This document shows positions 1 to 35,088 of a DNA stretch of 35,088 nucleotides, piece after piece (position 1 is the first letter of the stretch; the number at the start of each line of letters is the position of its first letter). Both the position numbers and the translations under genes were made by a program. Source of the stretch: Coriobacteriia bacterium (GTDB lineage Bacteria; Actinomycetota; Coriobacteriia; Anaerosomatales; Kmv31); assembly GCA_014859305.1 (NCBI GenBank), contig JACUUM010000027.1, positions 1 to 35,088 on the forward strand, given 5' to 3'. The notes below the pieces were generated by a model, which was not told the DNA's origin, made no database searches, and saw nothing but the letters and a program-made list of their open reading frames with translations.

Positions 1-34
1 TCGCGCAGGGGGAACGGGGGACACCGGGCAGCAA

Positions 35-50
35 GGTTTCACGTGAAACA
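35..50. promoter_or_regulatory. parS: parS-like site 1 (ParB-binding)
   Basis: The 16 bases read GGTTTCACGTGAAACA, one mismatch (the first base) from the well-known palindromic parS consensus TGTTTCACGTGAAACA. The site lies just beyond the 3' end of rsmG and about 840 bp from parA. ParB loads at such sites and spreads to organise the origin region. The near-perfect dyad is seen directly; ParB binding is inferred from the consensus and from parAB next door. Confidence 0.85.
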
Positions 51-72
51 CATTGCGGACCTTCGATCCGCG

Positions 73-798
73 TCAGCCGAGCGGACGCTTCTGTGCGGCG
101 CCTGGACGACGGGGAAGCGGTCGCACGGGAGGCCCGGTCTTCGCGAAGAGGTACACCGTCCTCTCGTCCGCCCCGGGCACGGAGAGCGAGGCGACCCGGA
201 TCAGCCGGAGGCCCACGACGTCGCCGGCTCGACGTGCCCGATCCTCCTCGTCCGTCATGCGCCGCCCCTTCAGCGCGAGCAGGTGCCCGCCGATGTGCAG
301 GAGCGGTGCCGCCAACTCCTCCAGGCTCGCCAGAGAGGACACGGCGCGAGCCGTCGCCGCGGCGTACGCCTCCGGCATCCTCAGCGCCCACTCCTCGGCC
401 CTGGCCGAAGCGACATTCGCCTCCAGGCGAAGGTCCGACACGACGGACTCGAGGAACCGGGCCTTCTTCCCGTTGCTTTCGAGCAGGGTCACCGCCCGGC
501 CCGTCGCTATCGCCAGCGGTATGCCGGGGTATCCAGCCCCGCTTCCGATGTCGACGAACGGGCCCGGCGGGGCGGCAGCGAGGAGCGGGGCCGCCGCGAG
601 TGAGTCGAGCACGTGGAGGCGGATGGCCTCGCGCGTCTCGGTGACGGCGGTGAGGTTCGTGGTAGCGTTCGCGGCGAGGACGAGCTCGAGGTGCAGAGCC
701 AGCCGTTCGGAATCGGCTTCGCTCAGAAGGACGCCGAGCGAACGGCTCTCGGCTGCGATCGACTCCGCGATCCGGTCCTGATGTTCCACGTGAAACAT
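73..798 (-). CDS. rsmG: 16S rRNA (guanine527-N7)-methyltransferase RsmG (GidB)
   Basis: Predicted to methylate N7 of G527 in 16S rRNA using S-adenosylmethionine, in the cytoplasm. The 241-aa protein has the usual family length. Residues about 48-69 carry the NLTAV...HVLDSL block, and residues about 81-95 carry the SAM-binding FVDIGSGAGYPGIP loop. The reading frame stays open far upstream, but the family N-terminus begins at ATG 798 with MFHVEH; these first codons are made by a parS palindrome that includes the start codon. The gene is divergent from parA. In many bacteria gidB, parA and parB run in the same direction, so this arrangement is unusual. The last residues are Arg/Pro-rich and not conserved. 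Confidence 0.93.
   Translation of the reverse strand: MFHVEHQDRIAESIAAESRSLGVLLSEADSERLALHLELVLAANATTNLTAVTETREAIRLHVLDSLAAAPLLAAAPPGPFVDIGSGAGYPGIPLAIATGRAVTLLESNGKKARFLESVVSDLRLEANVASARAEEWALRMPEAYAAATARAVSSLASLEELAAPLLHIGGHLLALKGRRMTDEEDRARRAGDVVGLRLIRVASLSVPGADERTVYLFAKTGPPVRPLPRRPGAAQKRPLG
782..797. promoter_or_regulatory. parS: parS site 2, overlapping the rsmG start codon
   Basis: The sequence TGTTCCACGTGAAACA matches the degenerate parS consensus TGTTNCACGTGAAACA at every position. The dyad lies in the first codons of rsmG (minus strand, MFHVEH), ending within its ATG, and sits 91 bp upstream of the parA start. ParB bound here could both nucleate the partition complex and affect rsmG/parA expression; the second effect is inference. 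Confidence 0.92.
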
Positions 799-849
799 CG
801 TATCACTCCGAGGACTGCGGTCGGCAGAACCTTCCGTCCCGGCCGCCTC

Positions 850-858
850 TGATATACT
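850..858 (+). promoter_or_regulatory. Probable extended -10 promoter of parAB
   Basis: TG-A-TATACT is an extended -10 element (TGn followed by a hexamer 5/6 matched to TATAAT). It lies about 30 bp upstream of the parA start, giving a short leader. No convincing -35 hexamer is seen, which is usual for extended -10 promoters. Confidence 0.5.
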
Positions 859-888
859 CGACGGGACTGCGCGCGGAAAGGGGAGGGC

Positions 889-1683
889 GTGGAGAAGGCA
901 GCCGAACCGGGCCGGTCGGCGCGGAGGGGGATCCTCGCCGTCGTCAACCAGAAGGGGGGCGTCGGCAAGAGCACGACGGCCGTCAACCTTGCGGCTGCTC
1001 TCGGTGAGCTGGGGCGAAAGGTCCTGCTCGTGGACCTGGACCCACAGGGGAACGCCACGTCGGGATTCGGGCTCAACAAGAACCAGCGCGAACGGTGCGT
1101 GTACAACGCCCTGCTGGACGACGTCCCGATGGCCCAGCTCATCGAACCGGTCTCGGTCGAACATGTGTTCGTGGTGCCGGCCACGATCCAGCTCGCCGGC
1201 GCCGAGATCGAGCTCGTCTCCGCCCTCAGCCGAGAGGGCAAGCTCAGGACCGCGCTCTCTCCCGTGGCCGACGAGTTCGACTTCGTGGTCATCGACTGCC
1301 CCCCGTCTCTGGGACTTCTCACGATCAACGCTCTCACGGCCGCGGAGGGGCTCGTCATACCGATACAGTGCGAGTACTACGCGCTGGAGGGGCTCTCGAA
1401 GCTGCTGGACAGCGTCAGGCTCGTACGCACCCACTTGAACCCGGCCCTCGAAGTGTTCGGGGTTCTCATGACGATGCACGACTCGCGCACCCGGCTCTCC
1501 CAGCAGGTGGTCGAGGAAGTGAGGGACTTCTTCGAGGACCGCGTGTTCGACACGGTCATCCCTAGGACGGTGCGGCTCTCGGAGGCGCCGAGCTTCGGGC
1601 AGCCGATCACACTGTACGATTCGAACGGGAAAGGCGCGGACGCCTACCGCAACCTGGCAAAGGAAGTGATCGACCGTGTCTAA
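889..1683 (+). CDS. parA: Chromosome partitioning ATPase ParA (Soj)
   Basis: A deviant-Walker ATPase that binds DNA non-specifically as an ATP dimer and drives segregation of ParB-parS complexes near the origin. The 264-aa protein has KGGVGKST (P-loop, about residues 22-29), LLVDLDPQGNATSG (A' motif, about 46-59) and FVVIDCPPSL (Walker B, about 131-140). The start is GTG 889, the only start codon before the P-loop in this frame after the promoter. The purine-rich ribosome site AAAGGGGAGGG lies unusually close to it (about 2 nt). The 3' end overlaps parB by 8 nt, so the two are probably translationally coupled. Confidence 0.96.
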   Translation: MEKAAEPGRSARRGILAVVNQKGGVGKSTTAVNLAAALGELGRKVLLVDLDPQGNATSGFGLNKNQRERCVYNALLDDVPMAQLIEPVSVEHVFVVPATIQLAGAEIELVSALSREGKLRTALSPVADEFDFVVIDCPPSLGLLTINALTAAEGLVIPIQCEYYALEGLSKLLDSVRLVRTHLNPALEVFGVLMTMHDSRTRLSQQVVEEVRDFFEDRVFDTVIPRTVRLSEAPSFGQPITLYDSNGKGADAYRNLAKEVIDRV

Positions 1684-2527
1684 GAGGGGGTTGGGGAGAG
1701 GGCTGTCGGCCCTCATCCCGAGCGCCGCGCAAGCGGCCTCCGATGAGGTCTACGAGTTGGGCACCGAGGCCATATCGCCGAATCCGAACCAGCCGCGAAC
1801 GGACCTGGACGACCGGGGCATCGCGGAGCTGGCCGACTCCGTCGGCAAGGTCGGCATGCTGCAGCCGATCATCGTCCGGCCGCACGGAGAGGGGTACCAG
1901 ATAGTCGCCGGCGAGCGTCGGTGGCGCGCAGCCAGGGCGGCGGGCCTGGCGCAGGTGCCCGTGCGGGTGATATCGGCCTCGGAGCTCGAGTGCCTCGAGC
2001 TGGCGCTCATCGAGAACCTGCAACGCCAGGACCTGAACGCGATCGAGGAGGCGCGAGGGTACCGGAAGCTGCTGACCGAGCACCAGATGACGCAAGCAGA
2101 GCTCGCCGACAAGGTCTCCAAGTCCCGCTCGGCGATAACGAACTCGCTGCGCCTGCTCGACCTGCCGGACGAGATCCAGGACCTCGTCTACGACGGGAAG
2201 CTCAGTGCGGGGCATGCCCGCGCGGTGCTCGCGGTGCCCGACGACGCGATGCGGGTGAAGCTCGCGACGAAGGTCGTGGACGAGGGCCTCTCAGTGCGCG
2301 AGGCGGAGAACCTCGCGCGTCTCTACGCCGCCGGGCACACGGCTTCCGCTCCGAGGCCGGTCACCCCGAAGTCGTTCAAGGTCGTCGCGCGCAAACTGCG
2401 CAAGCTCCTCGGGACGAACGTGCGCGTTCGCCGGACGGCCAAGAAGGGCAAGATAGAAATCGACTTCCAGGGCGAAGAGCAGCTCGAGCAGATATTCAGG
2501 CTGCTCACCGAGGGCGAGACGCCCTAG
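1676..2527 (+). CDS. parB: Chromosome partitioning CTPase/DNA-binding protein ParB (Spo0J)
   Basis: Binds parS, slides as a CTP clamp and partners ParA. The 283-aa protein starts with the conserved GLGRGLSALIP tail (residues 5-15, ParA-stimulating peptide). It has the CTP-binding GERRWRAARAAG box (residues 79-90) and a helix-turn-helix around residues 136-162 (MTQAELADKVSKSRSAITN) for parS recognition. A C-terminal dimerisation region ends at EQIFRLLTEGETP. The GTG start overlaps the parA stop. Its targets are the parS sites at 35-50 and 782-797. Confidence 0.96.
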   Translation: MSKRGLGRGLSALIPSAAQAASDEVYELGTEAISPNPNQPRTDLDDRGIAELADSVGKVGMLQPIIVRPHGEGYQIVAGERRWRAARAAGLAQVPVRVISASELECLELALIENLQRQDLNAIEEARGYRKLLTEHQMTQAELADKVSKSRSAITNSLRLLDLPDEIQDLVYDGKLSAGHARAVLAVPDDAMRVKLATKVVDEGLSVREAENLARLYAAGHTASAPRPVTPKSFKVVARKLRKLLGTNVRVRRTAKKGKIEIDFQGEEQLEQIFRLLTEGETP

Positions 2528-2539
2528 AGGGAGGACGAA

Positions 2540-2851
2540 GTGCATCGGGTGCGAGCGAATCGTCTGGAGTGCTTCCTTGTCGGACTGCTCGTCGGCCTGG
2601 CCGGAGGCCTGCTCGCCGGGCTGCTCTTCGCGCCGACCAGCGGCGCGAGGACCAGGCGGCGCCTGGCGAACGAGGCTCTTCGGGTAGCCGATATCGCGAG
2701 GGGCGTGGCGGAGCGCGCCGAACGCACCGCCGAGGTCGTGGGCGGGCGGGTGGAGCACTACCTCGGACGCGACGAGGAAGTCGCGCGCAGGAAGATCCGC
2801 GAGATCCGCGAGGGGATGCAGCGGTACACGCGCGCCCAAGCGTCTTTGTGA
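2540..2851 (+). CDS. YtxH-like single-pass membrane protein
   Basis: A 103-aa protein with one N-terminal transmembrane segment (about residues 12-31, very Gly/Leu-rich) followed by LLFAPTSGARTRRRL, the glycine-helix plus APxSGxxxR signature of the YtxH family. The rest is a charged, probably helical cytoplasmic tail. Family members are small envelope or stress-associated proteins of unclear biochemical role. The start is GTG 2540, with GGAGG 5 nt upstream. It lies 12 nt after parB and is probably in the same transcript. Confidence 0.75.
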   Translation: MHRVRANRLECFLVGLLVGLAGGLLAGLLFAPTSGARTRRRLANEALRVADIARGVAERAERTAEVVGGRVEHYLGRDEEVARRKIREIREGMQRYTRAQASL

Positions 2852-2891
2852 GCATACTGACGAAGTCTGCGATGTCAGACCGGCGTGCGAT

Positions 2892-2915
2892 GTTCCTTCC
2901 CGGAAGGGAGGGAAC
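2892..2915 (+). promoter_or_regulatory. Hairpin sequestering the addB ribosome-binding site
   Basis: A 10-bp inverted repeat (GTTCCTTCCC / GGGAGGGAAC, one G-T wobble) closes on a GGAA tetraloop of the GNRA type. The 3' arm contains the only Shine-Dalgarno-like sequence (GGGAGGG), and the addB GTG follows 3 nt later. No U-run follows, so it looks more like a translational gate than a terminator. The pairing is seen directly; the regulatory role is inferred. Confidence 0.55.
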
Positions 2916-2918
2916 GGT

Positions 2919-5693
2919 GTGCCGTTGCTCGTGATCACCGGCGCGGCGAACACCGGCAAGACCGGGTTCGTGTACGCCCGCATCCGCGAAGCGCTGGACG
3001 GAGGCGCGCGGCCGGTGCTGCTGCTGCCCTCGGCCGCCGACGTCGAGCGCGCGCGGCGGGAGTTCGCGGCGACCCATCCGGTGGGACTGACCGTCGCCCG
3101 GTTCGACGCGTACCTCGCGAACAGGTGGAGGACCCGAGGGGACGGCAGGAGGCTGGTCCAGCCCCCGCAGCGTCACGCGCTGATGTCCTCGGCGATCCGG
3201 GAAGCGGGGGGAGAGGTGCTGCGGGAGGTCGGCGAGGACGCCGGGACCGTGCACGTCCTGGCGCGCCTGGCGAAGGACTCGGCGGCGACCGCCGGCGCCG
3301 CCGGGCGGCCCTCCGGCGAGGCCGGCGAGCTCTACGACGTCGTCGGCAGCTACCGCGAGCTCCTCGGGCGGCACGGCCTGGTCGAGCCGGGCGAGGCGTT
3401 CTCGCTGCTCTCGGCAGACCCGCCTGCCTGCCACGGACCGGTCGCCGCCCACCGGTTCACCGACCTCGCGCCGCACCAGGAGGCCTATCTGCGCGGGCTG
3501 TCCGAGCGGGGGGTCGAGGTGCTCGTCTCGCTGACCTGGGTCGAAGGCTTCCCGGCGACGGCGGCGACCGGCGCGCTCGTCCGGCGTCTCTCCGGGGACG
3601 GGACGGTGGTGCTGCCCCGAGAGGACCGGCACACGCGATCGGAGGACTTGCGGGCGTTCACGGCTCACCTGTTCGCGCCGCCGGCGCAGCCGCTGCCTCC
3701 TCCATCGGACGTGGTCTTCGGGGTTTGCGGTGATGCCGAGGACGAGGTCGAGCGGGCGGCTGAGGAGGCTGCTCGCGCGATCTCCTCCGGCGTCCCCGCC
3801 GAGGAGGTGGCGCTCGTCTACCGGGATCCCTGGCCGCTGGCCCGCGGGCTGCGGCGCGCGCTGGCGGACAGGGGGCTGTCCTGCGACCTGGACTTCGACG
3901 TGCCGCTCCGCGCCCTGCCGCTCTCTCGCGCGGCGGCGCACCTTCTGCGCTTCGCCCTCACCGGAGCCCGTTCGGACCTGCTCTCGTGGCTGCGCTCGCC
4001 GTACTCGCCGGCTTCCGCCGAAGAAGCCGCGGCGCTCGAGGCGGGATGGCGGCGGCAGCGCGAGGAGCGGACCGAGGTGCTCGCGGCCTCGGCGGTACGG
4101 GCGGTCCCGGCGGCCAGGGGCCCGCTCCTCGCGGCCGGCGAGCTGGCCCGCCGACGCGTCGACGCGGAGTGGGCCACCGCGTGGGCGGGCCTGGTCCACG
4201 GACTGCTCGAAGCGGCCCACCCGGGCGACGCACCGCTGCTGGGCGAGTGGGGTGAGGAGGACGCGCAGGGGGCGGCCGGATCGCTGTCCATCGCCGCGGA
4301 CGCTGCGGATGCGAGGGGGGCCGACCTGGGCGCCTCCGACGTGCTGGTCGCGATCGAGACGGCCCGCGCGGAACCCGCCCGTGCGGAGCGCCCCGGCAGG
4401 GTGCAGGTGGTCAGCGCGCTCCGCGCGCGCTCCCGCCGCTTCGCGGTGGTCATCGTGGGCGGGCTCACCGCCGACGGCGGGTCGGCGCGCTCCGACGACA
4501 CGTACCGCGCGGGCGCGGTCGGCGCCGCCGCGCGAGCCCTGGGCGTGCCGGAGCGGGCGGGTGCCGAGGAGCGGGAGAGAGCGGAGTTCTACGCCGTGGC
4601 GACGCGCGCGAGGGAGCGCCTCGTGCTGCTGACCCATACGCTCGGCGAGGGAGGAGAGCCGTGCGCGGCCTCGGCCGCATGGACCGAGGCGCTCGAGGTC
4701 TACCGCGCGCAAGACGCCGAGGAAGGGACACCTGCGTTCGTGGACGTGGCAGGCGCTGCCGCGGCGGCAGCCGGTGCCCGGCGGCGGATGAGGGGTCTCG
4801 CGGAACGGATGGCGGAGGGCTCCGGGGAGGCCGTGGCCGGCCTGTCGGAGCGAGACGTCTTCTCGCCGGGCGAGCTCGAGACGTATCTCTCGTGCCCGGT
4901 GAGGTGGTTGCGCGACCGGTGGCTGCGGCCGCGGAAGGCCGACGCCCGGTTCGACGCGCTCGAGAGCGGGCGGCTCGTGCACGACGTGTTGCGCGAGACC
5001 CTGCGAGCGCTGCCCGCGGAGGCGGGCGTGGCTCGCGTGACCCCCGAGTCGCTGCCCGTGGCGCTGCGCCTGGCCCGGCAGGCGTTCGAGGCGGGTGCGT
5101 CGGCCCTGCCCGAGCCCCGTGACATCGACGAGCGGGACCGCCTCGAGACGGCGTGGGACCGGCTCGAGGCGTTCCTGGGAAGGGACGCCGCGTTCGTGCC
5201 ACGGCTGCAGCCGGTCGGATTGGAGCTGGGCTTCGGCCTCGCGCCCGATGACGACCCGGTCGACCTCGGGGACCTCAAGCTCCGGGGGCGCGTCGACCGC
5301 ATCGACTCCGACGGCGGCGTCTCCCTGGTCGTCGACTACAAGACCGGCGACGTGCCGCCGCCGCGCGACTTCGGAAGGCGGGGGCTGCTCCAGCTGCAGC
5401 TCTACACCGTCGCGCTGCGGACCCGCGGCATGCCTGTCGCGGGTGCCGTGTACCGCAGCCTGAGGAGCGGGCGGACCTCCGGCTTCTACCTCCGGGACGC
5501 CTTCCGCGCCGAGGAGCTGCCCGGAGCGCAGGCGCTGGACGCCGCGGCCTTCGAGGAGGTGCTGGACGACGCCGTCCGGCGGGCCCGCGACGCCGCCGAG
5601 GGCATCCGGCAGGGAAGGCTCGCGCCCGATCCCGCGCACGATGCCTGCCGGTACTGCGCGGTGAGCCACGCGTGCGAGAGGGGGGCGGCGTGA
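2919..5693 (+). CDS. addB: AddB-type exonuclease subunit (PD-(D/E)XK nuclease, Fe-S)
   Basis: Probable B subunit of an AddAB-like helicase-nuclease that resects double-strand breaks for recombination. The 924-aa protein begins with a P-loop, GAANTGKT (about residues 7-14), but lacks the other superfamily-1 helicase motifs, as in AddB. Near the C-terminus the RecB-like nuclease core is visible: GRVDRID and VVDYKTGD (about residues 787-812). Four cysteines typical of the AddB iron-sulfur cluster flank it: one in YLSCP (about 660) and three in CRYCAVSHAC (near 910-918). The start is GTG 2919. The end overlaps the addA start (TGATG). The middle of the protein is poorly conserved, so orthology with a particular Add/Adn subtype is uncertain. 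Confidence 0.8.
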   Translation: MPLLVITGAANTGKTGFVYARIREALDGGARPVLLLPSAADVERARREFAATHPVGLTVARFDAYLANRWRTRGDGRRLVQPPQRHALMSSAIREAGGEVLREVGEDAGTVHVLARLAKDSAATAGAAGRPSGEAGELYDVVGSYRELLGRHGLVEPGEAFSLLSADPPACHGPVAAHRFTDLAPHQEAYLRGLSERGVEVLVSLTWVEGFPATAATGALVRRLSGDGTVVLPREDRHTRSEDLRAFTAHLFAPPAQPLPPPSDVVFGVCGDAEDEVERAAEEAARAISSGVPAEEVALVYRDPWPLARGLRRALADRGLSCDLDFDVPLRALPLSRAAAHLLRFALTGARSDLLSWLRSPYSPASAEEAAALEAGWRRQREERTEVLAASAVRAVPAARGPLLAAGELARRRVDAEWATAWAGLVHGLLEAAHPGDAPLLGEWGEEDAQGAAGSLSIAADAADARGADLGASDVLVAIETARAEPARAERPGRVQVVSALRARSRRFAVVIVGGLTADGGSARSDDTYRAGAVGAAARALGVPERAGAEERERAEFYAVATRARERLVLLTHTLGEGGEPCAASAAWTEALEVYRAQDAEEGTPAFVDVAGAAAAAAGARRRMRGLAERMAEGSGEAVAGLSERDVFSPGELETYLSCPVRWLRDRWLRPRKADARFDALESGRLVHDVLRETLRALPAEAGVARVTPESLPVALRLARQAFEAGASALPEPRDIDERDRLETAWDRLEAFLGRDAAFVPRLQPVGLELGFGLAPDDDPVDLGDLKLRGRVDRIDSDGGVSLVVDYKTGDVPPPRDFGRRGLLQLQLYTVALRTRGMPVAGAVYRSLRSGRTSGFYLRDAFRAEELPGAQALDAAAFEEVLDDAVRRARDAAEGIRQGRLAPDPAHDACRYCAVSHACERGAA

Positions 5694-8600
5694 TGTTCCG
5701 CCCGACGCCGGCCCAAGGCGAGGCGATCCGGACGCTGCAAGGCGAACTGTTCATCGCTGCGGGAGCAGGTTCCGGCAAGACGGCGGTGCTGGCGCGGCGC
5801 TTCGCCGAAGCCGTCGCACGCGGGACGCCGGCGGAGCGCGCCCTGGCGATCACGTTCACGCGTAAGGCGGCTGCCGAGCTCGAGGCCCGCATCCGGCGCG
5901 TCCTCCGCTACGAGCACGCCAGGCCGGACGCGGCCCTGGCCATGGGGGAAGCGTGGGTCTCGACCATCCACGGCTTCTGTTCGCGGCTCCTGCGAAGGCA
6001 CGCCCTCGAGGCCCGCCTGCCTCCCGGGTTCCGCGTCGCCGACGAGATCGAGACCGGTCTGCTGCGGGAGGCGGCCTTCGAGGAAGCGGTCTCGACGCGC
6101 GAGCGCGACGCGGGGGTCGGGGCTCTCCTCGCGCGATTCGGCGCCGCACGCCTGCGCGCGACGGTGCCGGCGCTGCACGCCAGGCTGCGATCGATGGGAG
6201 TCGCCCCGGACGATCTGCCCCTTGCGGAGCCGCCCGCGCTGCGGGAGGTCCTCGGCCGCGCACTCGCCGCGATCGAAGCCGTCCTCTCGGCTCACCCGAC
6301 CCCCGCGGCCAACGCGACGCAGCGCGACAACGCGGCCGCGCTGGAGGCGGTCGCGCGCGCGCTGCGCGAGGCGGGGGCCCTTGCCGGCGAGCGGGCCGCC
6401 GGGGCCGTGATCGAGGCCAGGGCGGCGTGCCGCCTCTCCAGGCGATGCCGCGCCACGGCCGGAGCGATACAGGAGGCCTCGGAGGTCCTGGACGAGCTCG
6501 AGGACGCGGCCAGGCTCGCCGGTATCCAGCCGCACCGCCGTGCCCTCAGGGGGCTGCTGCGCGAGTTCGGCGAGCGGTACTCCGAGGGGAAGCGGCGAGC
6601 CGGAGTGCTCGACCAGGATGACCTGCAGGAGGCCGCCGAACGCCTCTTCCGGCGCAGACCCGATGTAGCGGAGGAGTACGCGCGGCGCTTCGAGCTGATC
6701 ATGGTCGACGAGTTCCAGGACACCAACGCGCTGCAGGTGCGCGTGATCGAGCCGATCCGCAGGGGCGACCTGTGCGTCGTGGGTGACGAGCGCCAGGCCA
6801 TCTACTCGTTCCGCAACGCCGACGTCGAGGTGTTCCGCCAGGTGCGGGCCGGCATCGACCGCACCGTGTCGCTGGACGTGAACTTCCGGTCGCGCCCGCC
6901 ACTCCTCGGCTTCGTCAACGCGCTCTTCGGCGCCGAAGAGCTCTTCGGCGCCGGGCACGAGCCGCTGGTCCCCGGCGGCCCTGCGAGCCCCACACCGCCC
7001 GAGAGCGCCCCGTGCGCGGAGGTGCTGGCGGTGGCCCGCGAGGGGTGGGAGGGCGTCTCGTGGCGGGAGGCCGAGGCCCGCGCACTCGCGCGTCGGATCC
7101 GCTCCCTGGTGCGAGAGGACGGCGTGCCGCCCGGCGGCGTCGCCGTGCTCCTGCGGGCGCTCACCGGTGCGGCGCCCTACCTCGCCGCCCTGGAGGCCGA
7201 GGAGGTGCCGGCACTCGTGGCCGGCGGCGGCTCCTTCGCGTCGCAGCCCGAGGCGCTCGAGATGGAGTCACTGCTGGCGGTTGCGGCGCTGCCGCACGAC
7301 GAGGAGCAGTTCGCCACCCTGCTGCTCGGCGACATGATCGGGCTCTCCGGCGGTGCCGTGCTCCAGCTTCGGGAGCTGGCCGAGGACCGCGGAATGTGGG
7401 CCGCCGTGACCGCTGCGGCGGCGGGGGAGGGCGCGCTGCCCGCGGGCGACCGGCAGCGGGTACGGGCGCTGCGCGACGCGGTCGAGGCGCTGAGGGGCGA
7501 ATGCCACCGGCGCGGATTGGGAGAGGCCCTCGTGAGGGCGATCCGGATCCTCGGCCTGCGAGAGGCCCTGTCCGGCAGGGGGGCGGCGGGCGAGCGCGCG
7601 TGGGCGAACGTGCGCAAGCTCGTGCGAGAGGCCGAGACGTTCGGGCGGGACGAGACGCCGGATGCGGGCGCGTTCGTGGAGCGGCTTCGCGCGTGGCGCC
7701 TGTACGGGCGGTCGGGGCAGGCTCCGCCGCCGGAAGCGGCTGAAGCGGTCCGCATCATGTCGGTCCATTCCGCCAAGGGTCTCGAGTTCCCGGTCGTGGC
7801 GGTGGCCGACCTCGGACGGCAGGTCCCGTCCGTGGAAGACCTCGCGATAGCCGTCATGCGACCCGGTGGGCCCGCGTGGTCCCTCGCCCTGCCGCGCTCG
7901 CGGACGGGCGAGGACGGCTACGTGCCGATGGAGCATGCGCGCATGCGAGCGGAGGAGCAGCAGCGCCGGCTCGCCGAGGAGAAACGGCTGCTGTACGTCG
8001 CGTGCACGCGTGGCGAGGAGCGGCTGATCCTCTCGGGGGCCACGTCGCTGGACAAGGGCGAGCGAGACGACCGTCCCATCGGGTGGGTGCGGGGCGCGCT
8101 GGGTCTGGCGGAGGCGGTGGGCGAGCCGGGGGAGCGGGAGGCGGGGGGAGCGCGCTACGTCCTCGAGGTCGTCAGGCCGGAGGACGAGCCGGACGCCGCG
8201 CCCGCTCGCGAGGCGCCGACGCACCCGAGACCTTCCACGCCGCCGGTACCCTCGCCGCCGCCGGGGCCCGCGGCAGCGGAGGCGGAGAACGCGCCGGAGG
8301 AGCCGGTGGAGAACCCGCAGCCGGAAGAGCCTGCGGCGGGACCGGCCTCGCTGTCCTTCACCGCGCTGCACACCTTCACTGAGTGCCCGTACCGCTTCTA
8401 CGTCGAGCGCGTCGCCGGGCTTCGCGCTCCCGGCCGCGACGCCGGCCCGATGGCGTTCGGGTCGGCGGCCCACGCAGCGCTCGAGACGCTCGGCGAGCAG
8501 CCGCTCACCGACGCGCGCATCGATGCGATCGCGTCCGTGCACGGGCTGCCCTCCGAGGAGATCCCCCGCCTCGCCGCGGCCGTGCGGGCCTTCGCCGGCT

Positions 8601-9079
8601 CGCCGCTCGCGGCTCGCGCGGAGGCCGAAGAGCGAATCGGCCGCGAGGTGCCCTTCGCCGTCATGCTCGACGGGACGCCGCTGACGGGCGCTATGGACCT
8701 CGTGTCCTGGTTCGGGGAGCGCGTGCTCGTCGTCGACTACAAGACCGGCGCCGGCGATGGTACCGGTGACCGCTCCGGCGGGGAGGCGTACCGCCTCCAG
8801 GCCGAGTGTTACGCGCTCGCGCTGCTCGAGAGCGGGGCCGGTGAGGTCGAGGTCGCCTTCGTCGCCTTGGAGCGCGGGTCGCGCATCACCTCGTCGCGGT
8901 TCCGATCCTCCGACGCGGCGCGCCTGCGCGAGCGGTTGGAGGGACTCGCCCGCGACGCACTTGGAGGGCCCTACCGGCCCAGGCCGCGCTACGACCGTCG
9001 CGTGTGCGGAGGCTGCCCCGCGCTCGGGGGCCTGTGCCCGGTCAGGCGCCCTCGGCGCCGCCCTCGCGGCGCTGCCTGA
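5693..9079 (+). CDS. addA: AddA-type helicase-nuclease (UvrD-like motor plus RecB nuclease)
   Basis: Motor and nuclease subunit of the AddAB-like complex, 1128 aa. Superfamily-1 motifs appear in order: AAGAGSGKT (near 22-31), AITFTRKAAAEL, STIHGFC, VDEFQDTN (~338), VVGDERQAIYSFRN (~362), NFRSRPP (~396), VHSAKGLEF (~691) and YVACTRGEERL (~767). An Ala/Pro/Glu-rich linker (~840-885) leads to a C-terminal nuclease with VVDYKTG (~1015). TECPYRFY (~896) and CGGCPALGGLC (~1104) supply four cysteines that look like an Fe-S clamp. I chose ATG 5693, which shares a base with the addB stop; GTG 5672 is also in frame. The 3' end overlaps convergent rlmN by 38 nt. Confidence 0.85.
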   Translation: MFRPTPAQGEAIRTLQGELFIAAGAGSGKTAVLARRFAEAVARGTPAERALAITFTRKAAAELEARIRRVLRYEHARPDAALAMGEAWVSTIHGFCSRLLRRHALEARLPPGFRVADEIETGLLREAAFEEAVSTRERDAGVGALLARFGAARLRATVPALHARLRSMGVAPDDLPLAEPPALREVLGRALAAIEAVLSAHPTPAANATQRDNAAALEAVARALREAGALAGERAAGAVIEARAACRLSRRCRATAGAIQEASEVLDELEDAARLAGIQPHRRALRGLLREFGERYSEGKRRAGVLDQDDLQEAAERLFRRRPDVAEEYARRFELIMVDEFQDTNALQVRVIEPIRRGDLCVVGDERQAIYSFRNADVEVFRQVRAGIDRTVSLDVNFRSRPPLLGFVNALFGAEELFGAGHEPLVPGGPASPTPPESAPCAEVLAVAREGWEGVSWREAEARALARRIRSLVREDGVPPGGVAVLLRALTGAAPYLAALEAEEVPALVAGGGSFASQPEALEMESLLAVAALPHDEEQFATLLLGDMIGLSGGAVLQLRELAEDRGMWAAVTAAAAGEGALPAGDRQRVRALRDAVEALRGECHRRGLGEALVRAIRILGLREALSGRGAAGERAWANVRKLVREAETFGRDETPDAGAFVERLRAWRLYGRSGQAPPPEAAEAVRIMSVHSAKGLEFPVVAVADLGRQVPSVEDLAIAVMRPGGPAWSLALPRSRTGEDGYVPMEHARMRAEEQQRRLAEEKRLLYVACTRGEERLILSGATSLDKGERDDRPIGWVRGALGLAEAVGEPGEREAGGARYVLEVVRPEDEPDAAPAREAPTHPRPSTPPVPSPPPGPAAAEAENAPEEPVENPQPEEPAAGPASLSFTALHTFTECPYRFYVERVAGLRAPGRDAGPMAFGSAAHAALETLGEQPLTDARIDAIASVHGLPSEEIPRLAAAVRAFAGSPLAARAEAEERIGREVPFAVMLDGTPLTGAMDLVSWFGERVLVVDYKTGAGDGTGDRSGGEAYRLQAECYALALLESGAGEVEVAFVALERGSRITSSRFRSSDAARLRERLEGLARDALGGPYRPRPRYDRRVCGGCPALGGLCPVRRPRRRPRGAA

Positions 9080-10082
9080 GCTGGCCGCATGCCGCGTCGA
9101 TGTCGGCTCCGCGCTCAGCGCGGATGCTCGCCTCGACCCCCGCAGCGGTCAGCGCGGAGAGGAACTCGCGCGCCCGCCGCGCGGAGCTGCGGTCGAAGCC
9201 GCATCCGTTCACCACGTTGGCGGGGATCAGGTTGACGTGCACGAGCAGTCCTCGACAGAACGCCAGGACGGCGGCGAGCTCCTCGGGCGTGTCATTGACG
9301 CCAGCCAGCAGCGCGTACTCGAGCGAGGGCCGCCGACCGGTCCGCTCGACGTACGAGACGAGGGACTCGCGCAGCGCCTCGAGCCTCACGCCGCGGACAC
9401 CGGGCATGAGGCGGTCACGCGTCTCCTGCACGGCGGAGTGCAGCGAGACCGCCAGCGTGAACTGCTCGGGCTCGCGGGCGAACCGGCGTATCGCCGGCGG
9501 CAGCCCGCACGTGGAGACGGTGATGTGACGGGCGCCGATCCCCAGCGCATCCGGCGAGTTGAGGATGCGCAGCGCCGCCAGTGTCGCCTCGTAGTTCGCG
9601 AACGGCTCTCCCTGCCCCATGGCCACCGCGTTGGCCACGCGCCGCCCGAAGTCGCGGCCGGCCATCGCCACCTGGTCGGCCATCTCGCCGGGCGAGAGGT
9701 CCCGGATGAAGCCGCCGCGGCCCGTGGCGCAGAAGGCGCAACCCATCCGGCAGCCGGCCTGCGTGGAGAAGCAGACCGTCAGTCGTTCGTCGGCGGGGAT
9801 CCCGACGCTCTCCACGGTCACGCCGTCGGCCAGCCGCCAGAGGTACTTGCGCGCCCCGTCTCTCGACACCTGCCGCTCGACGAGTCGCGGCACGCTCATC
9901 GCGAAGCGCTCGGCCAGCGCCGCGCGCAGCCCGGCGGGCAGATCCGTCATCTCGTCGAAGGATGTGGCGCCGCGCGCGTAGAGCCAGCGCAGCACCTGCG
10001 ACGCGCGGTAGCGGGGCTCACCGAGGTCCGACAGCGCCTCTGCGATCCCTCCGACGTCCATCGACTTGATGTCGGCCCTCAT
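9042..10082 (-). CDS. rlmN: Dual-specificity 23S rRNA A2503 / tRNA A37 methyltransferase RlmN
   Basis: A radical-SAM enzyme that methylates C2 of A2503 in 23S rRNA and of A37 in some tRNAs. The 346-aa protein contains the cluster motif CRMGCAFC (CxxxCxxC) and the C-terminal catalytic cysteine in GADIDAACGQL. It has VSTCGLPP and the SAM-binding AVSLHSA block. The usual MGMGEP reads MGQGEPFANYE here, a mild departure. The Cfr/RlmN split cannot be made with certainty by eye, but the N-terminus (GEPRYRASQVLRWLY) is RlmN-like. TAGTAT lies 6 nt upstream of the ATG and no clear ribosome site is seen, so a leaderless transcript is possible. Convergent overlap with addA. Confidence 0.92.
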   Translation of the reverse strand: MRADIKSMDVGGIAEALSDLGEPRYRASQVLRWLYARGATSFDEMTDLPAGLRAALAERFAMSVPRLVERQVSRDGARKYLWRLADGVTVESVGIPADERLTVCFSTQAGCRMGCAFCATGRGGFIRDLSPGEMADQVAMAGRDFGRRVANAVAMGQGEPFANYEATLAALRILNSPDALGIGARHITVSTCGLPPAIRRFAREPEQFTLAVSLHSAVQETRDRLMPGVRGVRLEALRESLVSYVERTGRRPSLEYALLAGVNDTPEELAAVLAFCRGLLVHVNLIPANVVNGCGFDRSSARRAREFLSALTAAGVEASIRAERGADIDAACGQLRQRREGGAEGA

Positions 10083-10152
10083 GCGTCCATACTACGCGCT
10101 CGTTCGTCGCCGACAGCCGCCTTCCCGGACCGCCGCCGGGACGCCCGGGCCC

Positions 10153-10650
10153 CTACTCGCCTTCTCTCACGTCGCGGTACTCGTCGCGGTGCGCCTTCTC
10201 GAAGCCGCCCACCGAACGGAAGTAGTGGGCGATCGCCGGGAGACCCTCCGCTTCCGCGACGTCGGCGAAGGCGGGGTACATGTCGGTCGTCTCGTAGTCC
10301 TCGCCCTCGATGGCCGTCTCGAGGTTCTCCCTCGTCCGGCCGAAGGCGCTCATGTAGGCCAGGTGTCCGAGGGCGTGGGCCGTCTCCTCGGCCGCCGCCC
10401 GGTCGAACGCCGCCGCCGCAGCTTCGGAACCTTCCAGCCGGGCGATGCGCGAGAACAGCGTGTAGCGCCTGTTCGCCTGCGACTCGCCGGCGAAGGCGGC
10501 CTTGAGGTTCTCGAGCGTCCTGGTGCCCGCGAGGTCACCGGGCCCCCTGTACGCCACGAACGTGGTCTTGGGCGACCCGCAGACCGGGCAATGGTCGGGC
10601 GCGGGACCGACGTGGAAGTACCCGCAGGCCTTGCAGCGGTAGGTCTCCAT
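10153..10650 (-). CDS. Reverse rubrerythrin (N-terminal rubredoxin plus ferritin-like diiron)
   Basis: A peroxide- or oxygen-reducing protein of anaerobes. The 165-aa protein has the rubredoxin-type knuckles CKACG and CPVCG at residues about 6-25, followed by a ferritin-like four-helix domain with ExxH-type ligands (GESQANRRY, AAEETAHALGHL, FEKAHRDEY). Rubredoxin-first is the 'reverse rubrerythrin' order. The start is ATG 10650, with AAGGAG 8 nt upstream; the longer open frame upstream lies under the divergent cytochrome gene and is not expected to be coding. It protects Fe-S and haem proteins, which fits the neighbouring redox genes. Confidence 0.9.
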   Translation of the reverse strand: METYRCKACGYFHVGPAPDHCPVCGSPKTTFVAYRGPGDLAGTRTLENLKAAFAGESQANRRYTLFSRIARLEGSEAAAAAFDRAAAEETAHALGHLAYMSAFGRTRENLETAIEGEDYETTDMYPAFADVAEAEGLPAIAHYFRSVGGFEKAHRDEYRDVREGE

Positions 10651-10723
10651 GGACGCAGCTCCTTCCGTTTCCGCTCCGGAATCTTCAGTATGTATATCCA
10701 AATGCTGGGGGCGGGAGGCCGTG

Positions 10724-12130
10724 ATGCGAGCACGAACACATGCGCGCCGCGGGAATCCGCGCTCCCGCCAGCGCGCCGCCGGCGCCACGCTGCTCCTGGC
10801 GCTCGCGATGGCCTTCCTCGGCCCGCCCGCCGCCTCGGCGCTCCAGAAGGTCTCGGCGTCCAGGTTCGCGCCCTCGGGGAGCTGCGACTGCCACTCGGAG
10901 CTCCTCGGCGCGTGGCAGGGGTCCATGCACGCTCAGGCGCTCTCGGACCCGATCTATCTGGCGAAGCTCGGCGAGGCGAACAAGGCCACCGACGGCCGAC
11001 TCGGCCCGTTCTGCGAGGCGTGCCACGGCCCGGTGGCCGCGATGGCCGATATGACCGGCAAAGACGGCAAGAAGCGCAACGCCCAGGCCCGAGAGGGGGT
11101 GGGCTGCGACTTCTGTCACCAGGTGACGGGGACGAGGAAGCCGGTCGCGAACTCATCTTGGGTCGTCAAGCCCGACGACGCGAAGCGCGCCGCGCTCAAA
11201 GACGCCGTCTCCCCGGCCCATCGGACGGCGTACTCCGCCTTCCACCGAAGCGCGGAGTTCTGCGGCACGTGCCACGACGTCAACCATCCTGAGAACGGTC
11301 TGGCGCTGGAGGCCACGTACACGGAATGGAAGGAGAGCCCCTACGCGGAGCGCGGGGTCGTGTGCCAGGACTGCCACATGACCCCCGGTCCCGGCGTCAC
11401 CAGGCCGAACGCCGGCCACGTCGCGTCCTTCGGCGTCGAGCGCGACCACGTCCGGACGATGACGTTCGTGGGCGCGAACGCCGCGCTCGGCCCGAAGGGC
11501 CTGGCCGAGGAGCGCCTTCGAGCCGCGGCCGAGCTGACGCTGGCGGCCGACGACGTCGTACGACCGGGCTCGCTGCTGAGCGTCGGGGTCACCCTATCCA
11601 ACGTCGGCGCCGGCCACTACCTGCCCACGGGGGTCACCGGGCTGCGGAGGATGTGGCTGGAGGTCGTGGCCGAGGACGCCCGCGGCCGTGAGGTGCTGCG
11701 CGGAACGCGCGTCTTCGGCACCGAGTTCGCCGACGCGCGAGGGGTGCGCCCGGTCGAGATGTGGGAGGCCGCGAGCATCGCGAGCGACGACCGGGTCCCT
11801 CCCGGCGGCTTCAGGACCCAGGACTACGAGGCGCCGATGCCGGGTGCCCCTCCGGTCACGGTGACGGCGCGGCTGTACTACCGCGGCGTTCCCGAGGAGC
11901 TCGCGGACAAGGCCGGCGTCGAGGTCCCCGTCACGCGGATGGCCGAGGCCAGCCTGGTCGTGTACGGGTCCGAGGAGCAGAGAGCCGCCTCTTCGGGAGG
12001 CCGGGCCCGCCGGCGTGAGCGAGCGGCGTGGACGCTGCCGATGGTCACGTTGCTCGGTGTGCTGACCATGCTCACCGCGATCGGCCTGGCGTTCTCGGTC
12101 GCCGGGAGGCGCGGGGACGACGGCGGGTAG
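10724..12130 (+). CDS. Multiheme cytochrome c, membrane-anchored, extracytoplasmic
   Basis: An exported electron-transfer protein of 468 aa. A signal peptide (twin-Arg-like basic start, hydrophobic LLLALAMAFLGPP, ASA cleavage near residue 39) precedes the haem region. Four CXXCH motifs are present: CEACH (97), CDFCH (128), CGTCH (180) and CQDCH (214). The position of a first haem motif instead reads C54-D-C-H57, only one residue between the cysteines. A beta-sandwich-like region (~280-420) follows, then a C-terminal transmembrane helix (~440-460) with a short Gly/Asp tail. The start is ATG 10724 after GGGAGG. The layout resembles cytochrome c554/nitrite-reductase-related electron carriers, but the physiological partner is unknown. 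It ends 2 nt from the convergent protease gene. Confidence 0.85.
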   Translation: MRARTHARRGNPRSRQRAAGATLLLALAMAFLGPPAASALQKVSASRFAPSGSCDCHSELLGAWQGSMHAQALSDPIYLAKLGEANKATDGRLGPFCEACHGPVAAMADMTGKDGKKRNAQAREGVGCDFCHQVTGTRKPVANSSWVVKPDDAKRAALKDAVSPAHRTAYSAFHRSAEFCGTCHDVNHPENGLALEATYTEWKESPYAERGVVCQDCHMTPGPGVTRPNAGHVASFGVERDHVRTMTFVGANAALGPKGLAEERLRAAAELTLAADDVVRPGSLLSVGVTLSNVGAGHYLPTGVTGLRRMWLEVVAEDARGREVLRGTRVFGTEFADARGVRPVEMWEAASIASDDRVPPGGFRTQDYEAPMPGAPPVTVTARLYYRGVPEELADKAGVEVPVTRMAEASLVVYGSEEQRAASSGGRARRRERAAWTLPMVTLLGVLTMLTAIGLAFSVAGRRGDDGG

Positions 12131-12150
12131 GGCTAGCGCTTGCCGCCGTC
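12119..12150. terminator. GC hairpin straddling convergent stop codons
   Basis: An 8-bp perfect inverted repeat (GACGGCGG / CCGCCGTC) encloses a 16-nt loop that holds the stop codons of both the cytochrome and the HtrA gene. It may act as a bidirectional transcription barrier. There is no T-run on either side, so it is not a classical intrinsic terminator. Confidence 0.3.
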
Positions 12151-13449
12151 GGCGGGCTTGACGCCTACCGTCATCTCCAGGGTGGTCTGGGAGCCGCCGC
12201 GGTAGACCCGCAGCTGGACCTTCTCGCCGATCCCGCGGCGGCGCACCTCGAGCATGAGGTCGTCCATCGTGCGGACCTTCGTCCCGTCGATGCCCACGAT
12301 CAGATCGCCGGGCTTCACCCCTGCCTTCTCGGCGGCGGTGCCCTTCTGGATCTCCACCACGAGCGCCCCTTCGCTGACGGGGAGACTCTCCTCCCTCGCG
12401 ATGAGCGGGTCCACGCTCTGTCCCACGATACCGAGGAACGGGTGGGAGACGCGGCCGTCGGCGATGAGCTGGTCGGCCACGCGTATCGCCGACCCCGCGG
12501 GGATCGCGAACCCGATCCCGCCCGAGGCGCCGTTCTCGGAGTAGATGGCGGTGTTGATGCCCACGAGGCGCCCGGAGCGGTCGACGAGGGCGCCGCCCGA
12601 GTTGCCGGGGTTGATCGCAGCGTCGGTCTGGATGACGTCCACGAGCGGGTAGGCGTCGTCGTTCCCGTTGAACGAATCGGGCAGCGACCTGCCGATCGCC
12701 GAGATCACGCCCGAGGTCACCGAGTGGGACAGGCCGAAGGGGGAGCCGATGGCGATCACGAGCTCGCCGACGTGCACCTCGTCGGGATCGGCCACCTCGA
12801 TGACGGGAAGCTCGGCGTCGACCTGCACGACGGCGACGTCCGTGTCCGGATCCGCGCCGACCAGCTTGCCCTTGTGCCGCTCGCGGTCCATGCCCTTCAC
12901 GATGATCGAGTTCGCGTTCTCCACGACGTGGTTGTTCGTCAGGATGTACGTGCCCCCGCCGCCGGTGCGGCGGAAGGCCACGCCCGAGCCGTTGCCGACG
13001 ATGGGCACCCCGGGATGGCCTCCGGGCATGTCCTCCTCGTCCTCGCCGCGCGCCCCGTCGGGCGAGCCGGAGACGTCGATGTTGACGACGCTGGGCAACG
13101 CTTGGGCCGCCGCGGCGGCGACCGGTTCGCTCCCGTCGACGGGAAGGGCGCGCCCGCCCTGCGCGGCCATCTGTGGCCTGACCCGGTTGGCGGCGAACAG
13201 CCCGCCGGCGAAGCCGGCCGCCCCTCCCGCCAACGAGCCCGCCAGCAGCGCCACGGCGAGCGCGACCATCGCCGCGGCTCCGGCGCCGAGACGTCGCGAT
13301 GCCGGCGCGGCCTCGGGTTCAGAAGTGACGACCGGGCGCCCGTAGGAGGGCGACGGATGCTGGTGCGGCCGCGCTACCGGGTACGGTTCCGTGCGCCCCC
13401 CGCCCGGCCCGTCCTCGCCCGGCCGGTCGAAGCCGGCGTCGTCGCCCAC
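12133..13449 (-). CDS. HtrA/DegP-type serine protease with PDZ domain
   Basis: Extracytoplasmic quality-control protease. From GTG 13449 the protein is 438 aa: a Pro/Gly-rich cytoplasmic N-terminus (1-55), one transmembrane anchor (~56-81), a trypsin-like domain with triad His174 (TNNHVV), Asp204 (PDTDVAVV) and Ser284 (PGNSGG), and one PDZ domain (~350-430, with GDLIVGIDGTKV). This is the actinobacterial HtrA/PepD layout. The GTG is preceded by GAGGGGAG at about 6 nt. A longer frame begins at 13518 but lacks a ribosome site and encodes an unconserved Cys/Arg-rich leader. The N-terminal cytoplasmic tail is family-variable. Confidence 0.92.
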   Translation of the reverse strand: MGDDAGFDRPGEDGPGGGRTEPYPVARPHQHPSPSYGRPVVTSEPEAAPASRRLGAGAAAMVALAVALLAGSLAGGAAGFAGGLFAANRVRPQMAAQGGRALPVDGSEPVAAAAAQALPSVVNIDVSGSPDGARGEDEEDMPGGHPGVPIVGNGSGVAFRRTGGGGTYILTNNHVVENANSIIVKGMDRERHKGKLVGADPDTDVAVVQVDAELPVIEVADPDEVHVGELVIAIGSPFGLSHSVTSGVISAIGRSLPDSFNGNDDAYPLVDVIQTDAAINPGNSGGALVDRSGRLVGINTAIYSENGASGGIGFAIPAGSAIRVADQLIADGRVSHPFLGIVGQSVDPLIAREESLPVSEGALVVEIQKGTAAEKAGVKPGDLIVGIDGTKVRTMDDLMLEVRRRGIGEKVQLRVYRGGSQTTLEMTVGVKPADGGKR

Positions 13450-13580
13450 GTCTCGCTCCCCTCGTCGACACGCGCGGCAAGGCCGCGCCTCGCGTTCTTT
13501 CCCTTCTGGCGGGTCCATCCATCATCGAGACGCCGGTCGGCGAGGAGTCCGAGGAGCGACTGGGGTCCCTACCGGGGCGG

Positions 13581-13610
13581 TTGTCCGAGCCGTGGACGCT
13601 CCTCTAGACT
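13581..13610 (+). promoter_or_regulatory. Probable sigma-70 promoter for the 13646 gene and ddl
   Basis: TTGTCC (13581-13586), an 18-bp spacer and TAGACT (13605-13610) match -35/-10 consensus at 4/6 and 4/6. The predicted transcription start would be near 13617, leaving a short purine-rich leader before ATG 13646. Confidence 0.4.
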
Positions 13611-13645
13611 CGGCGGGGGTAGGAACGGAGGGGGGGAAGGCGGGC

Positions 13646-14175
<530 letters not shown>

Positions 14176-14185
<10 letters not shown>

Positions 14186-15147
14186 CGGCCCCGCGCGCCA
14201 AGGCCGGGGAGCCGCTGCCGCGCACCCGCGTGGCCGTCCTCATGGGCGGCCGCTCGGCCGAGCGCGAGGTCTCGCTCAAGACCGGCGCGCAGGTGTCCTC
14301 TGCCCTGCGCGAGCGCGGGCACGACGTCGCGGAGGTGGACGCGCGCCGCATCACCTTCATCCGCGAGCTGCAGGACCTCGCGCCCGAGGTCGTCTTCGTC
14401 TGCCTCCACGGTCGCTACGGCGAGGACGGCACGGTGCAGGGGCTCCTGGAGCTGCTCGATATGCCCTACGTGGGCTCGGGCGTGCTGGCCAGCGCGATGG
14501 CGATGGACAAGGTGACCTCGAAGGCCATCTACGAACACGCCGGCATCCCAACGCCTGACTGGGTAGCCCTTCGCCGAGGAGACCCTCTCGACCACGCTGC
14601 GGTGGTCGACGTGCTGGGGGAGCGGCTGGTGGTCAAGCCCGCGAACGAGGGCTCCGCGATCGGGGTCACGATCGTGCAACAGGCCTCGGAGCTGCCCGGC
14701 GCCCTCGAGGAGGCGTTCAGCCACTGCCGCCTGGCGCTGGTGGAGCGATACGTGGCCGGCGCGGAAGTGACCGTGGGCGTGCTGGGCAACGACGAGCCCT
14801 TCGCGCTGCCCACGCTGCAGATCGTGCCGGAGCACGACTTCTACGACTACGAGGCCAAGTACGTACCGGGGATGAGCCGGCACCTCATCCCCGCCGACAT
14901 CGAGGAGCACGCGCAGCGCGACTGCGAGAGGCTCGCCCTGGAGGCGCACGCCGCGTTGCGGTGCCGGGGCGTCTCGCGCACGGACCTCATCGTGGCCGAG
15001 GACGGTCGGGCCTACGCGCTCGAGACGAACACCATCCCCGGCATGACGGAGACCAGCCTCCTGCCGGAGGCCGCACGCGCCGTCGGCATCTCGTTCCCGG
15101 ACCTGTGCGAGCTGCTTGTGCGGCTCGCGCTGGAGCCGCGCGGGTAG
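14176..15147 (+). CDS. ddl: D-alanine--D-alanine ligase
   Basis: An ATP-grasp enzyme that joins two D-Ala for peptidoglycan precursors. The 323-aa protein has GGRSAERE (24-31), HGRYGEDG (78-85), the substrate-lid region around MAMDKVTSK, ATP-binding VVKPANEGSAIGV, and the metal-binding ETNTIPGMTETSL near the end (usual form EVNTxPGxT). Length is typical. ATG 14176 overlaps the preceding stop; GTG 14182 is an alternative. It is convergent with the P-type ATPase, with about 55 GC-rich bases between stops and no clear terminator. Confidence 0.95.
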
Positions 15148-15203
15148 CGGACGCGCGCCGCGCGCCGCGCCGATCCGCACTCGCGACCGCGCCGGCGTCT
15201 CGC

Positions 15204-17972
<2,769 letters not shown>

Positions 17973-17990
17973 CGCTTCTCTCCTCCAACG

Positions 17991-18025
17991 ACAAAGACCC
18001 TCGGCGGATGTTTCCACCGAAGGTC
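17991..18025 (-). terminator. Expression-platform hairpin of the Mn2+ riboswitch
   Basis: On the minus strand a 12-bp stem (GACCTTCGGTGG with CCGCCGAGGGTC, two wobbles, 6-nt loop) is followed by TTTGT and then the ribosome site of the ATPase gene. The 5' arm contains the bases (CCTTCG) that also form the 3' side of the aptamer's P1 helix, so the two structures exclude each other. This is the expected form of a riboswitch-controlled terminator: ligand binding would favour P1 and read-through. The U-run is short, so control of translation is also possible. Confidence 0.7.
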
Positions 18026-18133
18026 TCGCGGTCACCGGATGACGGTGAGGGCAGGGCCGGGGCGGGTCGCTCGTGCCGCCGCCCGGGATGTCGGCCTGCC
18101 GCCCGCCGCTCGCGGGCGCTACTCCCCTTCGCC
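18018..18133 (-). promoter_or_regulatory. yybP-ykoY manganese riboswitch
   Basis: The minus-strand leader of the P-type ATPase gene carries the hallmarks of the yybP-ykoY aptamer. The 5' block GGCGAAGGGGAGTAGC and the 3' block GCGAGACCTTCG pair through CGAAGG/CCTTCG (P1). Between them are a GC helix, an internal GGCCGACAT segment and a CGAGCGACC segment at the expected places. From memory the family core reads AAAGGGGAGUAGC ... GCAAGACCUUU. Known members sense Mn2+ and turn on exporters. It overlaps the terminator-like hairpin downstream. Confidence 0.85.
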
Positions 18134-18197
18134 GGAAGAGCCTACCACAACGCTTCGAACCGCACCCGCATCGTGCTATGGAAGTAGTACGCCGAGG

Positions 18198-18230
18198 TTG
18201 CAAGAAGCGGTCGCCTTAGCCTATGCTAAG
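18198..18230 (+). promoter_or_regulatory. feo promoter with DtxR/IdeR-like operator
   Basis: TTGCAA (18198-18203), an 18-bp spacer and TATGCT (18222-18227) form a plausible -35/-10 pair. A perfect inverted repeat CTTAGC-N4-GCTAAG (18215-18230) covers the -10. TTAGc/gCTAA half-sites resemble iron-regulator boxes of the DtxR/IdeR family, and the position suits repression of feoAB when iron is plentiful. The repeat is seen directly; the regulator's identity is inferred. Confidence 0.55.
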
Positions 18231-18281
18231 TCGCGGCGGAAGCAGGCACCTGCGGAAGGGCACGGCCGAAGGGATCGCGAG

Positions 18282-18638
18282 ATGGCGAGACGCAAGAGGC
18301 ACCGCCGCGGGGCACGCGGCGGAGGCGGCTACGGTGCGGGTGGCGTGCACCGCCACGGCGGGTCCGGCGGAGGCGGCGCCGGCGAGGGTGCGCCGATGAC
18401 ACTCGACGCTGCCTGCCGAGGGGAGCGGCTGGTCGTCGAGTCCGTGCGGGACGAGGCCGCGCGCGTGCACGCCATCCGCTTCGGCATGTGCGCGGGCGCG
18501 GAGCTCACCTGCCTCACGCGCATCCCCGGCGGCCCCGTGGTCGTGATGTGCGGCCGTCAGGAGATCGCAGTCGGGCGCAAGCTCGCGCGGTGCATCCACG
18601 TCAGCCGCTGCGCCGCGAGGGCGGGGGAGGTGACGTAG
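18282..18638 (+). CDS. feoA: Ferrous iron transport protein FeoA (SH3-like), with Arg/Gly/His-rich extension
   Basis: A small cytoplasmic partner of FeoB. The conserved domain spans TLDAACRGERLVVESV to HVSRC, with RFGMCAGAELTCL, GPVVVMCGRQEIAVGRKLA and IHV in the standard FeoA order. From ATG 18396 (GAGGG upstream) the protein would be 80 aa, the usual family length. ATG 18282 adds 38 residues that are almost entirely Arg, Gly and His. I keep the long form because the frame is open and the promoter lies just upstream, but the short form may be the real product. feoB starts immediately after the stop. Confidence 0.85.
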   Translation: MARRKRHRRGARGGGGYGAGGVHRHGGSGGGGAGEGAPMTLDAACRGERLVVESVRDEAARVHAIRFGMCAGAELTCLTRIPGGPVVVMCGRQEIAVGRKLARCIHVSRCAARAGEVT

Positions 18639-20489
18639 ATGGCCCATTGTCACATCGAGGCCGGGGGGCCGGTCGGCTCGTGCGCGCGCACCGTCGTGCT
18701 CGCCGGCAACCCGAACGTGGGTAAGTCCGTCGTCTTCAACGCTCTGACCGGCACGTACGTCGACGTCTCTAACTTCCCCGGCACCACGGTCGAGATCAGC
18801 CGAGGGACGCTCGGCCACGCCGAGATCCTCGACACGCCCGGCGTCTACGGGATCTCGTCCTTCAACGACGAGGAGTCCGTCGCCCGCGACGTCATCCTGG
18901 CCGCGGACGCCGTCGTCGACGTGGTCGACGCCGTGCACCTCGAGCGCGACCTCTTCCTGACGCTGCAGCTCATCGACGCCGGGCTGCCCGTGGTGGTCGC
19001 GCTCAACATGGCCGACGAGACGCGCGCCGCCGGCGTCGCGATCGACCGCGACCTGCTGGAGGACCTGCTCGGCGTCCCGGTCGTCGAGACCGTCGCGGTG
19101 GAGGGCCGCGGCATCGACGGCCTTCGCGCGGCGATCGCAGGAGCGCGCGCCGGGCACGCGGACCCGCGGCTCGAGGGCGAGCTGCTCGAGACGGCGGCGC
19201 GGGTCGGCTCGCGTGCCGAGGCGCTGCTGGTGCTCGAGGGCGACGAGGTCGTGGCCTCGCGCCACGGCATCCCGCCCGGGGAGGCGCGCGAGCGCATCTA
19301 CCTGGCGCGGCGCGAGCGTGTCAACGACATCGTAGGACACGTGGTCAGCGCCGAGCGGCGCGGCGCGTCCCCGTCCGTTCGGATCTCGCGCGCGATGATG
19401 CATCCCGCCACCGGCCTGCCGCTGCTGGCCGCGCTGCTGGCCGCGATGTACGTCGTGCTGGGCCAGTGGATCGCCGGCGGGGTCGTCGGCGTCACCGAAG
19501 AGACGATCATGCAGGGCTACTGGGAGCCGTTCGTGCGCGAGCTCCTCGGCCGGCTGTTCGCCGAGGGCTCCGCGGCCTTCACGTTCCTCGCCGGCGAGTT
19601 CGGCGTGCTCACCATGACGCCGACCTACCTCTTCGGCGTCATCCTGCCGCTGGTCACCGGCTTCTACCTGCTGCTCGCGCTGCTGGAGGACTCGGGCTAC
19701 CTGCCGAGGATCGCCGCGCTCTCGGACCGCGCGCTGACCTCGCTCGGGCTCAACGGCCGCGCCGTCATCCCGCTCATCCTCGGCCTGGGCTGCGTGACGA
19801 TGGGGACGCTCACCACCCGCGTCCTGGGCAGCAAGCGCGAACGCGTGATCGCGACGGCCCTGATGGCGATCGCCGTGCCGTGCTCGGCGCAGATCGCCGT
19901 CATCGCCGCGCTGATGGCGCAGGTGGGCGCGGGCTACGCCGCCGCGTACTTCGCGGTGCTGCTCGCTGTGTTCGTCGGCATAGGCACCGCGCTCGACCGC
20001 GTCACGCCCGGCGCCTCGACGCACCTGCTGATCGACCTGCCGACGCTGCGGCTCCCGCGCCTCGACAACGTCGTGCGCAAGAGCTTCGTGAAGGTCTACC
20101 GCTTCATGAAGGAGGTCACCGTCTTCTTCCTGGTCGGCGCGGCGGCGATCTCGGCGCTCGAGATCAGCGGCGGGCTGGCGGCGATCCAGCGGGCCTCGAC
20201 GCCGCTGGTGGTCGGCTGGCTGCACCTGCCCGCCGAGGCGGCCACGGCGTTCGTGATGGGCTTCGTCCGGCGCGACTTCGGCGCCGCGGGCTTCTTCTCG
20301 ATGGAGCTCACCGCCGTGCAGCTGCTCGTCGGCATGGTCACCATCACGCTGTTCGTGCCCTGCATCGCCAGCGTCATGGTCATCGCCAAGGAGCGCGGCT
20401 GGCGCTACCTCGCGGGCGTGTTCGCCGGCTCCATCGGCGTGGCGTTCGCTCTCGGCGGGCTGCTCGCGCGGCTGGCGGAGGTGGTCTAG
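18639..20489 (+). CDS. feoB: Ferrous iron transporter FeoB
   Basis: The major Fe2+ import channel with a cytoplasmic G-protein domain. The 616-aa protein has G1 GNPNVGKS (23-30), G2 NFPGTT (45-50), G3 DTPG (65-68) and G4 NMAD (123-126). A helical linker follows, then about eight to ten transmembrane segments with the two 'Gate' regions (GYLPRIAALSDR; VPCSAQIAVIAAL). It is somewhat shorter than enterobacterial FeoB, as in many anaerobes. The N-terminus contains MAHCHIE with possible metal ligands. It abuts feoA and the Cys-rich gene with no gap. Confidence 0.95.
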   Translation: MAHCHIEAGGPVGSCARTVVLAGNPNVGKSVVFNALTGTYVDVSNFPGTTVEISRGTLGHAEILDTPGVYGISSFNDEESVARDVILAADAVVDVVDAVHLERDLFLTLQLIDAGLPVVVALNMADETRAAGVAIDRDLLEDLLGVPVVETVAVEGRGIDGLRAAIAGARAGHADPRLEGELLETAARVGSRAEALLVLEGDEVVASRHGIPPGEARERIYLARRERVNDIVGHVVSAERRGASPSVRISRAMMHPATGLPLLAALLAAMYVVLGQWIAGGVVGVTEETIMQGYWEPFVRELLGRLFAEGSAAFTFLAGEFGVLTMTPTYLFGVILPLVTGFYLLLALLEDSGYLPRIAALSDRALTSLGLNGRAVIPLILGLGCVTMGTLTTRVLGSKRERVIATALMAIAVPCSAQIAVIAALMAQVGAGYAAAYFAVLLAVFVGIGTALDRVTPGASTHLLIDLPTLRLPRLDNVVRKSFVKVYRFMKEVTVFFLVGAAAISALEISGGLAAIQRASTPLVVGWLHLPAEAATAFVMGFVRRDFGAAGFFSMELTAVQLLVGMVTITLFVPCIASVMVIAKERGWRYLAGVFAGSIGVAFALGGLLARLAEVV

Positions 20490-20753
20490 GTGTCCCGCGC
20501 GAGGCCGGCCGTTCGCGCGAGGGGCGCCGTCCCCGCTGAGGACCGAGCGGCCTGCGCGGCCGGCACCGGAGTTGCGACGCCCTGTCCGACGTGCGGGTTC
20601 CCTTCGGCGGAGATCCGCTGCCCGCGCTGCTTCGCGCTGAAGGTGCGCGGCTGCTCGGGGAGTTGCGGGAGCTGCCCGGCAGGGGGCCCGCGGGGGCGGG
20701 TGCGCGTGCCCGCACCACGGCGAGCGCTCGAGGAGCCGAGCAGGAAGGGGTAG
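20490..20753 (+). CDS. Small Cys-rich protein following feoB (FeoC-position gene)
   Basis: An 87-aa protein starting at a GTG directly after the feoB stop. Eight cysteines fall in CPTCG, CPRC and CSGSCGSC within residues about 32-63, suggesting a zinc-ribbon-like or Fe-S site. The two ends are Arg/Pro-rich. It has no transmembrane segment, so it is not the known FeoB-associated Cys-rich membrane protein, nor a winged-helix FeoC. The place in the operon suggests an accessory role in Fe2+ uptake (inference). The exact start is uncertain, since the first 25 residues are not conserved-looking. Confidence 0.6.
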   Translation: MSRARPAVRARGAVPAEDRAACAAGTGVATPCPTCGFPSAEIRCPRCFALKVRGCSGSCGSCPAGGPRGRVRVPAPRRALEEPSRKG

Positions 20754-20774
20754 CGCCCCTCGCCGTCCTCCCGA

Positions 20775-20817
20775 CGGATCCCTCGCGACGCGTCCCTCCC
20801 GATGCGGATCCCTCGCG
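20775..20817. repeat. Two 13-bp direct repeats upstream of the protease gene
   Basis: CGGATCCCTCGCG occurs at 20775-20787 and 20805-20817, 30 bp apart, in the gap between the Cys-rich gene and the protease gene. TATCCT (20825-20830) downstream could be a -10. The role is unknown. Confidence 0.5.
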
Positions 20818-20852
20818 GAGGGTCTATCCTTGCTCCTGGAAGGGGGGCCGAG

Positions 20853-21899
20853 ATGGACTCGACCGCGGACGGCTCCAGGGACCTCGGCGCGGCACGGAGC
20901 GCTCTCGCGACGTCGCGGCAGGCGCTGCTGCGGCGGCCGAACGTCGTCGCCACCGGCGTCGGCTACAAGCAGGTGGAGGGCGAGAGCACCGGCGAGGTGG
21001 GCATCGTGTGCTCCGTGACCCGCAAGCTACCCGCGACACAGCTCGCGCCGGGGGATCTCGTCCCGTCCGAGGTCGAAGGGGTACGGACCGACGTGGTGCA
21101 GACCGGTGTCATCCGCGCCCTGGACTGGGAGCCGGCCGCGCAACCGGACGAGCCGGGGGATCCGAAGCGGAGGCATCGCCCGGCGCCGGGCGGCGTGAGC
21201 GTGGGGCACGTCGCGGTCACCGCCGGCACGCTGGGCTGTCTGGTCCGTCGCGGCGGCGAGATCCTCATCCTCTCGAACAACCACGTGCTGGCCGTCTCCA
21301 ACGCCGCCTCGCCAGGCGACACGATCCTGCAGCCGGGCCCGTACGACGGCGGCTCGGACCCCGGCGACGCGATCGCGCTGCTCGATGCGTTCGTCCCGAT
21401 CCGGCTCGCCGAGGGGCCTTCGTCATGCCCGCTCGCCGCGGGCGCGGCGCGCGCCCTCAACGCGCTCGCGCGACTCTTCGGCAGCGACACGCGCCTGCGA
21501 GCGGTGAGCCTCGCCGCCCCCGAGAACCTCGTCGACGCCGCCCTCGGCGCTCCGCTGGACCCCTCGCTCGTGTCGCCGGAGATCCTCGGCGTCGGCACGC
21601 CGCAGGGGGCCGCGTCCGGCGAGCTGGGCATGAGAGTCCGGAAGAGCGGGCGCACCACCGGGCTCACGGAGGGGCGGATCGAGCAGGTGGACGTCACCGT
21701 CGACGTCACCTACGGCGAGCGCACGGCGCGCTTCGCCGATCAGCTGATGGCGGGCGCGATGAGCGCCGGCGGCGACAGCGGCTCCGTCGTGCTGGACGGG
21801 ACCGGCGCCGCGGTGGGGCTGCTGTTCGCGGGCAGCGAGACGAGCACGATCGTCAACCGCATCGAGAACGTGCTGACCGCCCTGGGGGTCGCGCTGTGA
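20853..21899 (+). CDS. Trypsin-like serine protease with an N-terminal NAL1-type domain
   Basis: A 348-aa protein with two parts. Residues about 20-85 (LLRRPNVVATGVGYK ... GIVCSVTRKLP) form a small alpha/beta domain seen ahead of such proteases. Residues about 112-345 are a chymotrypsin-fold domain with His144 (SNNHVLA), a likely Asp172 (DPGDAIALLD) and Ser309 (AGGDSGSVV), plus RKSGRTTGLTEG. The pattern resembles the bacterial/plant family that includes rice NAL1. No signal peptide is seen, so it may be cytoplasmic. The start is ATG 20853 after GGAAGGGGGG; a longer frame exists. The stop overlaps the next GTG (GTGA), so the two are coupled. Confidence 0.75.
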   Translation: MDSTADGSRDLGAARSALATSRQALLRRPNVVATGVGYKQVEGESTGEVGIVCSVTRKLPATQLAPGDLVPSEVEGVRTDVVQTGVIRALDWEPAAQPDEPGDPKRRHRPAPGGVSVGHVAVTAGTLGCLVRRGGEILILSNNHVLAVSNAASPGDTILQPGPYDGGSDPGDAIALLDAFVPIRLAEGPSSCPLAAGAARALNALARLFGSDTRLRAVSLAAPENLVDAALGAPLDPSLVSPEILGVGTPQGAASGELGMRVRKSGRTTGLTEGRIEQVDVTVDVTYGERTARFADQLMAGAMSAGGDSGSVVLDGTGAAVGLLFAGSETSTIVNRIENVLTALGVAL

Positions 21900-22165
21900 G
21901 CGCGGAGCGCACCGGCGGCACCGGCGGCCGGGGGGGCGGCGAGCTCGAGCGGGCCAGGCGCGCGCGAGAGCGCCACGCCGGACGGCTGCTCTCGCGGCCA
22001 GGGGTCGTCTCGGTCGGCGTGGGGCTGGACGACGAGGGGCGCCCGGCGGTGGTGGTGGGCGTGACCGGGGTGCGGGCGAGCGACGCCGGCCTGCCCGGGT
22101 GCATCGACGGCGTCCCGGTGCTCGTTAGGGAGACCGGGCGGCCGGTCGCCGAGGACGGGGAGTAG
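21896..22165 (+). CDS. Standalone copy of the protease N-terminal-type domain
   Basis: An 89-aa protein translated from GTG 21896, which overlaps the protease stop. Its core (AGRLLSRPGVVSVGVGLD ... PAVVVGVTG ... CIDGVPVLVRETGRPV) resembles the first domain of the upstream protease (LLRRPNVVATGVGYK). The first 25 residues are a Gly/Arg-rich tail. I propose that it binds or restrains the protease, like a detached propeptide; this is inference from similarity and coupling. Confidence 0.6.
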   Translation: MSAERTGGTGGRGGGELERARRARERHAGRLLSRPGVVSVGVGLDDEGRPAVVVGVTGVRASDAGLPGCIDGVPVLVRETGRPVAEDGE

Positions 22166-22242
22166 CCCGGGGTGAGAGCGGGCGGGGAGCCGCACGTCGA
22201 GCGGGACTCGCCGGACATGCCGGTCCCAAGGTCGCCAGCGGC

Positions 22243-23034
22243 TCAACTCCGGCCGTACGGCCGCTCCGAGGGGAACCGGCTCTCGAACTCGCCGATCACA
22301 TCCAGGAACTCCTGCGGGAGCCGCCGCATGGTCTCGGCTGCCATCGATGCCGGTACTCCGCCCCAGAAGGCCTCCGCGATGCCGCCTGCGATGGCTGCCT
22401 GCGTATCGGCGTCACCGCCCAGCGAGATCGCCAGGCGTATCGCGCCTTCCACGTCCGAGGAGTCCAGGAACGCGGTGATGGCCTCGGGCACCGAGCCCTG
22501 GCACGAGACGTCGAACGAGTAGCCAGGCCGGATGTCGTCGACGCTACGGGTCAGGTCGTAGCCCAGCCGTCGGGTCACCTGGGCTCGGATGTCGTCCTGC
22601 GTCTCTCCGATCCGAGCAAGGTAGACCGCCAGGGCCACCGCTTGCGCGCCTCGGATGCCTTCGGGGTGATCGTGCGTGACGGCGGCGCTCTCCTCTGCCC
22701 ATTCGAGGGCCTGCTCCGGCGAAGCCGCAGCCAAGCCGACCGGGGAGACCCGCATGGCCGAACCGTTGCCCCAGCTTCCGTACGGGCGGCGGGACTCGTC
22801 TCTCAGCCATCGGCGGAAGGAGCCGCCGTAACCTGCGTTCGGATACCTGTTCCCGTAGGCGTGATAGTAGGCGGCGTAGTCCCCGCCGGAGAGGATCGCG
22901 TCGGCTGTCGCCACCGTGAGGACCGTGTCGTCCGTGAACCGGCTGTAGGGGGTGAACAGCGCGAAGTCGCAGCGCTTGAGCCCGGCGCTCTCGTAGACGG
23001 AGCCGATCACGTCACCGGCGATCGCACCCAGCAT
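22243..23034 (-). CDS. ADP-ribosylglycohydrolase family protein
   Basis: Predicted to remove ADP-ribose from proteins, nucleic acids or small molecules using two metal ions. The 263-aa protein has the family landmarks: GAIAGDVIGS at the N-terminus, FTDDTVLTVA (metal ligands), GNGSAMRVSP, and ISLGGDADTQAAIAGGIAEAFWG (metal ligands near the C-terminus). It appears complete. No ADP-ribosyltransferase is adjacent; the broken arr gene 4.5 kb away is probably unrelated. Substrate unknown. Confidence 0.9.
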   Translation of the reverse strand: MLGAIAGDVIGSVYESAGLKRCDFALFTPYSRFTDDTVLTVATADAILSGGDYAAYYHAYGNRYPNAGYGGSFRRWLRDESRRPYGSWGNGSAMRVSPVGLAAASPEQALEWAEESAAVTHDHPEGIRGAQAVALAVYLARIGETQDDIRAQVTRRLGYDLTRSVDDIRPGYSFDVSCQGSVPEAITAFLDSSDVEGAIRLAISLGGDADTQAAIAGGIAEAFWGGVPASMAAETMRRLPQEFLDVIGEFESRFPSERPYGRS

Positions 23035-23079
23035 CGCTCCCCCTGCCTGAACCGTCGCGAGAACGCCGTCGCCTCCGGC

Positions 23080-24390
23080 TCATGCCTCGATCAGCCACGT
23101 CTTGCCTTGCCTCCGCGCGCCGGACTTGAGTGCAGCAAGGAATCTGGATAGTAACCGGTCGCTCATCAAGGCTTGCTTCACCGGCGGCAGGCCAAGGAAC
23201 CCGCCGACGAACGCACGGACGAACTGGTGGCTGATACGCCCCGGGTCGTCGAAGAGCTGGTTCTGCAGCGTCCCTCTTTCGAGGCTTGCCAGGATGATCC
23301 GTTCGAACGTCGTCTCGGGGTGGAGCACTCGCTGCTCCCTCTTGACCAGCCTGATCGCGCCCTTGTTACAGCTCAATGAGCAGACCCCGCAGCCCAGGCA
23401 GAGGGATTCGTCCACTCGTGGGTCCCGGGACCTTCTGCTGGCAGGATCCATGGTCTCCGCCATGCTGATCGCATCGACGGGACAGGCCTTGGCGCACTTC
23501 TCACACCCGGTGCACTTCTCTTCGTCGATACGCGAGATGTAGGTGGAGGTGACGATCGTGTTCGGGAAGCCGTGTCGGCTGACCCCGAGCAGCATGTTGC
23601 AGCAACAGCCGCAACAGTGGCAGATGAAGCCGACGTTCTTCCGTACGTTGTCCGCGCTCAGGACCAGCTTGAGTTCCCTGGAGCGGGCGAGGTTCTCCAG
23701 CATCTCGGACCTGGAGACCTCCCTGGCCATGCCATGCCGGGTCAGAAGCTCCGCACTCGAGCCGAAGGAGGAACAGGTCTCCAGCGGCACATCACAGCGC
23801 TTCTCTCCCGAGTGGAGCTTCTCGTGGCGGCACGAACACAAGCCGATCGAGAACCTGTCCGAGTGCTCGACGATCGCAGTGGCCTTCTCGTAGTCCAGGA
23901 TCTCCACACTGCTTGCTTCGTCGATCGATTCCTCGTGGGGCAACACCCTCAGGGCGGAAACCTTCTCGCCGTGTTCGAGGTTCGCTTCGTAGAAGGCATC
24001 TCCGTTCATGTAATCGTGGAACAGCCTGGCCCATTCCGCGTACTTGAGTTCACCCCTGGTGCGCATCATGGTCATCTCGAATATCCCCACGATCAGGGGA
24101 GCGGGGGCGTAGCGATACCGATCCTCGACCCAGACGTCGAAGACCAGCCCCTTCTCGCACAGTCCCTCGAGGGCCGAACGCAATTCGTCTCGATCGATGC
24201 GCGTGGAGAGTGCCACCTCATCGAGAGTAGAGAGACCGAACGGCATCCGGACCAGGACTTCCGCCTCTTGCGGCGTGTAGAGTTCCTTCAGGATCTCGTG
24301 GAGAGTCTGGCTCCAGGGAACGCGCAGGGGGAGGCCGTCGATCTTCTTCCCGAGTCTTCGATAGATGTCCTTGGAGATGCTATGAGCCAT
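23080..24390 (-). CDS. 4Fe-4S ferredoxin-domain protein with a Cys-rich centre, unknown function
   Basis: A 436-aa cytoplasmic redox protein. The N-terminal ~110 residues look like a winged-helix region (FGLSTLDEVALSTRIDRDEL). A Cys-rich middle includes LCSCRHEKLHSGEKRC and ICHCCGCCCNML. Two ferredoxin motifs follow: CTGCEKCAKACP and CLGCGVCSLSCN (about residues 290-340), each able to hold a [4Fe-4S] cluster. Similar proteins occur in strict anaerobes, but I do not know a proven role. The start is ATG 24390, with AAAGGAG 7 nt upstream, preferred over an ATG 24 nt earlier. Confidence 0.8.
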   Translation of the reverse strand: MAHSISKDIYRRLGKKIDGLPLRVPWSQTLHEILKELYTPQEAEVLVRMPFGLSTLDEVALSTRIDRDELRSALEGLCEKGLVFDVWVEDRYRYAPAPLIVGIFEMTMMRTRGELKYAEWARLFHDYMNGDAFYEANLEHGEKVSALRVLPHEESIDEASSVEILDYEKATAIVEHSDRFSIGLCSCRHEKLHSGEKRCDVPLETCSSFGSSAELLTRHGMAREVSRSEMLENLARSRELKLVLSADNVRKNVGFICHCCGCCCNMLLGVSRHGFPNTIVTSTYISRIDEEKCTGCEKCAKACPVDAISMAETMDPASRRSRDPRVDESLCLGCGVCSLSCNKGAIRLVKREQRVLHPETTFERIILASLERGTLQNQLFDDPGRISHQFVRAFVGGFLGLPPVKQALMSDRLLSRFLAALKSGARRQGKTWLIEA

Positions 24391-24493
24391 CGCGTCTCCT
24401 TTGTACGGGTTCATTCGCTACCGATGGGCCTCTTCGCACCGTTCGCACCCATCCTTGTTGCGCCTGTCGACTCCGGCGGTGAAACGAGCACCC

Positions 24494-24925
24494 TCACGGC
24501 AGCTTGCCCGCGTGCCGGGACCGCTCGAGGAACACCCCGACGGCTATGGCCGCTCCGAGCGCGAGGAGCTGCACGGCGGTCAGGGTGACGAGGGCTGAGG
24601 AGTCGTGTGCCGTTGCGGCGCGCATCGCGTACCCCGCTGTGCCGGCGGCCACCAGGAACAGCACCCACTTTCCTGCCACCCAAGCGCTCTTCAGGAACCC
24701 CCATACCGTCCAGATCCCATAGGCGAGACCGAGCAGGAGGGTGGCGACCGAGGCGACCGCGCCGAGGCGCTGGAGACCGGCGACCCTCTCCCACGCCTGT
24801 GCCGACGGGTCGGGCGCGGACACCGCCAGCACGAGGACGGCGATCGCCGAGAGCGTCCACGATGCGCCTACCAGCTTGTGGGCGACCGTGAGGACGTCCG
24901 TACCCCTGTCTGAGATGCTCCTCAT
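24494..24925 (-). CDS. Four-helix membrane protein, unknown function
   Basis: A 143-aa protein with four predicted transmembrane helices (about residues 20-37, 52-75, 82-100 and 110-132) and few charged residues. The pattern resembles small DUF2269-like integral membrane proteins, but I cannot confirm the family. AAGGATGG precedes ATG 24925. Neighbours on both sides are also minus-strand genes. Confidence 0.6.
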   Translation of the reverse strand: MRSISDRGTDVLTVAHKLVGASWTLSAIAVLVLAVSAPDPSAQAWERVAGLQRLGAVASVATLLLGLAYGIWTVWGFLKSAWVAGKWVLFLVAAGTAGYAMRAATAHDSSALVTLTAVQLLALGAAIAVGVFLERSRHAGKLP

Positions 24926-24989
24926 TCGCCATCCTTCGTCGGATGTGAGAGCGCTGAATCAACTGCCCGGCATCCCCCGGGGTGCGCGC

Positions 24990-25403
24990 TCACGGTCGGG
25001 ATCGCTGCCTTCCGGCCAGATCCTCCTCCTTCAGTCGGAGATCGACCGCTCGTTCCTCGACCTCGACCTTCTTGACCTCCTTCACCTGTCCCAAGTAGCC
25101 GAGGATCGAGTTCCAGAAGCCCGACCCGCCGCTGGCAAGGAGGCCGAGGGCGAGAACGGGCCACACGCCGGCGGACTCAGGGAGCAGACCGGAGGGGATC
25201 AGGCTGCGGGCGAGGAACGCAGTGAGGATCCCGGCGAGAACAGCGAGGGCTTGCAGCGCCGCGCGCCTGAAGCCCTCCATTCTCGGGTCCGTCTGCTCCA
25301 CTCCGAGCGGAGTGAACAGGCCCTTCACGATCTCGACCAGTCGCTCCGATGCGATGCTCAAGACGATCAGGACGCTGACGATGGACGTGAGCTCGGCGGT
25401 CAT
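24990..25403 (-). CDS. Membrane protein with charged C-terminal tail, unknown function
   Basis: A 137-aa protein. Hydrophobic segments lie near residues 5-25, 48-70 and 80-100, the last containing a Gly/Ser-rich SGGSGFWNSILGY motif. A charged tail follows (KEVKKVEVEERAVDLRLKEE). The size and layout recall holin-like or mechanosensitive-type small proteins, but no family is recognised. GGAGG lies 6 nt upstream of ATG 25403. Confidence 0.55.
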   Translation of the reverse strand: MTAELTSIVSVLIVLSIASERLVEIVKGLFTPLGVEQTDPRMEGFRRAALQALAVLAGILTAFLARSLIPSGLLPESAGVWPVLALGLLASGGSGFWNSILGYLGQVKEVKKVEVEERAVDLRLKEEDLAGRQRSRP

Positions 25404-25694
25404 GTCTTCCTCCGTCTACACGCGGGACATCGGCTGTCCGAGGATCCGTTGCGTGCCAACGAGGCGGGCCCTCCTTCCTGCCGCGCGCGTCGATAGGGTC
25501 GGTCGCGAGCGAGGCGAGCCTCGGGCCGTGCCGTCATGCCACTAGACTACACCGCTTCTCGACGGCCCCGTAGAGGGAGCCCCCGACGCCGGTCCTGCGA
25601 TTCGTACGCCGAGGTGTCCGTGCGCACGGACAGGAGGATGAAGATCGTTGGGGATAAGGCAGGGGTGAGGTCGTCTCAGGCGGGGAGGTGCGTG
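25404..25694. other. Intergenic region with a perfect 18-bp palindrome
   Basis: No gene is supported here. TGTCCGTGC/GCACGGACA at 25615-25632 is a perfect 18-bp dyad with no spacer, placed 63 bp before the next start codon. It could be an operator for a TetR- or MarR-like regulator. TAGACT at 25543-25548 is a possible -10 element without a good -35. Confidence 0.5.
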
Positions 25695-26006
25695 ATGTAC
25701 GCGCGGGTGAGCAGGTACGAGGTGCCGATCGACAGGCTGGACGAGGACATCCGCGACGTGGACAAGGCTGAGAAGGCGGTCTCCGGGATGCCGGGTTCGC
25801 TGGGGCTGTACTACCTGGTGGACCGGGAGAGCGGGAAGACGATGTCCGTGACGCTCTGGGAGAGCGGGAAGGCGATGCGCGACAGCGAGACGGCGGCGGA
25901 TCGGCTGCGGCGCGAGACGACCTCCGCGGTGTCGGCGAAGATCGTCTCCGTCGAGCGCTACGAAGTCGTCGCGCAGCCGGCGATGGTGCCCGCGGGCCCC
26001 ACGTAG
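25695..26006 (+). CDS. ABM-like dimeric alpha/beta-barrel protein
   Basis: A 103-aa protein with the pattern of the antibiotic-biosynthesis-monooxygenase/dimeric alpha-beta barrel fold: an N-terminal strand YARVSRYEVP, a helix, GSLGLYYLVDRESGKTMSVTLWES, and a helix with SETAADRLRRE. Such proteins serve as small monooxygenases or haem/stress proteins; the activity cannot be told here. ATG 25695 follows GGGGAGG at 6 nt; longer frames upstream would run through the palindrome and are unlikely. Confidence 0.7.
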   Translation: MYARVSRYEVPIDRLDEDIRDVDKAEKAVSGMPGSLGLYYLVDRESGKTMSVTLWESGKAMRDSETAADRLRRETTSAVSAKIVSVERYEVVAQPAMVPAGPT

Positions 26007-26058
26007 ACGACGGATAGGGGCCGGCTCGCCCCGCGGACGCTCAACTCGCACGGTTCTC

Positions 26059-27123
26059 TCATCGGAGGACGTCGGAGAGGTCGAACCGGACGGGCTCCTC
26101 GAGTTGGCTGAAGGTGCACGAGTGCGGGTCTCGGTCGGGACGCCACCGAACGAACTGCGCGGTGTGACGGAAGCGATTCCCCTCCATGTGATCGTAGCGG
26201 ACCTCTACGACGCGCTCGGGTCGGAGCGGCACGAACGTCAGGTCCTTGCCGGCGCTCCACCGGCTGGATTCGGAGCTGCGAGGGGTGCGGGCCGGCGCAT
26301 CCTCCTCGGCCCAGCTCCACGGATGACCCTCGAATGTGGTGACGAGCGGCTGGAGCTCCTTGAACAGAGCGCGTCGCTGCTCGATGGGAAACGCTCCGAC
26401 GACTCCGACGTTCACGAGGTCGCCATCGTCGTCGTAGAGGCCGAGCAGCAGCGAGCCTACTGCTTCCGGATCGGTCTTGTACGCGCGGTACCCGGCTAAC
26501 ACGCAGTCCGCTGTTCGGACGTGCTTGACCTTGAACATCACCCGCTTGTCCGGCTGGTAGGTCCCCTCGAGCGGCCTGGCGACGATGCCGTCGAGCCCTG
26601 CGCCCTCGAACTCGTCGAACCACCGTTCGGCCACTTCGGGATCGGTCGTGGCCGGGGTGAGGTGGATCGGCGACCGCGCGCCGGCCAGGGCCTCCTCGAG
26701 CACCCGGCGTCGCTCCCTGAACGGCTCACCGGTGAGGTCGCGGTCGCCAAGGGCGAGCAGGTCGAACGCGACGTAGTGCGCGGGGGTACGCTGAGCGAGG
26801 AGCTTCACTCGGCTCTCGGCCGGATGGATGCGCTGCTGCAGGGCCTCGAAGTCGAGACGCCCGCGCGCGGGGTCGGGCACGACGATCTCCCCGTCGAGCA
26901 CACAGCGTTCGGGTAGGTTCGACCTGATCGCTGCCACGACCTCCGGGAAGTAGCGGGCTATCGGTCGCCGGGCGCGGCTGCCGATCTCGACCTCGTCACG
27001 GTCACGGAAGACGATCGAGCGGAACCCGTCCCACTTGGGCTCATAGCCGTACCCGTCGCGGGGGACGCCCTCGACGGCCTTCGCGAGCATCGGTGCGACG
27101 TGGGGCACGATCGGCAGGTTCAT
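26059..27123 (-). CDS. ATP-dependent DNA ligase, LigC-like
   Basis: A nucleotidyltransferase that seals DNA nicks using ATP, probably in repair. The 354-aa protein carries ligase motif I EPKWDGFR (catalytic Lys30), VEIGSRARRPIARYFPE (motif Ia/III region), VLDGEIVV (motif III), DGIVAR (IV) and FKVKHVRTAD (V), followed by an OB-fold domain. The length and order fit the LigC group (stand-alone relative of the LigD ligase domain). No Ku or LigD polymerase is next door. A truncated Doc gene starts right behind its 5' end. Confidence 0.9.
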   Translation of the reverse strand: MNLPIVPHVAPMLAKAVEGVPRDGYGYEPKWDGFRSIVFRDRDEVEIGSRARRPIARYFPEVVAAIRSNLPERCVLDGEIVVPDPARGRLDFEALQQRIHPAESRVKLLAQRTPAHYVAFDLLALGDRDLTGEPFRERRRVLEEALAGARSPIHLTPATTDPEVAERWFDEFEGAGLDGIVARPLEGTYQPDKRVMFKVKHVRTADCVLAGYRAYKTDPEAVGSLLLGLYDDDGDLVNVGVVGAFPIEQRRALFKELQPLVTTFEGHPWSWAEEDAPARTPRSSESSRWSAGKDLTFVPLRPERVVEVRYDHMEGNRFRHTAQFVRWRPDRDPHSCTFSQLEEPVRFDLSDVLR

Positions 27124-27164
27124 GCAGGTCCATTCCCCGCCTTCGCGCGGGCGCTCGCACCTGA

Positions 27165-27497
27165 CCTCTGCCGGATGAGCATTGCACGAGAGACGAAGCT
27201 GCGCTCGAAGCCGCGCTGGCCGGGCCCCGCCAGCGACGGGCCTGCGGCGACAGCCCCGACACCGCTCGGATGGCGGCGGCCTACGCCTACGGACTGGCCC
27301 GCAACCACCCCTACCACGACGGCAACAAGCGGATCGCTTTCGTGATCATGGCCGTCTTCTTGGGACTCAACGGATCGAGGGTCGAGGCGACCCAGGAGGA
27401 GGTCGTGGCCGTCATGCTGGAGTTGGCGGCCGGGACTCTTGCCGAAGACAGGCTGGCCGAGTGGATCCGCCAGCACTCGATAGCCCGATCTCGATGA
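27165..27497 (+). pseudogene. Doc/Fic-family toxin, 5'-truncated
   Basis: In-frame codons from 27165 read PLPDEHCTRDEAALEAALAG onward, then AAAYAYGLARNHPYHDGNKR, the catalytic Fic/Doc motif (HxxxDGNKR), and an intact C-terminus to 27497. Family members are about 125 aa and start some 35 residues earlier. Here an in-frame TGA at 27162-27164 replaces that part, and there is no start codon until ATG 27270, which would give only 75 aa. Doc toxins phosphorylate EF-Tu; their antitoxin Phd is normally upstream and is absent. I infer a broken toxin at the left edge of the cassette region. Confidence 0.75.
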
Positions 27498-27513
27498 CCA
27501 CGCGGTCCGGGTT

Positions 27514-27931
27514 TCAGTCGTCGATCGGTTCGACACCAAGTCGCTTGAGTCGCTCAAGCTTGTCCTTCATCGCCTTGAGCTCTTCGGGGGAGTGCCCCTG
27601 CCAACCGGTTATCTCGCCCGACCTGCAGTGGCTCCCGGGAGCGGTATGACTTCGTCGGATTACCCGGGTATCTCTTGTCCGTCAGATTGCGGTCGTCCAC
27701 GATCGGGCCGGTCGGTTCCACAGTGTAGATCCGGCCGGGTCCTTCGCCGAGGGCCAGCTCCGCCCCCCAGATGGCTGCATCCAGGGTGCCGGTCAGGTAG
27801 ACGTAGGTCGTTATCCTATCCCGCTGACCGAAGTTAGGGGGATGGCCGGGGTCGATCAGGTCTCCTGGCTTCAGGTCAGCCCGTGTGCCATGGTAGAACC
27901 GCTGCGAACTCAGGTCGTCGGTGGCTGCCAC
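27514..27931 (-). pseudogene. arr: Rifampin ADP-ribosyltransferase (Arr), frameshifted
   Basis: Arr inactivates rifamycins by ADP-ribosylation. From GTG 27931 (AAGGGAG 7 nt upstream) the frame reads RFYHGTRADL (NAD-site His14), TTYVYLTGTLDAAIWGAELA and VEPTGPIVDDRNLTDKRYPG, all typical of Arr. After SREPLQV the frame leaves the family and stops at 27554. The missing C-terminus (EITGWQGHSPEELKAM to GVEPIDD, stop at 27514-27516) is present in the next frame, so one base was gained or two lost near 27612-27625. Without the frameshift it would be about 139 aa, normal for Arr. A sequencing error is an alternative. Confidence 0.9.
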
Positions 27932-28207
27932 CGGCTCGCTCCCTTCATACTGCGCGGCTGCGATGCCGCGCGACGCTGTCGGTCTTGGATGGACGTGCGC
28001 TGCACCGACGACGAATCCTCCGCCCAGTCATGGCCGAGTATGCCCTCGGCACATGCGAAAGAGGAGACTGCACCTCGACGCCCCGGCGACGTACAATGGA
28101 ATCGGTGAGGGACGCATCGATATCCCAAGCGGAGAAGAGAACGGGGCACCCGAATGTGCCCAGCGCTCGCTCAAATGGCCGGGCAACGGCCGACCGTTCG
28201 CAAGTCC
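27932..28207. other. Gap between arr and attC A; nothing recognised
   Basis: Open frames here have no recognisable similarity or convincing ribosome site. TACAAT at 28092-28097 (plus strand) could be a -10 element. The 277-nt distance from arr to the attC site is much longer than the 15-45 nt leaders of most other cassettes, so a small gene may have decayed here. Confidence 0.4.
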
Positions 28208-28293
28208 GGCTAACGTCTCGGCGCTTCAGCAGCGGCGGACGTGCTCGATCGAGTGTAGCGCAGGCAGCCGTCTGCTGGATGCGCTTGTTCGAT
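28208..28293 (-). repeat. attC: attC site A (integron recombination site)
   Basis: On the minus strand: R'' ATCGAAC, L'' GCGCATCCAGCAG, core GCGCTACACTC, L' CTGCTGAAGCGC, R' GTTAGCC. L'' and L' pair except for one mismatch and one extra C in L'' (the extrahelical base expected in attC). The outer CCGGC/GCCGG also pairs. About 86 bp. Confidence 0.8.
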
Positions 28294-28422
28294 GCCGGAC
28301 GACTACGGGCTCTTCAAGTTGAAGCGACGACGAAGCCTGTCGATGAGGAACGCCTCAAGGGCGGATGCAACGAATGCGTCCTGTTCGTCAACCGGAAGGA
28401 TCAGCGCCTAGAGGAGCAACGC

Positions 28423-28797
28423 GTGGCGAGACGTATCGAGTGCCCAGAATGCGGCGAGACCGAGGACCTGCGCGGCACGCCCTCGCCGGAGGGGATCCGA
28501 ATCGAGTGCGAGTCCTGCGGGCGAAGCTGGCTGCGGGACGACGAGTCGGAGCAGTGCGCGACGTGCGGCGGCACGAAGCTGGTTAGGCGGCCCTTGGCTC
28601 TCACTCAGTACTCGCGCGGAACCCAGCTCTCGATCGTGGGGGTCTCCGAGGTCCTACTGTGTGAGCAGTGCGACGCCCGCATGGTCGAGTGGTCGTGCGA
28701 CAAAGCCGTCCCCGTGAACTACCGGCCTGCCGCCACGGTGCCTGGTGCCGGCGATGTGGGCAACGACGCGGGCGGCGACGTGCTCATGACCCCCTGA
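28423..28797 (+). CDS. Zinc-ribbon protein, antisense to the cassette direction
   Basis: A 124-aa protein with four CxxC knuckles: CPECG, CESCG, CATCG and CEQCD, enough for two zinc ribbons. A conserved-looking middle reads RRPLALTQYSRGTQLSIVG. The start is GTG 28423 with GAGGAG 6 nt upstream. It lies between attC A and attC B but on the opposite strand to the other cassette genes, so it needs its own promoter; none is clear. Function unknown; nucleic-acid or protein binding is a guess. Confidence 0.65.
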   Translation: MARRIECPECGETEDLRGTPSPEGIRIECESCGRSWLRDDESEQCATCGGTKLVRRPLALTQYSRGTQLSIVGVSEVLLCEQCDARMVEWSCDKAVPVNYRPAATVPGAGDVGNDAGGDVLMTP

Positions 28798-28819
28798 GCA
28801 CGGACTCCTCGCTTGTCTC

Positions 28820-28913
28820 ACCGAACGTTCTAGCGGATGAGCAGGCGTGACGGCGATCGCGTGGTTCTGGCACGTGTTCCGAGCGCCGAGTCTGCTGGAC
28901 GCCCTGGTCAGGC
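28820..28913 (-). repeat. attC: attC site B
   Basis: On the minus strand: R'' GCCTGAC (lacks the usual AAC), L'' GCGTCCAGCAG, L' CTGCTCATCCGC, R' GTTCGGT. The arms pair imperfectly and the central core differs from its neighbours, so this site may be partly decayed. It starts 11 nt after the permease stop codon. Confidence 0.65.
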
Positions 28914-28923
28914 GGCACATTAC

Positions 28924-29667
28924 CTATTCCCAGCGAAACAACCAGGCAGCGAGTGCGGTTCCCGCCACGAGCATGCCCCCGAGAACAGCCAGATGAGTCA
29001 GGTACGACTGCCAGCCCTCGCCGAGCCACAGGCCGCGGAACAGATCGACCATCTGGGTCAGGGGCAGCACACGGGCGACGTTCTGCGCCTCCTGCGGCAG
29101 GACCTCCAGCGGCACCGTCGCGCCGGAGAGTGCGAGTGACGGAAACGCGAGCACGTTCCCCACGACAATGGCCGTCTGGGCCGTCGGCTCGATGGAGGCG
29201 AGCGTGTAGCCGAGCGCCATGAACGCGAGCGCACCGAGGCAGATTGCCGCAAAGAGCCCGAACACGTCGCCCTGAAGCCGAACGCCGAACACGATCATTC
29301 CGGTCACGAACGCTAGAGCGATGCCAATCAGTGTCATGACGAGGTACACAGTCACGTCTGCGGCGATGTAGACGAGCGGACGAAGCGGCGTAGCCATGAA
29401 GCGCCTAAGTGCGCCTGACTCACGCAGGGTCACCGTGCCGATGGGCACGGAGAAGAGACCGACCATGCCTACGACGATGGCGGCGAACACGGGCAGGTTC
29501 GCGTCGAGATACCCCATGCCGCTGAGGGACGGTTCCGGGTCATTGCCGGCGATCGCGCCGATGAACAGCACGAACAGCGGCGCGAAGGCCAGGGTGAAGA
29601 ACGCGCCCGCCGGGTCGCGCAGGTAGAGCTTGGCCAGGGCGCCCGTCAGCTTGAGGTAGGCGCGCAT
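28924..29667 (-). CDS. ABC-2 type transporter permease
   Basis: Membrane subunit of an ABC exporter of the DrrB/NatB type. The 247-aa protein has six predicted transmembrane helices, with the first at about residues 20-42 (FFTLAFAPLFVLFIGAI), and the typical ALSGATVPLEVLPQEAQ loop between helices 5 and 6. It follows the ATPase gene with a 3-nt gap. With the ATPase it forms a two-gene cassette that ends at attC B. Substrate unknown; drugs or lipids are usual for the family. Confidence 0.88.
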   Translation of the reverse strand: MRAYLKLTGALAKLYLRDPAGAFFTLAFAPLFVLFIGAIAGNDPEPSLSGMGYLDANLPVFAAIVVGMVGLFSVPIGTVTLRESGALRRFMATPLRPLVYIAADVTVYLVMTLIGIALAFVTGMIVFGVRLQGDVFGLFAAICLGALAFMALGYTLASIEPTAQTAIVVGNVLAFPSLALSGATVPLEVLPQEAQNVARVLPLTQMVDLFRGLWLGEGWQSYLTHLAVLGGMLVAGTALAAWLFRWE

Positions 29668-29670
29668 CGC

Positions 29671-30585
29671 CTACTCCCGCATCTCTTTGCCGGTGAGCGT
29701 GAGGAACACGTCCTCTAGCGTGGGCTGCTCGGTCCTCATGTCGCGGAACCGAACGCCGTCACATTCCAGTGCGTCGATCACAGTACTCACCAGAGATGTC
29801 TCCCGCCCGTACACGACCACCCGTTCCCCGATCTGCTCGGCGCGGATGACGTCGGGGAGCGACTGGAGGACGTGCGTATCGATGGCCCCGTCGGCCGAGA
29901 ACGCCACGCGGTACTCGGCGCCAACCGAGCTTATGAGGCCGGCCACGGTGTCGAGTGCCACGATCGTCCCCTGGTCGATGATCGCGACCCGATCGCACAA
30001 CCGCTCAGCTTCCTCCATGAAGTGCGTGGTCAGGACGACGGTCTTGCCCCGGTCGCGGATGCTGCGCACGATGTCCCACATCGCCCGACGAGCCTGCGGG
30101 TCCAGCCCCGTGGTGATCTCGTCCATGAAGACCAGGTCCGGATCGTTTACGAGCGAGAGCGCGATGAAGACCCGCTGCCGTTGGCCGCCGGAGAGCTTCG
30201 TAATGGGCATACGCTCGCTCGTATCAAGCCCTACGAGGTCGAGCAGCGAACGCCAGTCCACCGAGAGCTCGTAAAAGGCTGAGAACAGATCAAGCGCCTC
30301 GCCGACCCTGATGCGATCCGGGAGCGCGGCCGCCTGCAGTTACACGCCGATGCGCTGGCGCAGTTCATTAGCGTTCGCGACCGGATCAAGGCCGAGAACG
30401 CGAATGCTCCCGGCGTCGGGACGACGAAGTCCTTCCATACACTCTATCAGTGTCGTCTTGCCGGCACCGTTCGGCCCGACGATGCCGAATACCTCACCTT
30501 CCGCAACGTCGAGCGACACGCCGTCGACGGCGACAGTCTCACCGTACGTCTTACGCACACCGTCTACCGTGACGGCTGCCAGCAT
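29671..30585 (-). pseudogene. ABC transporter ATPase (DrrA-like) with an in-frame stop
   Basis: From 30585 the frame reads a normal ATPase N-terminus with Walker A GPNGAGKTT, and stops at TAA 30340-30342 after RQRIGV. The same frame continues without shift as LQAAALPDRIRVGEAL, signature KLSGGQRQRV, Walker B LVFMDE and the H-loop TTHFMEEAE, ending at 29671. Read-through gives 304 codons, the usual length. The family commonly has GVQLQ here, so a CAA-to-TAA change is likely. A truncated restart at GTG 30261 would lack Walker A. Either the transporter is dead or the base is an error. Confidence 0.85.
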
Positions 30586-30626
30586 CCTGACTCCCTACTG
30601 CGCCGGTTGGTCACAACACCGAGGCC

Positions 30627-30720
30627 GCCTAACGCCTCAGCGCATCAGCGGCCGTCTCATATCAACGTTGCCCGGGATAAGCTGCGAGCGAAGCGAGTCA
30701 GCTTGATCCCGTTGTTGGAC
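30627..30720 (-). repeat. attC: attC site C (hybrid)
   Basis: On the minus strand R'' is GTCCAAC, followed by a 61-bp attC-like element: L'' GGGATCAAGCTG pairs with CAGCTTATCCC leaving one extra C, and it ends at GTTGATA. Directly after it lies a second L'-R' half (CCGCTGATGCGC then GTTAGGC, a perfect GTTRRRY) of the type used by the rest of the array. It looks like a fusion of two attC types. Confidence 0.75.
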
Positions 30721-30790
30721 GGACAACGATGATTCTCCTGCACCTTCCGCCGACTTGTGCGCTGATTCCGTCCCCGATCCCCCGATAGCC

Positions 30791-31501
30791 TCAGCTCGCT
30801 GACCGCGGTGCGCGTATCCGGTACCACCCCACGTGCTCGTAGACGCTCGACCAGAGGAATCCGAGCCCGAAGGCGAAGAGCAGCTCCTCGATCGGTATCC
30901 CCGCTATGAGCACTCCCGACAGCCCCGGCAGGTTCCAGACGAGGCGGACGTAGTCGGGGAAGACGAGCACGAGGCTGAGGAAGTACGCGAAGTACAGCGC
31001 GGTGAAGATAAGCGCGCTGCCGACCATCTTGCCGATGAGGTCGGGGCGGCAGTACAGGGTGAACAGTCCGCCGAAGAGGAAGGCGATGATCGTGGAGTAG
31101 ATCGGATTGAGCGGGGTCGCGACCCAGAGTGCGGCGAACACCAGCGGCGTCGACACCAGAGCCACCGAGTGAAGGCGGTGCCTCCTCGCGCTGCGGTCGG
31201 CCATCGCGACCTTTACGTGCTCGGGCCGAAGCAGCCACTCGTAGAGGATCACGGCCAGCCCGCCGACGCCGAAGGCGAACAGCACGCTCTCGATGTCGAA
31301 GCGCGTCCGTTGCGCGAGATCGAACAGCGTCGGCGGGTTCCAGTAGGCCGGTACGAACACGGGCTCAGTCAGGCCAAGGAGTCCCGTCCACCTACTCACC
31401 ATGAGCATCTCACGACGGGCAAGGGGATCCCTCAGGGAGAGGTAGACGATCGCCCAGATTCCGAGCAGCAGTAGACTCCAGATCAGGAACGCGTACTGCA
31501 A
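30791..31501 (-). CDS. Lycopene-cyclase-domain membrane protein
   Basis: A 236-aa protein with about six or seven transmembrane helices. Two copies of the pattern typical of heterodimeric (CrtYc/CrtYd) lycopene cyclases are seen: DIESVLFAFGVGGLAVILYE and IPIEELLFAFGLGFLWSSVYE, with paired acidic residues in each. No carotenoid genes are nearby, so the enzyme's substrate is unclear. The start is TTG 31501, close to GGGTGAGG and only 16 nt from the R' end of attC D, as expected for a cassette gene. Confidence 0.75.
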   Translation of the reverse strand: MQYAFLIWSLLLLGIWAIVYLSLRDPLARREMLMVSRWTGLLGLTEPVFVPAYWNPPTLFDLAQRTRFDIESVLFAFGVGGLAVILYEWLLRPEHVKVAMADRSARRHRLHSVALVSTPLVFAALWVATPLNPIYSTIIAFLFGGLFTLYCRPDLIGKMVGSALIFTALYFAYFLSLVLVFPDYVRLVWNLPGLSGVLIAGIPIEELLFAFGLGFLWSSVYEHVGWYRIRAPRSAS

Positions 31502-31516
31502 TCCTCACCCCCGTCC

Positions 31517-31565
31517 AGCCAACTTACTGGAGTGTAGCGCTTCTGGCTCGATCCGCGTGTTCGGC
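31517..31565 (-). repeat. attC: attC site D (short)
   Basis: On the minus strand: R'' GCCGAAC, a GGATCGAGCCAG segment, the shared GCGCTACACTC core, then R' GTTGGCT. At about 49 bp it lacks most of the L' arm found in the other sites, so it is probably deleted or degenerate. It begins 8 nt after the stop codon of the MazF remnant. Confidence 0.65.
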
Positions 31566-31573
31566 GACCGGCT

Positions 31574-31708
31574 CTACCGTCCGAGCACGACGTCGATGCC
31601 GAAGAGCACCAGGTCGAGCTTCTGCTCCGGCAGCATCCCCACCCGGTCGGTGAGTACGGCCTTGTCGAGCGTGACGATCTGATAGACGTTCGCGACCGGC
31701 GTCGTGCA
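31574..31708 (-). pseudogene. MazF/PemK-type toxin remnant (C-terminal end)
   Basis: The last about 40 codons before TAG 31574-31576 read VANVYQIVTLDKAVLTDRVG then LPEQKLDLVLFGIDVVLGR, the usual C-terminal helix and strand of MazF/PemK endoribonucleases. Upstream the frame turns into unrelated Cys-rich sequence, and the rest of the toxin and any antitoxin are missing. attC D follows immediately, so this was probably a toxin-antitoxin cassette. Confidence 0.65.
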
Positions 31709-31801
31709 GCAACAACCCCCGCAGAAAGAGCCACCCTGGGAGTGCCGAGACGGGTATTGTCCCTGTGGCAGCGACGAGAACTGTGCGGAAAGGACAGCGC
31801 G

Positions 31802-32194
31802 ATGCGTGAGGCGACTACTGCGACCCATATCGTCCAGGTCGGGACAGTGGGCATCTCCGTTTCCGACCAGGACCGCGCCCTGGAGTTCTACGAAGGCAAG
31901 CTCGGATTCGAAGTACGCTTGGATGGGAGCCTTGGCGACGGCCAGCGATGGATCGAGGTGGCTCCTCCTGGCGCAATCACGACTATCGTCCTTGTTCGCG
32001 CCGACCAGGGACTGGTGACGGGGGTCGATACGCAGGTACGGTTCACCAGCACAAACGTGCAGGCTGACTACGACGCCCTGCGCGATCGTGGCATCGACGT
32101 CGATCCGGGAATCCTTCAGTACCCGGTGCCGATGTTTGCCTTCCGCGACCAAGACGACAACCGGCTCGTGGTGGTGGAGCGCCCGAACGAGTAG
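31802..32194 (+). CDS. VOC-family (glyoxalase/bleomycin-resistance-like) protein
   Basis: A 130-aa protein with the vicinal-oxygen-chelate fold pattern: VGTVGISVSDQDRALEFYEG, then LGFEVRLDG, a middle strand region, and FAFRDQDDNRLVVVERP at the end. Members bind a metal and act as lyases, dioxygenases or drug-binding proteins. AAGGAC precedes ATG 31802. It runs opposite to the cassette direction, and its last codons overlap the R' end of attC H. The cassette's own minus-strand gene is the MazF remnant. Confidence 0.85.
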   Translation: MREATTATHIVQVGTVGISVSDQDRALEFYEGKLGFEVRLDGSLGDGQRWIEVAPPGAITTIVLVRADQGLVTGVDTQVRFTSTNVQADYDALRDRGIDVDPGILQYPVPMFAFRDQDDNRLVVVERPNE

Positions 32195-32260
32195 CTGCGG
32201 CCGGGTGCCCTCTCTTCAATCGTAGCGCTCGCGGCCGTCCGCTGAATGCCGGGGTTCGGT
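32182..32260 (-). repeat. attC: attC site H
   Basis: On the minus strand: R'' ACCGAAC, GGCATTCAGCGG, core GCGCTACGATT, then GGCCGCAGCT and R' GTTCGGG inside the end of the VOC gene. The core and the GCCGCAGCT block match the neighbouring sites, but L''/L' pairing is weak. It starts 7 nt after the methyltransferase stop. Confidence 0.6.
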
Positions 32261-32267
32261 GAATGCC

Positions 32268-32933
32268 CTACTGGGGCCTTCTACCACTGACGAATCCGAG
32301 GAACGCAGAGCGCGTGGGCCCGGAAGCTACATCCACGAACCCCGCCTCGCTCAGCATCCCGGGGATGGCTGACAGGTCCGCTGACTGCATCATCTGGTGG
32401 TTGACCAGAGCGAAGACGACGTGCGGAATGCCGCCGCTCGGTCGCGTGAAGTCGGTCGCGAGCAGGAGTCCACCGGGCTTGAGCACTCGTAGGACCTCCG
32501 CGAACCCTTTGCGTTTCAAGTCCTCGGGGAGGTGGTGCATCATGAGCCGGTTCATGACCACATCGAAGGTGGAGTCCCCATACGGGAGCTCCTCGATCAG
32601 AGCGACTTCGAAGGTGGCTCGCGAACCCCTCCGGCCCGCGCTCCTGCGAGCTACTTCAATCATCTCCGGTGAGGCGTCTATCCCACGGACCGATCCCGAC
32701 TCGCCCACGCGTTTGGCGGCGGTGAGCGTGAGGTCACCGGTCCCGCAACCGACATCGAGTACGTGGTCTTCCGGCTCGATTCCGGCCATGTCGACGATCA
32801 TGCGGCTGTTGCGGCTGTCCACACCCAAACCGAACAGCCACGAGCAGACGTCGTACCTGCGCGCATGGTGGAGCGTGGCTCCGGCAGTCCGCGGCTCGCC
32901 GCCCACTGGGTCGCTTGCATGAGCCGCAGCCAT
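32268..32933 (-). CDS. Class I SAM-dependent methyltransferase
   Basis: A 221-aa cytoplasmic enzyme. SAM-binding motif VLDVGCGTGDLTL lies near residues 58-70, followed by GIDASPEMIEVA (motif II), a FDVVMNRLMMHHLP stretch and LRVLKPGGLLLATDF (motif IV region). The pattern resembles the UbiE/methyltransferase-11 group; the substrate is unknown. GAGGGGGGG precedes ATG 32933, 28 nt after the R' end of attC E. The 3' end lies against attC H. Confidence 0.9.
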   Translation of the reverse strand: MAAAHASDPVGGEPRTAGATLHHARRYDVCSWLFGLGVDSRNSRMIVDMAGIEPEDHVLDVGCGTGDLTLTAAKRVGESGSVRGIDASPEMIEVARRSAGRRGSRATFEVALIEELPYGDSTFDVVMNRLMMHHLPEDLKRKGFAEVLRVLKPGGLLLATDFTRPSGGIPHVVFALVNHQMMQSADLSAIPGMLSEAGFVDVASGPTRSAFLGFVSGRRPQ

Positions 32934-32960
32934 GTCCCCCCCTCTGAGGTCGGGCGTTTC

Positions 32961-33044
32961 ACCGAACGTGTTTGCGCGTCAGCTGCGGCGGACGCTGGCT
33001 TGAGTGTAGCGCTGCTGGCCATCTGCTGGACGCGCTGGTTCGGT
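32961..33044 (-). repeat. attC: attC site E (best-preserved)
   Basis: On the minus strand: R'' ACCGAAC pairs fully with R' GTTCGGT. L'' GCGTCCAGC pairs with L' GCTGACGC, leaving one extrahelical C. Between them is the core GCGCTACACTC. About 84 bp. The DUF1801-like gene stops 18 nt before it and the methyltransferase starts 28 nt after it. Confidence 0.88.
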
Positions 33045-33062
33045 GAGCAGGTGTGGGCCGCG

Positions 33063-33446
33063 TTACGCCTCGCCCAGCTGCGCCTTGAACTCGTCGTGCC
33101 TGGACGCCGCTTCCCTCACGTACGACGCGACGAGCATGACGTCGATGTCCTCGAGAGAAGGGAAGTCCAGGTTCGAGAGGTGACTCGTGCCGCTGCGAAG
33201 GCGACGAGCCGGGTCTTCCAGCAACGTCCCGTAGAGGAACCGCAACCGGAACGGCTTCTTGTGGGCGTCGATCGCGCAGACCCAATGCCGGAAGTCGCCG
33301 CTCAGCGCGTACATGAGCATGCCATACGAGATCTTCTTGACGAGTTCGGGCCAAGCCTGCATCACAGCAGCGTCCAGCGCGGTAGCCGCTGGTGCGAATT
33401 CGGCGTCTAAGCCGGCAACGTAGGCGTCGAGCACCGGATCACTCAA
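33063..33446 (-). CDS. DUF1801 (YdhG-like) protein
   Basis: A 127-aa protein of the DUF1801 fold: DPVLDAYVAGL at the start, KKISYGMLMYAL in the middle, and KKPFRLRFLYGT followed by LEDP and FPSLEDID. The family is small and widespread; its biochemical role is not established. I chose TTG 33446, which follows GGGGAGG at 6 nt; an upstream GTG at 33467 lies inside the attC site. The gene is one cassette between attC F and attC E. Confidence 0.8.
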   Translation of the reverse strand: MSDPVLDAYVAGLDAEFAPAATALDAAVMQAWPELVKKISYGMLMYALSGDFRHWVCAIDAHKKPFRLRFLYGTLLEDPARRLRSGTSHLSNLDFPSLEDIDVMLVASYVREAASRHDEFKAQLGEA

Positions 33447-33465
33447 GTGTCGCCTCCCCTGTCTC

Positions 33466-33553
33466 ACCGAACGCTCTTGGGCATCAGCTGCGGCGGATGC
33501 GCGTGCAGTAAGCGTAGCGCAGGTGGCCGTCTGTCTGGATGCGCGGGTTCGAT
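33466..33553 (-). repeat. attC: attC site F
   Basis: On the minus strand: R'' ATCGAAC, L'' GCATCCAG, core GCGCTACGCTT, L' CTGATGC, R' GTTCGGT. L''/L' pair with one extra C in L''. About 88 bp. It begins 4 nt after the stop codon of the frameshifted lipoprotein gene. Confidence 0.85.
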
Positions 33554-33557
33554 ATGC

Positions 33558-34378
33558 CTATCTGGCCCTGAAGACGCCGCCACTCAGAGTGATCTCGACC
33601 CCGGTTGCCCTTTCCTGACTGCTCTCGATGAGACCCCACGCGCTGTCGTGGCTGTCAAACACGACGGGCAGTATATGGTAGGCGAGGGCAGTCCCCAGTA
33701 CGTCTGGGATGAAGAGGTTGAGCTGCGGGGTGAACGAGTCGTAACTGTATGACGAGGCGTGACCAGCCAACCGAGCGGTCTCGCCTTCGCTTATCGCCAG
33801 CCACCGCTCTGGGTCGCCGTCGACCCGAGGCGGTTGCCCCATGAGCAAGCTCGTGGGAATCGGCGCGTTGTCGTGATTCGCGTCCTGCTCGTTCATGTCT
33901 GGGTCGTACACTGCGTGGATTGCATCGGCTACCAAGAAGCTGTCGTGGATGCGGAAGGACACGGCCGCTCTGCCAGAGAGATTGGGGCCACCGGTCATGA
34001 TTCCATCGCGCAGCTGCTTGGCCTCGAGGTCGCGCCCCTCGACGGTGATCACAGTCTCGTCGGGCACGAGGAGCGGAAGCGCGTGGTAGATGGTCAACGA
34101 CGATAGCTGTTCTGGAACGACGAGGGTCGTCTGGTAGATGTCAGGACCCACTCCCCCGATGCGGACGACGGAGGCGCCGCCCGACATGAAGCCCGTCGCC
34201 TCAATCGAAGCATCACCTGCCACCAGCAATCGCGGCTGCTGCTCACGCCGTTAATCGAGGCGAGGCGCATAGCGTCCACCGCTTGCTGAGGAGTAAGAGC
34301 CTGCACCATCGGCTTGGTGCATCCGGCTGAGGCTAGAGCGACGACGAGGGCTGCCGCGATCCCGAAACGTTGTGGCAC
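33558..34378 (-). pseudogene. Lipoprotein of unknown function, frameshifted
   Basis: From GTG 34378 (GGGGAG 8 nt upstream) the frame reads a lipoprotein signal, ALVVALASAGC, then TPQQAVDAMRLASINGVSSS. It then runs into Arg-rich, unlikely sequence. The following frame opens at that point as LLVAGDASIEATGFMSGG and continues to 33558 with a well-formed beta-rich domain (~220 aa). One base appears lost near 34225-34240. The intact protein would be about 272 aa and exported. I do not recognise the domain. A sequencing error is the alternative. Confidence 0.75.
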
Positions 34379-34401
34379 TGCTCATACTCCCCAGTCGCTA
34401 T

Positions 34402-34485
34402 GTCGAACGTTCTTAAGCATCAGCGGCGCAGAACACGCCTGCTTGAGTGTAGCGCCAGCGGCGTCCCTGGATGCGTTGGTTCGAG
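34402..34485 (-). repeat. attC: attC site G
   Basis: On the minus strand: R'' CTCGAAC, L'' GCATCCAG, core GCGCTACACTC, L' CTGATGC, R' GTTCGAC. TCGAAC and GTTCGA pair, and L''/L' pair with one extra C. About 84 bp. The next cassette gene starts 24 nt after R'. Confidence 0.85.
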
Positions 34486-34509
34486 CGCCCCGACTCGCCT
34501 CAACGCCAT
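34420..34509 (-). CDS. Possible 29-aa peptide reading into attC G
   Basis: A near-perfect ribosome site AAAGGAGGA stands 4 nt before ATG 34509 on the minus strand. The frame runs for 29 codons across attC G and stops inside its L' arm. The peptide is Arg/Leu-rich with no known similarity. It may instead be the 5' remnant of a lost gene. Confidence 0.3.
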   Translation of the reverse strand: MALRRVGALEPTHPGTPLALHSSRRVLRR

Positions 34510-34567
34510 AGCTCCTCCTTTGTTGCGGCAGACAGCTCTCTCGAAATCGCGGGCCTGCCTGGCGTCC

Positions 34568-35002
34568 TCACGGTTGACTACGCTTCCCGTTGTCCGCGGA
34601 CTGCCACTCGCGAAGATCCGACAGTGCTTCGTCAGCCGAGGAAGGCGTGGCGAAGAACTTCACTCCGCTGTCGTAGAGGACTGCCACTCCGTTGTTCCCG
34701 CCTTGTTCGCCATCGGGACCAGGAATCAGCATCACCTTCACTGGCTTGCCCGCCGCCGCCTCGTCCGGCAGCGAGATTCCCGGCCCCACCTTGCCGAGTG
34801 CCTCCTGCAGAGTGACTCCTGCGTCTGGACTATCCAGAATTGTTCCTTCAGCCCAGGCCCCGCCCGATCGCGAAGCGGCGCGTGTCGCATTCGATGGAGC
34901 ATCCGCTGCAGATTGTCTCGGGCTTTCGGTTGCGGAAGTACATGCAGCAAGCATCATTGCCGCAAGCAACCCCCCAAGAACAGCTGGTCTTAGTCTCATC
35001 AT
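34568..35002 (-). CDS. Small secreted lipoprotein, unknown function
   Basis: A 144-aa protein with a lipoprotein signal peptide (LGGLLAAMMLAAC, lipobox LAAC, Cys about residue 19). A Ser/Ala-rich linker follows, then a domain with LPDEAAAGKPVKVMLIPG and GVAVLYDSGVKFFATPSSAD. GGGAGG lies 7 nt before the tandem ATG ATG; I use the first at 35002. The family is not recognised. It is the rightmost cassette seen, ending 83 nt before attC G. Confidence 0.7.
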   Translation of the reverse strand: MMRLRPAVLGGLLAAMMLAACTSATESPRQSAADAPSNATRAASRSGGAWAEGTILDSPDAGVTLQEALGKVGPGISLPDEAAAGKPVKVMLIPGPDGEQGGNNGVAVLYDSGVKFFATPSSADEALSDLREWQSADNGKRSQP

Positions 35003-35088
35003 GGTCGTCCTCCCGTCCTCGGCCAGCGGGGGAGCCTGTCCCGTCCGCCGCCGTGCTCGCCGGAGCAATCCACTTCTCACCTGACTAG

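Follow-up and report, generated by a model that had tools for sequence, protein, structure and literature searches.

In the window, which is the whole stretch of 35,088 nucleotides analysed here from a Coriobacteriia bacterium, a serine protease gene is directly followed by a small gene whose product resembles the first domain of the protease. Pairs of this kind are found in many bacteria, and the small protein may be a regulator of the enzyme.

Organization of the locus

The protease P0001 (348 aa, positions 20853..21899, + strand) is defined by its open reading frame and translation, while the stand-alone companion P0002 (89 aa, 21896..22165, + strand) is defined by its open reading frame and by a companion-family profile, which matches it with an E-value of 4.3e-20. 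Both genes lie on contig C27 of a 2.13-Mb genome, which carries one copy of each, P0002 being its sole non-protease match to the companion-family profile. The first-pass annotation had described the 89-aa product as beginning on the protease stop codon, which is correct: the GTG start of the companion (21896-21898) overlaps the TGA stop of the protease (21897-21899), and the overlap reads GTGA (21896..21899, + strand). FeoA and FeoB are encoded upstream of the pair, and an ADP-ribosylglycohydrolase and a ferredoxin-type protein are encoded downstream on the opposite strand. An 87-aa Cys-rich ORF with two CxxC-type pairs and no Pfam match is located between FeoB and the protease (20490-20753).

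The protease is related to plant NAL1

P0001 has an N-terminal NAL1_N-type domain (residues 10-90; 20880..21122, + strand), assigned by a sub-threshold match to PF25608 and by the AlphaFold2 model, and a trypsin-like catalytic domain of the alpha-lytic/streptogrisin type (residues 109-348; 21177..21896, + strand), assigned by its structural match to 2sfa and by the triad. The triad is intact and is built by His144 (codon 21282..21284), Asp172 (21366..21368) and Ser309 (21777..21779, in the motif GGDSGS), all on the + strand and invariant in 79/79 aligned proteases; the role of His144 is assigned from the alignment, and Asp172 is the probable catalytic aspartate judging by its position. P0001 has no signal peptide.

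The matches of P0001 to the PFAM models Trypsin_2, NAL1_N and Nal1_C are weak and all under the cut-offs (19.9 bits of 27 and E 0.00062 for NAL1_N, PF25608; 14.6 bits of 26.1 for Nal1_C). Within the protease family, PF25608 is matched by 72/75 members and Trypsin_2 by 71/75 (E<=0.01). The AlphaFold2 model has a pLDDT of 93.7, with residues 11-90 of the N-domain at 93-98 by block, and the predicted order of elements in this domain is helix-strand-strand-short helix-strand. Its best structural matches are to rice NAL1 (PF25608 plus PF25819), with which it shares the two-part layout and the fold (Z up to 28.1, 3.8 A over 298 residues), and the catalytic part matches streptogrisin and alpha-lytic proteases with Z about 20 (2sfa: VIA-align Z 21.3, 1.7 A over 180 residues), which places it in the structural group of alpha-lytic protease. 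Since P0001, unlike the plant protein, scores below the Pfam NAL1_N and Nal1_C cut-offs, it is named here NAL1-like, a divergent bacterial relative and not a NAL1. By analogy with plant NAL1, the N-domain, which has a pro-region-like fold, appears to stay attached to the enzyme; NAL1 chains in solved structures still carry theirs (8pn1, residues 92-173). For plant NAL1, a free-standing second copy of the N-domain is not known to us.

Rhizobium plasmids NZ_CP088013, NZ_CP149877 and NZ_CP148094 carry relatives of the first half of the protease under genes annotated as DNA/RNA non-specific endonuclease, an Aeropyrum virus encodes a relative annotated as putative serine protease (HE681887, 10523-10969), and a 484-kb uncultured phage encodes another (LR756508, 90187-91158). 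In the protease ORF of L181, inspected by eye, the N-domain is seemingly swapped for transposase-like sequence, perhaps by insertion.

The companion is homologous to the protease N-domain

The folded, pro-like domain of the companion comprises residues 16-85 (21941..22150, + strand) in the AlphaFold2 model, whose mean pLDDT is 73.6 and which contains helix 14-32, strands 37-44 and 50-56, helix 61-64 and strand 73-79; the first 15 residues form a Gly-rich tail of lower model confidence. The LLxRPxVVxxGVG pattern that the first-pass annotation saw in both proteins is real, and the pairwise match in the window (13/27 identical, E 0.008) is weak alone. The similarity is not confined to the motif and covers the whole domain: in hhalign, a profile of 64 companions matches a profile of 75 proteases with a probability of 97.5% and E 5e-12 over 74 columns, the aligned part being roughly residues 16-86 in the companion and 10-90 in the protease, and the match rises to 98.4% (E 6.7e-15) against the N-domain columns only. 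Alpha-lytic pro-region lobes, used as control in the same test, reach at most 4%. The structure comparison proposed in the first-pass annotation shows helix and strands in matching order in the AlphaFold2 models of both domains, not different folds.

None of the 64 companions matches PF25608 (NAL1_N) at E<=0.1, and judged by sequence profiles the companion is homologous to NAL1_N only through the bacterial N-domain profile. Pfam returns no true family for the 64 companions, only seven scattered single weak hits, and NCBIfam matches 0/64. The companion family is covered by neither Pfam, NCBIfam nor PADLOC, and is widespread and unnamed.

Three residues of the covalent N-domain (K39, K58 and D80) are invariant, and two more (N30 and T79) are nearly so. 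At the K39, K58 and D80 positions, as paired by the hhalign profile alignment, the companions mostly have other residues, such as D at the K39 position in 33/68, so most of them would be unable to make all the contacts of the covalent domain. The idea of a simple decoy, raised in the first-pass annotation, is weakened by these replacements, and a partner that binds in its own way looks more likely than a drop-in decoy. The loss of the invariant residues, which suggests different contacts, would also suit a structural or adaptor subunit that becomes part of the protease oligomer, brings in substrate or tethers the enzyme to the membrane but does not inhibit it, and the lipobox-like signal peptides of some relatives (at least 16/44) point the same way. 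Against such a subunit, which we regard as rather unlikely, most companions end where the domain ends, and no further region for substrate binding can be seen. A separate proposal, that the C-terminal "AQ" tail of the companion acts in the active site, was set aside: the last residue varies among companions (Q in 37/68, L in 11, R in 8).

The weak pairwise similarity in the window (E 0.008) is what a decayed duplicate or a chance ORF could also give. This explanation is refuted by conservation and has practically no probability left, as 64 companions from many phyla can be aligned, with conserved glycines, a conserved overlap and a single old origin.

Predicted fold of the companion

In a Foldseek search of the companion against 350,542 PDB chains, most of the top rows are the pro region of alpha-lytic protease (4pro, 3pro, 2pro; probability 0.95-1.0, E 0.016-0.13), and NAL1 is found at rank 9. 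VIA-align gives Z 6.9 with 2pro and Z 6.2 with the NAL1 N-domain (8pn1 residues 92-173; 2.4 A over 65 residues). The predicted companion is closest, in fold only, to the pro region of alpha-lytic protease and to the N-domain of NAL1. All its fold Z-values are below 8 and come from a model of middling confidence, and membership in Pro_Al_protease (PF02983) is not supported by sequence, as hhalign gives at most 4% against alpha-lytic-relative lobes (8 and 10 sequences). For these reasons the resemblance to the alpha-lytic pro region is a lead to mechanism, not a sign of membership.

According to PMC2829044, the pro region of alpha-lytic protease catalyses folding, and the point where it joins the protease is situated across the active site. 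The companion might likewise be a chaperone in trans that helps the catalytic domain to fold and then leaves or is degraded. Its predicted fold resembles that of a known foldase, the gene overlap puts its synthesis right after that of the protease, and fused and split arrangements of the two parts exist. However, the protease keeps its own N-domain and 10/80 relatives (L072-L081) have no companion nearby, so the companion cannot be a foldase that the whole family requires, and a chaperone role is unlikely.

Recurrence of the pair

In the genome collection, a scan found 269 relatives of the protease, and the best 80 of them were used. A profile made from downstream ORFs had 70 matches among non-protease ORFs at E<1e-4, and 80 protease ORFs were hit as well, the best of them with E 1.2e-11. 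The first-pass annotation had asked whether the pair recurs in other genomes, and it does: among these best 80 of 269, the companion is directly downstream of the protease, on the same strand and ending within 400 nt, in 62 loci. One further companion is at 716 nt, two are directly upstream (L062, L071), two are nearby on the other strand, and L070 has a split N-domain gene. The stretch around the protease contains no companion in 12/80 loci, including L040, which is at a contig edge, and L056, whose genome has a companion beside a second protease; L072-L081, from Bacillota and Thermoplasmata, seem to be without it. An in-frame NTGA overlap of protease stop and companion is present in 50/85 pairs examined.

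Across sampled genomes the domain is patchy, being matched (E<=0.001, protease N-domains included) in 17/246 genomes of the phylum of the window, 23/369 of the class of G277, 10/98 of the class of G254, 6/57 of the order of G263 and 8/192 of the class of G264. In the archaeal relative L071 (4774-4983) the order is reversed, the companion being first and its TAA stop overlapping the protease ATG. In L051, another companion-like stretch, which looks broken, is located 3-4 kb beyond the downstream end of the pair (8986-9738).

No neighbour family is common to many relatives in the 80 loci: the two most populated clusters consist of antisense ORFs of the protease/companion pair itself, and all others occur in at most 11/80. 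The compact overlapping unit, the absence of widely common neighbours, the patchy spread (10/98 and 6/57 genomes, for example) and the exported look of the long companion form in many loci would suit a toxin-antitoxin or immunity pair, in which a free protease is harmful and the companion neutralises it. This is very improbable, because PADLOC defence models match 0/4 of the proteins searched, the protease gene comes first in most loci, and related proteases exist that have no companion.

Origin and co-inheritance with the protease

When 64 companions and 75 N-domains are placed in one tree, built from few columns with a quick method, the two groups stand on the two sides of a single branch (SH-aLRT 99). 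Companions are about as similar to the N-domain of their own protease (24.5% identity) as to those of others (23.9%), so a recent duplicate is ruled out by the single split together with these equal identities. The first description of the companion as a stand-alone copy of the protease N-domain stands as to homology, which is full length (E 5e-12); the copy is not a recent one. Companion distances track those of the catalytic domain (Spearman 0.60 over 61 pairs, with 0/1000 permutations as high). Row set A1 is without the companions or N-domain pieces of L062, L063, L068, L070 and L071, and row set A2 is without L006, L036, L039, L040, L070 and L074. Because all 64 companions are on one side of a single branch, the sequences indicate that the companion is one old gene, co-inherited with the protease.

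An independent paralogue that binds something else and shares only the mRNA with the protease would explain the low identity to the covalent domain and the stand-alone relatives with no protease in the short stretch seen around them (such as L084, L089, L095, L096 and L100). It would not be expected to show distances tracking the catalytic domain, a fusion such as that of L167 or strong adjacency to the protease, and we consider it improbable.

Fused and split arrangements

L167, from a metagenome-assembled genome (MAG), has a secreted catalytic domain without N-domain and a companion-type domain fused at its C-terminus (residues 305-374, E 3.8e-16). It is the only such fusion among 169 protease ORFs of at least 200 aa, a set that includes repeats of the same genes; among 398 genomes from the phylum of G263 the query was the only C-terminal fusion of this type, and plasmids gave no match. 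In L070 (a Methanocellales MAG), the N-domain is a separate gene that ends at the domain boundary, and the catalytic gene comes next with AGGAGG and a GTG start. The archaeal genome G1381, which is 76% identical, is also split, but at a different junction; the protease is present in 2/11 genomes of the class of these two, and both are split. Secreted relatives (such as L088, L127, L129, L136 and L138) have a signal peptide, a companion-like N-domain, a linker and the protease, that is, a pre-pro-protease layout. Taken together, the fusion, the splits and the pre-pro layouts suggest that the domain does not need a covalent link in front of the catalytic domain in order to act with it. Each of these sequences comes from a MAG, so the single fusion of L167 could be an assembly error.

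Signal peptides and internal starts in relatives

A signal-peptide-like N-terminus is found in 44/85 companions just downstream of the protease (hydrophobicity cut 2.0, with L009 just under at 1.99), and it is lipobox-like in at least 16 of the 44. Of these 44, 40 begin at, or read through, the in-frame NTGA overlap with the protease stop. After removal of L125 and L176, which belong to a divergent lineage, an in-frame internal start is present in 42/42 signal-peptide companions (ATG in 31, GTG in 11), at the position where relatives that have no signal peptide (L008, L042, L055) begin. All 11 ATG replacements are GTG, yet GTG makes up only 211/464 of the valine codons in these genes, and nine ATG-GTG changes are needed on the protease tree, five of them forced by starred branches. 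The 13 bases ending 5 nt before the internal start pair with the anti-Shine-Dalgarno sequence at -5.2 kcal/mol, against -2.8 kcal/mol at 3,296 other positions (0/20,000 draws); five Chlorobi-type rows have no Shine-Dalgarno signal there. Because the sequences are related and hence not independent, these statistics are only indicative. Among the partner proteases no credible signal peptide is seen, the two hits (L007 and L024, with TTG starts) looking spurious.

These features suggest exported and cytosolic forms of the companion in many Gram-negative relatives. One companion gene would there give two proteins, a signal-peptide form whose translation reinitiates after termination at the protease stop codon, and a shorter form that starts at the internal ATG or GTG and stays in the cytosol, so that the regulator guards both sides of the membrane and the exported form locks protease that has escaped; we hold this scheme to be possible but doubtful. 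The companion of the window has neither signal peptide nor internal start.

Proposed role of the companion

The reading that we prefer, with a probability of about 0.45, is that the companion is a trans-acting regulator of pro-domain type for the protease and most likely an inhibitor, as suggested by sequences, models and analogy. Protease and companion would form a self-contained two-gene pair, in which the companion would be an anciently diverged free form of the protease N-domain, probably made by translational coupling from the protease mRNA. It would most likely bind the catalytic domain in trans, at a putative contact site there, and the bound companion would hold or tune protease activity as a separate propeptide would.

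Trans regulation is argued for by the full-length homology to the N-domain with its same helix and strand order, and by the top fold matches of the companion, which are to the pro region of the very protease group that the catalytic domain also matches. It is further argued for by the downstream position in 62/80 loci (best 80 of 269) with distances that track the catalytic domain, by the L167 fusion and the archaeal splits, and by the precedent of SUB1-ProM in another clan. Against it, only the fold links the companion to the alpha-lytic pro region (profile at most 4%, Z below 8), and 10/80 relatives (L072-L081) have no companion in the stretch around the protease. In addition, in 42 Gram-negative-type loci the long companion looks exported, judging by its N-terminus, and the protease has no credible signal peptide.

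Comparison with known systems

The first-pass annotation knew of no described system of this form, which was too strong a statement. In Plasmodium, as PMC6993865 describes, SUB1-ProM is a stand-alone propeptide-like protein that inhibits subtilases in trans, and its gene is located beside subtilisin genes, as that of the companion adjoins a protease gene. SUB1-ProM, TgMIC5 and the yeast peptidase B inhibitor share with the companion the character of a free-standing relative of a protease propeptide. They differ from it in belonging to another protease clan with another propeptide fold (beta-alpha-beta twice) and in that inhibition is proven there, whereas the window companion is known from sequence and models; the window protease also apparently retains its covalent domain. 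The pro region of alpha-lytic protease (PF02983), which is the top structural match of the companion, is larger and has no sequence-profile similarity to it, and differs in being made joined to the enzyme, then cleaved and degraded, according to PMC2829044.

Plant NAL1 is like the window pair in that its N-domain has the fold matched by the companion. The open literature, with most subscription journals outside the scope, gave no account of a stand-alone N-domain regulator for this protease type. No NAL1 structure paper was found in the open literature either, and a term search of one NAL1 paper, PMC12915138, gave none of six structure terms.

The concept of a stand-alone propeptide-like inhibitor is known for subtilisins, and would be extended here to the trypsin clan. 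The companions make up a widespread protein family that has no name yet and is tied to NAL1-like proteases, and they offer a testable idea for the role of the NAL1 N-domain, in a protease that affects leaf and grain traits in rice. The apparent dual-start gene of the relatives, if true, would be an unusual route for placing one regulator in two compartments.
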